64,000 nucleotides of DNA from Myroides fluvii (GTDB taxonomy: Bacteria; Bacteroidota; Bacteroidia; Flavobacteriales; Flavobacteriaceae). The position numbers and the translations under genes are program-made. The notes below the pieces were generated by a model. It did not search any database and was not told where the DNA came from. It saw only the letters and a list, made by a program, of their open reading frames with translations. Of this stretch, positions 1-64,000 are shown piece by piece (within the stretch, counting starts at the first letter, position 1; every line of letters starts with the position of its first letter). The stretch is from NCBI RefSeq assembly GCF_009792295.1, contig NZ_CP039934.1, positions 2,872,501 through 2,936,500 of the forward strand, read 5' to 3'.

Positions 1-539
1 ACAATACAACGTGAGCCGATAAAGGCGTGATCTTCGATAATCACAGGGGCGGCTTGTAAAGGCTCTAAAACACCGCCAATACCCACTCCTCCTGAAAGGT
101 GAACGTGTTTGCCAATTTGTGCACAAGAACCAACAGTTGCCCATGTATCAACCATCGTTCCTTCATCGACATAGGCACCAATATTTACATATGAAGGCAT
201 GAGAATTACACCTGATGAAATATATGCCCCATGACGCGCTACGGCATTAGGCACTACGCGAATGCCTTTTTCTGCATAATGCGTTTTCAAAGGCATCTTA
301 TCGTGGTATTCGAAAATTCCCACCTCAAAAGTTTCCATTTTTTGAATGGGAAAATAGAGTACTACGGCTTTTTTTACCCACTCATTTACTTGCCATCCCT
401 CTGATGTTGGTTCCGCAACGCGCAGTTTACCTTGGTCAATGGATGCAATGACTTCGCGAATTGCACTTTGTGTATCTTGATTTTGAAGCAATGAACGATC
501 ATTCCATGCGTGTTCAATAATTTGTTGTAGATGATTCAT
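1..539 (-). CDS. dapD: Tetrahydrodipicolinate N-succinyltransferase, 3' end cut by window edge
   Basis: Cytoplasmic acyltransferase of lysine/diaminopimelate synthesis that moves a succinyl group from succinyl-CoA to tetrahydrodipicolinate. I translated the minus strand by eye: it starts [13 protein letters not shown], has an N-terminal helical domain, then left-handed beta-helix hexapeptides ([44 protein letters not shown]) typical of DapD. About 179 of the usual 270 residues are present; the remainder lies beyond base 1. Two ATG codons are adjacent (542 and 539); I prefer 539 because it matches the usual MNxLQ start. It stands alone, with a TAnnTTTG -7 element far upstream (706-713), implying a leader of about 160 nt. 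Confidence 0.93.
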
Positions 540-705
540 CATGCGCTTTTTTAGATTAAAATTGGTTTGGCGTATCTCGAAACAATCACTTGTACAAGGC
601 GTTTCTCAACAGGTAATTGCCTTGCTGTTCTCGTAAGAGAAGCATCCTCGTACACGAATCGTATAGTCGTGTTTACATCTTGTTTATGTATCGAAAAAAC
701 AGCTA

Positions 706-713
706 CAAATATA
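706..713 (-). promoter_or_regulatory. Likely -7 element for dapD
   Basis: Reads TATATTTG on the minus strand, matching the Bacteroidetes TAnnTTTG consensus. I see no good TTG at the -33 spacing, so confidence is moderate. Use of this site would give a leader of roughly 160 nt before dapD. Confidence 0.45.
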
Positions 714-854
714 AGTATAAAAGTTTAGAAAAGATTGGTGGAATAGCGGGAAATCTAGCAATAAAGAAAGGGGAAAAGAAAGGAAAACAGTTTTTAATTT
801 CAATTTATTTCGTCGTTTGCGTATGAAAATGAGGGGACCTATTTTTTTTACTTG

Positions 855-862
855 TACTTTTG
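855..862 (+). promoter_or_regulatory. Likely -7 element for the 894 gene
   Basis: Reads TACTTTTG, 31 bases before the ATG at 894, matching TAnnTTTG. No clear -33 TTG at the expected spacing. Confidence 0.5.
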
Positions 863-893
863 TAAAAAAATGTTAAAATAAGAGAAAAAGCGT

Positions 894-1940
894 ATGCAAG
901 TAAAAAAAATAGGTTTGGGAGTAGTGCTTTTACTGCTGCTGGGGTATGTGTTTATTTGGTGTAAGTATGATTGGATGTATGAAGAATACAATCCAGAAAA
1001 AATGGAGATGCTATTTGAAGCTAAAAAAATGCGCGCTCCTGTTTATGATACGGTTGTAATCAACAAGTTTAAAATTGGCTATTTGAGTAATAAGCGACAT
1101 AATTATGTTGAAGGATACGATTATTTGGGAGGTATTCGAAATCCATATCTCCTATTAATTCCTGAGAATGGGGCTTCTATTACCAGTCTGTTGCCCTATT
1201 TTATGGACGAAGCACTCAATAAAAAGTTTCATATTATTGCGATTGATCGCATTGGTTTTGGCGGAAGTAAAGTCGAAAAAAATGAGGAAGGAAAACCTTT
1301 TGGACACTATGATAACAGGGCTTCTTTCGAAGAAAATGCACTGTATACTTTATTAATGATGCCGAAGTATATTGCCAAAATAGAGGGGAATCACCTCGAT
1401 GAAGTACGCGTTGTTTTTAGTGGAAAAACGGCTGTTACGGGTTTGGGAACAGCGTATGATATGTCGATGACTTCAGAAAAGATTTTCTTACTCAATGCGG
1501 ACTTAGAAGAGCGATTCTTTTGGACTATTGGCTATAGTCGCTTTGTAATAAGTGGTATCGGAAGACTGATCTTTCCTGAAAATTACGTGAGTAAACACCA
1601 AGATTTAGGTATTGCTGATCAAGCGAAAACCAAGTATATGGAGCATTGGGTTGAATCAGTCAAATACGCAGAAGATGAAGAGAATCAGAAGGAATACAGC
1701 ATGTATAAAGGAGCTTCACAAGGCAAAAAAGCTAAATGGCTCTTCTTTGCTGGATTGGGAGTATCGGATAAGAAGAAGGTAGATGCGTTTACAGGAGGTG
1801 ATAATTTTGTGTTTTACGAAGAGGCTGTTGAGCTGAACGATAGTAAACAAGTACTTGAATTGTTGCGTAAAGCGGATTTCTATACCTTGGGGTTTAATCA
1901 GTTAAGTAAATCGAGGTATTTAAATGTGAACGAAGAGTAG
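894..1940 (+). CDS. Membrane-anchored alpha/beta-hydrolase-like protein, probably without the catalytic Ser
   Basis: 348 residues with one N-terminal membrane segment (about residues 5-24) and no signal cleavage site, so the body probably lies outside the cytoplasmic membrane. Residues 84-125 look like the central strands of an alpha/beta hydrolase, with the oxyanion-type loop PENGAS and the strand-4 motif DRIGFGGS (118-125). Where the nucleophile elbow G-x-S-x-G should be, the protein reads VFSGKTAVTG (174-183), which lacks the normal spacing. I see no convincing Asp-His dyad after it. The fold assignment is inference from these motifs; enzymatic activity is doubtful. It ends at a strong bidirectional hairpin shared with the convergent amidohydrolase. 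Confidence 0.6.
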   Translation: MQVKKIGLGVVLLLLLGYVFIWCKYDWMYEEYNPEKMEMLFEAKKMRAPVYDTVVINKFKIGYLSNKRHNYVEGYDYLGGIRNPYLLLIPENGASITSLLPYFMDEALNKKFHIIAIDRIGFGGSKVEKNEEGKPFGHYDNRASFEENALYTLLMMPKYIAKIEGNHLDEVRVVFSGKTAVTGLGTAYDMSMTSEKIFLLNADLEERFFWTIGYSRFVISGIGRLIFPENYVSKHQDLGIADQAKTKYMEHWVESVKYAEDEENQKEYSMYKGASQGKKAKWLFFAGLGVSDKKKVDAFTGGDNFVFYEEAVELNDSKQVLELLRKADFYTLGFNQLSKSRYLNVNEE

Positions 1941-1991
1941 TTCGTTGATGGCGTATCGTATAAAGAAAAAGGTGTCGTAAAAAAGACGCAT

Positions 1992-2029
1992 AAAAAAAAG
2001 GATAAATTTGAATATTTATCCTTTTTTTT
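1992..2029. terminator. Bidirectional terminator
   Basis: Perfect 16-base arms (1992-2007 and 2014-2029), loop TTGAAT, A8 on one side and T8 on the other. It sits between convergent genes and can end both transcripts. Confidence 0.85.
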
Positions 2030-2085
2030 ATAAACTATTTTGAGTCTTTTTTTCAAATGTAATATCCTAACCTACTGATGAAAGC

Positions 2086-3420
2086 TTATTTTCCCGCCAA
2101 TTGATCTTTGTAAATTTTACCGTCTTTGATAATCAAAAGTAAATTGGTTGTAGGATCACCAATAATGCTGATATCTTCTAGAGGACTCTTGTCAAACAAC
2201 AAAATATCTGCATAAGCACCTTCTGCTAAGGTTCCTAAATCTGCGGGATAAGGATTTCTTGGTCCGCTCATTTTTAATAATTGCGCATTGTCGTACGTAA
2301 TCATTTTCAAAATTTCAAAGTTGCTAAACCACTGTTGTAAGTTAACAACCAATTCATTTTGTCTCAATGGATTTTTTGGAGGAGCTACTAAATCAGTACC
2401 GAAAGCAACTTTTACTTTGTGTTTTTTTGCCCACGTATATACATTTTCAGTTCCTGTTCCCACTAATCTCTTATTGGCAGCTTGCTCAGGATTTGTATAA
2501 GCACTTGCGTCTAAATCAAAAGGTTGCATACTTAACCATAGATTTTTTTCTGCCATCAATTTGATGGTTGATTCATCGAGTAAATGTCCGTGATCAATAC
2601 ACTTAACACCTGCATCTATCGCTTGACGCACTGCTTTCGGTGTATAGGCATGAACCGTAACATAGGTACCCCAGTTTTCTGCCGCCTCTACTGCTGCTTT
2701 GATTTCTTTCGTTGTATATTGTGTTGCATCTAATGGATCATAAATAGTAGCAACACCACCTCCAGCCATTACTTTTAACTGTGATGCTCCTTTTCTTAAC
2801 TGCTCTCTGGCTGCAACGGTTACTTCTTGTTCGCCATCTGCAATAACACTTCCTCCTAATACTTGAAATCGCGGGGGGGTGTGATCAATCATTCGAGGTT
2901 CAGACCAAGGGAAACTCGCATCTCCATGTCCTCCTGTTTGTGAAATCATCGCTTCACTTGGGTAGATTCGAGGCCCTTTATTGATGCCGTAATCATTCGC
3001 TTGCTTAATACCCATGACATGGCCACCCAAATCGCGTACGGTTGTAAATCCGCGTTGTAAGGTGTTTTCTGATTCTTTTGCGGCATTGATAAATAAGAAA
3101 CTTTCATCGCCCAACATAATCGCTTGATTGGAGTTGGCCGCTAAAAAAGAATGCCAATGCGCATCAATCATACCTGGCATCACAAACTTTCCTTGTCCAT
3201 CAATTACTTTTGCGTTTTCAAGATCTGAGGCCAATACCTCACCAGCTGTTATTTTTACAATCTTGTTCTTCTCAATAACAAGAGAACCTTTTTGGGTTTT
3301 ACTGTCTTTTCCATTAAAAATTTCTACATTTTTAAGTACAATTTTACTTTGAGCAAAACCAGTTGCTGCAAAACAAAGTGAACCAATAAGAAAACTAATT
3401 TTTAGAAAATGCTTTATCAT
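2086..3420 (-). CDS. Secreted metal-dependent amidohydrolase (imidazolonepropionase-like)
   Basis: Zinc hydrolase of the amidohydrolase superfamily; related Bacteroidetes proteins act on Xaa-Pro dipeptides or cyclic amides, so the substrate is unknown here. In the 444-residue form, residues 1-24 are a signal peptide ending ATGFAQ, placing it in the periplasm. The metal site motif DAHWH is at about 86-90; further ligands are a Lys in the KVMAGGG segment, the His residues in VHAYTP and IDHGH, and the Asp in FGTDL. An upstream in-frame ATG at 3447 would add nine residues ahead of the signal peptide, so I start at 3420. Monocistronic. Confidence 0.85.
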   Translation of the reverse strand: MIKHFLKISFLIGSLCFAATGFAQSKIVLKNVEIFNGKDSKTQKGSLVIEKNKIVKITAGEVLASDLENAKVIDGQGKFVMPGMIDAHWHSFLAANSNQAIMLGDESFLFINAAKESENTLQRGFTTVRDLGGHVMGIKQANDYGINKGPRIYPSEAMISQTGGHGDASFPWSEPRMIDHTPPRFQVLGGSVIADGEQEVTVAAREQLRKGASQLKVMAGGGVATIYDPLDATQYTTKEIKAAVEAAENWGTYVTVHAYTPKAVRQAIDAGVKCIDHGHLLDESTIKLMAEKNLWLSMQPFDLDASAYTNPEQAANKRLVGTGTENVYTWAKKHKVKVAFGTDLVAPPKNPLRQNELVVNLQQWFSNFEILKMITYDNAQLLKMSGPRNPYPADLGTLAEGAYADILLFDKSPLEDISIIGDPTTNLLLIIKDGKIYKDQLAGK

Positions 3421-3761
3421 AAATAGGTTTTTATGGTAAATATACACTTATAATTTTTTGAACTCCCCTTTTTTTAGACTAAAATGTCTTATTTTTTCAT
3501 ATTTAGCTCTTTTTTAATAAAAATCTAAAACTAGCGATGAATCAACTAAAAAGGAGAAAAATAAAAGCGTTTTTTCGCTTATTTAGGTTTGCATCTTACT
3601 TGGGTAACCTTTGGTAAAAAGATTCTTTTTTTGGGCGGTATACCAAAGGATGTTGAAGGCAATTTGAAAGCCAATTACTGCGCGCTATTTTGGAAGTAAA
3701 GTAGCCCGATCAATTGCAATGTGGGTCAACTTGTGTAGCTTTGTATAAAGATCAGTATACC
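3421..3761. other. Intergenic region between divergent genes
   Basis: AT-rich, no ORF of note. The right end holds a well-formed promoter for the SDR gene (3714-3743). The left half should hold the amidohydrolase promoter, but I see only a weak TATATTTA on the minus strand. Confidence 0.5.
3714..3743 (+). promoter_or_regulatory. Promoter of the SDR gene; decides its start
   Basis: TTG at 3714-3716 and TAGCTTTG at 3736-3743 with 19 bases between: both halves of the Bacteroidetes -33/-7 promoter. Transcription should start near 3750, which rules out an in-frame ATG at 3714 and supports translation from 3762. Confidence 0.7.
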
Positions 3762-4475
3762 ATGGAAAAAAGATATTTAATATACGGGATAAGTAAAGGA
3801 TTAGGACGTGCAATTGCACATTGTATTCCGCAATCAACTGATGTGGTACTAGGCGTATCTCGATCTAAACCAATCGATGCCAAAGAAAATATGGTTTGGG
3901 TACAAGCCGATTTAGCACAACCAAAAGCATCTGTACAAGCCGTGCAAGCCGTTGTTCAAGATAAACCCTTGGATTATTTAATTTACAATGTAGGTATATG
4001 GGAACAAGAAGCATTTGCAGATACCTATGATTTTGAACAATCTTCAGAAGAAGAAATCATGCAAATCATACAAACGAATGTAACCTCTTGTATTTTGGCA
4101 TTGAAGGCCTGTATTCAAAACCTGAAACACAGTGAAAATGCTAAAATAATTCTGATTGGCTCTACTTGGGGATTGGAGAATCACAAAGGGAAAGAAGTCG
4201 CTTTTTCAGCATCTAAATTTGCTTTACGCGGCGTAGTTCACGCTTTAAGAGAGACCGTAAGGGAACACGCCATTGGCATAAGTATTCTGAATTTGGGGTA
4301 TTTGGCAACGGAATACGATTATACCGTCGCAGCAGATAAAGTAATCCAAGAAACGCAAGGAACTTTAATACCAATAGCAGATGTATTAGGAGCTATTCGA
4401 TTTATTTTGAATACAAGTTCCGCTACATGTGTGAAAGAAATTGATATGCCAGCGATGCAAGATTTTAACATGTAA
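3762..4475 (+). CDS. Short-chain dehydrogenase/reductase-like protein, Tyr to Phe in the active site
   Basis: 237 residues with a Rossmann fold: the nucleotide-binding loop reads YGISKGLGRAIA near the N-terminus, followed by an NVG strand (YNVGIW), the catalytic-type Ser strand ILIGSTWG, and the position of YxxxK. There the protein has F-S-A-S-K (codon TTT), not Y-S-A-S-K, so the proton-donating Tyr of the SDR family is replaced by Phe while the Lys is kept. It may still bind NAD(P)(H) but should be a poor or altered catalyst. The glycine loop is YGxSKGLG, missing the first Gly of the usual TGxxxGxG. Lone gene, 55 bases ahead of the aminopeptidase gene and possibly co-transcribed with it. Confidence 0.8.
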   Translation: MEKRYLIYGISKGLGRAIAHCIPQSTDVVLGVSRSKPIDAKENMVWVQADLAQPKASVQAVQAVVQDKPLDYLIYNVGIWEQEAFADTYDFEQSSEEEIMQIIQTNVTSCILALKACIQNLKHSENAKIILIGSTWGLENHKGKEVAFSASKFALRGVVHALRETVREHAIGISILNLGYLATEYDYTVAADKVIQETQGTLIPIADVLGAIRFILNTSSATCVKEIDMPAMQDFNM

Positions 4476-4530
4476 ATGCGACTTGTAATACAGAACTAAT
4501 TGTATCTTACACTGAATTAAAAGGAAAGTG

Positions 4531-5925
4531 ATGTTTAGTAAACAAACCTATAGCAATAGAAGAGCCGTTCTAGCCGAAACAATCGGAGCAAAGGGAATTA
4601 TCTTGTTTCTAGGAAATCGAGAGAATCCAATAAATTTTGAAGATAATACGTCTTCTTTTCGACAAGATAGTACGTTTTTATACTATTTTGGAATCCAACA
4701 GCCCCATTTAGCGGCTATTATGGATCTGGATGAAAATAGAACGATTGTCTTTGGAGATGAAATGTCCATAGACGCCTTGGTTTGGATGGGAAGACAAGAA
4801 ACACTAAAGGCAAAATGTGAAAAAGCAGGTGTTGTTGAAACCCGCCCGTATGCAGAATTAGCTATTTATCTCACTACAGCAAGGAGTGCGAAGCGCACGA
4901 TTCACTATTTGCCTCCGTATCAACCAAGCAATAAGATTTTACTGGGTGAATTGTTACAGCTTACTTTGGTGGAATTAAAGCCTTCTGTTGCCTTTATTCA
5001 GGCCGTTGTTGCACAAAGAGAAAAGAAAGAAGAGCAGGAGATTAGTGAAATCGAAAAAGCACTGACTATTTCTACTAAAATGCACCTGGCCGCCATGCGT
5101 ATGGCTAAGCCAGGCATGAAAGAATATGAAATTGCAGCAGCAATCCAATACCTTGCCGCTCAAGAGGCTTGTGAATTAGCTTATCCATCTATTGTAACCA
5201 TTAATGGAGGAATATTACATAATCATTATAGAGGAAATACCCTTCAATCTGGGCAGTTGGTACTGAATGATTCAGGTTGTGAAACACCCATGGGATACGC
5301 CTCGGATTTAACCCGTACTTTTCCAGTAGATAAAACATTTACTTCAGAACAACGCGATCTATATGAAGTTGTTTTAACGGCATTTGAAGGAGCAAAAAAC
5401 AAGTTGAATGCAGGAGTGAAGTTTAAAGAGGTGCATTTGCATGCTGCCTTGTTACTTTCTCAAGGATTAATTGACTTAGGTTTGATGAAAGGCAATGCAA
5501 CGGATGCTGTAGAAGCCCATGCCCATACGATGTTTTTTCAATGTGGTTTAGGGCATATGATGGGATTGGATGTACACGATATGGAAGATTTAGGAGAACA
5601 GTACGTTGGTTATACAGCAGAAGAACCGAAAGAAACCCAGTTGTTTGGATTAAAATCACTGCGTTTAGGGAAAACATTAGCAGCAGGTCATGTAGTTACT
5701 GTTGAACCAGGAATCTATTTTATTCCAGAACTAATTGAACGTTGGGAAGCTGAGAAAAAATATATCGATTTCATCAATTATGAAAAGTTGAATACATACA
5801 AGAATTTTGGTGGAATTCGAATTGAAGATAATTTCCTTATCCAAGAAAATGGATACCGTCAATTGGGACCTGACTTAATTCGCACCGTAGCGGAAATTGA
5901 AGCCTTTCGAAAGGATTCGGTGTAA
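4531..5925 (+). CDS. pepP: Xaa-Pro aminopeptidase (M24B)
   Basis: Cytoplasmic metallo-aminopeptidase that removes an N-terminal residue preceding proline. 464 residues, the usual length for aminopeptidase P. The N-terminal third is the creatinase-like domain (residues 1-170); the C-terminal pita-bread domain carries all five metal ligands: Asp in VLNDSG (about 247), Asp in YASDLTR (259), His in GLGHMMG (342), Glu in TVEPGIYF (392) and Glu in IRIEDN (432). I start at ATG 4531, preceded by an AAAGGAAAG purine tract; the GTG immediately before it is in frame but not needed. Ends at a long hairpin shared with creD. Confidence 0.92.
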   Translation: MFSKQTYSNRRAVLAETIGAKGIILFLGNRENPINFEDNTSSFRQDSTFLYYFGIQQPHLAAIMDLDENRTIVFGDEMSIDALVWMGRQETLKAKCEKAGVVETRPYAELAIYLTTARSAKRTIHYLPPYQPSNKILLGELLQLTLVELKPSVAFIQAVVAQREKKEEQEISEIEKALTISTKMHLAAMRMAKPGMKEYEIAAAIQYLAAQEACELAYPSIVTINGGILHNHYRGNTLQSGQLVLNDSGCETPMGYASDLTRTFPVDKTFTSEQRDLYEVVLTAFEGAKNKLNAGVKFKEVHLHAALLLSQGLIDLGLMKGNATDAVEAHAHTMFFQCGLGHMMGLDVHDMEDLGEQYVGYTAEEPKETQLFGLKSLRLGKTLAAGHVVTVEPGIYFIPELIERWEAEKKYIDFINYEKLNTYKNFGGIRIEDNFLIQENGYRQLGPDLIRTVAEIEAFRKDSV

Positions 5926-5950
5926 AACGTCTAACGGATGGGAAAATAAA

Positions 5951-6008
5951 AATAACCTAAAAACAGAAAGCCAGCATTAAAACGCTGGCTTTCTGTTTTT
6001 AGGTTATT
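5951..6008. terminator. Long bidirectional terminator overlapping the creD stop codon
   Basis: Perfect inverted repeat with 25-base arms (5951-5975 and 5984-6008) and an 8-base loop. The right arm includes the stop codon of creD (6004-6006). Unusually long and perfect for an intrinsic terminator. Confidence 0.85.
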
Positions 6009-7290
6009 GATTTTCTTTGTTTGATGCTGTCATTTTGATAGAAAACTGCATCAAGGCAGCTAGAATAACGAATATGCTAATACTTCCAACAAGTAAAGCG
6101 GTTTCTTTTAATTCCAATAAGAAATAAAGTAAAGCATATAACAAGAATAACAAACCAAATATAGTAGAGGTACTGTTTTTATCTTTTGAAATTTTCCAAG
6201 TAAAACTGACAATGAGGAGAATCGTTGCACAGGATGAAATCACATAAGAAAGGGTAAATCCTACATATTCAGCAAAAGAAAGTAATAAAATATAGTTTAA
6301 GAAAATAGCAAACCCAATTAAAGCATATTGAATCAAGTTGATTTTGAGGTTTTTAATGTTTTCTAAAAAGTAGAATACGATAAAGGTCAACCCAATAAAT
6401 AATAAAGCATATTTGATGGAACGATCTACTTTAGTATAGAAATCATTGAGCTCTAAAAATTCAATTCCGAAGGTATAGTTTTCCAACGCTACACCGTCAA
6501 TTTTTGTTGTATTGATTGGTAAAGGTTGATAAATATTCCAGGCACTTGACGTGGCTTCTTTGTCTTGATCTGCTTGATCTGGAAGGTAATTTCCAATGTA
6601 TTTCAAATCGTGATAATCACTACTTAAGTTTACTTTGGTACTTGTAGCATTCGCTAAGAACTTTAAATTCGCTGAGCCTTTGAGCTTTAATGGAAGTTTT
6701 ATTCTCGTAGGTGTTTGCTCATCTTTGGTATATTCAATGCTCAGAAATGGAATTTTATAGAGAATAGAATTGTCATCTAAAGCAAAGGTTTTATTTGGTG
6801 AATCAGCTAACGATAATTCTTCTGAAAGCCCCTTTGTATCAGAAATGCCATAGATGATTTTCTTACTGATAACAAAAGCTTCGTCCTCAATATTTAGTGA
6901 AGCCAATAGTTTTTCCTGAGGGTCAAATTGAGCGTCAATTAACAGATCTGTATTAAATAAAGTAACGTGGTACAAGCTCCTTTTCTTCGTCGTAGTTGCC
7001 ACATTACCGGTTATGGTTTGTAGCGTAGGAGAGAAGATGGCTTGCTTGCGTTGATAAAGCGTTTCTTGATGATCTCCTAAGGTTGGCGCTCGATATTCAA
7101 TAAGTAAAAAAGGGCCATAGAGTGTTTGTTGGGCTCCCCATTTTTCAGATACTTCCCGAATAACGTCCGTTTGAAAGCGGGTGCGTTCTGAAATAATAGA
7201 ACCAATAATCGGAATTAAAATGAGTAATCCCAATGATAACGCTGCAATAGCAATCCCTTTAAAAAGGTGTTTTTTTGTTTCTTTTTCCAT
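6004..7290 (-). CDS. creD: Inner-membrane protein CreD
   Basis: Cell-envelope integrity protein of the CreD (CET) family; in gammaproteobacteria it belongs to the CreBC envelope-stress/beta-lactam regulon, and its biochemical role is unknown. 428 residues: an N-terminal membrane helix (about 10-30, ALSLGLLILIPIIGSII), a large extracytoplasmic beta-rich region with ERTRFQTDVIREVSEKWG just after the helix, and about four to five membrane helices from residue 290 to the end. No creBC genes lie nearby; instead it is third in an operon after a membrane protein and a winged-helix regulator. A copy of an ACTTTG-N5-CAAAGT palindrome sits 15 bases upstream of its ATG (7306-7327). Confidence 0.9.
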   Translation of the reverse strand: MEKETKKHLFKGIAIAALSLGLLILIPIIGSIISERTRFQTDVIREVSEKWGAQQTLYGPFLLIEYRAPTLGDHQETLYQRKQAIFSPTLQTITGNVATTTKKRSLYHVTLFNTDLLIDAQFDPQEKLLASLNIEDEAFVISKKIIYGISDTKGLSEELSLADSPNKTFALDDNSILYKIPFLSIEYTKDEQTPTRIKLPLKLKGSANLKFLANATSTKVNLSSDYHDLKYIGNYLPDQADQDKEATSSAWNIYQPLPINTTKIDGVALENYTFGIEFLELNDFYTKVDRSIKYALLFIGLTFIVFYFLENIKNLKINLIQYALIGFAIFLNYILLLSFAEYVGFTLSYVISSCATILLIVSFTWKISKDKNSTSTIFGLLFLLYALLYFLLELKETALLVGSISIFVILAALMQFSIKMTASNKENQ

Positions 7291-7305
7291 GTGTTCTTGT
7301 TTTTA

Positions 7306-7327
7306 AAAGTACTTTGTTTTTCAAAGT
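7306..7327 (-). promoter_or_regulatory. Putative operator, copy A (creD)
   Basis: On the minus strand: ACTTTG, five bases, CAAAGT, then ACTTT. The same arrangement recurs at 8260-8281 in front of the first gene of the operon. Likely binding site of the winged-helix regulator encoded between the two copies (inference). Confidence 0.55.
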
Positions 7328-7343
7328 AAAAGGGTAAAAAAAA

Positions 7344-7643
7344 TTATTTTAATGTTTTGATTAAATTTTCTAAATAGGCAAGGTGTTGTTTGAAGGCCAA
7401 TTTACCTTCTACTGTAGCGCTGTAAACCGTATTTGTTTTACGACCAATAAATCCTTTATGTACGGTAATATACTGACTGTCTTCTAAATTTTTTAAATGC
7501 GAAGCCAAGTTGCCATCCGTCAGATCTAAAAATTCTTTTAAATCCTTGAAAGACAACGTTTCATTCACCATGAGTCCGCTCATGATTCCAACGCGAATGC
7601 GATTATCGAATACTTTATTTAATTTTTCAATATCAAATTTCAT
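7344..7643 (-). CDS. Winged-helix transcriptional regulator
   Basis: 99 residues, a single winged-helix DNA-binding domain of the MarR/ArsR-like HTH_34 type. The recognition region is LKEFLDLTDGNLASHLKNL and the wing follows at ITVHKGFIGRKTNTVY; a C-terminal helix could dimerise. No metal-binding Cys cluster, so not a classical ArsR. It starts 6 bases after the membrane protein gene and lies 53 bases before creD. The matching palindromes before the operon and before creD suggest autoregulation and control of creD. Confidence 0.85.
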   Translation of the reverse strand: MKFDIEKLNKVFDNRIRVGIMSGLMVNETLSFKDLKEFLDLTDGNLASHLKNLEDSQYITVHKGFIGRKTNTVYSATVEGKLAFKQHLAYLENLIKTLK

Positions 7644-7649
7644 CCAAGA

Positions 7650-8255
7650 CTACTTTAGTTCTTTATCGTATTTGTTCCAAAGGATAATACCATACAGCAT
7701 GTGAATAACACCAAAGCCTAATGCCCAAAACAATAGACTGTAATCAACAAAGTAGAACGCCAATAAGCCAAGTAGTATTTCTAGTAAAGCCATGGTTTTA
7801 ATCTCTTTTACCGTATCTTCTTGAATCGCATAAAGAGCCAGGCCGTAGAATAAGATGGTTGATGGTAACGTTAGGGGCAATAAAAATTTAGTGTAGAAAA
7901 TAATACACAAAATACCGCCAATCACTAATGGAAAAGAAAAGCGAAGCAACAATCGCTTGGTTACTTTATTAAAAAAAGTAGCCCCTTGTTTTTTTGTCTT
8001 TTGAATGGTAAAATAAAGTCCTCCAGCCAATGCAACAACTAAAGTTATAAGTGCTAAGGCTAAAAGGTTAAAAGCATTGTAATTGGAATCTTCGGTATAA
8101 TTGAAATCTACGCTCCAACGATATAAAATTCCGCTAGCCAATAAACCACATATCCCTACCCAGATGCCACTCCAACCACTTAAACTTAAAAATTTAGTGG
8201 AGCGCTCCATGATTGCCTTGATTTGTTGTAAATCTTCAATTGCTTTTGTGCTCAT
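7650..8255 (-). CDS. Membrane protein with four or more helices, operon partner of creD
   Basis: 201 residues, unrecognised function. After a cytoplasmic N-terminal helix (STKAIEDLQQIKAIMERSTKF) come membrane helices near residues 28-48, 65-88, 105-140 and 150-195. Similar proteins sit before HTH_34 regulators in Bacteroidetes, so it may sense or transduce an envelope signal, but nothing in the sequence shows this. The open frame extends to 8306, but the extra 17 residues are atypical and MSTKAIED at 8255 is the better start. An operator-like palindrome lies just upstream (8260-8281). Confidence 0.75.
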   Translation of the reverse strand: MSTKAIEDLQQIKAIMERSTKFLSLSGWSGIWVGICGLLASGILYRWSVDFNYTEDSNYNAFNLLALALITLVVALAGGLYFTIQKTKKQGATFFNKVTKRLLLRFSFPLVIGGILCIIFYTKFLLPLTLPSTILFYGLALYAIQEDTVKEIKTMALLEILLGLLAFYFVDYSLLFWALGFGVIHMLYGIILWNKYDKELK

Positions 8256-8259
8256 TTGT

Positions 8260-8281
8260 AAAGTACTTTGAAAAGCAAAGT
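8260..8281 (-). promoter_or_regulatory. Putative operator, copy B (operon front)
   Basis: ACTTTG, five bases, CAAAGT, ACTTT on the minus strand, four bases before the ATG at 8255. Seventeen of the 22 positions form an invariant frame shared with copy A; only the spacer differs. Confidence 0.55.
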
Positions 8282-8387
8282 TAAAAATATAAATGAAATA
8301 AAACACAAATTAAGAATAATAAATAAATTCAGTGTAAAAGGTTGATAATTTATTTAGCTGTATTGGGTTGTAAAATAAGAAGTTGTA

Positions 8388-8419
8388 TTAAAAATAAAAC
8401 CTGTTTTTTAGGGTTTTAT
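8388..8419 (-). terminator. Probable terminator of the HExxH protein gene
   Basis: Arms ATAAAACC (8394-8401) and GGTTTTAT (8412-8419), followed on the minus strand by a T-rich run. AT-rich stem, so modest strength. Confidence 0.45.
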
Positions 8420-8442
8420 ATGAACAAAAAAACGGTTTTAGT

Positions 8443-8790
8443 TTAGGGGTTTTTAAACATATACTTTAAAAAAGAATAGGCTTTACGCTGTTTTGCATAT
8501 AAGAGATTTGATTCATTGGCATAGGCTTCTCTTTCAAAAGAAATGGCGCGGTAGGCTTTTCTTTTATCTTTCAGTGCGCTAAGTCGAATGAGAAATTCTA
8601 GGCCATACCAAAGATAAAAAGGCAAAATAAGTAATTCAAGCTGTTGCTTGAGGTGAATGCGTTCGTGATGAACAAGAATAGGATCGTCGGCATAAGAAGC
8701 CGTTTTGTAGATAATAAATGGAAATAAGGTGATAGCGGCTATGTTTTTAGGTAGTCGTTTACAAATGAGTGTACGGTGTGGTTGCTTCAT
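8443..8790 (-). CDS. Small HExxH-motif membrane-associated protein
   Basis: 115 residues. The central segment HHERIHLKQQLELL contains H-E-R-I-H, a match to the HExxH zinc metallopeptidase signature, followed by a hydrophobic stretch (LILPFYLWYGLEFLI) that is probably a membrane helix. This resembles the core of M56-type membrane peptidases seen in Bacteroidetes, but the protein is far shorter than those and a third zinc ligand is not obvious. Function not assigned; it could be a minimal protease or a relic. It starts 27 bases downstream of the FUSC gene and probably shares its transcript. Confidence 0.65.
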   Translation of the reverse strand: MKQPHRTLICKRLPKNIAAITLFPFIIYKTASYADDPILVHHERIHLKQQLELLILPFYLWYGLEFLIRLSALKDKRKAYRAISFEREAYANESNLLYAKQRKAYSFLKYMFKNP

Positions 8791-8817
8791 GTAGTAATCA
8801 AATAACAGAGAAGAAAA

Positions 8818-9927
8818 TTACGCTTTTTTTCGTCCTCTTTTTAAAACAATTCGAGTACTTCTAATCTGGTCAACGGTATGATGACGTAAATACTCATGGT
8901 GTAAAAGCCAACCGCCAATTCCACCAAGTAAACTTCCGATGACAATATCGGTTAAACGCGCTTGTATTAAGTCGTTTGGCGAATGTATCAGCGGACTTCC
9001 TGTTTCGGCCAATAAAACGGTTAACACGGTAATGAATACTACAGCAATAGCATAATTTCTAGAAATAAAGATTTCGATAATAAACTGTAATAGCATAATA
9101 CAAAGGCATAGGTATAAAGGTTCTTGAGAAATTGAAATAAGTATCCAACACAAACCTATTCCTATGAAGGTACCTGCAATGCGATGTAAGGCTCGTTGCC
9201 ACACGTGGTAGAGCGAGACCCCTTGCATAATCGCTAAACAAGAAATCGGAATCCAATAGGGATTGTTGAAATGGAGTAAATGACCAAGGAGCAAAGACAA
9301 ACTCATAAAAGCTCCTACAATAAGCGATCGGATAAAATAATCAACCTGTGTTTTGATTGGTACGGGTAAGATGATGCGTACCGGTGTTTTGGAAGTGTAT
9401 TTTCTTCCTACAATAAAGCTGTAAATCAAAGCTAATGTACAAGCAAAAATGGTTCCTAAAACAAAATACCCAATTCGAGTGGCGATTGTATCAAAATCAA
9501 AAGGAGTATTACTCGCCATGGAAGCAATCATAATAAAGAAAAAACTTCCCGGTGGAGGCATAGCAAAATACAACGACAACCAATGTATTGCCGTAGCAAA
9601 TAGACCAAAGACGATGGCGGAAATGACGAAGTTAAAACTAAAAATAACGCCTACAACAAACGAAAACATAAAGCCAAAGGAGCAAACCAACATAATAAAC
9701 ATCCGTTGGGGAGTGGGTAAGTTAGACGGTAAGTATAGAATCACTAGACCAGCCAAACAAGCGAGAAGCCCTGCTTGTAAATTGTCAAAATACCAACCCG
9801 TTAACAAGGGAACTCCAATGGCAAACATCGCCATAAAGGGAATATGCCATAAGCGATCACTGTGTTTGAGTTGAAATAAATTTTTACTTTCTTGTTTGAC
9901 GAATTGAACGAAGAAGTTACTTGTCAT
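8818..9927 (-). CDS. FUSC-family inner-membrane transporter
   Basis: 369 residues with about ten membrane helices in two groups separated by a cytoplasmic loop near residues 170-190 (GRKYTSKTPVRIILPVPIK). The arrangement and the second-half segment WQRALHRIAGTFIGIGL, with the conserved R-x-x-G-T, are typical of FUSC/aromatic-acid exporter proteins (YccS/AaeB related). It lacks the long C-terminal cytoplasmic domain of YccS. Substrate unknown. Transcribed with the small HExxH gene after it; a -7 element lies about 107 bases upstream. Confidence 0.85.
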   Translation of the reverse strand: MTSNFFVQFVKQESKNLFQLKHSDRLWHIPFMAMFAIGVPLLTGWYFDNLQAGLLACLAGLVILYLPSNLPTPQRMFIMLVCSFGFMFSFVVGVIFSFNFVISAIVFGLFATAIHWLSLYFAMPPPGSFFFIMIASMASNTPFDFDTIATRIGYFVLGTIFACTLALIYSFIVGRKYTSKTPVRIILPVPIKTQVDYFIRSLIVGAFMSLSLLLGHLLHFNNPYWIPISCLAIMQGVSLYHVWQRALHRIAGTFIGIGLCWILISISQEPLYLCLCIMLLQFIIEIFISRNYAIAVVFITVLTVLLAETGSPLIHSPNDLIQARLTDIVIGSLLGGIGGWLLHHEYLRHHTVDQIRSTRIVLKRGRKKA

Positions 9928-10033
9928 GATTTAAATTGGTTTTTTCAGCTTATAATGAATAAACTGTACTGCATGGATTAGTAATGGCTTACATAAGAAG
10001 AAAAGACACTCATAATCAACTTTTAAGGTAGTG

Positions 10034-10041
10034 CAAAGATA
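10034..10041 (-). promoter_or_regulatory. Likely -7 element for the FUSC gene
   Basis: TATCTTTG on the minus strand, about 107 bases before the start codon; no convincing -33 TTG. Confidence 0.4.
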
Positions 10042-10178
10042 CGAATCAATTTGCAGTTTAAAAATAGAAGAAACAAGTAAAAGAGAGGACAAAAAGAGGG
10101 TAAAATGACGATGGCACAAGGCATAATCAAAAAAGGCTATCCCCTGAAGAATAACCTCTTTTATTGAAAAAGTAGTTG

Positions 10179-10712
10179 TTAGTTTTGGTGAAGCATTGAT
10201 TTAAAATCGTTTAATCGCGCTTCAAATTCTAGCTGTAAATTGGCATTGACAATATTCCCTTCTTTAAAATTCTCTTGAAAACTAGGAAGAGAAAAGTTAG
10301 ATGCAATATTTCCACCGAAGAAAGGAAAGATTGTTTTGGCTGATTCCATTACAAATTGTCCCCCTCTTGGCCCTGGAGAGGTAGAGAGTAGGAGCATTGG
10401 CTTCTGTTGAAATAAAGCTTTATCTGCACGAGATCCCCAATCAAAGATATTTTTAAAAGCGGTACTGAATGTGCCATTGTGTTCTGCTAATCCGATGATT
10501 AATGCATCGCTCTCTTTGAGTATTTGATTAAATGTCAACGCTTTTTCTGGAATACCTTTTTCATTTCGTTCAGGTGAATAAATAGGCATTTCAAAATCGT
10601 TTAAATCTAAAACTTGTATATCGTGTTCTTGTAGATTGCCTAAAGCGCTTTTTACCAATTCTAGGTTAATGGATTGCGTGCTATTTGTAGCAGCAAAGGC
10701 TGTAATTTTCAT
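10179..10712 (-). CDS. NAD(P)H-dependent FMN reductase family protein
   Basis: 177 residues, a single flavodoxin-like domain. The phosphate-binding loop is at the N-terminus (AFAATNSTQSINLELV), the flavin contact region reads LIIGLAEHNGTFSTAFKNIFDW, in which the family usually has PEYNGS, and LLLSTSPGPRGG follows. It should bind FMN and reduce quinones, azo compounds or metal complexes using NAD(P)H; the physiological acceptor is unknown. Single-gene transcript with a TAnnTTTG element 26 bases upstream of the ATG. Confidence 0.87.
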   Translation of the reverse strand: MKITAFAATNSTQSINLELVKSALGNLQEHDIQVLDLNDFEMPIYSPERNEKGIPEKALTFNQILKESDALIIGLAEHNGTFSTAFKNIFDWGSRADKALFQQKPMLLLSTSPGPRGGQFVMESAKTIFPFFGGNIASNFSLPSFQENFKEGNIVNANLQLEFEARLNDFKSMLHQN

Positions 10713-10738
10713 GGTTGAATCTTTGTTTTATTGTGATA

Positions 10739-10746
10739 CAAAGGTA
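10739..10746 (-). promoter_or_regulatory. Likely -7 element of the FMN reductase gene
   Basis: TACCTTTG on the minus strand, giving a short leader of about 20 nt. Confidence 0.5.
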
Positions 10747-10821
10747 GGGGGTAAACCAGAAAAGTTGCTTAATCTAGGATAAGAAGCAGGGGTATTGTAC
10801 GGATTAGCGTACTAGGAGTAT

Positions 10822-10857
10822 AAAAAAAAACTGTGAAACGCTAGTTTCACAGTTTTT
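10822..10857 (-). terminator. Terminator of the peroxiredoxin operon
   Basis: Perfect 14-base arms (10826-10839 and 10844-10857), loop of four, followed on the minus strand by a T9 tract. It lies just after the last gene of the operon. Confidence 0.85.
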
Positions 10858-10862
10858 AAATA

Positions 10863-11120
10863 TTATTTGTCGATAGAACCAAGTACGCGTTGCATAAAAC
10901 TGTTTAAAGCTTCTTTTTGCGTAGCACCTTCTTTCATTAATTTCTGAACTTCTAGTGCCCCGTACATATTGGAGATTAATTCACCGATTACGTCTAATTC
11001 TTCATCTTTTAATGAAGGAACTTCCGTTAGGTTTTCCAATACTTCCAATGTTTCTATGATATAGTCTTGATCATTATCCTCAATAAATTGAGTCAAATGC
11101 TTGATAACTGGTAATTTCAT
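10863..11120 (-). CDS. DUF6952-type small protein
   Basis: 85 residues, acidic and all helical, beginning MKLPVIKHLTQFIEDND. I recognise it as the small protein that follows thioredoxin in flavobacterial peroxiredoxin operons (DUF6952); no biochemical role is known. It starts 18 bases after the thioredoxin gene and is followed at once by a strong terminator, so it is the last gene of a three-gene operon. The constant linkage suggests a role in peroxide or thiol metabolism, but nothing in the sequence proves it. Confidence 0.8.
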   Translation of the reverse strand: MKLPVIKHLTQFIEDNDQDYIIETLEVLENLTEVPSLKDEELDVIGELISNMYGALEVQKLMKEGATQKEALNSFMQRVLGSIDK

Positions 11121-11138
11121 GTGCTTTGTTTTTTAGAA

Positions 11139-11447
11139 TTAAGCAATTTCTCCTACTAATTCGTGTAAAACTTCCGTTTTATTTGTTTGCGTTTGGTTTA
11201 CTAATTGACCATTCACAAACGTAGCAAATGTTGGTAGGTTACTTACGTCCGCTAACTTTCTTGATTCAGGGAATTTCTCCGCATCTGCAATCACAAAGGT
11301 GATATTCTCTTTCTCTGTTGAAAGCTTTTTAAACTTCGGTTTCATAATTCTACAATTACCACACCATGTAGCTGAAAATTGAACAACTACTTTTTCGTTT
11401 TGACCTACAATTTCTTGTAAGTTATCTTGTTCTAATTCTAAAAGCAT
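11139..11447 (-). CDS. Thioredoxin-family protein
   Basis: 102 residues, a complete thioredoxin fold with the active site WCGNC (C29 and C32) in place of the canonical WCGPC. The cis-Pro segment is NLPTFATFV. It is cytoplasmic (no signal peptide) and presumably reduces the peroxiredoxin encoded 28 bases upstream in the same operon. The GN dipeptide should shift the redox potential compared with classical thioredoxin, an inference from known CxxC variants. Confidence 0.9.
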   Translation of the reverse strand: MLLELEQDNLQEIVGQNEKVVVQFSATWCGNCRIMKPKFKKLSTEKENITFVIADAEKFPESRKLADVSNLPTFATFVNGQLVNQTQTNKTEVLHELVGEIA

Positions 11448-11475
11448 TTTTTTAAGTTTTTACGTTAGTATCTAA

Positions 11476-12114
11476 TTAGTGTTTGCTTAAGTAATCAGCA
11501 ACACCTTTTCTGTCCGCATTCATTGCATCTTTTCCTTCTTCCCAGTTTGCTGGACATACTTCACCATGTGTTTGAACGTGCGTGTAAGCGTCGATTAAAC
11601 GTACATACTCGTTTACGTTTCTTCCTAATGGCATATCGTTTACTGACTCGTGGAAAATTTTTCCTGTCTCATCAATTAAATAAGTCGCTCTGTATGTAAC
11701 GTTTGATCCTTCAATTTGAACTGAATCTAACTCCTCGTTGTATACTTCACTCTCTACGTCTAAGATTCCCAATACAGAAGATAAGTTTCTTTGTGTATCA
11801 GCAATAATAGGGTAAGTAACTCCTTCAATACCTCCGTTGTCTTTTGCTGTATTTAACCAAGCAAAGTGTACTTCGTTTGTATCACAAGATGCTCCAACTA
11901 CCATAGTATTTCTTTTTTCAAATTCAGGAAGAGCCTCTTGGAAAGCATGTAATTCTGTTGGACATACGAAAGTGAAATCTTTTGGATACCAGAATAATAA
12001 TACTTTTTTGTTATTTTTTGTTGCTTCTTCGAAAAGGTTGATTCTTAAATTATCACCCATTTCTGAAATTGCATCTACTGTAATGTTTGGAAACTTTTTA
12101 CCTACTAAAGACAT
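11476..12114 (-). CDS. Typical 2-Cys peroxiredoxin (AhpC/TSA family)
   Basis: 212 residues. The peroxidatic Cys is C51 in FTFVCPTE and the resolving Cys lies in HGEVCPANW near the C-terminus, so it is a typical 2-Cys enzyme that reduces H2O2 and organic peroxides in the cytoplasm. It is the first gene of an operon with a thioredoxin, its likely reductant, and a DUF6952 protein. No ahpF lies nearby, consistent with thioredoxin being the electron donor. A TACTTTTG -7 element is about 55 bases upstream. Confidence 0.93.
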   Translation of the reverse strand: MSLVGKKFPNITVDAISEMGDNLRINLFEEATKNNKKVLLFWYPKDFTFVCPTELHAFQEALPEFEKRNTMVVGASCDTNEVHFAWLNTAKDNGGIEGVTYPIIADTQRNLSSVLGILDVESEVYNEELDSVQIEGSNVTYRATYLIDETGKIFHESVNDMPLGRNVNEYVRLIDAYTHVQTHGEVCPANWEEGKDAMNADRKGVADYLSKH

Positions 12115-12167
12115 AATGTTTATTTTTTAAAAGTTAATATTTGTTTTTCCTTTCTTAATTTCTAATA

Positions 12168-12175
12168 CAAAAGTA
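12168..12175 (-). promoter_or_regulatory. Likely -7 element of the peroxiredoxin operon
   Basis: TACTTTTG on the minus strand, 54 bases from the ATG at 12114. Confidence 0.5.
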
Positions 12176-12410
12176 GCGCACAAATCTCGTATATACTATT
12201 ATTTTTGATTATTGTTTTTTATTTTACTATAAGGTTTATCTATAGTAAAAAGAAATAAAAGTTTAGTTACGACAACCTGTAGAACTAATTTCGACAAGCC
12301 TAAATATACGAATAATATATGAGCTGAGGTGTGAAGAATATGTTATAAAATGAAGGGGATAGGGGGTGATCGTATTATTTAAAAAAGAGAAACAAAAAAG
12401 CCTTTAAAAA

Positions 12411-12444
12411 AAAACTGACTGTTTGGATAGGAACAGTCAGTTTT
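12411..12444 (-). terminator. Terminator after ureC
   Basis: Perfect 13-base arms (12411-12423 and 12432-12444), 8-base loop, followed by a T9 tract on the minus strand. It marks the end of the urease transcript: no accessory gene follows. Confidence 0.85.
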
Positions 12445-12454
12445 AGCAAAAAAA

Positions 12455-14161
12455 TTATATATGATATAGTTGACTTAAAGGTAAAGATTGTGATGGTTGT
12501 ATAGCAACTGGTTTTTGATCAATGTGAATTTCATACGTTTCGTGATTCATTTCAATCTGAGGTCGAGCTGCGTTGTGAATTAAGTCTGATTTCTTTACTT
12601 CCCGTGTATTTTTTACAGGCATCAAGGCTTTTTCTACTCCTAGTTCTTGTAATCCACCAAAGTCAATGGCTTGTTGAGCAACAAATAAGGCAGAAATTTC
12701 TCCTACTACCTTTCCAAAAGTACCCCACATTGGGCGATACATATACGGTTGAGGTGTAGAGATGGAAGCATTCGGATCTCCCATACCCGCATAAGCAATT
12801 ATGCCTCCTTTGAGTACCATTTCGGGTTTAATGCCAAAGGCTGCAGGTCGATAAAATACTAAATCGGCCATTTTTCCCACTTCAATCGAACCAACATAGT
12901 CTGATATACCATGCGTTATCGCTGGGTTAATGGTATATTTGGCTACATAGCGCTTGGCTCTAAAGTTGTCGCTTGTCGTATCGGGATGCAGTGGACCAAA
13001 ATCTTTTTTCATCTTATCTGCAATTTGCCACGTACGGGTTACCACTTCACCAATGCGTCCCATTGCTTGAGAATCGGAACTCATCATGGAAATAGCGCCC
13101 ATATCATGTAGAATTCCCTCAGCTGCTATGGTTTGTTCGCGAATACGCGATTTGGCAAAAGCAAGATCTTCTGGGATATTTTTGTCTAAATGATGGCAAA
13201 TCATCATCATATCCAAATGTTCATCAATGGTATTGATGGTAAATGGATTTGTTGGAGTAGTAGAGGAAGGTAAGATATTGTCATATTCCACTACTTTTAA
13301 TAAATCAGGCGCATGTCCACCTCCAGCACCTTCTGTGTGATAGGTGTGAATCGATCGACCATTGAAAGAATTCAAGGAGTCCTCAACAAATCCTGCTTCA
13401 TTTAAGGTGTCTGTGTGAATACAAACTTGAATATCAGCTTCATCAGCAACTTCTAAACATTTATTCAAAACATAAGGTGTACTTCCCCAATCTTCGTGAA
13501 TTTTCATTCCACCAGCACCCGCTGTGATAATTTCATTTAAAGCCGTTGCACTTGAGCTATTCCCTTTGGCTAAAAAGATAAAGTTTACTGGAATCTTATC
13601 CGTTGCTAATGCCATGCGTTGCAAATGCCAAGCTCCAGATGTACAGTTCGTCGCTAAGGTTCCCGCCGCAGGACCTGTTCCTCCACCTACAACAGTTGTT
13701 GTTCCCGATTGTAGCGCTACATCAAATTGTTGCGGACAGATGTAATGTACGTGTGTATCAATCGTTCCTGCTGTTACAATTAAATTTTCACCGGCAATGT
13801 ACTCTGTACCAACACCAACAATCATATCGGGTGAAACTCCATCCATCGTCAAGGGGTTTCCCGCTTTTCCAATCCCAACAATACGGCCATTTTTAATTCC
13901 GATATCTGCTTTTACAATTCCCCAATGATCTAGAATAATAGCATTAGAAATAACGGTATCCAGCACTTGATCTTTGGTTGCTAAAGGATGTTGTCCCATG
14001 CCATCTCGCACTACTTTTCCTCCTCCAAAGATAAGCTCGTCTCCATAGGTGGTGTAGTCTTTTTCAACTTGGATCCACAAATCAGTATCCGCTAGGCGTA
14101 TTTTATCTCCTGTTGTTGGACCGAAGTAGCTTGCATATTCTTTACGTGATATTTTTTTCAT
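12455..14161 (-). CDS. ureC: Urease subunit alpha
   Basis: Catalytic subunit of the nickel enzyme that hydrolyses urea to ammonia and carbamate in the cytoplasm. From ATG 14161 it has 568 residues, the normal length; the frame is open to 14194, but those 11 residues are not family-like and would overlap ureAB. All nickel-site residues are present: H137 and H139, K220 (the Lys to be carbamylated, GGMKIHEDW), H249, H275 and D363, plus the flap pair C322-H323. It therefore looks active. It starts 19 bases after ureAB and ends at a terminator, so the operon is ureAB-ureC only. Confidence 0.97.
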
Positions 14162-14180
14162 TTTTACTTCTTCGTTTAGA

Positions 14181-14804
14181 TTAAATAGAACCATTTATTT
14201 TACCTGTGAAACCGTGAATGATTTTGTCTCCACCATATTCAACAAGGTCAATGGTTTCTTCAATACCAGGCATAAAGCGAACGGATAAACCGGAGGCAAT
14301 ATCCAAGTGATATCCTTTGGTTTGTTCTCTGTCAAAAGACAAAGCCGGGTTTGATTCATAAAAATGGAAGTGAGACCCCACTTGAACAGGACGGTCCGCT
14401 GTATTGATCACTGTGATGCGAATGCGTTTTCTTCCCTCAGATAAAACAAGGTCATCTGTAGCAAAAGCGTAAGCACCTGGTATAGGATGATTAGATGAAG
14501 TATAGGGAATTGGGTTGTTGAGGGACACCAGCTTTGTTCCGTCAACAAACATAGCCTCTACTTGTACTTGCTCTAGTAATTCAGGAACTCCTGGCATAAC
14601 ATCCTCACTCGTCAACAATTGATTGCATTCTCCAATTAACTGCTGCACCGTTTTTCCCTCTCTTGCGCCTTCGATGATATGTCCGGATAGATACGCAATA
14701 GCTTCTGGATAACTGAGTTTTAATCCTTTTTCTTTTCTATTTTTAGCGATAATTGCCGCAAATAAAAGAAGCATTTTCTCCTTTTCTTGGTGAGTTAAAT
14801 ACAT
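14181..14804 (-). CDS. ureAB: Fused urease gamma-beta subunit
   Basis: 207 residues combining the two small urease subunits. Residues 1-100 are the gamma subunit ([11 protein letters not shown] start, [20 protein letters not shown]) and about 104-207 the beta subunit ([28 protein letters not shown]). A gamma-beta fusion is known from Helicobacter UreA; this one is shorter because it lacks the C-terminal extension. I choose ATG 14804 because the upstream ATG at 14825 overlaps the -7 element. UreE, UreF, UreG and UreD, needed to insert nickel, are not encoded next to it. Confidence 0.95.
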
Positions 14805-14822
14805 AGTTCTTAAAGTTTTGCA

Positions 14823-14830
14823 CAAAAGTA
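14823..14830 (-). promoter_or_regulatory. -7 element of the urease operon
   Basis: TACTTTTG on the minus strand. Transcription would start near 14816, downstream of the alternative ATG at 14825 and upstream of ATG 14804, fixing the ureAB start. A weak -33 (TTTAC) suggests dependence on an activator, perhaps the divergent AraC protein. Confidence 0.55.
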
Positions 14831-14944
14831 GTTTCTTTGTTATCCGTTGTAAATAGCTATATCATGCGAATACTTTCCTTTTTCGTACCATGAAAATCTA
14901 TCGCTTTTTTACTTACCTTTAGGCGTGTTTTTTACCGTATTCAC

Positions 14945-15832
14945 ATGAAAGAGATTGCTGCGATTTTATCTAGTTATGATTATAAAAAAAGATACCTTCC
15001 GTATCTTGATTTCGCGATATTGAGTAACACAAACTCACTTCAAGTATATAAAATAGAAGAGTATTTAACGGGAATAGTAAAGCCAGTAAGTCCTTATAGA
15101 ACAGCCTTTAGTTTTATTATTTTCGTTACGAGTGGCGAATTTGAGCAATTGATTAATTTTCAAAATTATCGCATTAAGGCAGGGGAGTGTTTGCACGTAA
15201 AGCAAGGAGTCTGGACGGCTACGCAATATTTGTCAGAGGATGTTAAGGGATTCATTATTTTCTATGAGTCGGATATTTTTACGCAGTATTTGTTGATGCA
15301 CGACAAAAAGGAGGAAATCAAGTACATGCCTTATTATAAGTTAGACTATTACGACAGTCAAGCCTTAACCGCGAGTATGCTTTTATTGTATGGGGAGTTG
15401 GGGCTTATTGAAAATAGGCCTAGTATTTACGTGCCGATTTTTTACTCTATATTATCGCGTTTGAATTATTATACGGATAACTATACGTTTAATTCCAGGG
15501 ATTTAGAAATCGCCTTTAAGTTCAAAGAGTTAGTGATTGAGTCTCATATACGAGAGAAATCAGTAGGATATTATGCACATCAATTGTGTATTTCGGAGAA
15601 TTATTTGAATCGCTGTATTAAAAAGGTGATTGGGCGTTCTGCTAAGCAATTCATCAATGAGGTAACCTTAGAGTATGCTAAATTACTCTTGCTTAACTCC
15701 AATTTGGATATTGCAGAAATAGCGTATGAATTGCACTTTCCATCACCGAGTTACTTTTCTAAGTTTTTTAGAAAAGAAATGGGGATTGCTCCCCATGCTT
15801 TTCGCTCTAAAAGGGAATTGCCTTTGGTGTGA
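14945..15832 (+). CDS. AraC-family transcriptional regulator
   Basis: 295 residues. Residues 1-170 form a ligand/cupin-like sensing domain with no recognised signature; residues about 190-293 are two AraC helix-turn-helix motifs (LCISENYLNRCIKKVIG and IAEIAYELHFPSPSYFSKFF) ending GIAPHAFR. It lies divergent from the urease operon with 140 bases between start codons, which suggests that it regulates ureAB-ureC (inference from layout). Whether it senses urea, nitrogen status or something else cannot be read from the sequence. Confidence 0.9.
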   Translation: MKEIAAILSSYDYKKRYLPYLDFAILSNTNSLQVYKIEEYLTGIVKPVSPYRTAFSFIIFVTSGEFEQLINFQNYRIKAGECLHVKQGVWTATQYLSEDVKGFIIFYESDIFTQYLLMHDKKEEIKYMPYYKLDYYDSQALTASMLLLYGELGLIENRPSIYVPIFYSILSRLNYYTDNYTFNSRDLEIAFKFKELVIESHIREKSVGYYAHQLCISENYLNRCIKKVIGRSAKQFINEVTLEYAKLLLLNSNLDIAEIAYELHFPSPSYFSKFFRKEMGIAPHAFRSKRELPLV

Positions 15833-15940
15833 GGTTTATCTCATTGGTTAATATTTATCTCATTAGGTTTATATTTTGTATTGGTATTCGATGAATATAT
15901 CTCACCTATTTTATATTTGTTTTAGTGTTCGATGAATCTT

Positions 15941-15991
15941 CACTGCGTTTCGATTTTCCCTGCGTTTCGATTTTCACTGCGTTTCGATTTG
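15941..15991. repeat. Three tandem copies of a 17-base unit
   Basis: Unit CACTGCGTTTCGATTTT starting at 15941, 15958 and 15975; the middle copy has one change in the first bases and the last is slightly shortened. Confidence 0.9.
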
Positions 15992-16148
15992 TGAGGTTTG
16001 TGCTTTGTCGTTTGTCGTTTGTTGTTTGTTGTTTGTTGATGAATTTTTCAAACAGTTTAAAACTGGAGATGAACTTCAAAACTTCACAAAAAACAAAAAA
16101 GCGACTTCACTTTTTCTTGTGTAGTTTGTATTTTATAGAGAATTCAAC
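15991..16148. repeat. Dispersed intergenic repeat, interrupted copy
   Basis: GTGAGGTTTGTGCTTTGT (15991-16008) and ACTTCACAAAAAACAAAAAA (from 16081), continuing to AGAGAATTCAA near 16146, match the copies at 29494-29606. The two halves are separated here by the 7-base tandem repeat. Confidence 0.75.
16007..16037. repeat. Heptamer tandem repeat
   Basis: GTCGTTT twice, then GTTGTTT twice and a partial GTTG: about 4.4 copies of a 7-base unit. Confidence 0.9.
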
Positions 16149-16157
16149 TGTTCACAG

Positions 16158-17621
16158 TTAACTGATTTCTGTTAACCGTTCACCTTTAATAATTCGTCTA
16201 ATTTTAATATCAAAAGCAGCGTAGAGTAGAGTTACAAACGGACTTAAGTAATTAAAAAAGGCATAGGGTAGGTAGGTTAGTGTTGGAATTCCCAATACCC
16301 CAGCATGATAGGCACCACAGGTATTCCAGGGAATTAAAACAGAGGTAACCGTTCCGGAGTCTTCTAAGGTTCTACTTAAATTCTCTGGTGCAAGTCCTTT
16401 TTGTTTATAGGCTTCTGCAAACATTTTACCGGGTACAACGATCGATAAATATTGATCAGAAGTCATAATATTAATGGCTAAACAACTGGCTACTGTACTG
16501 GCAAATAAGCCAAACAAATTATTAGCGATGGACAATAAGGCCATGGATATTTTTTGCAAGGCTCCAATGGCTTCCATCGCACCACCAAAAAACATCGCAC
16601 AAAGGATTAACCAAACAGTGTTTAGCATACTTGCCATACCACCTGCTTCAAATAGTCCGTTGAGACTCTCTAAGGGAGATAAAATTCGAATATCGGTTGT
16701 TAAGGCTAACATAACCCCTTTGTAGGCATTGTAAAAAGTAAAGGAATCTCCGCCAGCTACACCAACGACAATGGAAGGTTGGAAAATTAACGCAAAAACA
16801 GCACCTAATAAAGTTCCAATCAACAAAGCGGCAATCGGTTGTACTTTTTTCACAATAAGCACAATAACCGTGATGGGAACAAGAAACAAAAGGGGCGTAA
16901 TAGTAAAGGTATCGCTGATGGCTGTTAGGGTTTCTGTGGTATTTACATTTCCATCGGCACCGTAGATAAAACCTAAGATGATAAATAAAATGAGGGTTAC
17001 AACATAAGTTGGAACTGTTGTATAGAGCATATAGCGAATGTGCGTAAATAAGTCAGTACCTGCCATCACAGGTGCTAAGTTGGTTGTATCAGATAAAGGC
17101 GATAATTTGTCACCAAAATAAGCGCCTGAAATCACCGCTCCTCCAATAACTCCTAAGGGCATTCCCAAGGCATTTCCGATGCCAACCAAGGCAATTCCCA
17201 CGGTTGCAGATGTAGTCCAAGAACTACCTGTTGCAATGGAAATGACAGAGGTAATAATCACACAAGCAGGCAAATAAATCGAAGGGTGTAGAATTTCTAA
17301 ACCATAGTAAATCATACTGGGAATAATACCACTTAATAACCACGTTCCAGATAGCGCACCAACAAGTAATAAAATATAGATGGCATTGGATGTATCGCGT
17401 ACATTATTGATGATTTGATCCAGTATCTTGTCATAGGATACGCGGTTGTATAGTCCTACCATAATGGCAATGGCACCTCCAAGAAGTAAAATAAACTGAT
17501 TCGTTCCCGATAACGCATCATCCCGGAATACAAAAACATTGATAGCCAATAAAACAACGAGTAATACGACAGGAATTAATGATTGTGTTAAGGAAATAGG
17601 CTTTGCTTGTTTTTTTTGCAT
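16158..17621 (-). CDS. nhaC: NhaC-family Na+/H+ antiporter
   Basis: 487 residues, about 11-12 membrane helices. Family signature regions are visible: SIATGSSWTTSATVGIA, GAVISGAYFGDKLSPLSDTT, and the C-terminal half-repeat with ILCAMFFGGAMEAIG and LEDSGTVTSVLIPWNTCGAY. It exchanges Na+ for protons across the inner membrane; some NhaC relatives carry malate/lactate, so substrate is inferred. Single-gene transcript, convergent with the AraC gene. Confidence 0.9.
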   Translation of the reverse strand: MQKKQAKPISLTQSLIPVVLLVVLLAINVFVFRDDALSGTNQFILLLGGAIAIMVGLYNRVSYDKILDQIINNVRDTSNAIYILLLVGALSGTWLLSGIIPSMIYYGLEILHPSIYLPACVIITSVISIATGSSWTTSATVGIALVGIGNALGMPLGVIGGAVISGAYFGDKLSPLSDTTNLAPVMAGTDLFTHIRYMLYTTVPTYVVTLILFIILGFIYGADGNVNTTETLTAISDTFTITPLLFLVPITVIVLIVKKVQPIAALLIGTLLGAVFALIFQPSIVVGVAGGDSFTFYNAYKGVMLALTTDIRILSPLESLNGLFEAGGMASMLNTVWLILCAMFFGGAMEAIGALQKISMALLSIANNLFGLFASTVASCLAINIMTSDQYLSIVVPGKMFAEAYKQKGLAPENLSRTLEDSGTVTSVLIPWNTCGAYHAGVLGIPTLTYLPYAFFNYLSPFVTLLYAAFDIKIRRIIKGERLTEIS

Positions 17622-17736
17622 TTCGAATGAGGTTTAAAAAATGAATTAAAAAGTAAAAGTACTTAATTTTGAATGAATTGATTTATTTTACCTCATAAAC
17701 TGTACCAAAAACAATCCTTGTATCGCGTTTACTTAT

Positions 17737-20073
17737 TTAACTTCCACAAGACAAACAATCTGGATCATCTAAAGAACAAGCAGAGGTAGAGGCTATACCA
17801 TCAGGAAGGATGCTTGTATCAACGGTAAACTTAATCGCATCAACGGCTGGTCTTGTTCGCAGGTAGTACATTCCCGTTTTTAATCCTTTTTTCCAAGCGT
17901 AAAAGTGCATGGAAGTTAATTTATTGATTGTCGGTTCTGCTAAGAAAAGGTTGAGCGATTGTGATTGACAGATAAATGCACCTCGATCAGCAGCCATATC
18001 AATGAGATTCTTTTGTTTGATTTCCCAAGCCGTTTTGTAGCGTTCTTTTATCTCTTCCGGAATTTCTGCAAAGGATTGAACAGATCCATTGGCTGCAATT
18101 AATTTGTTTTTTAGTGTAGGATTCCATAAGTTGAGCTCAATCAGATCGTGTAGTAAATGTTTATTGACTACAACAAACTCCCCTGAGAGTACGCGACGGT
18201 TGTATATATTGCTTGTATAAGGTTCAAAGCATTCGTTATTTCCCAAAATTTGAGAGGTTGATGCGGTAGGCATCGGAGCAAGCAGCAGGGAATTGCGTAC
18301 CCCATAATCGAGGATATCTTGTTTTAGTTTTGACCAATTCCAACGAGTAGAAGGTGTTACTCCCCATAAATTAAACTGAAAGAGTCCCTCAGCAAGCGGA
18401 GATCCAATAAAAGTTTCATACGGTCCATCTGCTTGGGCTAATTCCATAGACGTTTCTAAAGCGGCAAAGTAAATTGTTTCAAAAATAGCTCGGTTGAGTT
18501 GTTTGGCTTCTTCGCTTTCAAAAGGTAAACGAAGCAACATAAACGCATCCGCTAATCCTTGAATCCCAATGCCAATGGGACGGTGTTTTAGGTTGGAGTT
18601 TTTGGCTTCAGGTAAAGGATAGTAGTTATGATCGATTATTTTATTGAGATTGACTGTTATGATTTTAGTTACTTCATACAGCCGTTGAAGATTAAAAACA
18701 CCTTCTTCTACATAGCGAGGTAGAGCAATAGAGGCTAAATTACACACGGCTATTTCATTGGAATTGGTGTATTCCATGATTTCGGTACACAAATTAGAAC
18801 TGCGAATTGTTCCCAAGTTTTTTTGATTCGACTTTTCATTTACTGCATCTTTGTAACACATAAAAGGAGTACCCGTTTCAATTTGCGTTTCTAAAATAGC
18901 TTGCCAAAGTGTTCTTGCTTGTATGGTTTGACGACCTTTATTTGCTTCTTCATAAGCTAGGTAACGTGTCTCAAAAGCAGTTCCATATACATCACATAAG
19001 TCTTGTACTTCATTGGGATCAAATAAAGTCCAAGTGGCATCTTCTGCCACGCGTTTCATGAATAAATCGGGAATCCACAACGCGGGAAATAAATCTCGAG
19101 CGCGCATTTCTTCTTTTCCGTGATTCTTACGAAGGTCTAAAAAATCGAAAATATCCGCGTGCCATGGCTCTAGATAAATGGCAATAGCTCCTTTTCGTTT
19201 TCCTCCTCCTTGGTCAACATAACGAGCGGTTTCATTAAAAACTTTGAGCATGGGTAAAATACCATTGGATACGCCCCCAGTACCTTTGATATAACTTCCA
19301 GTCGCTCTTATCTGGTGAATGCTTAATCCTATTCCTCCTGCAGATTGAGAAATTAAGGCGCAGTTTTTTAGGGTGTCATAAATGCCTTGAATACTGTCTT
19401 CTTTCATCGTTAACAAAAAGCAAGACGACATTTGAGGTTTAGGAGTTCCAGCATTAAACAGGGTAGGTGTAGCATGAATAAACCATTTGTTGCTCATTAA
19501 ATCATAGGTCTCTATGGCAGCTTCAATATCTGCTTTGTGAATGCCTAGAGCTACTCGCATGAAAAGATGCTGCGGTCGTTCTACGATACTCTGATTTATG
19601 CGCAAGAGATAGGATTTTTCCAATGTCTTGAAACCAAAGTAATCGAAGGTGTAATCTCGTTCGTAAATTATGCTGCTGTTTAATCGATCAGCATGTTGTT
19701 GAATAATATGATAGAGGTCTTCCGCCAATAAAGGGGCATGTGTTTGGGTTATAGGATCAATATATTCATAGAGTTTTTTTGCTGTTTCTGAAAAGGATTT
19801 TAAAGTGTTTTTATGGAGGTTACTCACTGATATTCGCGCAGCTAGAATGGCAAAATCAGGGTGTGTTGTTGTATAAGCGGCTACAGTTTCTGCTGCCAAA
19901 TTATCTAAGGCTGTTGTGGTGACGTTATCGTATATGCCTTGAATTACTTTTTTACTTATTTCAATAATGTCATTTTCTGTAATTTCTAATCCATAAACCA
20001 ATTTATGGAGACGAGCTGTAATCTTGTCAAAATGTACAGCTTCCTTTTTGCCATTTCTTTTAATTACTTGCAT
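17737..20073 (-). CDS. nrdA: Class Ia ribonucleotide reductase large subunit, eukaryote-like
   Basis: Reduces ribonucleoside diphosphates to deoxyribonucleotides. 778 residues: an N-terminal ATP-cone (1-95, [14 protein letters not shown]), the catalytic barrel and a C-terminal shuttle CLSCGS. The active-site residues C218, N427, C429, E431 and C444 fall at the same numbers as in mammalian RRM1, and long stretches ([46 protein letters not shown]) match my memory of the mammalian protein. This is the eukaryote-like NrdA type. Last gene of the sod-TPR-nrdB-nrdA run, 41 bases after nrdB. Confidence 0.96.
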
Positions 20074-20114
20074 GGTGTACTTGTTTTATCTGTTGTTGAA
20101 GGAAGAGATTCGGT

Positions 20115-21089
20115 TTAGAAATCCTCGTCTAAAGTGAAGGATACGGGAGATTTATCTTGTTGTATGACGCCTGTTTTCTGGTATTCTCCCACGCGGCGTT
20201 CAAAGAAATTTGTTTTACCCTGAAGTGAGATTAATTCCATGAAATCAAAGGGATTGGTGGCGTTCCAAATTTTCGGATAACCAAGTGTAACGAGGAGTCG
20301 ATCAGCCACAAACTCGATGTATTGGCACATGAGGGTTGCATTCATGCCAATTAAGCGAACAGGGAGGGCTTCTGTAACAAATTCTTTTTCAATGACTACG
20401 GCATCTTGAATGATGCGATAAACGGTTTCTTCCGAAAGTTTGTGTTGGATGTGATTGACATAAAGCAAACAAGCAAAATCACAATGTAAACCTTCATCTC
20501 TACTAATTAACTCATTAGAGAAGCTCAGACCAGGCATTAATCCACGCTTTTTCAACCAAAAGATTGCACAAAAACTTCCAGAAAAGAAAATGCCTTCTAC
20601 AGCAGCAAAGGCAATTAATCGCTCTGCAAAGTTTTCACTTTCAATCCATGCTACTGCCCATTGGGCCTTTTTCTGTACACAATCAATAGTATCCATCGCG
20701 CGTAAAAGCCGATCTTTCTCTTGGGGTATTTTGATATACGTATCAATGAGTAAAGAATACATTTCTGCGTGAATGTTTTCAATCATAATTTGAAAACCAT
20801 AAAAACATCGCGCTTCGGCATATTGAACTTCTTGGATGAAATTGAGGGCGAGATTTTCATTGACAATCCCATCACTTGCTGCAAAAAAAGCAAGAACATG
20901 AGAAATGAAATAGCGTTCATCTTCGGTTAGTTTGTGGTGCCAATCATTCAAATCTGAAGAGAGATCTACTTCCTCAGCCGTCCAAAAACTAGCTTCTGCT
21001 TTTTTGTAAAAATCCCATATATCGTGATGTTCGATGGGAAAAATAACAAAGCGATCGTTGTTTTCTTTTAAAATAGATTCCATCATCAT
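20115..21089 (-). CDS. nrdB: Class Ia ribonucleotide reductase small subunit, eukaryote-like
   Basis: Houses the dimetal-tyrosyl radical cofactor. 324 residues; metal ligands D73, E104, H107, E165, E199 and H202, radical Tyr Y111. The block [20 protein letters not shown] and the C-terminal tail FTLDEDF closely resemble mammalian RRM2 (tail FTLDADF), which docks on the large subunit. Since Tyr is retained and there is no N-terminal ATP-cone, it is not the class Id type described from Flavobacterium johnsoniae. Starts with three successive ATGs overlapping the preceding stop codon (ATGA), so translation is coupled. Confidence 0.95.
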
Positions 21090-21544
21090 AGCTTTTTGGG
21101 TTCGTTCTTTACTATTGCATCTACGAGTGCATGAAAAGTTGGGTCATCTTTAGTGGTATAGTGTGTTCGCTGTAAAAAATCAGCATAAGTAAGCAGGGCT
21201 TTTTTAAGATCCCCTTGAATGCAGTCACTTGTTGTGGTTGTAGTTTCAAGTAAGTGAATCAAGAAGTAAATCGCGCGTTTTAGAAAAGCCTGTGCTTTAG
21301 GTAGTTCGTTTAACTCTTCATGCGTATTAGCTAAATTGTTACACGAAATGATGTATACCTGTATGACAGGAATCTTTAATCGAACACATTGTTCCCAATG
21401 GTTATTTAATACTTCCGCTCGATATAACGCTTCGGTGTATCCATCTAACGCTTCTCGATAGTTTTTCTTGACAAAATTTTCATTGCTAGATAGGGTTAAT
21501 GTTTTCCAATACCGCTCTAGGTGGTTCATACAGGTATCACTCAT
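21086..21544 (-). CDS. TPR-like helical protein of the sod-nrd operon
   Basis: 152 residues, entirely helical, with repeated 34-residue-like units ([39 protein letters not shown]) characteristic of tetratricopeptide repeats. No catalytic motif or signal peptide. It starts one base after the sod stop and its stop overlaps the nrdB start, so the three proteins are made from one tightly coupled message. The position suggests an assembly or docking role for SOD or the reductase, but this is inference; similar short TPR proteins are known near superoxide dismutase or reductase genes in other bacteria only from memory. Confidence 0.75.
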
Positions 21545-21545
21545 T

Positions 21546-22142
21546 TTATTTTAAGTTTTGATTTGCAAAATCCCAATTCACTACCTCCCAAAAGCTTTCA
21601 ATAAACTTGGGTCTCGCATTTCTATAATCGATGTAATAAGCATGTTCCCAAACATCAAGTGTTAAAAGAGGTGTTTTGTTTAGGGTTAACGGAGTATTGG
21701 CTTCTTTCATCGGAATAATTTCAAGTATTCCCTCGTCATTTTGTGCCAACCAAGCCCATCCACAGCCAAATAGTTTAGCTGCTGTAGTTGAAAACTGTTG
21801 TTTAAATTGTTCAAAACTTCCAAAATCACGAAGGATGAGTTCCGCAATTTTTCCAGTTGGATGCTGACCGCCATCAGGAGCTAAACAATGCCAGAAAAAA
21901 GTGTGATTCCAATGTTGTGCAGCATTGTTGAAGAGGACAGCATCATGGGTTTTGTATCCGTGTAAAATAAGATCTTCAATTGATTGTTCAGCAAGGGCAC
22001 TGTCTTTCACTAACTCCTGTACGTTATTTACGTAAGTCGCATGGTGTTTCCCATAGTGATAATCAAAAGTTTCTTCCGTAATTAAAGGGGTTAAGGCACT
22101 TTTTTGATACGGTAATTCAGGTAATTGTAAGTTGATTTTCAT
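21546..22142 (-). CDS. sodB: Fe/Mn superoxide dismutase
   Basis: 198 residues, cytoplasmic (no signal peptide). Converts superoxide to O2 and H2O2. Metal ligands: H29 in YHYGKHH, the His in WNHTFFW, and Asp and His in DVWEHAYYIDY. The sequence FGCGWAWLAQ is the usual family signature region. Metal choice (Fe or Mn) is uncertain; residues near GWAW and the Gln in the N-terminal domain favour Fe or cambialistic enzymes. It heads the transcript with the TPR protein, nrdB and nrdA. Confidence 0.94.
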   Translation of the reverse strand: MKINLQLPELPYQKSALTPLITEETFDYHYGKHHATYVNNVQELVKDSALAEQSIEDLILHGYKTHDAVLFNNAAQHWNHTFFWHCLAPDGGQHPTGKIAELILRDFGSFEQFKQQFSTTAAKLFGCGWAWLAQNDEGILEIIPMKEANTPLTLNKTPLLTLDVWEHAYYIDYRNARPKFIESFWEVVNWDFANQNLK

Positions 22143-22232
22143 GGTTTTATCCTTTATTTTTGAGTGTTACAATGAAAGGGTGAAGGGGTAATTTAGTCTA
22201 TCACCCTTATGTGAGTGAGTCATAACATTGGA

Positions 22233-22240
22233 CAAAGGTA
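22233..22240 (-). promoter_or_regulatory. Likely -7 element of the sod-nrd operon
   Basis: TACCTTTG on the minus strand, leader about 90 nt. Confidence 0.45.
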
Positions 22241-22269
22241 TAGTTTATTTAGTATAATAAAAATATAAA

Positions 22270-22285
22270 TTTAGTTTACTCTAAA
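22270..22285. promoter_or_regulatory. Possible operator upstream of sod-nrd
   Basis: TTTAGTTTACTCTAAA, an inverted repeat TTTAG-N6-CTAAA about 30 bases upstream of the -7 element. Shape is like DtxR/MntR-type sites, but a single AT-rich site is weak evidence. Confidence 0.25.
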
Positions 22286-22415
22286 ATAATATTTAGTCTT
22301 TGTATTTAAATACCTAGTACATCTTATTTTAGATGGTTGTTTAGAATTTATTGGATGAAGACGGTGTTTTTTATTTTCTATCGGTTAATTTTGTCTTACA
22401 CTAATTTTATAGGTT

Positions 22416-23342
22416 ATGATAGTTAGAGACAAAAAGCATATCCTTCAAATGCTTTTTATTTGGAAAGGATCTGTTTTGAGAAAAATTGCACCGACTTTGT
22501 TGGCTATTTTTCTTTTTTCTTGGTTGGTCTATTGGAGTCATTACTTTTTTCCGGATGTTATTATTCCTTTAAACGTGGGAGCCTTTGCTCTAGTCGGAAT
22601 TTCCTTAGCCATCTTTTTGGGTTTTTGTAATAGTGCGGCTTATGATCGCTATTGGGAAGGGCGAAAGCAATGGGGGAGTTTAGTGATCCACAGTCGATCG
22701 TTGGCTTTTCAATTGCTTCATTTTATCAAAGAAGACGGGCAATTTGCGCTAAAAGATAAGCAAAAGGGGATTCAGCTGATAATTGCTTTTTGTTATGCAC
22801 TCAATAAACAATTGAGAAATAAAACAGATTTGGCCGTTGTTCGTTCCTATTTAACGGAAGAGATGTATCAAGAGATGATGACCAAGCGCTTTAAGCCCGC
22901 TTTTTTATTGAGCGAATTAACCAAATGGGTGAATGAACAGCACCAAGCTGGGCGAATAGACTCCATCACACAAGCGCGCATGGATCAAAATTTAGAACAA
23001 CTATCGATGGTATTAGGGGCGTGTGAACGCATTGTGCATACCAAAATTCCGTTTGTTTACTTTGTTATCTTACACCGTACGGTTTATGCATACAGCTTTC
23101 TACTTCCTTTTGGATTGATTGATTTGATTGTATGGACTATGCCTTTCTTTGTGACGTTTGTCGCCTATACTTTCATCGCTTTGGATGCCGTAGTCGCAGA
23201 AATAGCAGAGCCTTTTGGCGAAGAGGAAAACGATTTAGCCTTGGATCAAATGTGTGGCAATATCGCTTATTCCCTTTCGGAAATTTCAGATTTACCTCTG
23301 CCTGCCTTGGTCTTGCCAGATGAGAATTATATTGTCAAATAG
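22416..23342 (+). CDS. Bestrophin-family channel protein
   Basis: 308 residues with the bestrophin/RFP-TM layout: two N-terminal membrane helices (about 22-42 and 46-66), a cytoplasmic helical domain, and two more helices near residues 205-250. The segment NSAAYDRYWEGRKQWG is the hallmark of bacterial bestrophins (YneE type), and PFGEEENDLALDQMC near the end matches the family C-terminus. Bacterial homologues conduct cations or anions; selectivity cannot be read here. Monocistronic with its own terminator. Confidence 0.9.
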   Translation: MIVRDKKHILQMLFIWKGSVLRKIAPTLLAIFLFSWLVYWSHYFFPDVIIPLNVGAFALVGISLAIFLGFCNSAAYDRYWEGRKQWGSLVIHSRSLAFQLLHFIKEDGQFALKDKQKGIQLIIAFCYALNKQLRNKTDLAVVRSYLTEEMYQEMMTKRFKPAFLLSELTKWVNEQHQAGRIDSITQARMDQNLEQLSMVLGACERIVHTKIPFVYFVILHRTVYAYSFLLPFGLIDLIVWTMPFFVTFVAYTFIALDAVVAEIAEPFGEEENDLALDQMCGNIAYSLSEISDLPLPALVLPDENYIVK

Positions 23343-23361
23343 TAATTTTTATTTATAGTAT

Positions 23362-23392
23362 AAAAAAGCACGCTTAAAATGCGTGCTTTTTT
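23362..23392 (+). terminator. Terminator after the bestrophin gene
   Basis: 12-base arms (23362-23373 and 23381-23392), stem GCACGC/GCGTGC, loop of seven, T7 tract. Confidence 0.85.
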
Positions 23393-23525
23393 TGTGAATT
23401 TCTCATTATCTTATTCTTTTACTGTCGCTTATCTCGTCATTTATCTGTGTATTGTTAAGAAAGAATTAACAATTACAAGCAAAAAAAAAGCACCTTATTC
23501 GCATTATTTTTTTTGTATTGTAAGT

Positions 23526-23533
23526 TATTTTTG
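23526..23533 (+). promoter_or_regulatory. Likely -7 element of the 2OG oxygenase gene
   Basis: TATTTTTG, 23 bases before the ATG; no clear -33 element. Confidence 0.45.
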
Positions 23534-23555
23534 CTTAGTTTTTATCTAAAGATAT

Positions 23556-24182
23556 ATGGGTGACTTTGAAGTAAATTCATTTTATGAGTTAATAATACAC
23601 GATTTAGTAAATCGCGGTTACTCCGTGGTCGATTGTTTTTTTACAGAAAAAGAAATAGACCTTTTACGGGCTAATTTTTTTATGAAGCAAGATTTACAGC
23701 AGTTTAAAAAAGCGGCCATTGGGCAAGCAAGTGAAGAGCAAATAGTAGAAGAGGTAAGAGGCGATTTTATTTTGTGGCTCAATGAACAGACACCCGATGA
23801 GGTAGAGGCGATGTATTTTGAAAAGATGAATGAATTTATCGCTTATGTCAATCGCACTTGTTTCTTGGGAATTAAAGAAGGAGAGTTTCACTATGCCAGT
23901 TATCCAGTAGGAACCGGATATCAGCGTCATTTGGATGTATTTCACAAAGATACCCGTCGTACCTTGTCCGTTGTATTGTATTTAAACGAGAATGATTGGA
24001 CCCCTGCTAATGGTGGAGAACTAGTGCTGTTCTTATCCGACGAAGAAGGAAATGAACGAGAGGAAATCGTCTATGCTCTTCCTGGGCGATTGGTTATTTT
24101 TGATAGTAAATCCATCGAACACGAAGTTCGAACGGTACACAAACCCCGCTATAGTATTACGGGTTGGTTGAAAACAAGATAA
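23556..24182 (+). CDS. 2-oxoglutarate/Fe(II)-dependent oxygenase
   Basis: 208 residues, prolyl-4-hydroxylase-like. The iron triad is visible: H-x-D in QRHLDVF and the distal His in SIEHEV, with the 2OG-binding Arg in KPRYSITGW. LSVVLYLN and NGGELVLF are the usual beta-strand landmarks of the double-stranded beta helix. Substrate unknown; bacterial relatives hydroxylate proline in ribosomal proteins or elongation factor. Monocistronic, followed by a terminator and then by the accessory stretch. Confidence 0.87.
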   Translation: MGDFEVNSFYELIIHDLVNRGYSVVDCFFTEKEIDLLRANFFMKQDLQQFKKAAIGQASEEQIVEEVRGDFILWLNEQTPDEVEAMYFEKMNEFIAYVNRTCFLGIKEGEFHYASYPVGTGYQRHLDVFHKDTRRTLSVVLYLNENDWTPANGGELVLFLSDEEGNEREEIVYALPGRLVIFDSKSIEHEVRTVHKPRYSITGWLKTR

Positions 24183-24185
24183 AGT

Positions 24186-24210
24186 AAAGCTAGGGAAACC
24201 TAGCTTTTTT
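24186..24210 (+). terminator. Terminator after the 2OG oxygenase gene
   Basis: Arms AAAGCTAGG (24186-24194) and CCTAGCTTT (24199-24207), then T-rich sequence. Confidence 0.75.
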
Positions 24211-24235
24211 TGCTTTTTGAGAGCATTGTATTTAA

Positions 24236-24451
24236 TCCGAATTTTTTATTTTTATTGCGGGTATTCCACATACCGCATGTCACCTCCATACAGAAGAAAT
24301 CGAAGCGCAGTGCAGATTCATCGAACACCAAAACAAAATAATAACTCAGCGAGATAAAATAGTAATTCGATCAGATCGGTCACATCCAGAACGTCTACAA
24401 TACGATATACTAGTTGGAGAGGTAACCGTTAAACGTCTATTTTTAGAATAG
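24236..24451 (+). pseudogene. Start-less open reading frame, probable gene remnant
   Basis: 71 sense codons between the TAA at 24233 and the TAG at 24449, with no ATG, GTG or TTG near its beginning. The translation (AGIPHTACHLHTEEIEAQ, later RSDRSHPERLQYDIL) is charged, Cys/His-containing and looks like real protein, with codons richer in G+C than the flanks. I do not recognise the family. It may be the C-terminal end of a deleted gene such as a polymorphic toxin, as it sits at the edge of an array of small orphan genes. It directly abuts the next open frame. Confidence 0.4.
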
Positions 24452-24531
24452 GAATGTTACAATCAATTTTATATTTTTATAGGAAGTTTCAAGTTAGAAC
24501 TAGATTTTTTGAAACCTATATTTTAAGTCAG

Positions 24532-24744
24532 ATGAAAAAGATAATAATATATTCCTTGCTTTCGTTAGTCTGTTGGTTGTATTACTTTCATGAGCGAAAA
24601 AAGGCAAGGAAAAAGCAAAGTGATAACTCAATGAGAGTGTTATTTTTTGGTTATGATTTAAAGATTTTGATTTTTGCAATAGGGACTACGATTCTCGTGT
24701 TTATTATGATTGTAGATTATTTTAAAAGTAAAAGTATAGGATGA
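24532..24744 (+). CDS. Small two-helix membrane protein
   Basis: 70 residues from ATG 24532: a first membrane helix (IIIYSLLSLVCWLYYF), a basic cytoplasmic loop (HERKKARKKQSD) and a second helix (ILIFAIGTTILVFIMIV). The frame is open up to 24454 with an ATG there, but the extra 26 residues lack membrane character and I prefer the shorter form. Unrecognised family. It may be an immunity-type protein, because it is followed by further orphan membrane and lipoprotein genes. Confidence 0.5.
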   Translation: MKKIIIYSLLSLVCWLYYFHERKKARKKQSDNSMRVLFFGYDLKILIFAIGTTILVFIMIVDYFKSKSIG

Positions 24745-24866
24745 ACGCCTTGTACTCCCACTGAAGTATGTTTTTAATTGATTCGATATGAAAGGCCCCC
24801 AAATACTTAATTTGACTATCTTGTAGGCGAAAATTTAGGGACTATGAAATTTTTTCTAAAACAAGA

Positions 24867-25625
24867 ATGAAGTGTAAAAAATCAAATAATATAAGGGTAG
24901 AGCAGTTCATTCCTATTTGCTTTGTTGGGCTAGTAATTTTGTTTTTTACCGCTTGTAATGAAAGTGTAGTGACGGGATTTAACAAGGTAGATAAAAACTA
25001 TAGTTTCAGTTCGATAGAAGTTAAACATATTAGCGAACTACAATTAAAACGCTATTTTTTAAGGGAAACGTCAGATTCAGTTTATACGGTTATCGCGTAT
25101 AACAGTGGGGGAGTTGATCGAGGTTGGACGTATAAATTTAAGAGGATTGGCGATTGGTATTTTGAAAATAAAAATCAAGGTATAGATAGTATAGTGAATT
25201 ATATCACCTATTGTGGTGGACTCCATCACATGAATACCATTAAGCATTTTTATAACAATGAACCCCAGTTAGACAGCGGTTTTTGGCATGAATTTGTCTA
25301 TGATTCAATTGATATTAGGCAAAAAAAAGCGTTTGAGCTAGAACTAAAGGTCAATTACGATAAGGCACGATATGAAGGAACTATGTATTTGTGTTTATTT
25401 AATAATCCTGTGTATCACGCTGATTATTGTGATTTCAAATCCTTTACTAAGGATAGTATATTTTCCTATGGGGATGATTTTTACAATGTTCGAATTACCC
25501 CCCAAGATCAAGGAGTCAATTCAATTCAAGGATATTATACGCTATTGCCTAAAAAACAACGCAAAACAGATGGAAGTAAAGATCTAAAGGTTGTTTTCTT
25601 TAGGTTGGATTTTGATGCAAAGTAA
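24867..25625 (+). CDS. Orphan lipoprotein
   Basis: 252 residues. After a basic N-region, a hydrophobic stretch (ICFVGLVILFFTAC) ends in a lipobox-like FTAC with C30 as the likely lipidated residue, so it is probably anchored in a membrane facing the periplasm. The remainder is beta-rich with repeated aromatic-acidic segments (GGVDRGWTYKFKRIGDWYF, YCGGLHHMN); no known domain is recognised. Its last codons overlap an alternative upstream start of the next gene. Low G+C, accessory in character. Confidence 0.65.
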   Translation: MKCKKSNNIRVEQFIPICFVGLVILFFTACNESVVTGFNKVDKNYSFSSIEVKHISELQLKRYFLRETSDSVYTVIAYNSGGVDRGWTYKFKRIGDWYFENKNQGIDSIVNYITYCGGLHHMNTIKHFYNNEPQLDSGFWHEFVYDSIDIRQKKAFELELKVNYDKARYEGTMYLCLFNNPVYHADYCDFKSFTKDSIFSYGDDFYNVRITPQDQGVNSIQGYYTLLPKKQRKTDGSKDLKVVFFRLDFDAK

Positions 25626-25644
25626 ATTGCTAAGACTTTGGAAT

Positions 25645-26172
25645 ATGAGAACAAAGTGGAAAATAATTGGTTTTGTCTTTTTATCTTGTTTGGTTTATTT
25701 TTCAATACATCCAATTGTACTTGATTATACGAAGCCAAATCTATTTCCTTTAACTAGTAAACAGTTGAAGAAGGAAAAAGGAGAAATGTTTATGCTAAAT
25801 GATTTAGTACAACAGAGCGAAAATTCGGATTTTACAATTTATTTGATGCTAAACCGAGAGGATAATGCGTTCGTAAAACAAGGATTTAAGAGCAATTCTA
25901 TTTTGAAAATATCGGATCAAGCGATTATTTCTAATTTTTTAAGTAAAAAACTCACCTACACAGATACGGATGTTGCGACGGTTCAGAACAAAATAGTTTT
26001 ATGTGCTAAAGGTCGTGTTGTGTTAGAGTTTGCAGTAGCAATCACACCAAATAGTATAGGCATACAAAGTCCGTATACAGGTTGGGCCACGTTCAATAAC
26101 CCGCAAGAGATTCAGGAGCTTTTGCAAAAATGCACGAGATACAATTATCCTGTTTTATTGCTTAAAAACTAA
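25645..26172 (+). CDS. Orphan single-pass membrane protein
   Basis: 175 residues from ATG 25645 (the frame is open from 25591, overlapping the lipoprotein gene, but MRTKWKIIGFV is a natural start). One N-terminal membrane helix (KIIGFVFLSCLVYFSI) and an extracytoplasmic alpha/beta domain with a Tyr-rich end (SPYTGWATFNNPQEIQELL). No recognised family. Close spacing with the lipoprotein gene suggests one transcript. Confidence 0.6.
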   Translation: MRTKWKIIGFVFLSCLVYFSIHPIVLDYTKPNLFPLTSKQLKKEKGEMFMLNDLVQQSENSDFTIYLMLNREDNAFVKQGFKSNSILKISDQAIISNFLSKKLTYTDTDVATVQNKIVLCAKGRVVLEFAVAITPNSIGIQSPYTGWATFNNPQEIQELLQKCTRYNYPVLLLKN

Positions 26173-26220
26173 GAGGAAGAAAGACAAAAGAACTAGAGGT
26201 TTATCATTTACAAATTTAAT

Positions 26221-26541
26221 ATGCCAAAAGTAATCACCGTACCAAAAGATCAAGCAGCACAAGATGCTTTAAATTATGATTGCGCTGCATCTGAGCAATT
26301 GATTGAGCTTGAATTAACAAAAGAAGAGTTCGAAGAGTTGTGGAATGATGGAGTTTTTACTGCTATTAATCGAATAACAGGAAGCAATATAGATGATTTT
26401 GAAGATGAACATATTATGGATCTTCAGGTAATAGAACAGGTGTGGAATGAATTAAAAACAAATCAAATCACTCCAAAAAATATTCTTCAAATGTTTGAAT
26501 TAGCTTTAGTATACAAAACAAGTATTCACTTTTATTTTTAA
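26221..26541 (+). CDS. Small acidic cytoplasmic protein, immunity-like
   Basis: 106 residues, strongly acidic (LIELELTKEEFEELW, DDFEDEHIMD), no signal peptide or membrane helix. Its size, charge and setting recall immunity proteins of polymorphic toxin systems, but I recognise no family and no toxin gene lies beside it. Starts 48 bases after the preceding gene. Confidence 0.55.
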   Translation: MPKVITVPKDQAAQDALNYDCAASEQLIELELTKEEFEELWNDGVFTAINRITGSNIDDFEDEHIMDLQVIEQVWNELKTNQITPKNILQMFELALVYKTSIHFYF

Positions 26542-26683
26542 AAATAACAAGAGGAGAAAGTAGGGTAAAAACACTTCTTATCCTTAAGTATAGGGAAGTG
26601 ATAAAGAATCAAAGAAAGAGGAGGTTTTTTGCCATTGATTAGTCTAATAGAAAGAGTAAGGTATTGCCTCAGTCTTCGTAAAA

Positions 26684-27016
26684 ATGAACAAGATGAAATT
26701 TAAACATAGTTGGAGATTCTATCCTTTACTCTTGATTTTTGGCGTGTTTTTCTATTTCCATATTACAGGTAAAAGAAAAAGAATGGAGTTTTATGAAAGA
26801 GCAATAAATGAAAAAATAATAGATTCTAGCGATTGGCAAAAAAGAACGATAACCTATTATTTAGAAAGTGGTTTAGAAATCAATTACACGCCAGTAGATC
26901 ACTGGAATATACATGTGGGAGATTCCCTTGTTAAAACGGTGAATACTAAAGTGTTTACTATTTATAAAAAGAATACGCAAGGCGTTTATGTTCGATATGG
27001 ATCGTTTGATTTATAA
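26684..27016 (+). CDS. Small membrane-anchored protein, paralogue 1
   Basis: 110 residues (a second ATG nine bases in, 26693, is equally possible). One N-terminal membrane helix (FYPLLLIFGVFFYFHI) followed by an extracytoplasmic domain containing HVGDSLVKT and ending FTIYKKNTQGVYVRYG. The next gene encodes a clear relative: helix, then EGDSISKKS, then FSVYRKDAVGKYRF. Family unknown. Confidence 0.6.
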   Translation: MNKMKFKHSWRFYPLLLIFGVFFYFHITGKRKRMEFYERAINEKIIDSSDWQKRTITYYLESGLEINYTPVDHWNIHVGDSLVKTVNTKVFTIYKKNTQGVYVRYGSFDL

Positions 27017-27038
27017 GGGTTTAGCTTAAGGTTATGCT

Positions 27039-27368
27039 ATGAGAAATATAAAAAATACAGCAGTAATATTTTTTGTCCTTTTCATGATTGGATTGATTAT
27101 TTTTTGTGAAAGAAAGAGCTATCGGGAAAGAACTACCTTTAGAAAAGAAGCGATTAATTCATATATCATTCAAAAAAGAAGTAATTGGACGGGAGGACGA
27201 AGTTATGATTATCTTTTCCCAAACAACATTGTACTTACACTTCCTAATAATCAGAATTTAGTAGAAGGAGATTCTATTTCAAAAAAAAGTAATACCTATC
27301 GCTTTTCTGTTTATAGAAAAGATGCAGTAGGTAAATATAGGTTTTATAAAGATTTTGATATCCAGTAG
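27039..27368 (+). CDS. Small membrane-anchored protein, paralogue 2
   Basis: 109 residues with the same plan as the gene before it, 22 bases downstream: one membrane helix (VIFFVLFMIGLIIFC), a charged linker (RKSYRERTTF), the GDS motif and a C-terminal strand set around YRKDAVGKYRF. The pair appears to be an old tandem duplication. Function unknown. Confidence 0.6.
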   Translation: MRNIKNTAVIFFVLFMIGLIIFCERKSYRERTTFRKEAINSYIIQKRSNWTGGRSYDYLFPNNIVLTLPNNQNLVEGDSISKKSNTYRFSVYRKDAVGKYRFYKDFDIQ

Positions 27369-27579
27369 TTTAACAAGAGAGAAACTCCATTTGTTGCGAA
27401 TGGAATAGATGTTTTGATACTGGGTGGTCAAATGCAAACAAAAAATAGAATCACGGGAGGCAAACTCAAACTCACAAAAGCACAAAAAAACAAAAACACC
27501 CTCTCATTATTTTGAGTATTTTTGTTTGGAATGGTTTCCATGTATACTGCGGAGGAAGCTTTAAAGAAAGAGGTTAATT

Positions 27580-28476
27580 ATGTTTGATTTTCGGTTGAAG
27601 GTTTTTTATACGGTTGCCAAAAGAGAAAGCTTTACGAAGGCAGCCAAAGAGCTGTTGATTTCACAACCGGCTGTATCCAAGCATATTCGAGAAATTGAAT
27701 CCCATTATCAAACCAAGTTATTTGTGCGAGATGGCATTACTATTCGCTTAACCGAATCAGGGCAATTGCTTTATACCTATGCTGAAGATATATTCTCCAC
27801 TTATCGCAATTTAGAGTTTGACATGCATGCCTTGAATGCAAAAATGGATGGAAACTTGCGCATTGGAGCGAGTACCACCGTATCTCAATATGTTTTACCA
27901 CCACTTTTAGCGGAATTCAGAGGGAAAGTACACGATATTCATTTGGATGTATTATCTGAAAACTCAGCCGTTATCGAGCAGTTGTTATTGAGTAAAAATA
28001 TAGATGTCGGCATTGTGGAGGGATGTTCCAAAAATCCACAAATTAAATACATTGACTTCATTGACGATGAGATTGTTCTGGTTTGTCGATTAGAGAATCC
28101 TAAGTTTAAAACGGGAGTGATTGAACCGCAGGAATTGAAAGAGTACGCTTTTTTGTTGAGAGAAGCAGGGTCGGGAACTTTGGATGTTATTGAAAGCAAT
28201 TTAAATCAAGTGGGCATCTCGCTCAATCAATTGCGCAATGAAATGAATTTCTCTAGTACTGAGAGTATTAAAATGTACCTGAAACATTCCGATAGCTTCG
28301 CTTTTCTTTCGATTCACGCCATTCTCAAGGAATTAAAGTATAATGAATTGGTCGTTGTCGATATTAACGGATTGGATATTCGCAGAAAGTTCAGCATTGT
28401 ACAGCGCCAAGGGCAGGAGAGTGCCTTAGTAGAACTGTTTATTCGATTCATTAAATCATATAACCTAAAGTTATAG
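27580..28476 (+). CDS. LysR-family transcriptional regulator
   Basis: 298 residues: an N-terminal winged helix (residues 1-60, SFTKAAKELLISQPAVSKHIREIE) and a periplasmic-binding-protein-like effector domain (90-295). Its gene lies 70 bases before a YeiH-type exporter and points the same way, matching the YeiE/YeiH pairing known from enterobacteria, where the regulator responds to sulfite-type stress. Sensor specificity here is inferred from that pairing only. Confidence 0.92.
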   Translation: MFDFRLKVFYTVAKRESFTKAAKELLISQPAVSKHIREIESHYQTKLFVRDGITIRLTESGQLLYTYAEDIFSTYRNLEFDMHALNAKMDGNLRIGASTTVSQYVLPPLLAEFRGKVHDIHLDVLSENSAVIEQLLLSKNIDVGIVEGCSKNPQIKYIDFIDDEIVLVCRLENPKFKTGVIEPQELKEYAFLLREAGSGTLDVIESNLNQVGISLNQLRNEMNFSSTESIKMYLKHSDSFAFLSIHAILKELKYNELVVVDINGLDIRRKFSIVQRQGQESALVELFIRFIKSYNLKL

Positions 28477-28546
28477 CCCATAACTATTATGTATTTTTTT
28501 CGCCTTTCAAGATGATTGACCTTTGTAGGGTTAAAATACATACCGT

Positions 28547-29488
28547 ATGACCCTACAAAATAGTAATACAGCCCTAGGAAGTAAAATCATTTTCATCGGT
28601 TTGGCCGTTTTGAGTTTATTTCCCTTTATCTCATCCGCTACAGCTTTAGTCTTGGGGATTATATACGCCCAGATTTTTGAAAATCCTTATGGCAAACAAA
28701 CGAAAAAAGCGACGGGATTACTGCTAAAGGTCGCCGTGGTAGGTTTGGGCTTTGGTATGAATATTTACAGCGCTTTAGCCGCGGGAAAAGACGGATTTGT
28801 TTTGACCATTTTTTCCATTTTCTTAACCCTTGTATTGGGATTTGGAATAGGAAAACTCCTTAAAATAGACAAGAAAATATCCTATTTGATTTCATCGGGA
28901 ACTGCTATCTGTGGAGGTAGTGCGATTGCTGCTGTATCTCCTGTTATTGATGCAGATGAAAAACAAATTTCCGTGGCCCTGGGGATTGTTTTTGTCTTGA
29001 ATTCTATCGCCTTGATTATTTTTCCTCCAATTGGACATGCATTGGGGTTGAGTCAGGTGGATTTTGGGCTATGGTCAGCGATTGCCATTCACGATACAAG
29101 TTCTGTAGTAGGTGCAGCCGCAAAATATGGTGATGAAGCCTTAGAAGTCGCTACAACGGTTAAATTAGCCCGTGCCTTATGGGTGATTCCGGTTGCCTTT
29201 TTGTCGACGATGCTTTTCAAAAACAAAGGATCAAAGGTAAAAATACCCTACTTCATTGGGTTGTTTATCCTTGCCATGCTAGCTAATTCGTATATCCCTT
29301 TTATTCAACCTTTAGGCCCTTATATTGTAGAAGTATCCAAAGCCGCTTTGACGCTAACGCTCTTTTTAATCGGTACGTCATTATCCTTTAGAACCGTGAA
29401 AAACGTAGGCGCAAAACCCTTTATTGAAGGTGTCTTGTTGTGGGTGTTTATTTCGGTAAGTTCCTTAGCGTATATCTTATATGTATAG
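28547..29488 (+). CDS. YeiH-family putative sulfate exporter
   Basis: 313 residues, about 10 membrane helices, UPF0324/PSE family. Conserved segments: VAVVGLGFGMN, SSGTAICGGSAIAAVSPVI and AIHDTSSVVGAAAKYGDEAL. Probably expels sulfite, sulfate or an organosulfonate; the pathway is not shown by neighbours other than the LysR regulator. It is followed by two hairpin-forming repeats and a bidirectional terminator. Confidence 0.9.
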   Translation: MTLQNSNTALGSKIIFIGLAVLSLFPFISSATALVLGIIYAQIFENPYGKQTKKATGLLLKVAVVGLGFGMNIYSALAAGKDGFVLTIFSIFLTLVLGFGIGKLLKIDKKISYLISSGTAICGGSAIAAVSPVIDADEKQISVALGIVFVLNSIALIIFPPIGHALGLSQVDFGLWSAIAIHDTSSVVGAAAKYGDEALEVATTVKLARALWVIPVAFLSTMLFKNKGSKVKIPYFIGLFILAMLANSYIPFIQPLGPYIVEVSKAALTLTLFLIGTSLSFRTVKNVGAKPFIEGVLLWVFISVSSLAYILYV

Positions 29489-29493
29489 TTTGT

Positions 29494-29606
29494 TTGTGAG
29501 GTTTGTGCTTTGTAGAGAATTCAGAACTTCACAAAAAACAAAAAAGCAACTTTACTTTTCTTGTGAGGTTTGTGTTTTGTAGAGAATTTACAACTTCACA
29601 AAGGCA
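29494..29606. repeat. Two tandem copies of a 67-base hairpin-forming repeat
   Basis: TTGTGAGGTTTGTG starts at 29494 and 29561. Each copy continues TTTGTAGAGAATT and then AACTTCACAAA, the near-complement of its own beginning, so each could form a stem-loop. Related halves occur at 15991-16148. Confidence 0.85.
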
Positions 29607-29632
29607 AAGAGCAAAAAACAACAACTTTACAA

Positions 29633-29669
29633 TAAAAAAAATCGGCAATTTTAAATTGCCGATTTTTTT
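29633..29669. terminator. Bidirectional terminator
   Basis: Stem ATCGGCAATTT/AAATTGCCGAT flanked by A8 and T7 runs, between convergent genes. Confidence 0.85.
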
Positions 29670-29673
29670 ATAT

Positions 29674-31302
29674 TTATACTTGAATAACACCTAAGTTGAA
29701 TGGTTTTTCGATAGGCGCGTGATTCGCCGCTTCGATTCCCATAGAAATCCACTTTCTCGTATCTAATGGATCGATGATGGCATCGGTCCAAATACGAGCA
29801 GCAGCATAATAAGGTGAAACTTGTTTGTCGTATTTCGCTTTAATCGTATCGAATAATTTTTGTTCTTCTTCCGCTGATAATTCTTGGCCTTTTGCTTTTA
29901 AAGAAGAAGCTTCAATTTGCAACAATACTTTTGCAGCTTGTGCTCCTCCCATTACCGCAAGTTCCGCACTTGGCCACGCAAAGATTAGACGTGGATCATA
30001 CGCTTTTCCGCACATTGCATAATTACCTGCTCCGTATGAGTTTCCTACTACTACCGTAAATTTAGGAACGACAGAGTTTGAAACGGCGTTCACCATTTTT
30101 GCTCCATCTTTGATAATTCCTCCATGTTCAGATTTAGAACCTACCATAAACCCTGTTACGTCTTGTAAGAAAACCAATGGAATTTTCTTTTGGTTGCAAT
30201 TGGCAATAAAACGAGTGGCTTTATCCGCAGAGTCGGAATAGATAACTCCCCCAAACTGCATTTCTCCTTTTTTCGTTTTGACTACCTTGCGTTGGTTGGC
30301 AACGATTCCTACAGCCCATCCATCAATACGAGCGTATCCCGTAATTAACGATTGACCGTATCCCGCTTTGTATTCTTCAAATTCAGATTCATCAACCAAG
30401 CGTTTAATGATTTCCATCATATCGTATTGTTCCGCACGCGATTTAGGTAAAATACCGTAAATATCATTGGGATCAGCAACTGGTTTTTTCGCTGCAATTC
30501 GGTTGTAACCCGCTTTGTCAAAATCGCCAATCTTATCTACAATATTTTTGATGGTATCTAAAGCGTCTTTATCGTCTTTTGCTTTGTAATCGGTAACACC
30601 TGAAATTTCACAATGCGTTGTCGCTCCACCTAGGGTTTCGTTATCGATACTTTCTCCAATTGCCGCTTTTACCAAATAGCTTCCTGCTAAGAAAATACTC
30701 CCTGTTTTATCTACGATTAAAGCCTCATCACTCATAATAGGTAAGTAAGCTCCACCTGCAACACAACTCCCCATTACAGCAGCAATTTGCGTAATGCCCA
30801 TGCTACTCATGATGGCGTTGTTTCTGAAAATTCTTCCAAAGTGCTCTTTGTCAGGGAAAATCTCATCTTGTAAGGGTAAATATACTCCCGCACTATCTAC
30901 TAAATAGATAATAGGTAGTTTATTCTCTATCGCAATTTCTTGTGCGCGTAAATTTTTCTTTCCTGTAATGGGAAACCAAGCACCCGCTTTTACTGTAGCA
31001 TCATTCGCTACGACGATACACTGTTTTCCTTTGATATAACCTATTTTGACTACAACACCAGCAGAAGGACATCCTCCGTGTTCTTCATACATCTCATCTC
31101 CGGCAAAAGCACCAATCTCTATACTATTTGTCTTAGGATCTAATAAATAGTCAATGCGCTCTCTGGCCGTCATTTTTCCTTGTTGGTGTAATTTTTCAAT
31201 TCGTTTTTCACCTCCACCAAGTTTAACTTTTGCTAGTTTTCGTTTTAAATCTGAAAGCAATAACTTGTTGTGATCTTCGTTTTTATTGAAGTTAATGTCC
31301 AT
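29674..31302 (-). CDS. Acyl-CoA carboxylase beta subunit (MccB/PccB-like)
   Basis: 542 residues, the carboxyltransferase subunit of a biotin-dependent acyl-CoA carboxylase. Two crotonase-like halves: the acyl-CoA part (residues 1-280) and the carboxybiotin part (280-542). YLPLQDEIFPDKEHFGRIF, AVMGSCVAGGAYLP and LGGATTHCEISGVTDY are closest to methylcrotonyl-CoA carboxylase beta, suggesting leucine degradation. The biotin-carrying alpha subunit is not beside it, so the partner is encoded elsewhere. Confidence 0.88.
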   Translation of the reverse strand: MDINFNKNEDHNKLLLSDLKRKLAKVKLGGGEKRIEKLHQQGKMTARERIDYLLDPKTNSIEIGAFAGDEMYEEHGGCPSAGVVVKIGYIKGKQCIVVANDATVKAGAWFPITGKKNLRAQEIAIENKLPIIYLVDSAGVYLPLQDEIFPDKEHFGRIFRNNAIMSSMGITQIAAVMGSCVAGGAYLPIMSDEALIVDKTGSIFLAGSYLVKAAIGESIDNETLGGATTHCEISGVTDYKAKDDKDALDTIKNIVDKIGDFDKAGYNRIAAKKPVADPNDIYGILPKSRAEQYDMMEIIKRLVDESEFEEYKAGYGQSLITGYARIDGWAVGIVANQRKVVKTKKGEMQFGGVIYSDSADKATRFIANCNQKKIPLVFLQDVTGFMVGSKSEHGGIIKDGAKMVNAVSNSVVPKFTVVVGNSYGAGNYAMCGKAYDPRLIFAWPSAELAVMGGAQAAKVLLQIEASSLKAKGQELSAEEEQKLFDTIKAKYDKQVSPYYAAARIWTDAIIDPLDTRKWISMGIEAANHAPIEKPFNLGVIQV

Positions 31303-31347
31303 AGTTATCTAGGTTGTTGTATAATGTTATTAGTTTTCGCTAAAGTA

Positions 31348-31355
31348 CAAAATTA
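31348..31355 (-). promoter_or_regulatory. Likely -7 element of the carboxylase gene
   Basis: TAATTTTG on the minus strand, 46 bases before the start codon. Confidence 0.4.
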
Positions 31356-31462
31356 AAATATATAGGAATAACAATAGCGTTAATATTCAGGAATGCGTAA
31401 ATATAAAAGACAATACAAAAGAAAGTAATTCATCAACAAAGGGAGCATCAAATAAATAGCGG

Positions 31463-31470
31463 TATTTTTG
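31463..31470 (+). promoter_or_regulatory. Likely -7 element of the 31504 gene
   Basis: TATTTTTG, 33 bases before the ATG. Confidence 0.4.
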
Positions 31471-31503
31471 TTAATTTTATAGTGTCAACTAAAAAAATAG
31501 AAT

Positions 31504-32013
31504 ATGCAAGTGCGAGATTTATTCGTATTGGTGATTAAACTGGTCGTATTAGTTTTGTTAATCGATGTCTTTTTTTCTACCATTCCTTTTATCGCAATAG
31601 AAGTGGCTACAACCTACGATGTTTTAGAAGCGAATAGAGCCAATGCGGTAACTTTATTGATTACCTTGGTCTTATTAGTGCTGCTATTCCGATATGCAGG
31701 AAAATTAGTGGATTGGCTAAAAATCGAACAAGCCTTTTCTAATCCTGTTCTTTCCTTGCCTGCTTCCCTTACGTTAGCTATGCTTGCACAGTTGGGAATC
31801 TTTTTTGTGGGAGTAAGTCTTTTCATTCATCATCTCCCTTCATTTTTGAGCAATACCTGGTTTTGGTTCAAAGCGACAGCCACAGAAACCCCCTGCGAAT
31901 ACGTTCAAACAGGCAATTTTTGGTTTGTTAGTGTATTCAATTTAGTTTTGGGCTATCTCTTCGTGTTTAATGCACATCGAATTGCCCGTTGGATCGTCAA
32001 GAATCAAGAATAG
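31504..32013 (+). CDS. Four-helix inner-membrane protein
   Basis: 169 residues with four hydrophobic segments (about 7-30, 47-65, 90-112, 133-156), basic residues mostly at cytoplasmic loops, no known family that I can name. Possibly DUF2975-like in layout. Monocistronic, upstream of the phosphate uptake pair but with 280 bases between and separate regulation likely. Confidence 0.6.
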   Translation: MQVRDLFVLVIKLVVLVLLIDVFFSTIPFIAIEVATTYDVLEANRANAVTLLITLVLLVLLFRYAGKLVDWLKIEQAFSNPVLSLPASLTLAMLAQLGIFFVGVSLFIHHLPSFLSNTWFWFKATATETPCEYVQTGNFWFVSVFNLVLGYLFVFNAHRIARWIVKNQE

Positions 32014-32090
32014 GGAATAAAAAGTTAAAAATACTGAATTTCAGTAGGTTGTGTAAGATTGGCGCTAAGAATATAGTATACTGTATTATC

Positions 32091-32113
32091 TCAATGTTAC
32101 CTTAATGTTAAGT
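32091..32113 (+). promoter_or_regulatory. Pho-box-like direct repeat
   Basis: AATGTTA occurs at 32093-32099 and 32104-32110, one helical turn (11 bases) apart, as in PhoB binding sites built from 11-base direct repeats. It lies about 150 bases upstream of the DUF47-PiT operon -7 element. Identity as a PhoB site is inference. Confidence 0.35.
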
Positions 32114-32257
32114 GATTATTGAATTTTATTTCCAATATTAATTTTGTAAGTAGTTGTTATTCAGTAAATAGAGGGGTTTAGTATAAGGAAAACCGATATA
32201 AACCATGTTTTGACGTAAAAATTAACGTTAAGGAAACATTCGCTTGATTTTATTGCG

Positions 32258-32265
32258 TAATTTTG
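32258..32265 (+). promoter_or_regulatory. -7 element of the phosphate uptake operon
   Basis: TAATTTTG, 29 bases before the ATG, with no TTG at the -33 spacing, as expected for an activator-dependent promoter. Confidence 0.5.
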
Positions 32266-32293
32266 TCGCTGTTTATAACATATATTTTATATA

Positions 32294-32938
32294 ATGTCAT
32301 TGAATAACATTTTTCAATTTTTAGTTCCAAAGGACAAAACGTTTTATCCTTTATTTGAACAAGCAGCTGTAAAGCTTAAGAAATTATCAGAAACGCTGAA
32401 TGAGGCTGTGAATACACCAGCTAAGGAGAGAGAGAAATTACTTAAAGATGTTGAAGTAATTAAGGTGGAAATCGAAGCGATCGCACAAAAAACAAGAATT
32501 GAATTGGGAAAAAACTTTATCACTCCTTTTGATAGAGAAGATATTCACAGTTTAATTACTGCGGTTGATGATGTAGCGGATCATTTATCTGATGCTGCTT
32601 CTCGTATGAGATTGTATCAAATTGACAAAATTACAAAGCCTTTGCGCAAATTGACTGAAGCGAATTTAGAAGCTTGTAGTGAAGTGTACAAAGGACTATT
32701 ACATTTGAAAGATTTAAAAAAGCTAGAAGAGTTAGCAACTGTATGTAAAAACATTTCGCGCTTAGAAAGAAAAGCGGATAAAGTTTTTGATAAGGCCGTA
32801 GCGGATATTTTTGAAAACGAAAATAACGCGATCGAAATTATAAAATACAAAGAGGTAATGGTGGCATTAGAAACGGCTACAGATAGTTGTAGAGACGTTG
32901 CTAATGTTTTAGAAACTGTTATCGTTAAATACTCTTAA
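32294..32938 (+). CDS. DUF47 (PhoU-like) phosphate transport regulator
   Basis: 214 residues, all helical, of the DUF47 family related to PhoU. The EDIHSLITAVDDVADHL helix carries the acidic cluster that binds metals in PhoU-like proteins, and ENNAIEIIKYKEVMVALETATDSC is the second. It sits 17 bases before a PiT transporter gene; such pairs are standard and the DUF47 protein is thought to regulate the transporter. Cytoplasmic. Confidence 0.9.
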   Translation: MSLNNIFQFLVPKDKTFYPLFEQAAVKLKKLSETLNEAVNTPAKEREKLLKDVEVIKVEIEAIAQKTRIELGKNFITPFDREDIHSLITAVDDVADHLSDAASRMRLYQIDKITKPLRKLTEANLEACSEVYKGLLHLKDLKKLEELATVCKNISRLERKADKVFDKAVADIFENENNAIEIIKYKEVMVALETATDSCRDVANVLETVIVKYS

Positions 32939-32955
32939 TGATCTAGCGCAAGTAT

Positions 32956-34053
32956 ATGGAATTTTTTACAGAAATATTGAGTAATCAAAGTGGGATAATG
33001 CTAATTATTATTATTGTATTAGCCCTGGGATTTGATTATATCAATGGTTTTCACGATGCCGCAAACTCAATTGCTACGATTGTAACAACACGAGTTTTAA
33101 CGCCTTTCCAAGCAGTGCTTTGGGCTGCGGCTTTTAACTTTGCAGCTTATTTTATCTCCTTATACATTATTGGTGAATTTAAGATTGGTAATACCATCGC
33201 CAAATCCGTAAACGAGAACTTTATTAGCTTAGAAGTTATTTTTGCAGGTTTAATTGCTGCCATTATTTGGAACTTAGCCACTTGGAAGTTAGGTATTCCT
33301 TCTTCATCTTCTCACACCTTGATAGGTGGTTTTATCGGGGCTGCTGTTGCTCATGCTGGTGGTTTCTCAATCGATGGAGTAGATGTTGTGGAGTATTCTA
33401 AAGTAATTCCTATCTTCTTGTTTATTTTCGGTGCTCCTTTATTGGGTTTAATCCTCGCTTATTTTATCACCATCGCCATCATGTGGATTTGTAGAAATCA
33501 AAACCACTACAAATGTGAAAAGTGGTTTAAGCGCTTACAATTAGTTTCTTCTGCATTATTCTCTTTAGGACATGGAGGAAACGACGCCCAAAAAGTAATG
33601 GGTATTATTGGTGCTGCTGTAATCTTCTATCACGTTAATGTGGATATGGATCCTGATTATTTAGTAGAAGGAGTAGATACGTTTAAAGTGTTCGTAGAGC
33701 ACTGGTGGTGGGTACCTTTAGCTTCTTTCTTATTCATTGGTTTAGGAACATTATCTGGTGGATGGAAAATCGTTAAAACAATGGGAAGTAAAATTACCAA
33801 GGTAACACCTCTAGAAGGAGTTGCAGCTGAAACAGCAGGTGCAGTTGCACTATACGTTACAGAACACTTGGGTATTCCCGTTTCAACAACACATACCATT
33901 ACAGGTTCTATCATTGGAGTAGGTGTAACAAAACGCGTATCAGCAGTGCGTTGGGGAGTTACAATTAACTTATTATGGGCATGGATTTTGACCATCCCTG
34001 TATCGGCTATCATCGCTATGATTGTATATTATATTGTAGCTGCAGTAGTCTAA
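32956..34053 (+). CDS. PiT-family inorganic phosphate transporter
   Basis: 365 residues, about 10 membrane helices. The two family signature repeats are present: GFDYINGFHDAANSIAT near the N-terminus and LGHGGNDAQKVMGII in the middle, both with the phosphate-binding N/D pair; GIPSSSSHTLIGG and GIPVSTTHTITGS are the matching second motifs. Transports metal-phosphate with protons into the cytoplasm. Second gene of the DUF47-PiT operon. Confidence 0.94.
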   Translation: MEFFTEILSNQSGIMLIIIIVLALGFDYINGFHDAANSIATIVTTRVLTPFQAVLWAAAFNFAAYFISLYIIGEFKIGNTIAKSVNENFISLEVIFAGLIAAIIWNLATWKLGIPSSSSHTLIGGFIGAAVAHAGGFSIDGVDVVEYSKVIPIFLFIFGAPLLGLILAYFITIAIMWICRNQNHYKCEKWFKRLQLVSSALFSLGHGGNDAQKVMGIIGAAVIFYHVNVDMDPDYLVEGVDTFKVFVEHWWWVPLASFLFIGLGTLSGGWKIVKTMGSKITKVTPLEGVAAETAGAVALYVTEHLGIPVSTTHTITGSIIGVGVTKRVSAVRWGVTINLLWAWILTIPVSAIIAMIVYYIVAAVV

Positions 34054-34080
34054 TTAGACGCAAACTTTACTTGATATAGA

Positions 34081-34110
34081 AAAGGAATGATTGAAAAATC
34101 ATTCCTTTTT
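34081..34110 (+). terminator. Terminator after the PiT gene
   Basis: 12-base arms (34081-34092 and 34097-34108), loop GAAA, T10 tract. Confidence 0.85.
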
Positions 34111-34512
34111 TTTTTGACTTTTTTTGACTTTCAATTTATATTGGAATAAAAATCACAATCCTCAGTCAAGTTTTATCCTCTTAATAGTGCTAGTCGAGTA
34201 GAAAAAGAGAATAAAATAGCTTTGTTTTTTCTGTTATAGGATGTTTTATAGCTGTAAAACAAAAAAATAAGTCTACCGAAAAGACCTGTCGGACACAAAA
34301 AATAAAAACAATAAAAAATAAAGTAAAATATATTTCAACTAAAATTCTTTTTTTAAAAGGGTAAGTTTTCCCGTGATTGCCAATAAATTGAAACAACCTA
34401 AAACACAGTAAAGCTGGATGTTTATTGGAATTTCAGTATAGTGTGTAGAAAAAATTCTTATAGTATACGAACTGATTAGTCGTGTTTTTTTTATTAAAAT
34501 TTAGTGTATATC

Positions 34513-34572
34513 GTAAATGGAAAAAAGGTAAATGGGAGTTTACATTTACTTTTTTACAGTTTACCCATTTAC
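34513..34572 (+). promoter_or_regulatory. Nested inverted repeats upstream of the lectin-like cassette
   Basis: GTAAATG at 34513 and 34528; its complement CATTTAC at 34543 and 34566, each second pair accompanied by runs of T. Several alternative stem-loops can form about 50-100 bases before the first gene. Confidence 0.55.
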
Positions 34573-34616
34573 TTTTTTACTTCTTCTCTTTCTTTGTGCC
34601 ATTAAAAAATAAAAGA

Positions 34617-35270
34617 ATGAAGAAGAAAATAATAGCTATGATTCTTTTTGTATTCGTTACAAGAAACATACAAGCACAAGAAAATGTAGGAATTGGTACT
34701 GTAGAGCCTCATCAATCGGCTTTGTTGGACCTGGATGCTTCTGATAAAGGAGTTTTGTTTCCAAGAGTAGCCTTGAGTGAAGAAACAGTCTTAGCAGGCG
34801 GTTCAAATCCTATAGGCGTTGTTGTATTTAATAATGGAGAAGGAAGTATTTCGACCAAAGGGTTTTATTTTTGGTCGGGAAATCGTTGGGAGTTATTGGC
34901 TTTAGATTCGACCTTAACGGAAGAAATTGAGAAAATAAATCAAAAGATACAAGGATTGCAATTTCCAGCAATAAGTGAGCAATGGATATATATGCCTGCT
35001 TTTCCGATTAAAATGCATGAAGCCTCCGAACAGAAAGTGTATTTATATGATGAATATAGCAAACAATTAGGGGACACAAGTGGCATGACTATTTGGGAGG
35101 AAAACGAAGTGAAGTTTGTCGTAACAGGATATGATGTGGCATCCTTTAATACCGTACCTACTATTATAACCGAAAATGGTAGACAGTATCTCCTGTATAA
35201 GTCAAATGTAAATAAAATGACCGCATCAAGTTATTTGAACATAATTATAGTGAAAAATAATGAAGACTAA
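34617..35270 (+). CDS. Secreted protein with a tail-fibre-like N-terminal segment
   Basis: 217 residues from ATG 34617, with a signal peptide (MKKKIIAMILFVFVTRNIQA). The mature start ENVGIGTVEPHQSALLDLDA and the following GVLFPRVAL are typical of Bacteroidetes surface proteins whose N-terminal segment resembles phage tail-fibre heads. A short coiled coil (LTEEIEKINQKIQ) follows and then a beta-rich C-terminal half. It starts a three-gene operon and overlaps the next gene by 11 bases. Probably a surface component; no enzyme motif. Confidence 0.75.
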   Translation: MKKKIIAMILFVFVTRNIQAQENVGIGTVEPHQSALLDLDASDKGVLFPRVALSEETVLAGGSNPIGVVVFNNGEGSISTKGFYFWSGNRWELLALDSTLTEEIEKINQKIQGLQFPAISEQWIYMPAFPIKMHEASEQKVYLYDEYSKQLGDTSGMTIWEENEVKFVVTGYDVASFNTVPTIITENGRQYLLYKSNVNKMTASSYLNIIIVKNNED

Positions 35271-36753
35271 AATCTATTATATTCTTGGTTTATATACCTT
35301 GATTTCTTTTCCGTTTTCGGTGTTATATGCCCAGTTTCCCTATCATAATCAGATGATATCAGGGGATGATTTTAGCCCATTTTCAAATTCAGATAAAGTG
35401 GATTTTAAAACATATGGTGCTGAGTTAACTACCAAAGAAAATCAAACAAAAGGTTTTTTTCTGAATGATCTAGTGTTTGCAAACGATCGTGGCTTTGTTC
35501 TTCGTTTTGAATATGTTATGACTGGAAAGGGACCTGGAACACCTTTTGGTGCGGGAAATGGTCTTGCTTTGGTTTTATTTGATGGTAGTGTTGATAATCC
35601 TGCTATGGGAGCATCGGGATCGGGCATTGGATATAGTTATCGTAAGGCAACAAGTTCGGGAAATGCTGTTAATGGATTAACCAAGGGTATGCTAAGTATT
35701 GGACTTGATTTATACGGTGATTTTAAAAGTCGTATTATTAATCCAGAAGAATTTAGAAATGGAATCTATACTAATGGAAGAGAAGGGAATCATGTGACAG
35801 TTCGTGGTCAAGGAGATGGATTAGCAGGATATCCTGTATTGATTTCTCAAAGTGTTTGGGATATCGGCCAAAGATATCAACTAGATGCGGAAACAGGAGC
35901 ATATTCAACGACCTTTGATGCTCCTGATAATAAAGGATTTTCGTTTAAGTTAAGAGAAAATGAACGTGATAATGAAATGGATAGCAATGTTGGTTTTGGA
36001 CATCTTTCGTATAGAAGAGTCGAAGTAAGCATGTTGCCAGGCAAGATGAATGCGTTATCAGGTTTTTTTTTAAACGTTGATATTGTACATGGTAGTGAAA
36101 CAAGTCGAGTAATAAACTCTTATTTTATTCAGACTAATGCACTTCTTATTTATAATGAAGCGCAAACCAACACTGTTGATGCATTGGTCATGAATCATGT
36201 TGTACTGCCGCAAACATTTAGAATTGGATTTATAGGGGCTACTGGATCGGCCTATCAGAAAAATATTGTTCGAAATATCAGTATTTACCTTCCCTTTTCT
36301 CCTTCAGTTAAAACAGTAGAAGTGGATCAAGTGTGTAAAGATGATGCTACCATACTTGATGTTTTGGAACATAGTGTAGGTTTTAATTCTAATTTGTATT
36401 CAAAAGGAGAAAACTTAGATGATTTAGGTAAAAAAGAATATTTAGATCCCTATAGTTTTCAATTTACAACTTTAGTCAATGGGGAATTTGTAAAGACAAC
36501 TGAACCCTTTATTGCAGTAACAAGTAATGGGCGTTATGAATATAATCCAGTTACTATGCAAGTGGAATTTGTGCCTAAAATCGGGATGGTAGCAAAAGAA
36601 GATCAAGTTTATTTTAATATCAAAAATAAGAAAAGTATCCAAGGAAATACTGATTTAGGTGGTGAACAGTTTCGATCAAATAATGCCATGATAAAATTAA
36701 ATTTCACATACAATTGCAATGATATTATTATGGTAAATGGTAACTCTATTTAA
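35260..36753 (+). CDS. Secreted L-type lectin-like protein, paralogue 1
   Basis: 497 residues with a signal peptide ending VLYA. Residues 25-345 resemble the legume/L-type lectin sandwich (GNGLALVLFDG, SGIGYSYRK, LTKGMLSIGLDLYGDFK, RNISIYLPFSP). Residues 350-497 form a Bacteroidetes-type beta domain with GFNSNLYS, YEYNPVTMQVEFVPK and YFNIKNKKS. No type IX secretion sorting domain at the C-terminus. Probably binds glycans at the cell surface (inference). Confidence 0.7.
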   Translation: MKTKIYYILGLYTLISFPFSVLYAQFPYHNQMISGDDFSPFSNSDKVDFKTYGAELTTKENQTKGFFLNDLVFANDRGFVLRFEYVMTGKGPGTPFGAGNGLALVLFDGSVDNPAMGASGSGIGYSYRKATSSGNAVNGLTKGMLSIGLDLYGDFKSRIINPEEFRNGIYTNGREGNHVTVRGQGDGLAGYPVLISQSVWDIGQRYQLDAETGAYSTTFDAPDNKGFSFKLRENERDNEMDSNVGFGHLSYRRVEVSMLPGKMNALSGFFLNVDIVHGSETSRVINSYFIQTNALLIYNEAQTNTVDALVMNHVVLPQTFRIGFIGATGSAYQKNIVRNISIYLPFSPSVKTVEVDQVCKDDATILDVLEHSVGFNSNLYSKGENLDDLGKKEYLDPYSFQFTTLVNGEFVKTTEPFIAVTSNGRYEYNPVTMQVEFVPKIGMVAKEDQVYFNIKNKKSIQGNTDLGGEQFRSNNAMIKLNFTYNCNDIIMVNGNSI

Positions 36754-36759
36754 AAGTAA

Positions 36760-38277
36760 ATGCATATGGAAAGAGATAGAAGTATAACAATTAAAATAGT
36801 CTTGCTTATTTTGTGTTTATCCAATAATTTGGAAATCTTTGCACAATACCCTTACTTTAATTCAGGACAGCAAGCGGATGCTTTTACTTTGTTGGGTGAA
36901 AGTAGATCTGGATTAGTTACGTACAGTAAAAATGGAATTAAACTATTAGATGCTCAAAATCAATATTCAGGAGTGTATCTGAATGATTTGAGTTTCACAA
37001 CAGAAAAAGGATTTATTTTAGAATTTGAATTTGGGTTGGATATAGGGAGAATGGAGGAGGATAAATATGGAGATGGTATTGGTATGGTTCTTTTTGATGC
37101 TGCTGAATCCAATCCTAGTCTAGGAGATAAGGGAGGTGCTTTAGGGTACGCACATACTCAGAAGTATTCTGGTGTACATACAGCAGGTTTTACTAAAGGT
37201 ATTTTCGGATTGGGATTAGATTTATATGGAAATTATAAAAATAGAATAAGAGGAGGAAGTGAAATAAGAAACGGTATAACAGAGATAAAAGATGGAAATT
37301 TTGTCGTTTTACGAGGTCCCTATAATCCGAGTAATCCCTATGAAGGTTATCCCGTTCTTTTTGCCATAGGAACAAGAAAAAATACAAACCTATATTTGAA
37401 TCGCAGTACAGGGCAAGCTATAAGTAAGCAAAAAGGATTTGTTGGACAACGATTTAGCCTTCGAAGTGCGGTAATGAACGCTAAACCAGGCGATATAGGA
37501 TATCGAAAAATTCGCATAGCTTTTGTGCCTGGACAAGATGATTATACTAGACAACAAGGTTTTTTTATTTTTGTAGATATAATAAATGGGATATATAATT
37601 CTTCTATAATAAAAAATTACTTTGTCCCAAAATCAGGAAGTATTAAGTATAAGGAAGAATTAATTCAAGGATTGCAAACTTCAGAAATTAAAAATTTAGG
37701 ACTGACTATTCCCACAACAATGAAGATGGGTTTTACCGGAGCAACAGGGGCAGCTTCTATTCGAGCCCATATTCGAAATATTTCGTTGAGTTTGCCTTTT
37801 TCACCTGTGGTGCAAGATATTGTTATTCCCGATGTAATCTATGATAGACCCTTTGTAAGTAAACCTTTATATAGCGCAATAGGATATGATTCGAATGTGT
37901 ATTCGGTATTAAACCCACCTAGCGAATCTATTTTGTTTTTAGATTTATCTTCATTTCGATTTAAAGTGTTTGATGATAAAACAAAAAGTTATGTTGTTAA
38001 TACAGATCCATTTAAGTTGGAGGTGCCTAAAGTAGGAACGTTTACCTATGATACTGATACTGGAGAAGTGACATTTGTACCTGTGGAAGGATATAGAGGA
38101 AGTTCTTATACGTTTTATTACGATATAAAAAACAAACGCCCCGCTACAGGGGTAGATATTAGTACGGAAGAATACAGATCAACAACGGCCTCCGTAACCT
38201 TAAATTTTACGGATGAAATTCCACTCTATCGCAATCCACCTCTATTAGTGAATAAAGGAGTGAATAAAGTACAGTAA
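36760..38277 (+). CDS. Secreted L-type lectin-like protein, paralogue 2
   Basis: 505 residues; the signal peptide runs from the start (a second ATG is at 36766) to about residue 29 (LEIFAQ). It parallels the previous protein along its length: GDGIGMVLFDA, GGALGYAHT, FTKGIFGLGLDLYGNYKNRI, RNISLSLPFSP, then a C-terminal beta domain with GYDSNVYS, FTYDTDTGEVTFVPVEGYRG and YYDIKNKRP. It starts 6 bases after the previous stop and ends at a bidirectional terminator. The two are an ancient tandem duplication. Confidence 0.7.
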   Translation: MHMERDRSITIKIVLLILCLSNNLEIFAQYPYFNSGQQADAFTLLGESRSGLVTYSKNGIKLLDAQNQYSGVYLNDLSFTTEKGFILEFEFGLDIGRMEEDKYGDGIGMVLFDAAESNPSLGDKGGALGYAHTQKYSGVHTAGFTKGIFGLGLDLYGNYKNRIRGGSEIRNGITEIKDGNFVVLRGPYNPSNPYEGYPVLFAIGTRKNTNLYLNRSTGQAISKQKGFVGQRFSLRSAVMNAKPGDIGYRKIRIAFVPGQDDYTRQQGFFIFVDIINGIYNSSIIKNYFVPKSGSIKYKEELIQGLQTSEIKNLGLTIPTTMKMGFTGATGAASIRAHIRNISLSLPFSPVVQDIVIPDVIYDRPFVSKPLYSAIGYDSNVYSVLNPPSESILFLDLSSFRFKVFDDKTKSYVVNTDPFKLEVPKVGTFTYDTDTGEVTFVPVEGYRGSSYTFYYDIKNKRPATGVDISTEEYRSTTASVTLNFTDEIPLYRNPPLLVNKGVNKVQ

Positions 38278-38306
38278 GTTTTTGAAAGTTAATTTGATTT
38301 AAAAAG

Positions 38307-38340
38307 AAAAACGCTTAGTCTGCAAAGGCTAAGCGTTTTT
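38307..38340. terminator. Bidirectional terminator between the lectin cassette and metK
   Basis: 12-base arms (38307-38318 and 38329-38340), stem ACGCTTAG/CTAAGCGT, loop of 10, T-rich on both strands. Confidence 0.85.
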
Positions 38341-38356
38341 CTATAATAGGATATTT

Positions 38357-39649
38357 TTATAATTGGAAAGCTTGTTTAATATCGGCTACTCGGTCTAGTT
38401 TTTCCCAAGTAAACAATTCAACTTCCATTTGTTTGGTTTCTCCTCCTGGTCTTGTAAAGGTTTTTGTAACCACTTGTGGTTTGCGCCCCATGTGTCCATA
38501 AGCAGCTGTTTCGCTGTAGATTGGGTTGCGTAGTTTTAAGCTTGTCTCAATAAAGTAAGGACGTAAATCAAATAACTCACTTACTTTTTTCGCAATTTCA
38601 CCATCCGTTAAGTTTACTTTTGAGGTACCATAGGTATTAACGTAGATTCCCGTTGGTTTAGCAATACCAATAGCGTATGAAACTTGTACCAATACTTCTT
38701 CTGCAACACCTGCTGCAACAAGGTTTTTAGCAATGTGACGGGTTGCATAAGCTGCACTTCGGTCAACTTTACTCGGATCTTTTCCTGAGAAAGCACCACC
38801 ACCATGCGCGCCTTTTCCTCCATAGGTGTCTACGATAATTTTTCTTCCTGTTAATCCAGTATCCCCGTGTGGTCCTCCAATGATGAACACACCTGTTGGG
38901 TTGATTAAGTATTCAATTTCTTCGTTGTTTTGGAACAAATATTCATATTGCGGATATTTAGCCAATACGCGAGGAATTAAAACAGCGATGATATCTTGTT
39001 TGATTTTAGCTTGCATGGCTTGCTCTGCAGCTATTTTAGCTTCCATACTAGCATTTTCTGCTTGAATAAAATCATCGTGTTGTGTCGATAATACAATCGT
39101 TACAATGCGAACCGGTTTATTGTCGTCATTATACTCTAATGTAACCTGGCTCTTCGCGTCTGGACGCAAATAAGTAACGGCTGTATTTTCTCGGCGGATT
39201 ACCGCTAATTCTTGTAATAATTTATGCGATAAATCTAAGGCTAGCGGCATGTAATCTTCCGTTTCTGTCGATGCGTAACCAAACATCATTCCTTGATCAC
39301 CTGCTCCTTGATCTTCTTTACTCGCGCGCTCAACACCTTGACTGATTTCTGCCGATTGTTCGTGAATAGCTGATAAAATACCACACGAATTACCGTCAAA
39401 CATATATTCACTCTTCGTATATCCAATCTTGTTGATTACATCGCGAGCAATTTGTTGTACGTCTAAATAGGTTTTTGATTTTACTTCCCCAGCAAGGATT
39501 ACTTGCCCTGTAGTAACTAAAGTCTCACATGCTACTTTTGATTCTAAATCAAAAGCCAAGAAATTGTCAATTAAAGCATCTGAAATTTGATCTGCAATTT
39601 TATCAGGATGTCCTTCACTTACAGATTCCGATGTGAAGTAATAAGCCAT
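38357..39649 (-). CDS. metK: S-adenosylmethionine synthetase
   Basis: Makes S-adenosylmethionine from methionine and ATP in the cytoplasm. 430 residues, about 45 longer than the E. coli enzyme, normal for Bacteroidetes. The three-domain signatures are present: [20 protein letters not shown] near the start, the hexapeptide GAGDQG(M), and [20 protein letters not shown]. Its leader (39650 to about 39770) contains a SAM-II-like fold, so expression is probably controlled by its product. It is monocistronic and ends at a shared terminator. Confidence 0.97.
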
Positions 39650-39677
39650 ATGGTATGTTTTTTAAAATGTTTAAAAA

Positions 39678-39762
39678 AGAGGAAATGGCTAAAGTGAAGA
39701 TACAATATATTCTGCTTTAGCATTTTTTACCGAGGTTGCAATCAGTACAAATTTTTCCTCCT
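39678..39762 (-). ncRNA. Putative SAM-II-class riboswitch of metK
   Basis: On the minus strand: P1 GAGG (39760-39757) pairs with CCTC (39735-39732); the 21-nt loop between ends in TTGCAA and contains AATTTG and CTG; after P1 comes an A-rich 10-nt linker, then GCTAAA and GCAG (to 39712). Loop CTG-TTGCA can pair with TGCTAA-CAG, giving the H-type pseudoknot of SAM-II, which in the known metX and metA aptamers also uses TTGCA and GCTAAA. The GCTAAAG (39721-39715) can alternatively pair with CTTTAGC (39694-39688), and GAGGAAA with TTTCCTC (39685-39679) before a T6 run, a plausible expression platform. Product feedback on metK is inference. Confidence 0.6.
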
Positions 39763-39775
39763 ATGAAATTCACTG

Positions 39776-39808
39776 CAAATGTATCAACTATTTTTTGAAT
39801 CTATACAA
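39776..39808 (-). promoter_or_regulatory. Likely metK promoter
   Basis: TACATTTG at 39783-39776 (minus strand) and TTG at 39808-39806; spacing 22. Transcription would begin near 39769, just upstream of the riboswitch P1 arm. Confidence 0.45.
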
Positions 39809-39998
39809 ATTTTATCCTTTTTTATATTCCTCTTAACGATTATGTGATTTTTACTAATCCCGAGCAAATACACCTTGATATGAATTGGATATGAAACATA
39901 AGAGCATATAAAATCCTTAAAAACTGTTATGTTTTTTTGAAATTGATAAAAATATGGTGGTTTATTGCTTTATTTACATTTTAAAAGCCATTTTTAGT

Positions 39999-40006
39999 TA
40001 CATTTG
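39999..40006 (+). promoter_or_regulatory. -7 element of the carbonic anhydrase pair
   Basis: TACATTTG, 33 bases before ATG 40039. Confidence 0.5.
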
Positions 40007-40038
40007 TTTCGAATTATTATCGTATTAATCGCGTAAAA

Positions 40039-40677
40039 ATGAGACTACATAATATAGACGATCAAAAGTCGATGACTCCGCAAATGGCGCTGTCTTTTTT
40101 AAAAGAAGGGAACAAACGCTTTGTTGAAAACCTGAAAGCCCATGCTAATTTACTAGAACAAGTAAATGAAACCAAAGAAAGCCAATTTCCTTTCGCTATT
40201 GTTTTAAGCTGCATTGACAGCCGTACGTCAGCTGAATTGATCTTTGATCAAGGATTAGGGGATGTGTTTAGTACGCGTATTGCCGGAAATGTATTGAATG
40301 AGGATATTATCGGTTCAATGGAATTTGCTTGTAAACTCGCAGGTTCAAAATTGATTGTTGTCTTAGGACATTCGCACTGTGGCGCAATTACAGGAGCTTG
40401 TAAAGAGGTGAAATTAGGGTATTTAAGTAACTTATTAGCCAAAGTTGAACCAGCCGTGGATCACGTGAAAAGATATTACCCCGATTTAGATATTAAATCA
40501 AAAGAAGGAGTGGATATGGTTGCCTTTTACAATGTAGAATACACCATCAATCACATCCTAACTAAAAGTAATGTCCTTTGCGAAATGTATGAAAAAGGAG
40601 AAATCGGCATTGTTGGGGCTTTCTATAAAGTAGAAACAGGAGAGGTAGATTTTGTCAAAGAAATGTTTGTTGAATAA
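40039..40677 (+). CDS. Beta-carbonic anhydrase 1
   Basis: 212 residues; interconverts CO2 and bicarbonate. Zinc ligands C58, H111 and C114 with the Asp-Arg dyad D60/R62 (SCIDSRTSAE, GHSHCGAI). No signal peptide, so cytoplasmic. It differs from the next gene's product throughout its length (SRTSAE here, SRVPAN there), so the pair is an old divergence rather than a recent duplication. First gene of a two-gene operon. Confidence 0.93.
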   Translation: MRLHNIDDQKSMTPQMALSFLKEGNKRFVENLKAHANLLEQVNETKESQFPFAIVLSCIDSRTSAELIFDQGLGDVFSTRIAGNVLNEDIIGSMEFACKLAGSKLIVVLGHSHCGAITGACKEVKLGYLSNLLAKVEPAVDHVKRYYPDLDIKSKEGVDMVAFYNVEYTINHILTKSNVLCEMYEKGEIGIVGAFYKVETGEVDFVKEMFVE

Positions 40678-40688
40678 AAAAAGAAGTT

Positions 40689-41339
40689 TTGAAACACAAC
40701 GAATTTTACAAAAAAATATTAGAAAATAACAAAGCTTGGGTAGAAGAAAAACTAGCCATTAATCCAGAGTACTTTAAGCGCCTTTGTCACAGGCAAACGC
40801 CACCTGTTTTGTGGATTGGTTGCTCAGATAGTCGCGTGCCAGCTAATGAGATTATCGGTGCCGAACCAGGGGATGTATTCGTTCACCGAAATATCGCCAA
40901 TATGGTCATCCACTCAGATATGAATATGTTGAGTGTATTGGATTATGCGGTAAACATTCTTAAAGTAACCAATATTATTGTCTGTGGCCATTATGGCTGT
41001 GGTGGAGTAGAGGCCGCAATGAAAAACGAATCATACGGACTGATTGACAACTGGATTAGACACATCAAAACCGTTTATCGCTTGCACAATGTCGAGTTAG
41101 ATGGGATTGACGATACCACAGAGCGATTCAATCGATTTGTAGAGTTAAACGTTCAAGAACAAGTGTACGACCTAGCAAAAACATCGATCGTGCAAGGCGC
41201 TTGGGCAAGAAATCAAGACTTGAGTATTCACGGCTGGGTTTATGGGTTAAACTCGGGGTATGTGACCGATTTAGAGGTGAATGTAACGAGTAATCAAGAT
41301 CTTGACGAAGTGTATCAACTTCGATTTAAGAAAATTTAA
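40689..41339 (+). CDS. can: Beta-carbonic anhydrase 2, TTG start
   Basis: 216 residues of the Can (YadF) type. Zinc ligands C45, H101 and C104, dyad D47/R49 (CSDSRVPANEI, CGHYGCGGV). There is no ATG that would give the family's usual N-terminus; the reading frame begins with TTG at 40689, 11 bases after the first anhydrase's stop codon. Its stop codon overlaps that of the convergent LETM1-like gene in the four bases TTAA, and no hairpin separates them. Confidence 0.93.
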   Translation: MKHNEFYKKILENNKAWVEEKLAINPEYFKRLCHRQTPPVLWIGCSDSRVPANEIIGAEPGDVFVHRNIANMVIHSDMNMLSVLDYAVNILKVTNIIVCGHYGCGGVEAAMKNESYGLIDNWIRHIKTVYRLHNVELDGIDDTTERFNRFVELNVQEQVYDLAKTSIVQGAWARNQDLSIHGWVYGLNSGYVTDLEVNVTSNQDLDEVYQLRFKKI

Positions 41340-42484
41340 TCGTCAGACTCCAGGTTTTCATTGAATGAAGACGGTAGGAGCGAAGGAATAAATTTTAATA
41401 TGATAGGCAGCAATACGGTGCCTCCAGGTAATAAAAATATCGCAAGAGAAGGAATGGTTTTAATCACCTCAAGGGTCTGTTTTTTGATCAATTTCTTTTC
41501 TTGCATATCTAAATTTCGATGGGTAGAGTCCATCAATAACTGCATCAATTGTTTGTTCTTTTGAATCTCTTTTAAAATACGACCTTTATTTCGGCTAACT
41601 AAAAATTCTACGTAATTCGTTGAATTATTAATCATATTATTGAATAAATTCGATGACTTTAAGTAGAAATAATTGTAGTCATTTTGTTGCAAGAACAACA
41701 TAAAACAAGTTCGGCTATCCTCCACCTGTTCTGTAGTAAAAGCCAATCGGCTAAAAGGTTCAACAGAACAATCAGGTAATTCTAACGTCTTTAGCTCATT
41801 GTTCCACGAATTACACATCACAATGTCCAACAATAAACTAGATTCTAAATAGGAAGATTTTACTTCCATAATCTCCTCTATTGCAAAATCATTGGGATTG
41901 TCTGTAAAATGAACTTCAGTATTTTTTTGACCTTGGGTGTGATTCAGGATTGACTGAATCAAATCTTCCAAATACACATGGTATAGATTGGGGTGAATTT
42001 TACCTGTTAAAAAGGTTTCAAACGTCAAAAGATATACCGATAAAACGAGTAAATTCAGTACAATATTGTTGCTTTTCGATTGGGAAAAGAAGTTTTCTTT
42101 CCACTTGATGGCAAAAAGGTGTTCTAAACGGGCATATGTATTTTTATCCTCAAATAAATTAGTGAAGAAATTGGTTTTATGCGGTACAAATAATTGGTAA
42201 AAATCCAATAATCGACTGATAAACTCATCGGTTGTATTTGTGGGATATTGGAAGAAATAAATCTTTTCTAATAGTTGCAAGAAGCAGATTTTGGCAAATT
42301 CCTCTTGAGTGTATTTAAAAGTCGTATAAATCTCAGGAAATCCGCTGGCGTTTATCTGACCAAAACTAAATCCAGTTGCTCTTATCTCATGCGCTAATTC
42401 TATTGTATTAGTAGCCGTGAAAATAGCGTATTTGTCTTGTTCAGCGAAGTATTTTTTTATCCAGCCAGTTGTTGATGGGTTCAT
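41336..42484 (-). CDS. LETM1-like protein
   Basis: 382 residues. The C-terminal 60 residues (KKLIKKQTLEVIKTIPSLAI, then PGGTVLLPIILKFIPSLLPS) match the hallmark membrane segment of LETM1 proteins, mitochondrial inner-membrane cation exchangers. One central hydrophobic segment may also cross the membrane. The rest is helical with no known domain. Flavobacterial homologues are annotated as LETM1-related, biofilm-associated proteins. Function in bacteria unknown. Shares the last bases with the carbonic anhydrase gene. Confidence 0.82.
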   Translation of the reverse strand: MNPSTTGWIKKYFAEQDKYAIFTATNTIELAHEIRATGFSFGQINASGFPEIYTTFKYTQEEFAKICFLQLLEKIYFFQYPTNTTDEFISRLLDFYQLFVPHKTNFFTNLFEDKNTYARLEHLFAIKWKENFFSQSKSNNIVLNLLVLSVYLLTFETFLTGKIHPNLYHVYLEDLIQSILNHTQGQKNTEVHFTDNPNDFAIEEIMEVKSSYLESSLLLDIVMCNSWNNELKTLELPDCSVEPFSRLAFTTEQVEDSRTCFMLFLQQNDYNYFYLKSSNLFNNMINNSTNYVEFLVSRNKGRILKEIQKNKQLMQLLMDSTHRNLDMQEKKLIKKQTLEVIKTIPSLAIFLLPGGTVLLPIILKFIPSLLPSSFNENLESDD

Positions 42485-42536
42485 AAATACAAGATGCGTT
42501 ATTGTGAAGGTAAAGAAATAGCTTCAAGCTATTTCT

Positions 42537-43901
42537 TTACCATTTAACTTGTTTTTCGATTGCTTTAATCATCTCTGTAGCAATATCTTTATTTGTAGCT
42601 CCTTCAATACCCTCTAGTCCAGGAGAAGAGTTGACCTCTAGCAATAAAGGTCCCTTTGCTGAACGAATGATATCAACACCAGCTACTTTTAAATTCATCG
42701 CTTTTGCCGCGCGAATAGCAATGCGCTTTTCTTCTGGAGTTACTTTAATAACGGAAGCCGTTCCTCCCAAGTGAATATTGGCTCTGAATTCGCCCGGAAC
42801 TGCCTCGCGTTGTATGGCTGCAACAACTTTGCCATCCACAACAAAACAGCGAATGTCTTTTCCGTTTGCTTCTTTGATGAATTCTTGAACTAAAATATTG
42901 GCATTTAAACTTTTGAAAGCGTTAATTACACTCTCAGCTGCTTTTTTGGTTTCTGCTAATACTACTCCTTTTCCCTGAGTACCTTCTAGTAATTTGACAA
43001 TTAAAGGGCTTCCTCCAACCATTTTAATCAAATCATTCGTGTCTAAAGGGGAATTGGCAAATCCCGTTGTGGGAATGTCAATGCCATGATTTAGAAGTAA
43101 TTGAAGAGAGAATAACTTGTCTCTGGATTGCGCAATAGCTGCGGCACTATTTAAACTGAACACTTTTAATGATTCAAAATGACGCGTTAGAGCACATCCG
43201 TAATACGTCATGCTGGGTCTAATTCGCGGAATAACAGCATCAAAGTCGTTTAACACTCGCCCTCCTCTATAATGAATTTCTGGTTGATTGGCATCTAATT
43301 TCATATAACAGTATTTTAGATTTAAGAAATGCATTTCATGCCCTCTTAATTCTCCTGCTTCAATGATACGCTTGTTGCTGTATAATTCTGGATTACTGGC
43401 TAGTAATCCGATTCTCAATCCACTTTTTGCTTCTTTGGGTTTGTTGTAGTATTCATCTAGTTTTTCAACTGTAGGTTGACCTAATAGAAAATGCTTCTCT
43501 GGGTCAACTAAAATACGTCCCCCCATCGCTTCTCTACCCAATAACATGCGATACCCCATAGAGTCGCGATTGGTTAAGGTTAACTCAATATCCCACGATG
43601 TTTCTCCAAAACCAAGTATCGTTCGGATAACATAGCGAGATTCTCTAGATCCACTAGAACTTTTGACGATTCTTTTGTCCACTACTTTAGCTTCGCAATG
43701 TATAATTGTCTTGCCGTTATTTTGTAAGGGATTTACATCAAACTTTACCCATTTTTCACCGTCTTTTTCAAAAGGACTGATGTTAACCGCATGCAAGGCT
43801 GAAGTTTTTGCACCTGAATCTACACGCGCTTTAATCGCAGGGATATTTAATGTAGAGAAAGAACACCATTCTTCACTACCAACAATGAGTTTATCTACCA
43901 T
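42537..43901 (-). CDS. RimB-type aspartic protease fused to RimK-type glutamate ligase
   Basis: 454 residues in two parts. Residues 1-145 are the RimB/retropepsin-like (PF05618) domain with the catalytic motif D28-S-G-A and the conserved [12 protein letters not shown]. Residues 155-454 are an ATP-grasp RimK domain ([49 protein letters not shown]) that ligates glutamate to protein C-termini such as ribosomal protein S6. In many bacteria these are separate genes; the fusion couples addition and removal activities. Cytoplasmic, monocistronic. Confidence 0.9.
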
Positions 43902-44036
43902 TCTATTTAATTATTCAATCGCGAAAGTACTACTTTAAAGCAATTGCTATGATGTAATAAAGATAAAAAAATAAAAAATAACGTTTAAATAACATCGATA
44001 TTATCTTTAGTTTTAAAACTACTAAAGGATGAAAAG

Positions 44037-44065
44037 AAAAAACCTGCTAATGTGCAGGTTTTTTT
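44037..44065 (-). terminator. Terminator of clpC, overlapping its stop codon
   Basis: Arms 44037-44047 and 44054-44064 (stem AACCTGC/GCAGGTT), loop TAATGT; T-rich run on the minus strand is modest (T6). Confidence 0.65.
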
Positions 44066-46605
44066 GTTTTTATTTTGATAAGCAAAGCTTCTCCTTTTTC
44101 ATCTTTTGGCGCATCCAAGGTTATGGTGTCGCCAACAGTTAATTTTGCATTTACAATTTCTTCTGCAATCGGATCTTCAATGTACTTTTGAATTGCTCGT
44201 TTTAATGGACGTGCCCCATATTGCTTGTCAAAACCTTTTTCAGCAATAAAATTCTTCGCTTTTTCTGTTAGGTTTAATTTGTATCCTAAATCGTCAATGC
44301 GCTCGAATAATTTAGCTAATTCAATGTCGATAATTGAGTTAATGTGCTCTTTCTCTAAGGAGTTGAATACCACAATATCGTCAATTCTATTTAAGAACTC
44401 TGGTGCAAAAGCTTTTTTCAACGCACTTTCAATCACGGATTTACTGTGTTGATCGGTTTGTTCCTTACGCGCCTGTGTGCCAAAACCAACACCTTGTCCA
44501 AAATCTTTTAATTGACGAACCCCAATATTAGATGTCATAACAATAATTGTATTTCTAAAATCGACTTTGCGTCCTAAACTATCAGTTAAATGACCATCAT
44601 CCAATACTTGTAACAACATATTAAAGATATCAGGATGTGCTTTTTCGATTTCATCAAATAGAATAACACTGTATGGTTTTCTGCGGATTTTTTCTGTTAA
44701 TTGGCCTCCTTCTTCATATCCAACATATCCTGGAGGTGCACCGATTAAACGAGATAACGCAAATTTCTCCATGTATTCACTCATGTCAATGCGAATCAAA
44801 GCATCATCTGAATCAAAAAGCTCTTTGGCTATTACTTTGGCTAATTGGGTTTTTCCAACTCCAGTTTGTCCTAAGAAAATAAATGATCCAATCGGTTTGT
44901 TCGGGTCTTTTAATCCCGCGCGATTGCGTTGAATAGCCTTGGCAATTTTACCAACAGCCTCATCTTGTCCAATGACTTTTCCTTTTATGATAGCAGGTAA
45001 GTTCGCTAATTTTGTGATTTCTTTCGCAGCAATTCGGTTTACTGGAATTCCCGTCATCATAGATACTACATCAGCAACATCATCTTCTGAAATGAGAATG
45101 CGGTTGTTTTTTACCTCTTTTTCCCACGCTTCTTGTGCAATGTCCAGTTCTTTTTCTATGCTTTTTTCTTTGTCTCTTAGATTAGCAGCTTCTTCATACT
45201 TCTGCTTTTGAACCATCACATTTTTGTTCTCGCGAACTTCTTCTAATTCTTGTTCTAAGTTTAGTATGTTCTGAGGTACGTTGATATTCGTGATATGTAC
45301 GCGAGAGCCTACTTCATCCAAAGCATCAATTGCCTTGTCGGGTAAGAAACGATCCGTCATATAGCGATTCGTCAACTTTACACAAGCTTCAATCGCCTCA
45401 TCTGTATAACTTACGTTGTGGTGACTCTCGTATTTGTCCTTAATATTGTGCAAAATGATAATCGTCTCGTCTACCGAAGTCGGTTCTACCAATACTTTTT
45501 GGAAACGGCGTTCTAACGCACCATCTTTTTCGATGTGCTGTCTAAATTCATCTAGTGTTGTGGCACCAATACATTGAATCTCGCCTCGCGCTAAAGCAGG
45601 TTTGAACATATTAGAGGCATCTAAGGAGCCCGTCGCTCCACCCGCACCAACAATGGTGTGAATTTCGTCGATAAATAAAATGATGTCTGTGTTTTTCTCT
45701 AACTCATTCATCACAGCTTTCATGCGCTCTTCAAATTGTCCTCTGTATTTTGTTCCCGCCACTAAACTAGCCAAATCTAACGTCACGACGCGTTTGTTGA
45801 ATAAAACACGAGAGACTTTCTTTTGGATGATTTTTAAAGCTAAACCTTCCGCTATAGCAGATTTACCTACTCCTGGCTCACCAATTAACAAGGGATTGTT
45901 TTTCTTTCTGCGACTTAAAATCTGTGAAACACGCTCGATTTCTTTTTCACGCCCTACAACAGGGTCTAGTTTACCATCAATCGCCATTTCTGTCAAATCT
46001 CTACCAAAATTGTCTAAAACCGGTGTTTTACTCTTTTTATTTGGTGGAGTAGATTGCGTGTCAGCTTTTTTACTACTAGAGCTGTCATTTTGTCCGGATT
46101 CTTCGAAAGTTTCCGCCTTTGGACTATGGAATATATCTTCGCTATCCGCTTCTTTCTTTTCTTCAGAAAGAAATTCTACATAATAGGTCTTTACACTTTC
46201 GTAATCCACATTCATTTTGTTGAGGATTTGAGTAATAGGATCTTCATTGTTCTTTAAAATACACAAGAGCAAATGAGCAGAAGTTACTTCAATATTTTTG
46301 AAGACTTTCACTTCCAAATAGGTTAAACGCAAAGCTCTTTCTGCTTGCTTGGTAAGATATAGTGATCCTTTCTCGTTTACTGCTGTCTTTGTAGCCGAAT
46401 AAGGTGTTAAATTCTCAACTTTATGACGTAAAAAATCAAGGTCTACTTCTAGATTTTGGAGAATTGTCGATCCTTCACCTTGCTCAATTCTCAATAAGGC
46501 TAACAAAAAGTGCTCTGTTCCTATAAAGTCATGACCTAGACGTAATGCCTCGTCCTTACTAAAGGAAATAACATTTTTTATTTCTTGTGAAAAATTTTCG
46601 TCCAT
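44047..46605 (-). CDS. clpC: ClpC-type AAA+ chaperone/protease ATPase
   Basis: 852 residues from MDENFSQEI (ATG 46605; the frame is open to 46641 but the extra 12 residues are not family-like). It unfolds substrates for ClpP. Domains: N-terminal Clp repeats (1-150), AAA1 with Walker A GEPGVGKS and Walker B IILFIDE, a UVR motif (QKYEEAANLRDKEKSIEKEL) that defines ClpC, AAA2 with GQTGVGKT and SVILFDEIE, then a C-terminal D2 small domain. An acidic linker rich in Ser/Asp (residues 155-190) precedes AAA1. Monocistronic. Confidence 0.95.
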   Translation of the reverse strand: MDENFSQEIKNVISFSKDEALRLGHDFIGTEHFLLALLRIEQGEGSTILQNLEVDLDFLRHKVENLTPYSATKTAVNEKGSLYLTKQAERALRLTYLEVKVFKNIEVTSAHLLLCILKNNEDPITQILNKMNVDYESVKTYYVEFLSEEKKEADSEDIFHSPKAETFEESGQNDSSSSKKADTQSTPPNKKSKTPVLDNFGRDLTEMAIDGKLDPVVGREKEIERVSQILSRRKKNNPLLIGEPGVGKSAIAEGLALKIIQKKVSRVLFNKRVVTLDLASLVAGTKYRGQFEERMKAVMNELEKNTDIILFIDEIHTIVGAGGATGSLDASNMFKPALARGEIQCIGATTLDEFRQHIEKDGALERRFQKVLVEPTSVDETIIILHNIKDKYESHHNVSYTDEAIEACVKLTNRYMTDRFLPDKAIDALDEVGSRVHITNINVPQNILNLEQELEEVRENKNVMVQKQKYEEAANLRDKEKSIEKELDIAQEAWEKEVKNNRILISEDDVADVVSMMTGIPVNRIAAKEITKLANLPAIIKGKVIGQDEAVGKIAKAIQRNRAGLKDPNKPIGSFIFLGQTGVGKTQLAKVIAKELFDSDDALIRIDMSEYMEKFALSRLIGAPPGYVGYEEGGQLTEKIRRKPYSVILFDEIEKAHPDIFNMLLQVLDDGHLTDSLGRKVDFRNTIIVMTSNIGVRQLKDFGQGVGFGTQARKEQTDQHSKSVIESALKKAFAPEFLNRIDDIVVFNSLEKEHINSIIDIELAKLFERIDDLGYKLNLTEKAKNFIAEKGFDKQYGARPLKRAIQKYIEDPIAEEIVNAKLTVGDTITLDAPKDEKGEALLIKIKTKKPAH

Positions 46606-46779
46606 ACTAACTGAATTTAGGTGATTATTTGTTTGATACATAAACTAAAGGCAAAAAGTGTACCTAGTTGGTAGAAGTTGCCCTTCTGTCATACGCTAAT
46701 TGACAAAAAAAAATTGGTAAATAAAAATATTATGGATTCTTTTTTTGGTGGAGAAGACGAAGTGCAAACTGCACTACAT

Positions 46780-47844
46780 TTAGTCTCCGACCTTTTTATT
46801 GTTTTCAATAAACTGGTATTTGCGTTGTTTGCTTTTCCATCTCTCTTCTGCGTATTTTCTCAAATCGATAATTTTATCCTTTTCATCGACAATTTCAAAT
46901 CCTAAAAGGGTTTCCAATATATCTTCTAATGTTAGAAGTCCCTGAACCTCTCCGTACTCATTGGTAATGATGGCAATGTGCTCGTGCTTTTCCGTTAATC
47001 GACTCCAAGCTTCTAAGACACTTGTTCGTTCGTTGAACTGAAGAATGTTGCGTTTAAGATCTTTCAACTGAATGTCAAATTGATCTGCAGCTAAGTGTTC
47101 AAAGATGAGGTCGCGAAGTACATATCCAACGATATTTTCCGTTTGCCCACTATAAATAGGAATACGCGAAAAGTGAAGTAATTCCTTATTCACTAAAAAA
47201 CCTTGAAGTTTTAGCTCCTCATCTGCGTGAATCATCATGATACGAGGAGTGTGGATGGCTGCAACCGAAACGTCTTTGAGTTGGATTAGGTTTTGAATGA
47301 TTTTCGTTTCCTTTCCTTCTAATATTCCTTCTTGTTCACCAATACTAGCTAAACTCGCTAATTCTTCGCGGCTAATACTTGATTCTTGTTGTTTTTTACT
47401 CAGGCGCTTGGTTAAAAAAGAAGAAAGTAAAACCAAAGGATAGCAGAGAATAATCATGCTGGAAATAGTAGTAGCGGTTGAGCTATACAAGGTTTTGCAA
47501 TAGTTTGCACCCAATGTTTTAGGAATAATTTCTGTAAATACCAGGATGACCAAGGTTAGAAGGGCAGAAATAACCCCAAAATAAGCCTCTCCAAAAACAA
47601 CTGTAGCTTGTGCGCCAACACCAGCAGCCCCAACAGTATGTGCAATGGTATTTAAAGATAGAATGGCAGATAAAGGTTTGTCAATATCCTTTTTCATGTG
47701 AATCAAAGCTTTTGCTTTGGTATCCCCCTGATCCGTTTTTGAATGTAAGAATGCAAGAGGGGTAGATAATAAGACTGCTTCTGCAATGGAACAGATAAAA
47801 GAAACCGTTAAGGCTAAAAACAAATAAATTAATAATAAAGTCAT
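46780..47844 (-). CDS. CNNM/CorB-like membrane protein with CBS domains
   Basis: 354 residues: four membrane helices in the DUF21/CNNM transmembrane domain (1-140, including SICSIAEAVLLSTPLAFLHS) and a pair of CBS domains (about 190-325, HTPRIMMI, TNEYGEVQGLLTLEDILE). The C-terminal CorC_HlyC domain found in larger relatives is absent. Such proteins are tied to Mg2+ transport or divalent-cation homeostasis; direction of transport is not shown. The 320-base upstream stretch is unusually long for the leader. Confidence 0.88.
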   Translation of the reverse strand: MTLLLIYLFLALTVSFICSIAEAVLLSTPLAFLHSKTDQGDTKAKALIHMKKDIDKPLSAILSLNTIAHTVGAAGVGAQATVVFGEAYFGVISALLTLVILVFTEIIPKTLGANYCKTLYSSTATTISSMIILCYPLVLLSSFLTKRLSKKQQESSISREELASLASIGEQEGILEGKETKIIQNLIQLKDVSVAAIHTPRIMMIHADEELKLQGFLVNKELLHFSRIPIYSGQTENIVGYVLRDLIFEHLAADQFDIQLKDLKRNILQFNERTSVLEAWSRLTEKHEHIAIITNEYGEVQGLLTLEDILETLLGFEIVDEKDKIIDLRKYAEERWKSKQRKYQFIENNKKVGD

Positions 47845-48165
47845 TCAGATAAAACTTAAAGGAACAATACTATTCTTTTTTGTTTTTCAATAGGAGTTAA
47901 ATTTAACTCAAGCAGACAAAATGTTCACTGAGTAGCGGTAAGAGGAAATACATACAAGAGCTATAAGCCAAGAGGAAGTGGAGTAGCCAATTTTTTTCTT
48001 GTGATTAAGTTTAAGTCAAGAAGTAGTACACTTCGTAAAAAAGATATTGTTCCGAGGTTGATACGAACTTTACGTGGGGGTGTTTCGAAACAAAGATCAT
48101 TTTTATTTTAGGTGAATTATTTTATTTAGCTAGCTCTAAATAAAAAGTTAACGTATCGTATTTTT
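47845..48165. other. Gene-free stretch between the CNNM and XRE genes
   Basis: No gene. It contains a short AT-rich hairpin at 48121-48144 that may end the XRE transcript, and a weak -7-like GATCTTTG (minus strand) near 48090-48098 that could serve the CNNM gene. Nothing else recognisable. Confidence 0.5.
48121..48144 (-). terminator. Possible weak terminator of the XRE gene
   Basis: Arms TTTATTTAG (48121-48129) and CTAAATAAA (48136-48144), loop of six. Stem is AT-rich and lacks a long T tract. Confidence 0.3.
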
Positions 48166-48600
48166 CTATCTAGGCTTGTAGGTCATGAAAGTTCCGTCTT
48201 TGTAAAAAACAACAATTTGTTCTATGTCAGACGAGGTGAAAAAATCAGGAATAGGTTTAGGGGAAATGACCTCTTTTTTTATCGTTGAAGTAGGGGATGA
48301 AAGAGGGGTGTTTTGTGTTTCAATTTTGGATTCATCTGAAAATAAATCGACAGATTGGGAAGGTGCTATTTCCTGTTTTTTTTCACCAGAAAAAGAACCT
48401 TCACCTTTAATTAACCACTCGAGATTTAGTTCTGAAAAAGTGTCGTTTATCTTTAAAATAAAATCCAAACTAGCCTTGTTTCGACCAGATAAAATATGGG
48501 ATAAACTTGAGCGTTGAACGCCAATTTTATCCGCAAAAGCAGAAGCAGATAGCTCAAAATGTTCGAGTAAAAACTCTAGTCTGTTTACGAAATTCTCCAT
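48166..48600 (-). CDS. XRE-family helix-turn-helix regulator
   Basis: 144 residues. Residues 4-62 form a Cro/C1-type HTH (LSASAFADKIGVQRSSLSHILSGRNKASL), and LEWLIKGEGSF is the usual follow-on. The C-terminal half is a low-complexity Ser/Pro/Thr linker (SPTSTIKKEVISPKPIP) ending in a small IVVFYKDGTFMTYKP tail, so it may be tethered or sense something through that tail. It is divergent from an M14 peptidase gene; between them are several TTACAAATGTAA palindromes, its likely operators. Confidence 0.87.
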   Translation of the reverse strand: MENFVNRLEFLLEHFELSASAFADKIGVQRSSLSHILSGRNKASLDFILKINDTFSELNLEWLIKGEGSFSGEKKQEIAPSQSVDLFSDESKIETQNTPLSSPTSTIKKEVISPKPIPDFFTSSDIEQIVVFYKDGTFMTYKPR

Positions 48601-48603
48601 GGA

Positions 48604-48679
48604 TACAAATGTGTATTTTTAAATCAGATAGTTTACAAATGTAATAAAAATATTGAATTAACAAATGTATACATGTAAA
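48604..48679. promoter_or_regulatory. Operator-like palindromes, XRE side
   Basis: TTACAAATGTAA at 48633-48644 (exact), with degenerate copies TACAAATGTGTA at 48604-48615 and TTAACAAATGTA at 48658-48669 followed by TACATGTAAA. Confidence 0.6.
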
Positions 48680-48811
48680 ATAGTAGAGCAATAAGCTGTA
48701 TTATAGGTTTAAGTAGAGCTGTGTAAAGTATTGATTATTAATTAATACTTTGTTTTAAAATATTTTTGTAAAATCTTAGAGTGTTCCTTGGAAAAGAACG
48801 GAGGTTTATTG

Positions 48812-48882
48812 TTGACAATTGTAAAATACAAAACGCTATTCACTGTTTACATTTGTAAAAAATGAAATGTTTACATTTGTAA
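48812..48882. promoter_or_regulatory. Operator-like palindromes, M14 side
   Basis: TTACATTTGTAA at 48847-48858 and 48871-48882 (exact, 24 bases apart, reverse complement of the XRE-side site), plus degenerate TTGACAATTGTAA at 48812-48824. The last copy ends 22 bases before the M14 peptidase ATG. Confidence 0.6.
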
Positions 48883-48903
48883 TATTGTAAAAAGAGCAAG
48901 AGG

Positions 48904-50064
48904 ATGAACGAACAACAGTTAGCTAAAACGTATCGAGTACCAACAATTTCAGGAAGATACATTACCAACAAAAATGTAGCGGATTTTACATCGACCTTAA
49001 ACCATTACTTTAAGGTGAGTGTGATCGGGAAATCTGTTGAAAATAGATCCATTTATGCGGTGCAATTTGGCGAAGGAAAAACCAAGATTTTAATGTGGTC
49101 ACAGATGCATGGAAATGAGTCGACAACGACTAAAGCGGTGCTGGACTTACTTCGGTATTTGAATGAATCTACGGCGGATAAAATCGCTGAATGGAGGGCT
49201 GAATTTTCACTGATTATCGTTCCGATTTTAAATCCAGATGGAGCACATTACTACACAAGAGTTAACGCAAATCAAGTGGATTTAAATCGAGATTCGGTTG
49301 ATTTAAGTCAGCCTGAAAGTAAAGTTTTACGTCAGTTGTTGGAAGAGGAGCAACCTGATTATGCATTTAATTTACACGATCAACGCAGTATTTTTGGTGT
49401 AGGGGATACTGGGAAATCGGCTGCTCTGTCATTTTTAGCACCTGCTTTTAATGCAGATAGAGAGATGAATGAGACAAGGAAGAAGGCTGTTCAGCTGATT
49501 GTAGCAATGAATGAGGTTGCGCAGGAAATGGCTCCTGGGCATATAGGACGCTTTGATGATGGATTTAATTTGAATTGTATAGGAGATTATGCACAAGCAA
49601 TGGGTATCCCTACTATATTAATAGAGGCAGGGCATTTAGATCTGGATTATCAAAGAGAAAATACAAGAGAGTTAGTTTGCGCAAGCTTATTGCGTGTATT
49701 GAATGTTTTGACACATCCTCATAAGGGGGGCGATTATGCGTTAGAACATTATTTTGCACTTCCTGAGAATACTAAAAGCTTTTGTGATGTTGAATTGAGA
49801 AGTGGTATTATTCCTTCATCTGAAAGAAAAATTATAGTGAAAATTCAATATAAAGAGATATTAGCAGAGGGAAGTGTTAAATTTTGTCCTATTATTATGA
49901 ATATTGATAAAAAAGGAAGTAAATTTGCGCATGCATTAATAGAAAAAGATTGTTTATTAAAATCTTTTATTAAAGAACCCTTTCAGATTTTAGATCAGAA
50001 TTTTGAGGATGTTGTAGCGTTATCGGCTGAAGAGGTTAATTATTTATTAAAAAAAGAGGTATAA
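48904..50064 (+). CDS. M14-family zinc carboxypeptidase
   Basis: 386 residues. Zinc ligands H69 and E72 (MHGNE) and a His in NLHDQRSIFG near residue 157; substrate-binding NPDGAHYYTRVNANQVDLNRDSV and EAGH are the expected landmarks. No signal peptide, so cytoplasmic unless exported unconventionally. The C-terminal 120 residues form an extra domain. Divergent from the XRE regulator, probably under its control. Substrate (peptide or peptidoglycan stem) unknown. Confidence 0.88.
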   Translation: MNEQQLAKTYRVPTISGRYITNKNVADFTSTLNHYFKVSVIGKSVENRSIYAVQFGEGKTKILMWSQMHGNESTTTKAVLDLLRYLNESTADKIAEWRAEFSLIIVPILNPDGAHYYTRVNANQVDLNRDSVDLSQPESKVLRQLLEEEQPDYAFNLHDQRSIFGVGDTGKSAALSFLAPAFNADREMNETRKKAVQLIVAMNEVAQEMAPGHIGRFDDGFNLNCIGDYAQAMGIPTILIEAGHLDLDYQRENTRELVCASLLRVLNVLTHPHKGGDYALEHYFALPENTKSFCDVELRSGIIPSSERKIIVKIQYKEILAEGSVKFCPIIMNIDKKGSKFAHALIEKDCLLKSFIKEPFQILDQNFEDVVALSAEEVNYLLKKEV

Positions 50065-50148
50065 TTGCTATTTTTTGAATAAATAAGATTTTTTTTTATT
50101 ATTATTGTACTGAAATATAGATTTAGAATTAACATAAATAACTGATTT

Positions 50149-50628
50149 ATGAGTAAGTTTCGTTTAGATGAAATCGACCACCAGATCTTAGATATGCTGA
50201 TCGATAATACGAGAGTGCCTTTTACAGATATCGCTAAGAAATTATTAATTTCAGCAGGTACGGTTCACGTACGTGTGAAAAAAATGGAAGATGCTGGAAT
50301 TATCCAAGGTTCTTCGTTGACGCTTGATTATGAAAAATTAGGATATGCATTTATTGCGTATATCGGAATATTTTTACATAATACTTCGCAAACTAAGTTT
50401 GTTTTAGAACGAATTAATGAAATTCCATATGTGACAGTTGCTCACGTAACTACTGGTAAATTCAATGTATTCTGTAAAATTAGAGCGAAAAATACCCGTC
50501 ATGCGAAAGAAGTAATCTACATGATTGACGATATTGATGGAGTGTACAGAACAGAGTCAATGATTTCTTTGGAAGAAAGTATCAACGACAAAAAACGATT
50601 AATGCATACAATTTTTAAAGAATTGTAG
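50149..50628 (+). CDS. Lrp/AsnC-family regulator
   Basis: 159 residues: HTH of the AsnC type (DEIDHQILDMLIDNTRVPF, LLISAGTVHVRVKKMEDAG) and an RAM ligand-binding domain (IGIFLHNTSQ, HVTTGKFNVFCKI). It sits after the M14 peptidase gene with 84 bases between. It probably senses an amino acid; target genes not shown. It is followed by a terminator hairpin. Confidence 0.9.
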   Translation: MSKFRLDEIDHQILDMLIDNTRVPFTDIAKKLLISAGTVHVRVKKMEDAGIIQGSSLTLDYEKLGYAFIAYIGIFLHNTSQTKFVLERINEIPYVTVAHVTTGKFNVFCKIRAKNTRHAKEVIYMIDDIDGVYRTESMISLEESINDKKRLMHTIFKEL

Positions 50629-50653
50629 TCAATTTTTTAAAATGTAAATGAAT

Positions 50654-50684
50654 AAAAACTGCCTTTGTGCAGTTTTTTTTTATA
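50654..50684 (+). terminator. Terminator after the Lrp gene
   Basis: Arms AAAAACTGC (50654-50662) and GCAGTTTTT (50669-50677), then T-rich sequence. It lies inside a longer upstream reading frame of the next gene, so that gene must start downstream at 50708. Confidence 0.75.
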
Positions 50685-50707
50685 TTCGTTTTTTATACTT
50701 TTTAAAA

Positions 50708-51721
50708 ATGGATTCGTTAACTCAAATTGTTTTAGGCGGTGCCGTTGGAAATGCGTTACTAGGGGAGAAATTAAAGAATAAAGCTGTTTTATATGGTGCA
50801 GTAGCAGGTACTATACCAGATTTAGACGTTTTGGCTGTTTTTTTTACTGATCCAATAAGTGCTTTAGAATTTCATCGCGGTATTACGCATTCTGTCTTAT
50901 TTGCCATTTTTGGCGCTTTTCTTTTCGGATTTCTTCTGTATTGGTTTGAGAAGAAAAAAGGCGTCACCTACGAAGAGGGGGTTTGGCTCTTCTTTTGGGG
51001 ATTCTTTACGCATGCAGCGCTTGATGTATTTACAACTTGGGGAACCCGCGTTTTGTGGCCTTTTGATTATTCTTTTGCCTTTAAGTCAATCTTCGTGATT
51101 GATCCTCTTTATACCCTGCCTTTTTTGTTTTTTCTCCTGCGTTCAATGCGGGAAAAAACCAATGTGAAACGCCGTTTATATCTAAATCGATTGGGACTTT
51201 ATATAAGTAGTGCTTATTTGGGGTTAACACTTTTGCTAAAAGCGGTGGCCTTCTATAGTTTTACTGATGCGTTGGATCAGCAGCATATCTCATATAAAGC
51301 AATGTCGGTTAAGCCTACTATTATGAATACCATTCTTTGGACGGCAATTGTAGAAACCAAAGATGCTTTTTTAATAGGAGAATATTCTTTGTTGAACCCT
51401 AGTCCGGTTGAGTTTAAAACCTATCCTAAAAATAGAGAAGTAATTGGGAGTTTGGAAAAGCATTATTTAATCCATCGATTAGTGCGAATCTCCGAAGGGT
51501 ATTATACGTTTTCTGAAGTGAATAATGAGATCTATTTTAATGATTTGCGATTTGGTGTTTTGAAAGAAGAGGAGGGCGAAGTGCAGTTTGCATTTAGTTA
51601 TAAGTTCTATATTGATGAAAAAGGAGAATTGAATGTGGAAGAAGTCAAAAAAGACAGACGAGATGGAGTTAAATTATTGAAGTCAATTGGGCGAAAGATT
51701 TTTGGATTGAAAGAAGATTAA
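50708..51721 (+). CDS. DUF457-type membrane-bound metal-dependent hydrolase
   Basis: 337 residues from ATG 50708 (MDSLTQIVLGGAVGNALLG). The conserved DUF457/YdjM pattern is present: GTIPDLDVL, HRGITHS and HAALDVFTTWGTRVLWPFD, with five membrane helices in residues 30-180. The C-terminal 140 residues are an extracytoplasmic or cytoplasmic beta domain found in many relatives. Metal-binding residues are consistent with hydrolysis, though no substrate is known. It is followed 34 bases on by yaaA. Confidence 0.87.
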   Translation: MDSLTQIVLGGAVGNALLGEKLKNKAVLYGAVAGTIPDLDVLAVFFTDPISALEFHRGITHSVLFAIFGAFLFGFLLYWFEKKKGVTYEEGVWLFFWGFFTHAALDVFTTWGTRVLWPFDYSFAFKSIFVIDPLYTLPFLFFLLRSMREKTNVKRRLYLNRLGLYISSAYLGLTLLLKAVAFYSFTDALDQQHISYKAMSVKPTIMNTILWTAIVETKDAFLIGEYSLLNPSPVEFKTYPKNREVIGSLEKHYLIHRLVRISEGYYTFSEVNNEIYFNDLRFGVLKEEEGEVQFAFSYKFYIDEKGELNVEEVKKDRRDGVKLLKSIGRKIFGLKED

Positions 51722-51755
51722 AAGGAAGAATGGCTATATTTGGAAAAAAAATAAG

Positions 51756-52523
51756 ATGAAGATAGTTGTGTCGCCTGCTAAGAGCTTGGATTATAATACA
51801 AAAGTGCCTTTTACAGCTACTACAGAGCCTTTGTTTGTAAAAGAAAGTAAAATAATAAACGGGGTTTTAAAAGAAAAAACTCCCGTAGAATTGATGGAGT
51901 TGATGAAGATTTCTGCTAATTTGGCTGACCTAAATTGGCAGCGAAATCAAGGGCGAAACTATAAAAAGTCGAAAAAAAATGAAGCCGATTTTAGGGCAGC
52001 AGTTTTTGCTTTTAGCGGAGATGTGTACGTCGGATTAGATGCTTATACCTTGTCAGAAAATAAAATAGAGCGCTTGCAAGAACGCTTGCGTATTTTGTCC
52101 GGATTGTATGGAATTTTACGCCCGCTGGATGAAATTGAACCTTATCGCCTTGAGATGGGAACTAAAATGCCAATCGGAGATAAGGCTAACCTTCCTGCTT
52201 TTTGGAAACCTTATATCGTGGATTACTTAAATAAAGAAATGGAAGAAGGAGAAGTGTTGGTAAATTTGGCAAGTAATGAATACTTTAGTGCAATCGATCA
52301 GAAGAAGTTAAAAGCTACAATTGTAGTTCCTGAATTTAAAGAGTTGAGAGATGGAAAGCTAAAGACAATTAGTTTTTATGCTAAAAAAGCAAGGGGAATG
52401 ATGGTGCGTTATATTCTCGATCATGATATCCAGGATGTTGAAGGACTAAAGAAGTTCAATCTAGATGGATATGCGTGGAGTGAAGGAGAGTCTTCAGCGA
52501 AGAATTTGATATTTACAAGATAA
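51756..52523 (+). CDS. yaaA: Peroxide stress protein YaaA
   Basis: 255 residues of the DUF328/YaaA family, a DNA-binding protein that limits peroxide-dependent DNA damage by controlling free iron in E. coli. Typical start (MKIVVSPAKSLDY), RERLRILSGLYGILRPLD and YRLEMGTKMPIG are conserved. Cytoplasmic. It probably shares a transcript with the previous gene, 34 bases upstream, and hutH starts 28 bases downstream. Confidence 0.92.
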   Translation: MKIVVSPAKSLDYNTKVPFTATTEPLFVKESKIINGVLKEKTPVELMELMKISANLADLNWQRNQGRNYKKSKKNEADFRAAVFAFSGDVYVGLDAYTLSENKIERLQERLRILSGLYGILRPLDEIEPYRLEMGTKMPIGDKANLPAFWKPYIVDYLNKEMEEGEVLVNLASNEYFSAIDQKKLKATIVVPEFKELRDGKLKTISFYAKKARGMMVRYILDHDIQDVEGLKKFNLDGYAWSEGESSAKNLIFTR

Positions 52524-52551
52524 TAAATAAAAGAATAGAGCCAATAAAATT

Positions 52552-54054
52552 ATGGAAACAGTACATTATATAAGTTCAGATGTATTTACAATTGAAAAAT
52601 TAAATGAGATTATCACGCAAAATCAAAAGTTGGATATCTCGGAAGAAGCGCGTGCGAATATTGTCAATTGTCGTGCTTATTTGGACAATAAAATGGAAAC
52701 GCAAAAAGATCCTATTTACGGAATTAATACAGGATTTGGGTCGTTGTGTAATGTGAAAATCAACGACAGTGATTTAACAAAACTTCAAGAAAATTTGATG
52801 AAATCTCATGCTTGTGGTACGGGCGAGATAGTGCCAAATGAGATTGTGAAGATTATGTTGTTGTTAAAGGTGAAATCATTGAGTTATGGTAATTCAGGAG
52901 TTCAACTAGAAACAGTTGAGCGATTGGTGGATTTCTTTAATCACGATATTTTGCCTGTGGTATATACGCAAGGTTCTTTGGGAGCATCTGGAGATTTAGC
53001 GCCTTTGGCCCACTTAACGTTGCCTTTGATTGGAGAAGGAGAAGTGGTATATGAAGGCATTAGACAACCTGCTAGTAAAGTATTAGAGAAGATGGGATGG
53101 TCGCCCATTCAATTGAGATCAAAAGAGGGGTTAGCTTTACTGAATGGAACACAGTTTATGAGTGCTTACGGATGTTATGTAATGATTAAATCTAAGAAAA
53201 TGTCTTATTTGGCAGATTTAATCGGAGCGATTTCTTTAGAGGGGTTTGATGGAAGAATTGAACCGTTTAACGAATTGATACACCATGTAAGACCACACCG
53301 TGGACAAATTGAAACCGCTTCGTTCTTTAATGAAGTGTTGGAAGGGTCAGAATTGATTACTCGTCATAAAGAACACGTACAAGATCCGTATTCGTTTCGA
53401 TGCATCCCACAAGTACATGGTGCTTCAAAAGACGCGATTGAATATGTAGCGAAGGTGTTTAAAACGGAGATTAATTCAGTGACAGATAATCCAAATGTAT
53501 TCTATAAAGATGATTTAGTAGTGTCTGGAGGGAATTTCCATGGACAACCCTTAGCGTTGGCCTTTGATTTCTTGGGAATAGCTTTGGCGGAATTGGGTAA
53601 TATTTCTGAAAGACGTACCTATCAACTTATCTCAGGACTAAGAGGATTGCCAGCTTTCTTGGTTTCAAACCCCGGGTTAGACTCAGGTTTTATGATTCCG
53701 CAATATACAGCGGCAAGTATTGTAAGTCAAAATAAACATTTAGCGAATCCAACGAGTACAGATAGTATTGTTTCAAGTAATGGGCAAGAAGATCACGTGA
53801 GTATGGGGGCAAATGGAGCGACTAAAACACTGCGTATTATTGATAACTTGGAGCGCATTTTGGCAATTGAACTTTTTAATGCTGCTCAGGCTTTAGAGTT
53901 CAGACGTCCGGCTAAATCAAGTGAGTTTATTGAGTCGTTTATTAAGTCGTATCGCGAAGAGGTTTCTTTTGTTTCAGAAGATCGTATTTTGCATTATGAC
54001 ATTGAAAAAACAATTGCATTTTTAGGAAGCTTTCAAATTGATTTAGAAGAATAA
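52552..54054 (+). CDS. hutH: Histidine ammonia-lyase
   Basis: 500 residues. The catalytic MIO group would form from A145-S146-G147 (GASGDLAPLAH). The selectivity loop reads KSHACG with Ser-His at 85-86, as in histidine rather than phenylalanine or tyrosine ammonia-lyases. Removes ammonia from histidine to give urocanate. No hutU, hutI or hutG lies nearby, so the rest of the pathway must be elsewhere. Followed by a terminator. Confidence 0.93.
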   Translation: METVHYISSDVFTIEKLNEIITQNQKLDISEEARANIVNCRAYLDNKMETQKDPIYGINTGFGSLCNVKINDSDLTKLQENLMKSHACGTGEIVPNEIVKIMLLLKVKSLSYGNSGVQLETVERLVDFFNHDILPVVYTQGSLGASGDLAPLAHLTLPLIGEGEVVYEGIRQPASKVLEKMGWSPIQLRSKEGLALLNGTQFMSAYGCYVMIKSKKMSYLADLIGAISLEGFDGRIEPFNELIHHVRPHRGQIETASFFNEVLEGSELITRHKEHVQDPYSFRCIPQVHGASKDAIEYVAKVFKTEINSVTDNPNVFYKDDLVVSGGNFHGQPLALAFDFLGIALAELGNISERRTYQLISGLRGLPAFLVSNPGLDSGFMIPQYTAASIVSQNKHLANPTSTDSIVSSNGQEDHVSMGANGATKTLRIIDNLERILAIELFNAAQALEFRRPAKSSEFIESFIKSYREEVSFVSEDRILHYDIEKTIAFLGSFQIDLEE

Positions 54055-54080
54055 TATCGTTTTTTTAAAACCGTTTATAT

Positions 54081-54125
54081 AAAAGCTACATCTTTTTCTA
54101 AAAAAGAGATGTGGCTTTTTATTAT
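54081..54125 (+). terminator. Terminator after hutH
   Basis: Imperfect hairpin, left arm 54081-54097 (AAAAGCTACATC...) and right arm from 54101 (…GATGTGGCTTTT), then T5. Confidence 0.7.
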
Positions 54126-54130
54126 ATTGT

Positions 54131-54138
54131 TATCTTTG
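54131..54138 (+). promoter_or_regulatory. -7 element of the HD phosphohydrolase gene
   Basis: TATCTTTG, transcription start expected near 54145; leader of about 25 nt to the TTG start. Confidence 0.5.
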
Positions 54139-54169
54139 TTTTTATGTAGTACAAAATAATTTATCATCG

Positions 54170-55408
54170 TTGATTACAAGCAATAAATTAAAAATACTGA
54201 ACGATCCAATTTATGGATTTATATCTATTCCCAATTCATTTGTTTATGATTTGATAGAACATCCTTATTTTCAGAGGTTAAGAAGGATTTCTCAAATGGG
54301 AGTGTCTTATTTGGTCTATCCAGGGGCACATCATACCCGCTTTCACCACGCTTTAGGATGTATGCATTTGATGCAAAAAGCAGTACAAGTATTGCGTTTT
54401 AAAAACATCGCCATTTCAGAAGAAGAAGAAACCGCTTTATATGTTGCTATTTTGTTGCATGATATAGGACATGGGCCTTTTTCTCATGCAATGGAAGAAA
54501 GTATTGTAGAAGGCGTACATCACGAGGCCATTTCCCTTTATTTTATGCACCAATTAAACAGAGAATTTAAGGGTAAACTCGATTTGGCAATTCAAATTTT
54601 CAAAGGAGAATATCACCGTCAATTTATGTTGCAATTGATTTCAAGTCAATTGGATATGGATCGTATGGATTATTTGAAAAGAGATAGCTTTTACAGCGGG
54701 GTTGCCGAAGGAGATATTAATTCAGAACGATTGATTCAAATGCTCAATGTGGTTGATGATCAATTAGTCGTGGAAGAAAAAGGCATTTACTCTGTAGAAA
54801 TGTTTTTAGTAGGTCGCCGTTTGATGTATTGGCAGGCTTATTTACACAAAACCAGTGTATGTGCTGAATTGATATTGGTGCGCATTCTAAAGAGAGCCAA
54901 AGAATTAGTAAGTAAAGGAACACAACTGTGGGGAAGTCAAGCCCTGTTGTTTTTCTTAGAACACAAAGGAGAATTTGAAGATTTTGAACAAACGGCTTTG
55001 AGTCAGTTTGCTTTGCTAGATGATTCAGATATCGTTAGCGCATTAAAATCGTGGCAGTTTCACGACGATTTTGTCTTGTCTCAGCTGAGTAAGATGATTG
55101 TCAATCGAAAATTGTTGCGCATAGAAATTATAGAAGACAAGAAATTAGTAAAAGAAAAATTGAAAAAACGCTTAGAAGACGTTCAAGCCAAAAATAAAAT
55201 TTCGGCAGAATGGGCGAGCTACTTTGTTTTTAAGGGAAAGGTTAGGAATCAAGCTTATAGCAAGGATAAAGAGCCAATTATGATTGTGAGAAAAGACGGA
55301 CAAGTTGCGGATGTTTTATCCGTTTCGGATCAATTAAATCTCAAAGCATTAACTAAACCCGTGACAAAGCACTTTCTTTGTTATCCAAAAAGCGTTTTTG
55401 AAAGTTAA
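54170..55408 (+). CDS. HD-domain phosphohydrolase, TTG start
   Basis: 412 residues of the HD superfamily, related to dNTP triphosphohydrolases. Metal ligands: H (RFHHALGCMHLM), the HD pair in LLHDIGHGPFSHAME, and D in SSQLDMDRMDYLKRDSF. The N-terminus NKLKILNDPIYGFISIP is the family start, preceded by MITS encoded from TTG 54170; no ATG fits. Cytoplasmic; may act on dNTP or a related nucleotide. It lies 30 bases before lpxD with an independent promoter for that gene. Confidence 0.9.
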   Translation: MITSNKLKILNDPIYGFISIPNSFVYDLIEHPYFQRLRRISQMGVSYLVYPGAHHTRFHHALGCMHLMQKAVQVLRFKNIAISEEEETALYVAILLHDIGHGPFSHAMEESIVEGVHHEAISLYFMHQLNREFKGKLDLAIQIFKGEYHRQFMLQLISSQLDMDRMDYLKRDSFYSGVAEGDINSERLIQMLNVVDDQLVVEEKGIYSVEMFLVGRRLMYWQAYLHKTSVCAELILVRILKRAKELVSKGTQLWGSQALLFFLEHKGEFEDFEQTALSQFALLDDSDIVSALKSWQFHDDFVLSQLSKMIVNRKLLRIEIIEDKKLVKEKLKKRLEDVQAKNKISAEWASYFVFKGKVRNQAYSKDKEPIMIVRKDGQVADVLSVSDQLNLKALTKPVTKHFLCYPKSVFES

Positions 55409-55425
55409 TTTTCAATTATATTTTA

Positions 55426-55433
55426 TATTTTTG
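55426..55433 (+). promoter_or_regulatory. -7 element of the lpxD cluster
   Basis: TATTTTTG ending only five bases before ATG 55439; if used, the lpxD message would have little or no leader. Confidence 0.45.
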
Positions 55434-55438
55434 CGGTG

Positions 55439-56455
55439 ATGAAAATAACAGTAGAACAAATAGCGTCAGTATTAGGAGGGGAAATAGTTGGGAATCCTCA
55501 AGAAGAGGTATCTACATTAGCTAAAATTGAAGAGGGTGCAAAAGGCTCTATTTCGTTTTTAGCCAATCCAAAATATGCCCACTATATCTATACCACTAAA
55601 GCATCGGTTGTCATTGTAAATAAAACATTTGAACCCGAACATGAAGTAGAGGCAACATTAATTAAAGTTGATGATGCATATAAAGCTTTTTCAAAACTCT
55701 TGGAATATTATAACCAAGTGAAGTTGATGAAATCAGGTATTGAACAACCTAGTGTGATTTCTGAAGGAGCAACTTATGGAACGGATTTGTACTTGGGAAG
55801 CTTTTGCTACGTAGGAAAAAATACAAAAATCGGGAATAACGTAAAAGTTTATCCCAATACGTTTATTGGTGATAATGTTGTGATTGGCGATCATACTGTT
55901 CTGTTTGCAGGTGTGCGTATCTATTCTGAATCAATTATCGGATCAGGCTGTACACTGCATGCGGGAACTATTGTCGGATCGGATGGATTTGGTTTTGCAC
56001 CTAATGGTGATGGTACCTATAGTAAAGTGCCTCAAATAGGAAATGTTATTATCGAGGATAATGTGGAGATTGGTGCTGCAACTACCATTGATCGCGCTAC
56101 ATTAGGGTCGACAATTATCCGTAAAGGGGTGAAGTTAGACAATCAAATTCAAATTGCTCATAACGTTGAAATAGGAGAAAATACCGTGATTGCTTCTCAA
56201 ACAGGAGTAGCAGGATCAACGAAAATTGGCAAGAATTGCATGATTGGAGGACAAGTTGGAATTGTAGGCCACTTGACCATTGGAGATAATGTGAAAATTC
56301 AAGCACAATCGGGTGTTACAAAGAATTTAGAATCTAATATTGCTGTTCAAGGATCACCGGCTATCGGACATACTGATTTTCTGAAATCATATAGTCATTT
56401 TAGAAATCTGCCGAAAATCGTAGATGATTTAGAAGAGCTGAAGAACGAAAAATAA
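55439..56455 (+). CDS. lpxD: UDP-3-O-acylglucosamine N-acyltransferase
   Basis: 338 residues; third step of lipid A synthesis. N-terminal uridine-binding domain (1-100), left-handed beta-helix of hexapeptides (GDNVVIGDHTV), and the catalytic His in QIAHNVEIGENT. SDGFGFAPNGDG is the expected fatty-acyl pocket. It starts at ATG 55439 (a GTG one codon earlier is unnecessary). First gene of a cluster with lpxC-fabZ, lpxA, efp and a second lpxD-like gene. Confidence 0.95.
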   Translation: MKITVEQIASVLGGEIVGNPQEEVSTLAKIEEGAKGSISFLANPKYAHYIYTTKASVVIVNKTFEPEHEVEATLIKVDDAYKAFSKLLEYYNQVKLMKSGIEQPSVISEGATYGTDLYLGSFCYVGKNTKIGNNVKVYPNTFIGDNVVIGDHTVLFAGVRIYSESIIGSGCTLHAGTIVGSDGFGFAPNGDGTYSKVPQIGNVIIEDNVEIGAATTIDRATLGSTIIRKGVKLDNQIQIAHNVEIGENTVIASQTGVAGSTKIGKNCMIGGQVGIVGHLTIGDNVKIQAQSGVTKNLESNIAVQGSPAIGHTDFLKSYSHFRNLPKIVDDLEELKNEK

Positions 56456-56485
56456 TAACCTATCGAAATACAAAAAGATTTTATT

Positions 56486-57877
56486 ATGGTTAAGCAAAAA
56501 ACCATCCAAAGTGAAGTTACCTTAGAAGGAGTTGGATTACACACAGGACAAAATGTTGTTATGACATTGAAACCTGCGCCAATTAACAACGGGTTTACTT
56601 TTGTTAGAGTGGATTTAGAAGGGCATCCTGTTATTGAAGCAGATGCAAATTATGTTGTTAATACACAACGAGGTACAAACTTAGAGAAAAAAGGAGTTCG
56701 CGTTCAAACTACAGAACACGTTTTGGCTGCTTTTGTAGGGTGCGATCTTGATAACGTGATTGTTGAGCTAAATGCTTCTGAACCGCCGATTATGGATGGA
56801 TCTTCCAAGTATTTTGTTGAAGCTGTTGAAGAAGCAGGTATTGTTGAGCAAGATGCTGAACGTGAGGAATACATCGTGAAAGAGGTGATTTCTTATGTAG
56901 ATGAAGCAACAGGTAGTGAAATCATTGTAATGCCAGCAGATAGTTACCAAGTAACGACAATGGTAGATTTCGGTACGAAAGTTTTAGGAACACAAAACGC
57001 TACTTTAAAAGATATGAATGACTTTAAAGTGGAGATTTCTGAGGCGCGTACGTTCAGTTTTTTACATGAATTAGAGGCTTTGTTAGCTAATGGATTAATT
57101 AAAGGTGGCGATTTAAATAATGCGATTGTTTATGTTGATAAAGAAATATCTACAGAAACAATGGGGCATTTGAAAAAAGCTTTCGGTAAAGAGGAAATCA
57201 GTGTAAAACCCAACGGTGTTTTAGATAACCTAACTTTACATTATCCAAATGAAGCTGCAAGACATAAATTATTAGATGTTATTGGAGATTTAGCTTTGAT
57301 TGGAACTCGTATTAGAGGAAAAGTGATTGCGAATAAACCAGGACACGCTATTAATACAGGGTTCGCGAAAAAAATGTCGAAAATTATTCGCAATGAAAAG
57401 CGCAACCAAGTGCCTATGTATGATTTACATCAAGAACCTTTGATGGATATCGTTAAAATTATGGAGTTTTTACCGCATAGACCTCCGTTTTTGTTGGTAG
57501 ATAAGATTTTAGAGATGTCAGAAAATCACGTAGTAGGATTGAAAAATGTGACTATGAATGAGTCTTTCTTCATAGGACATTTCCCAGGAGCACCAGTTAT
57601 GCCTGGTGTGTTAATCTGTGAGGCAATGGCTCAATCAGGGGGGATTTTAATTCTAAGTACAGTTCCGGATCCGGAAAATTACCTAACATATTTTATGAAA
57701 ATGGATAATGTGAAATTTAAAAATAAAGTAACTCCAGGGGATACTTTGATTTTTAAATTAGAGCTAATTACACCTATTCGTCGTGGAATATGTCATATGC
57801 AAGGTTATGCTTACGCGAATGGAAAGTTAGTTGCGGAAGCTGAGCTAATGGCTCAAATATCAAAAGTTAAAAATTAA
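56486..57877 (+). CDS. lpxC-fabZ: Bifunctional LpxC deacetylase / FabZ dehydratase
   Basis: 463 residues. Residues 1-300 are UDP-3-O-acyl-GlcNAc deacetylase with the zinc motifs TTEHVLAAF and HYPNEAARHKLLDVIGD; 315-463 are 3-hydroxyacyl-ACP dehydratase with LPHRPPFLLVD and GHFPGAPVMPGVLICEAMAQ (His and Glu catalytic). The fusion is a known hallmark of Bacteroidetes and couples lipid A deacetylation to fatty acid synthesis, both of which draw on 3-hydroxyacyl-ACP. Starts 30 bases after lpxD. Confidence 0.97.
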   Translation: MVKQKTIQSEVTLEGVGLHTGQNVVMTLKPAPINNGFTFVRVDLEGHPVIEADANYVVNTQRGTNLEKKGVRVQTTEHVLAAFVGCDLDNVIVELNASEPPIMDGSSKYFVEAVEEAGIVEQDAEREEYIVKEVISYVDEATGSEIIVMPADSYQVTTMVDFGTKVLGTQNATLKDMNDFKVEISEARTFSFLHELEALLANGLIKGGDLNNAIVYVDKEISTETMGHLKKAFGKEEISVKPNGVLDNLTLHYPNEAARHKLLDVIGDLALIGTRIRGKVIANKPGHAINTGFAKKMSKIIRNEKRNQVPMYDLHQEPLMDIVKIMEFLPHRPPFLLVDKILEMSENHVVGLKNVTMNESFFIGHFPGAPVMPGVLICEAMAQSGGILILSTVPDPENYLTYFMKMDNVKFKNKVTPGDTLIFKLELITPIRRGICHMQGYAYANGKLVAEAELMAQISKVKN

Positions 57878-57888
57878 ATATAAATAGT

Positions 57889-58674
57889 ATGAATCAGCCT
57901 TTAGCATATGTTCATCCAGGAGCGAAAATAGCTAGAAATGTCGTAATAGAACCATTTACTACGATTCATAATAATGTGGAAATTGGCGAAGGAACTTGGA
58001 TTGGTTCTAACGTAACCATTATGGAAGGAGCGCGTATCGGAAAAAACTGTAAGATTTTTCCTGGCGCCGTAATTTCTGCCGAACCACAGGATTTAAAATT
58101 TGAAGGTGAAGTTACTACTGTTGAGATAGGGGATAACACAACTATTCGTGAATGTGTAACCATCAACAGAGGAACAAGAGATAGATATAAAACCGTAATT
58201 GGTAAAAACTGCCTAATTCAAGCTTATAGCCATATTGCGCACGATTGTATTATTGGAGATAACTGTATCTTCTCAAACTCAAGTACTTTGGCTGGACACG
58301 TGACAGTTGGGGATTACGTTGTGTTAGCAGGGCTAGTTGCAGTACACCAATTCTGTACCATTGGATCACATTCTTTTGTAACAGGTGGTACTTTAGTTCG
58401 CAAGGACGTGCCTCCTTATATCAAGGCTGCAAGAGAACCAATTTCTTATGCGGGTATTAACTCAGTTGGTCTGCGTAGAAGAGGGTATGAACCAGAAAAA
58501 ATTAGAGAAATTCAAGAAATTTATAGAATTTTATTTCAAAAGAACTATAATACAAGTCAAGCACTCGAAATTATAGAAACAGAAATGGAAGCAACTCCAG
58601 AACGAGATGAAATTTTGATGTTCGTACGCAATAGTTCAAGAGGAATTATGCGTGGGTATTCAGGAATGTATTAA
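57889..58674 (+). CDS. lpxA: UDP-N-acetylglucosamine acyltransferase
   Basis: 261 residues, first acyl transfer of lipid A synthesis. Hexapeptide left-handed beta-helix with the catalytic His in YSHIAHDC (HIAHDCIIGDN), HQFCTIG and the C-terminal helical bundle. Normal length. Starts 11 bases after the lpxC-fabZ stop, so co-translated within the cluster. Confidence 0.96.
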   Translation: MNQPLAYVHPGAKIARNVVIEPFTTIHNNVEIGEGTWIGSNVTIMEGARIGKNCKIFPGAVISAEPQDLKFEGEVTTVEIGDNTTIRECVTINRGTRDRYKTVIGKNCLIQAYSHIAHDCIIGDNCIFSNSSTLAGHVTVGDYVVLAGLVAVHQFCTIGSHSFVTGGTLVRKDVPPYIKAAREPISYAGINSVGLRRRGYEPEKIREIQEIYRILFQKNYNTSQALEIIETEMEATPERDEILMFVRNSSRGIMRGYSGMY

Positions 58675-58698
58675 TAATATAATAAAGATTTAGAAAAA

Positions 58699-59265
58699 AT
58701 GGCAACAACTTCAGATATCAGAAATGGTTTGTGTATTCGTCATAATAACGATATTTACAAAATCACAGAATTTTTACACGTTAAACCAGGAAAAGGACCA
58801 GCATTTGTTAGAACAAAAATGAAGAGTTTGACAAATGGAAAAGTATTAGAAAATACATTTTCTGCAGGGCACAAAATTGAAACGGTTCGTGTTGAAACAC
58901 ATAAATTCCAATATTTATACCCAGAAGGTGATCAGTTTCATTTCATGAACGTTGAATCGTATGAACAAATTACGTTGCTAAAAGATATTTTGGATGCTCC
59001 TGAATTATTAAAAGAAGGAGAAATGGTAATGGTTCAAATTAATACAGATACGGATTTACCTCTTGCTGTTGATATGCCAGCTTCTGTAATCTTAGAAGTA
59101 ACATACGCTGAGCCAGGTGTAAAAGGAAATACTGCAACGAATGCTACTAAACCAGCTACAGTTGAAACAGGAGCTTCTGTAAACGTGCCGTTATTTATCA
59201 ACGAAGGGGATAAAATCAAAATTGATACGGCTACAGGTTCTTATATTGAGCGTATCAAAGAATAG
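58699..59265 (+). CDS. efp: Translation elongation factor P
   Basis: 188 residues; rescues ribosomes stalled at consecutive prolines. Three beta-barrel domains; the loop that reaches the peptidyl-transferase centre is KPGKGPAF with K32 at the tip, the residue modified in many bacteria (PoxA/EpmA or another enzyme; none is encoded here). Normal length. It lies 24 bases after lpxA and 14 before lpxD2, apparently in the same operon. Confidence 0.96.
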   Translation: MATTSDIRNGLCIRHNNDIYKITEFLHVKPGKGPAFVRTKMKSLTNGKVLENTFSAGHKIETVRVETHKFQYLYPEGDQFHFMNVESYEQITLLKDILDAPELLKEGEMVMVQINTDTDLPLAVDMPASVILEVTYAEPGVKGNTATNATKPATVETGASVNVPLFINEGDKIKIDTATGSYIERIKE

Positions 59266-59279
59266 TTGAAGTAGAGCAG

Positions 59280-60224
59280 ATGCGTTTTTCAAAAGTTCAA
59301 GACTTACAAACGATAGCCGATATAATCGGTTGTACATTCGTCGGATCCGCGGATTTTCCTGTGTACGGAATGAATGAAATTCACGTCGTACAAGAGGGAG
59401 AGATTGTATTTGTGGACCATCCCAAATACTATGATAAAGCCTTAAATTCGAACGCAACCATTATCCTTATCAACAAGGATGTGGAATGTCCAGAAGGAAA
59501 AGCTTTGTTAATCTCAGACGATCCATTTAGGGATTTTAATAAGTTGTCAACTTATTTTAATCCATTCAAACCCGCTACACAATTACAAGCAAAAGATGCA
59601 GTGATTGGAGAAGGAACAGTTATTCAACCAGGTGCTTTCGTTGGTAACAACGTAGTAATTGGAAAGAACTGTTTGATTCATCCTACTGTTGTAATCTACG
59701 ATGGTACAGTGATTGGAGATAACGTAGTAATCCATGCAGGTTCAATCCTGGGTGCGGATGCGTTCTACTACAAAAAGAGACCTGAGGGATTTGATCCCTT
59801 GATTTCTTGTGGTAGAGTAGTAATTGAAGATAACGTAGGAATCGGAGCAGCTTGTACGATTGATCGCGGGGTAACAGGGGATACTACAATCAAAGAAGGT
59901 GCTAAAATTGACAATCAAGTGCATATTGGACACGATACCGTTATTGGTAGGCGTTGTTTGATTGCAGCTCAAACAGGAATTGCTGGATGTGTAGTGATTG
60001 AAGATGAAGTAACGCTTTGGGGGCAAGTAGGAACAACTAGTGGAATTACAATTGGCGCAAAAGCTGTTGTTCTAGCACAATCTGGAGTTTCTAAGAGTTT
60101 AGAAGGGGGCAAAGTTTATTTTGGTTCTCCTGCTGAAGAGGCTAGAGATAAAATGAAACAGTTAGCCAATACCAAGAGAATACCATCTATTTTAGAAGAT
60201 CTAAAGCGATTAGAGCATAAATAG
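59280..60224 (+). CDS. Second LpxD-like acyltransferase
   Basis: 314 residues, a divergent LpxD paralogue. The uridine-binding N-domain (VGSADFPVYGMNEIHVV) and the beta-helix are present, with the His in VHIGHDTVIG in the catalytic position. The acyl-pocket segment differs: GADAFYYKKRPEG replaces SDGFGFAPNGDG of the first LpxD. It may accept a different acyl chain or substrate, inferred from this change. Distinct from the first copy throughout, so an old paralogue. Starts 14 bases after efp. Confidence 0.88.
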   Translation: MRFSKVQDLQTIADIIGCTFVGSADFPVYGMNEIHVVQEGEIVFVDHPKYYDKALNSNATIILINKDVECPEGKALLISDDPFRDFNKLSTYFNPFKPATQLQAKDAVIGEGTVIQPGAFVGNNVVIGKNCLIHPTVVIYDGTVIGDNVVIHAGSILGADAFYYKKRPEGFDPLISCGRVVIEDNVGIGAACTIDRGVTGDTTIKEGAKIDNQVHIGHDTVIGRRCLIAAQTGIAGCVVIEDEVTLWGQVGTTSGITIGAKAVVLAQSGVSKSLEGGKVYFGSPAEEARDKMKQLANTKRIPSILEDLKRLEHK

Positions 60225-60311
60225 AATAGAGGGATAAGAGTAGATAATTAATCGTTAGGCTTATTTAACGAAGATTGCAACTAAAAAGTTTCAAAGCTGA
60301 TTAGAATTGTT

Positions 60312-60319
60312 TATTTTTG
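60312..60319 (+). promoter_or_regulatory. -7 element of sucD
   Basis: TATTTTTG, 37 bases before ATG 60357. Confidence 0.45.
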
Positions 60320-60356
60320 TAGGAAGTAAGTTTTAAAAATAAATAAAAACAAGATC

Positions 60357-61229
60357 ATGAGTGTTTTAGTAAATAAAGATTCAAAAATAATCGTTCAAGG
60401 ATTTACTGGAAGCGAAGGTACTTTTCATGCTTCTCAGATGATTGAATACGGTACAAACGTTGTAGGTGGTGTAACTCCAGGAAAAGGTGGAACAACCCAT
60501 TTAGATCGTCCAGTATTTAATACAGTATCGGATGCTGTTGAAAAAGCTGGTGCAGATACATCAATCATTTTTGTACCGCCTGCATTTGCTGCAGACGCTA
60601 TTATGGAAGCTGCAGACGCTGGTATCAAAGTAATTATTTGTATTACTGAAGGTATTCCAGTAGCTGATATGATTAAAGCTTATGATTACATTCAAGGAAG
60701 AGACTGTAGATTAGTTGGTCCTAACTGTCCAGGAGTAATTACTCCAGGTGAAGCCAAAGTTGGTATTATGCCAGGTTTCGTATTCAAAAAAGGAACAGTA
60801 GGGATTGTATCTAAATCGGGAACTTTAACTTATGAAGCTGCTGACCAAGTAGTAAAAGAAGGTTTAGGTATCACTACAGCTATCGGAATTGGTGGAGATC
60901 CAATCATTGGAACTACAACAAAAGAAGCAGTACAATTATTAATGGCTGACCCAGAAACAAAAGCAATCATTATGATTGGTGAAATTGGAGGACAGTTAGA
61001 AGCTGATGCTGCAAGATGGATTAAAGAAGATGGAAACAAAAAACCAGTTATTGGATTCATCGCTGGAGAAACTGCACCAGTAGGTAGAACAATGGGCCAC
61101 GCAGGTGCTATTGTTGGTGGAGCAGATGATACAGCTGCTGCTAAGAAAAGAATCATGAGAGAATGTGGAATCCACGTAGTTGATTCTCCTGCTGAAATCG
61201 GGAAAAAAGTAAAAGAAGTTTTAGGATAA
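60357..61229 (+). CDS. sucD: Succinyl-CoA synthetase alpha subunit
   Basis: 290 residues; the CoA-binding, phosphohistidine-carrying subunit of the TCA cycle enzyme. [18 protein letters not shown] is the CoA-binding fold, GPNCPGVI the usual middle motif, and the phosphorylated His lies in TMGHAGAI near residue 244. The beta subunit (sucC) is not adjacent. Own promoter; strong terminator follows. Confidence 0.96.
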
Positions 61230-61247
61230 TATCCTAGATTCAAATAT

Positions 61248-61281
61248 AAAAAAAGCCACATCGTTTGATGTGGCTTTTTTT
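61248..61281 (+). terminator. Terminator after sucD
   Basis: 15-base perfect arms (61248-61262 and 61267-61281), loop GTTT, stem GCCACATC/GATGTGGC. Confidence 0.9.
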
Positions 61282-61328
61282 ATTGTTTGTTGTTTGATGA
61301 GACACAACAGTGGATACACAACAAACAA

Positions 61329-61356
61329 AAAAAAGCGGTCAAATGACCGCTTTTTT
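61329..61356 (-). terminator. Terminator of pheT
   Basis: Arms 61329-61340 and 61345-61356, stem AGCGGTC/GACCGCT, loop AAAT, T8 on the minus strand. Confidence 0.85.
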
Positions 61357-61357
61357 A

Positions 61358-63793
61358 TTATCTCAATTGAGCTCCAATATTATTTTCCAATTGGTATTGA
61401 ATCTTGCCCATAATCTTCTCAATTTGGCTTTCAGTCAATGTTTTTGTACTGTCTTCCATTAAGATTGATATTGCGTATGATTTCTTGCCGTCTTCAATCT
61501 TATCGCCTTGGTACACGTCAAATAGTGTTACATCCTTAATGATAGCTTTGTCTACTTGTTTGACGATAGTAAAAATCTCGTCAAAAGTTACTTTTTCATC
61601 TAGGAGTAAAGCGTAATCTCTTTTTACAGTAGGGAATTTATTCAAATCTGTAAATTTGATTTTATTGCTTACTAATTTTAAAATAGTATCCCATCGAAAA
61701 TCAGCATAGCTCACTTCTTGCTTAATGTCGAAATGCTTTGTTATTCCCTTTTTAAGAACACCAAAATCAACAATAGCCTCTTTACCTACAAAATAAGTAA
61801 TCCCTTCTGAAAATAGGTCGCTTTCTGTTGGTTGTGTTGTGAATTTAGAAATGCCTAAGCGGTTTAAAATACTTAAGATATACCCTTTGAATTCAAAGAA
61901 ATCACTTGGTTTTTGTTTCGAGTTCCAAGAGGAAGGTGCGCTATTACCTGTAACAAATAAAGCAAAATGCTTGTCTTCTTCAAAATTGTTCAACATCTTG
62001 TGGTAAGTTTTACCAAATTCGAATAAACGCAAATCGCTGTTCTTTCTGTTGATGTTGTATGAAATAGATTCTAAACCACCAAACAAAAGTGATTGTCTCA
62101 TGACTGATAAATCTGCACTTAACGGGTTTACGATATCTACTTGATAGCTCTTATTGATGCTTTCTGTCAGCTTACTGTATTCAGGTGTAGTCAATGAATT
62201 GTTCATGATTTCATGAAACCCTTGCGCAACCAATTGATTCGCAATGATATTCTGAACACGGTGATCTTCCGTTCTTGAACTATTCGAAATTGTCGCATTT
62301 AGTTTGGAAGAGAAACTGATATTGTTGTATCCATACACGCGTAAAATCTCTTCAATAACGTCAATTTCTCTAGTCACATCTGCACGGTAGGCAGGAACGG
62401 TGATTCCTAGTCCAACATCCGACATGCTGTGTACTTTAATATCTAAGGAAACTAAAATCGTTTTGATTGTTTCTTTTGAAATATCTTCCCCTAAGATGCG
62501 GTTGATGTTGTTGAAGTTTAGGAATACCGAATGATCCTCTACTTTTTTAGGATATAAATCAACGATGTCCGACGTGATTTCACCACCAGCAACACTTTGA
62601 ATTAACAAAGCCGCATGTTTTAAGGCGTATTCTGTTATAGATGGATCGATTCCTCTTTCGAAACGGAAAGATGAATCGGTGTTTAAATTGTGTCTTTTTG
62701 CTGTTTTTCTAACGCTAACAGGGTTAAAATAAGCACTTTCTAAGAAAATAGTAGTGGTGTTTTCTGAAACTGCAGATTTCAATCCTCCAAACACACCAGC
62801 GATACACATTGGTCCGTTTTCGTCACATATCATTAAATCATCTTGATGTAAGGTGCGCTCAACACCGTCTAAAGTAACAAATTTCGTTCCTTCAGCCACT
62901 GTTTTTACAATTACTTTACTTCCTTTGATCTTAGCAGCATCAAAAGCGTGTAGCGGTTGCCCTAAATCGTGTAATACATAGTTTGTTACGTCTACGATGT
63001 TGTTTTTAGGTGTGATACCGATAGCTTTTAAGCGATTTTGTAACCATTCAGGAGAAGATTTAACTTCAATTCCCGAGATGGTAACCCCGCAATAACGAGG
63101 TGCTTTTTTGTAATCTTCAACGACTACATCCATTTTAAGCGTTCTTCGCTCTACTTTGAACTTACTTACAGCAGGTGTAATTAATTCTTTGTGTGGTGTT
63201 TCAATGTTTGGGTTTTGTAAAAGACCGGCACGCAAATCTCTAGCAACGCCCCAGTGGCTCATTGCATCAGAACGGTTTGGTGTAAGTCCGATTTCAAAAA
63301 CTTGATCCGTAGTAACATCAAAAATAGTAGCAGCAGGTGTACCTGGTGCAATAGATTCATCTAAAACTAAGATTCCACTGCCGTCAGTTCCAATGCCTAA
63401 TTCAACAGCAGAACAAATCATACCGAAGCTGTCTTCTCCTCTGATTTTGCCTTTTTTAATTTGAAATGCATTTCCTTCTGCATCGTACAACTCAGTGCCA
63501 ATTGTTGCAACGGGTACTTTTTGTCCAGCAGCGACGTTTGGAGCACCACAAACGATTTGTACAGGTTCCCCTGTTCCTAAATCAACTTTTGTAACATTTA
63601 GTTTATCTGCATTAGGGTGTTTGGTGCAAGATAATACATGTCCTACGACAACTCCTCTTAAACCACCTTTTAAACTTTCATATTGAGTAACTCCCTCAAC
63701 TTCAAGACCTAAATCCGTAAGAATCTCTGATGTTTCTTCTGGTGTGATATCTAGCTTAATGAATTGTTTTAACCAATTGTATGAAATATGCAT
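61358..63793 (-). CDS. pheT: Phenylalanine--tRNA ligase beta subunit
   Basis: 811 residues, full length. Domains in order: N-terminal B1, tRNA-binding EMAP-like OB fold (residues 40-150, HPNADKLNVTKVDLG), B3/B4 editing region, B5 (about 410-480), the catalytic-like core (LRLFEFGKTYH), and the C-terminal ferredoxin-fold anticodon-binding domain (LNKFPTVKRDYALLLDE). It pairs with PheS, which is not in this window. Monocistronic, with a -7 element 23 bases upstream of the start. Confidence 0.97.
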   Translation of the reverse strand: MHISYNWLKQFIKLDITPEETSEILTDLGLEVEGVTQYESLKGGLRGVVVGHVLSCTKHPNADKLNVTKVDLGTGEPVQIVCGAPNVAAGQKVPVATIGTELYDAEGNAFQIKKGKIRGEDSFGMICSAVELGIGTDGSGILVLDESIAPGTPAATIFDVTTDQVFEIGLTPNRSDAMSHWGVARDLRAGLLQNPNIETPHKELITPAVSKFKVERRTLKMDVVVEDYKKAPRYCGVTISGIEVKSSPEWLQNRLKAIGITPKNNIVDVTNYVLHDLGQPLHAFDAAKIKGSKVIVKTVAEGTKFVTLDGVERTLHQDDLMICDENGPMCIAGVFGGLKSAVSENTTTIFLESAYFNPVSVRKTAKRHNLNTDSSFRFERGIDPSITEYALKHAALLIQSVAGGEITSDIVDLYPKKVEDHSVFLNFNNINRILGEDISKETIKTILVSLDIKVHSMSDVGLGITVPAYRADVTREIDVIEEILRVYGYNNISFSSKLNATISNSSRTEDHRVQNIIANQLVAQGFHEIMNNSLTTPEYSKLTESINKSYQVDIVNPLSADLSVMRQSLLFGGLESISYNINRKNSDLRLFEFGKTYHKMLNNFEEDKHFALFVTGNSAPSSWNSKQKPSDFFEFKGYILSILNRLGISKFTTQPTESDLFSEGITYFVGKEAIVDFGVLKKGITKHFDIKQEVSYADFRWDTILKLVSNKIKFTDLNKFPTVKRDYALLLDEKVTFDEIFTIVKQVDKAIIKDVTLFDVYQGDKIEDGKKSYAISILMEDSTKTLTESQIEKIMGKIQYQLENNIGAQLR

Positions 63794-63815
63794 TCGAAAA
63801 TAATTTTATTGAAGG

Positions 63816-63823
63816 CAAATATA
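63816..63823 (-). promoter_or_regulatory. -7 element of pheT
   Basis: TATATTTG on the minus strand, 22 bases before the ATG at 63793. Confidence 0.5.
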
Positions 63824-63887
63824 CGGATTGCCTTAGTTTAAGTGAAATAATTTTGGTGTTAATATTTAAAATAAGCGTTTCCGATGG

Positions 63888-64000
63888 TTATAAGAATTTT
63901 TCGCGAATGGAGGCACTGGGAATCATGCACTGATCTTTTTTCCCGTACCATTTGTAGCGGTTTTTTGCGATATAATCGTATAGCGAATCGGCTAGTTTTG
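63888..64000 (-). CDS. DCC-family (DUF393) thiol-disulfide oxidoreductase-like protein, 5' part outside the window
   Basis: Last 37 codons of a gene running in from the right edge, read by eye on the minus strand: LADSLYDYIAKNRYKWYG followed by KKDQCMIPSASIREKFL and a TAA at 63888. The C-terminal pattern (YDxIAxNRYxWxGK, CMIP, R-x-x-FL) is characteristic of the DCC/DUF393 family, small thioredoxin-fold-like proteins with an N-terminal DxxC motif that would lie outside this window. Identification rests on this tail only. Confidence 0.7.
   Translation of the reverse strand, partial: KLADSLYDYIAKNRYKWYGKKDQCMIPSASIREKFL

Follow-up and report, generated by a model that had tools for sequence, protein, structure and literature searches.

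The window analyzed here, that is, the whole 64,000-nucleotide (nt) stretch of Myroides fluvii DNA, carries on its minus strand the metK gene, together with a 5′ leader for which a previous reading of the sequence (the original prediction) had proposed a SAM-II-like riboswitch with a possible terminator switch. We reread minus-strand positions 39678-39783 and their flank, and found all motifs at the positions given in that prediction (Table 1). Its choice of metK as the target likewise holds: the product matches the Pfam domains and the NCBIfam model TIGR01034 (487 bits; cut-off, 309) of an enzyme that makes SAM, the sensed compound. The last base of a match to Rfam family RF01726 lies 58 nt upstream of where the metK start codon begins, and this RF01726 copy sits in the 5′ leader of a SAM/methionine gene. 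Divergent from metK lies a pair of carbonic anhydrase-like genes, at 40039-40677 (+; Pfam Pro_CA) and 40689-41339 (+; NCBIfam PRK10437, 250.9 bits versus a cut-off of 251); at locus L029 of the same genus, a protein much like the product of 40039-40677 starts at the same place. Convergent with metK are two tandem genes, 35260-36753 (+) and 36760-38277 (+), which by eye look alike and secreted, the latter weakly matching an L-type lectin model (24.7 bits; cut-off, 78.3).

Table 1. Features of the metK leader and gene in the window
Feature	Position	Strand	Basis or remark
Promoter -7 box TACATTTG (TAnnTTTG)	39776..39783	minus	sequence; predicted transcript start near 39771
SAM-II long-loop aptamer, Rfam RF01726	39707..39766	minus	60.5 bits, cut-off 44
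P1 5′ strand GAGG, target of anti-P1 strand	39757..39760	minus	covariation in 61 leaders
P1 3′ strand CCTC	39732..39735	minus	covariation in 61 leaders
Aptamer loop, 21 nt, 3′ end TTGCAA	39736..39756	minus	sequence
A-rich linker, 10 nt	39722..39731	minus	sequence
GCTAAA	39716..39721	minus	sequence
Pseudoknot 3′ strand GCTAAAGCAG, partner of loop CTGATTGC	39712..39721	minus	P2 as drawn in this analysis
Anti-P2 strand CTTTAGC, complement of GCTAAAG	39688..39694	minus	motif enrichment; invariant in 15 clade leaders
AGCCAT, complement of metK start ATGGCT	39685..39690	minus	present in 15 clade genomes; predicted folding
Anti-P1 strand TTTCCTC, complement of GAGGAAA	39679..39685	minus	predicted folds; antisense to aptamer 5′ half conserved in family
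T6 run (U6 of the original prediction)	39673..39678	minus	sequence
AU hairpin TTTTTTAAA-CAT-TTTAAAAAA; 5′ arm contains U6	39658..39678	minus	predicted in both states
metK start ATGGCT, sequestered in proposed SAM-bound state	39644..39649	minus	predicted folding
metK, methionine adenosyltransferase, 430 aa	38357..39649	minus	Pfam S-AdoMet_synt N, M, C; TIGR01034

A cmscan of the whole window assigned the leader to RF01726 (SAM-II long loop) at E = 3.8e-9, the 60.5 bits exceeding the gathering score of 44 and the model aligning end to end (positions 1-60 of 60), and this was the only RF01726 match in the 3.77-Mb genome. The covariance-model search suggested along with the original prediction thus returns a fit to a curated family, above its cut-off, that is closer than the label "SAM-II-like", and nothing for the two other families considered. 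More specifically, a search of 39500-40000 listed neither RF00521 (SAM_alpha, classical SAM-II) nor RF01826 (SAM-V) at E values up to 10, and neither was found in the genome, in a weak search in which control genomes also gave no match.

We take the SAM-II pseudoknot fold to be common to the window's aptamer and the classical SAM-II of alpha-proteobacteria (RF00521). The latter differs from the window in that here the proposed target is the start codon itself, in the expected absence of a Shine-Dalgarno sequence. In Sinorhizobium, SAM binding is predicted to cause termination at metZ and to hide the Shine-Dalgarno sequence of metA (PMC9373788). SAM-I/IV (RF01725) likewise lies upstream of metK in other Bacteroidota (L044, at 827-932, and L070, at 851-946, neither with an RF01726 match at the gathering score); it belongs to another Rfam family and clan than RF01726 and has no match in the window. 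SAM-II long loops (RF01726) were found in Bacteroidetes and marine samples by Weinberg et al. (2010; PMC2864571), whose Table 1 marks the family Y for RNA, cis-regulatory, and switch. The window's aptamer is the same in sequence and structure model, with Bacteroidetes in both, and we found no difference within the aptamer itself, whereas the window's downstream antisense strand lies outside the 60-position model. As RF01726 was already published in 2010 (PMC2864571), the aptamer, judged by its fit to that model, is a member of a catalogued SAM riboswitch family rather than of a new class, which settles where the metK leader belongs.

To follow the leader across relatives, 264 loci were scanned by a motif expression, of which 211 passed a distance filter and 207 had metK within 300 nt; these gave 206 distinct leaders, and in 202 of them the platform is no longer than 105 nt. 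All leader counts given here cover leaders matching this expression, and the set is not random, 100 places having been hand-picked from match lists. Among 80 named metK loci, 47 fell outside the 207, and Rfam scans of 40 of these 47 yielded 7 RF01726 and 2 RF01725 matches. For covariation, 61 leaders that were under 82% alike were aligned (alignment A1), drawn from 135 leaders without a linker insert. P1 (GAGG/CCUC) was paired in 100% of cells, with 2 of its 4 pairs changed on both sides, so that the pair whose conservation the original prediction had made a test covaries in relatives; the GCTAAA hexamer was likewise kept, in 206/206 leaders of a set for which the motif expression also allowed other hexamers. 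The pseudoknot P2, scored as drawn in this analysis (loop CUGAUUGC with GCUAAAGCAG), was paired in 96.3% of cells; of its 7 pairs, only 1 had changes on both sides, whereas 4 were invariant. On these grounds, the pseudoknot that characterizes RF01726 members is predicted here between CUGAUUGC and GCUAAAGCAG.

Counting RF01726 matches at E of at most 0.001, own genome included, we found the aptamer in 52/60 relatives, 191/199 genus genomes, 187/199 family genomes (182 above cut-off), and 44/295 genomes of the class (38 above cut-off). Six genomes (G021, G069, G096, G225, G273, and G302) have two matches each. The genus was judged to be very probably Flavobacterium, as the metK start of a same-genus genome (L226) shares 95% identity with that of a named Flavobacterium locus (L052). 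Same-genus metK leaders L215 and L217-L231 carry about 44 nt extra between the P1 3′ strand and AAAAAATGCTAAA, which by eye resemble two stem-loops, and such Rfam matches span 101-109 nt; L030 and others have a shorter insert at the same position.

The promoter of the original prediction, TAnnTTTG, is present as TACATTTG, and the box is conserved: 202 of the 206 distinct leaders have it in the 60 nt preceding P1, at a distance of 8-23 nt, as compared to a mean of 9.3 in mononucleotide shuffles. Because TAnnTTTG is described as the box of the flavobacterial main sigma factor, at position -12 to -5 (PMC9723704), the transcript is predicted to start only a few nucleotides before the aptamer. The same paper reports that the expression of five Rfam-predicted cis-regulatory RNAs was confirmed in F. 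psychrophilum. That the match is a decayed or chance one, with no functional riboswitch behind it, is hardly credible in view of its 60.5 bits, its presence in 191 of 199 genus genomes, and the conserved promoter and metK position, and we found nothing in its favor.

Downstream of the aptamer, the leader contains strands complementary to the aptamer itself. The GCUAAAG:CUUUAGC and GAGGAAA:UUUCCUC helices are both present in predicted minimum-energy folds, so the competing pairings on which the proposed mutually exclusive states depend do exist in prediction. The fold of leader 39648-39775 beats 196/200 dinucleotide shuffles (z = -2.27), and that of the shorter piece 39670-39775 beats 192/200 (z = -1.85). 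Across leaders, the platform elements stand in the reverse order of their aptamer targets: the first, which is CTTTAG-like, is antisense to GCTAAAG; GCAATY or TCAAATY, antisense to the loop, comes next; and a pyrimidine tract complementary to GAGGAAA is last. In the 202 leaders, the duplex between aptamer 5′ half and platform has a mean z of -2.70, and 71% of leaders beat 95% of their own dinucleotide shuffles; the anti-GCTAAAGCAG duplex alone is weaker (mean z of -1.31; 35% of leaders beat 95% of shuffles). Sets of antisense motifs, picked after inspection of the leaders, were enriched as well, the anti-CTAAAG set occurring in 141/202 leaders versus 15.2 in dinucleotide shuffles and the anti-loop set in 146/202 versus 21.9; both occur together in 106 leaders, in antiparallel order in 106/106. 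When partners were swapped between close relatives on the metK tree, the own partner was favored in 55 of 76 pairs, the swapped one in 16, with 5 ties, the pairs not being strictly path-independent. This comparison replaced a Fisher test of CAAATC against loop type (33/69 versus 3/133), which we rejected as confounded by ancestry. In the window itself, the anti-P2 duplex is strong (0/60 shuffles as good) and the anti-P1/loop duplex modest (10% of shuffles as good), and the anti-P2 strand CTTTAGC does not change among the 15 leaders from the window's clade. RNAalifold on the 61 leaders recovered P1 and the loop helix and no antisense helix; we read this as an alignment failure in the variable platform, yet it counts as a negative result. 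Sequence comparison across the 202 leaders shows a strand downstream of the aptamer that is antisense to it, conserved and covarying, and we conclude that the competing fold is a selected feature. In a partial literature search, we met no description of an RF01726 expression platform.

How the competing folds might be turned into an output was, in the original prediction, a matter of termination. Its parts stand, in that the helices and U6 exist; as a general mechanism it is not supported, only 9/202 leaders having a T5 run in the 9 nt that follow the anti-P1 strand, 5 of these 9 in the window's clade. At least 6 T of 9 follow the anti-P1 strand in only 35/202 leaders, and at least 6 T of 10 follow the anti-GCTAAAG element in only 31/136; with T-run counts this low, we rejected the idea that an intrinsic terminator is conserved behind one or the other antisense element. 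A terminator scan of 39500-40100, limited to loops of 3-8 nt, found none. Going by these counts, a terminator is not the family's mechanism. For the window's clade alone, the unbound GAGGAAA:UUUCCUC stem before U6 could end transcription, with SAM binding preventing it. Both helices do stand in the minimum-energy fold with T6 directly after, and when the clade leaders are read directly, the anti-P1 strand is followed by a T5 run in 12/15 and by T4 in 14/15. Owing to these 12 T5 runs, we raised our estimate for a terminator slightly, and still consider it quite unlikely, because, in addition to the scarcity of suitable T runs in the 202 leaders: (i) T5 runs are common anywhere in platforms (128/202 leaders); (ii) the closing stem encloses a large multiloop; (iii) the T run is one arm of the AU hairpin, and leader L187 keeps a differently built AU hairpin with the T run absent; and (iv) a terminator in the unbound state would mean that SAM raises its own synthase, an unexpected feedback sign that the original account had left unmentioned.

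The reading that we prefer places the output at the metK start codon. At low SAM, the downstream strand would pair with aptamer pieces (GCUAAAG:CUUUAGC and GAGGAAA:UUUCCUC), leaving the start region more open and metK ON. With SAM bound, P1 and the pseudoknot would hold GAGG and GCUAAAG, and the freed AGCCAU would pair with AUGGCU across the AU hairpin, hiding the start codon and turning metK OFF at translation; we propose this start-codon step for the window's clade only. AGC is common to CUUUAGC (anti-aptamer) and AGCCAU (sequestor), so the two pairings would be mutually exclusive and the SAM-bound state OFF. That the RF01726 riboswitch near the predicted transcript 5′ end controls metK in this manner, with freed AGCCAU hiding the clade's start codon, is a model to which we assign a probability of about 0.5.

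The model draws on predicted openness of the AUG, for which the bound state was approximated by masking the aptamer and folding was done without pseudoknot or ligand. In the window, the AUG is predicted to be unpaired at 0.04 with the aptamer masked versus 0.40 with the aptamer strand available. An initial eight-member clade set had been chosen by AGCCAT itself (shuffles of these eight leaders gave an AUG unpaired value of 0.42 in the bound-state proxy), and it was later replaced by selection on the aptamer linker and the metK tree. The clade's aptamer linker occurs in 16/398 genus genomes, 14 of which have AGCCAT; the two linker matches without it (L275 and L279) lie outside the clade. Of the 14 linker-selected AGCCAT leaders, 13 are predicted to hide the AUG (unpaired ≤ 0.05), the exception being L278 (0.48); L187 is predicted to hide it, too. 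In a metK tree built from 221 loci, the smallest clade that includes these leaders comprises 22 tips, which correspond to 15 genomes after loci fetched twice are merged, all with AGCCAT, and L129 has AGCCAT elsewhere on the tree. Clade membership is defined among the fetched genomes, and a member with neither linker nor AGCCAT could escape. Overall, the start region is predicted to be hidden in the SAM-bound proxy in 14/15 clade leaders. AGCCAU and AUGGCU are invariant in the clade, so their pairing shows no covariation. An extension of the sequestor by CUUCACUU:AAGUGAAG (leader versus codons 10-13) was discarded, being confined to the window and its near sisters.

Invariance of the six bases could also have another origin: the antisense strand might merely set the SAM threshold, with some other output step, and the AGCCAU:AUGGCU match might be inherited by chance. 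The AGC shared with the anti-P2 strand fits such a reading, as does CAUU, which can extend the anti-P2 helix and may be kept for that reason. Complements of the six start bases occur in 11/202 leaders, against a mean of 4.1 and a maximum of 8 in 200 sets of re-dealt starts, which we also count in favor of this reading. Against it, 15 clade genomes keep AGCCAT while neighboring platform bases vary, CTTTAGCCATT being the longest invariant block of the clade's platforms, and we regard a threshold-only role as very doubtful.

Outside the clade, we found little sign of start-codon control. A general sequestor in all leaders was rejected because, in the 194 leaders outside the eight initially chosen, bound-state openness was no different from that of shuffles (0.428 versus 0.419); the free-minus-bound difference in these leaders was slight (0.051 versus 0.017 in shuffles; Wilcoxon p = 0.04). 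Pairing of the antisense strand with the start or coding region exceeded the shuffled level in only 91/202 leaders. In 135/202 leaders, the free proxy had a more open start region than the bound one, by a small amount (0.564 versus 0.534), and freeing any strand would have this effect. For these leaders, an OFF step via Rho or decay is possible. SAM binding would then free a C-rich, G-poor antisense strand that recruits Rho or an RNase, the leader being cut short or decaying, and the antisense:aptamer helix would be the protected ON state. Such recruitment would explain the leaders without start-codon occlusion, and the antisense strand does average 24% C and 9% G and folds little on itself (2.3 internal pairs expected when the aptamer is masked). 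An excess of C over G is, however, expected of any antisense to a purine-rich aptamer, and we judge this explanation unlikely.

Returning to start-codon occlusion, its direction can be compared with a second gene context. Another genus of the family has, at locus L150, an RF01726 copy (1501-1560) upstream of a gene at 1615-2886, which encodes O-acetylhomoserine sulfhydrylase (TIGR01326; 616.6 bits, cut-off 495.1), and the copy carries the same kind of antisense platform. SAM is expected to repress the O-acetylhomoserine sulfhydrylase gene, an argument for taking the antisense-paired state as ON. Besides mirroring the sensor, the conserved downstream strand may decide how open the start codon is. 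Extended to the phylum's riboswitches, the proposal would be that a downstream reverse complement of the aptamer acts as a built-in competitor, that in the clade the strand so freed hides the start codon in a Shine-Dalgarno-independent translational OFF state, and that the platform is family-wide and also precedes a methionine-synthesis gene; this wider statement is tentative, and we put it at somewhat short of even odds. Work on F. johnsoniae describes the phylum as lacking Shine-Dalgarno sequences, with structure near the start tuning initiation (PMC6847099). Translational control that needs no Shine-Dalgarno sequence, as the start-codon model predicts, agrees with that description. If the platform model is true, it would represent riboswitch translational control without Shine-Dalgarno pairing by ribosomes, for which the clade offers one specific six-base pair, AGCCAU:AUGGCU, for mutation.

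One further Rfam match was noted elsewhere in the window. RF02514 (5′ ureB sRNA) matches at 13717-14008 (+) with 89.4 bits, on the strand opposite a urease alpha-subunit gene (12455-14194, minus strand), and this match may only mirror the conserved urease coding strand.
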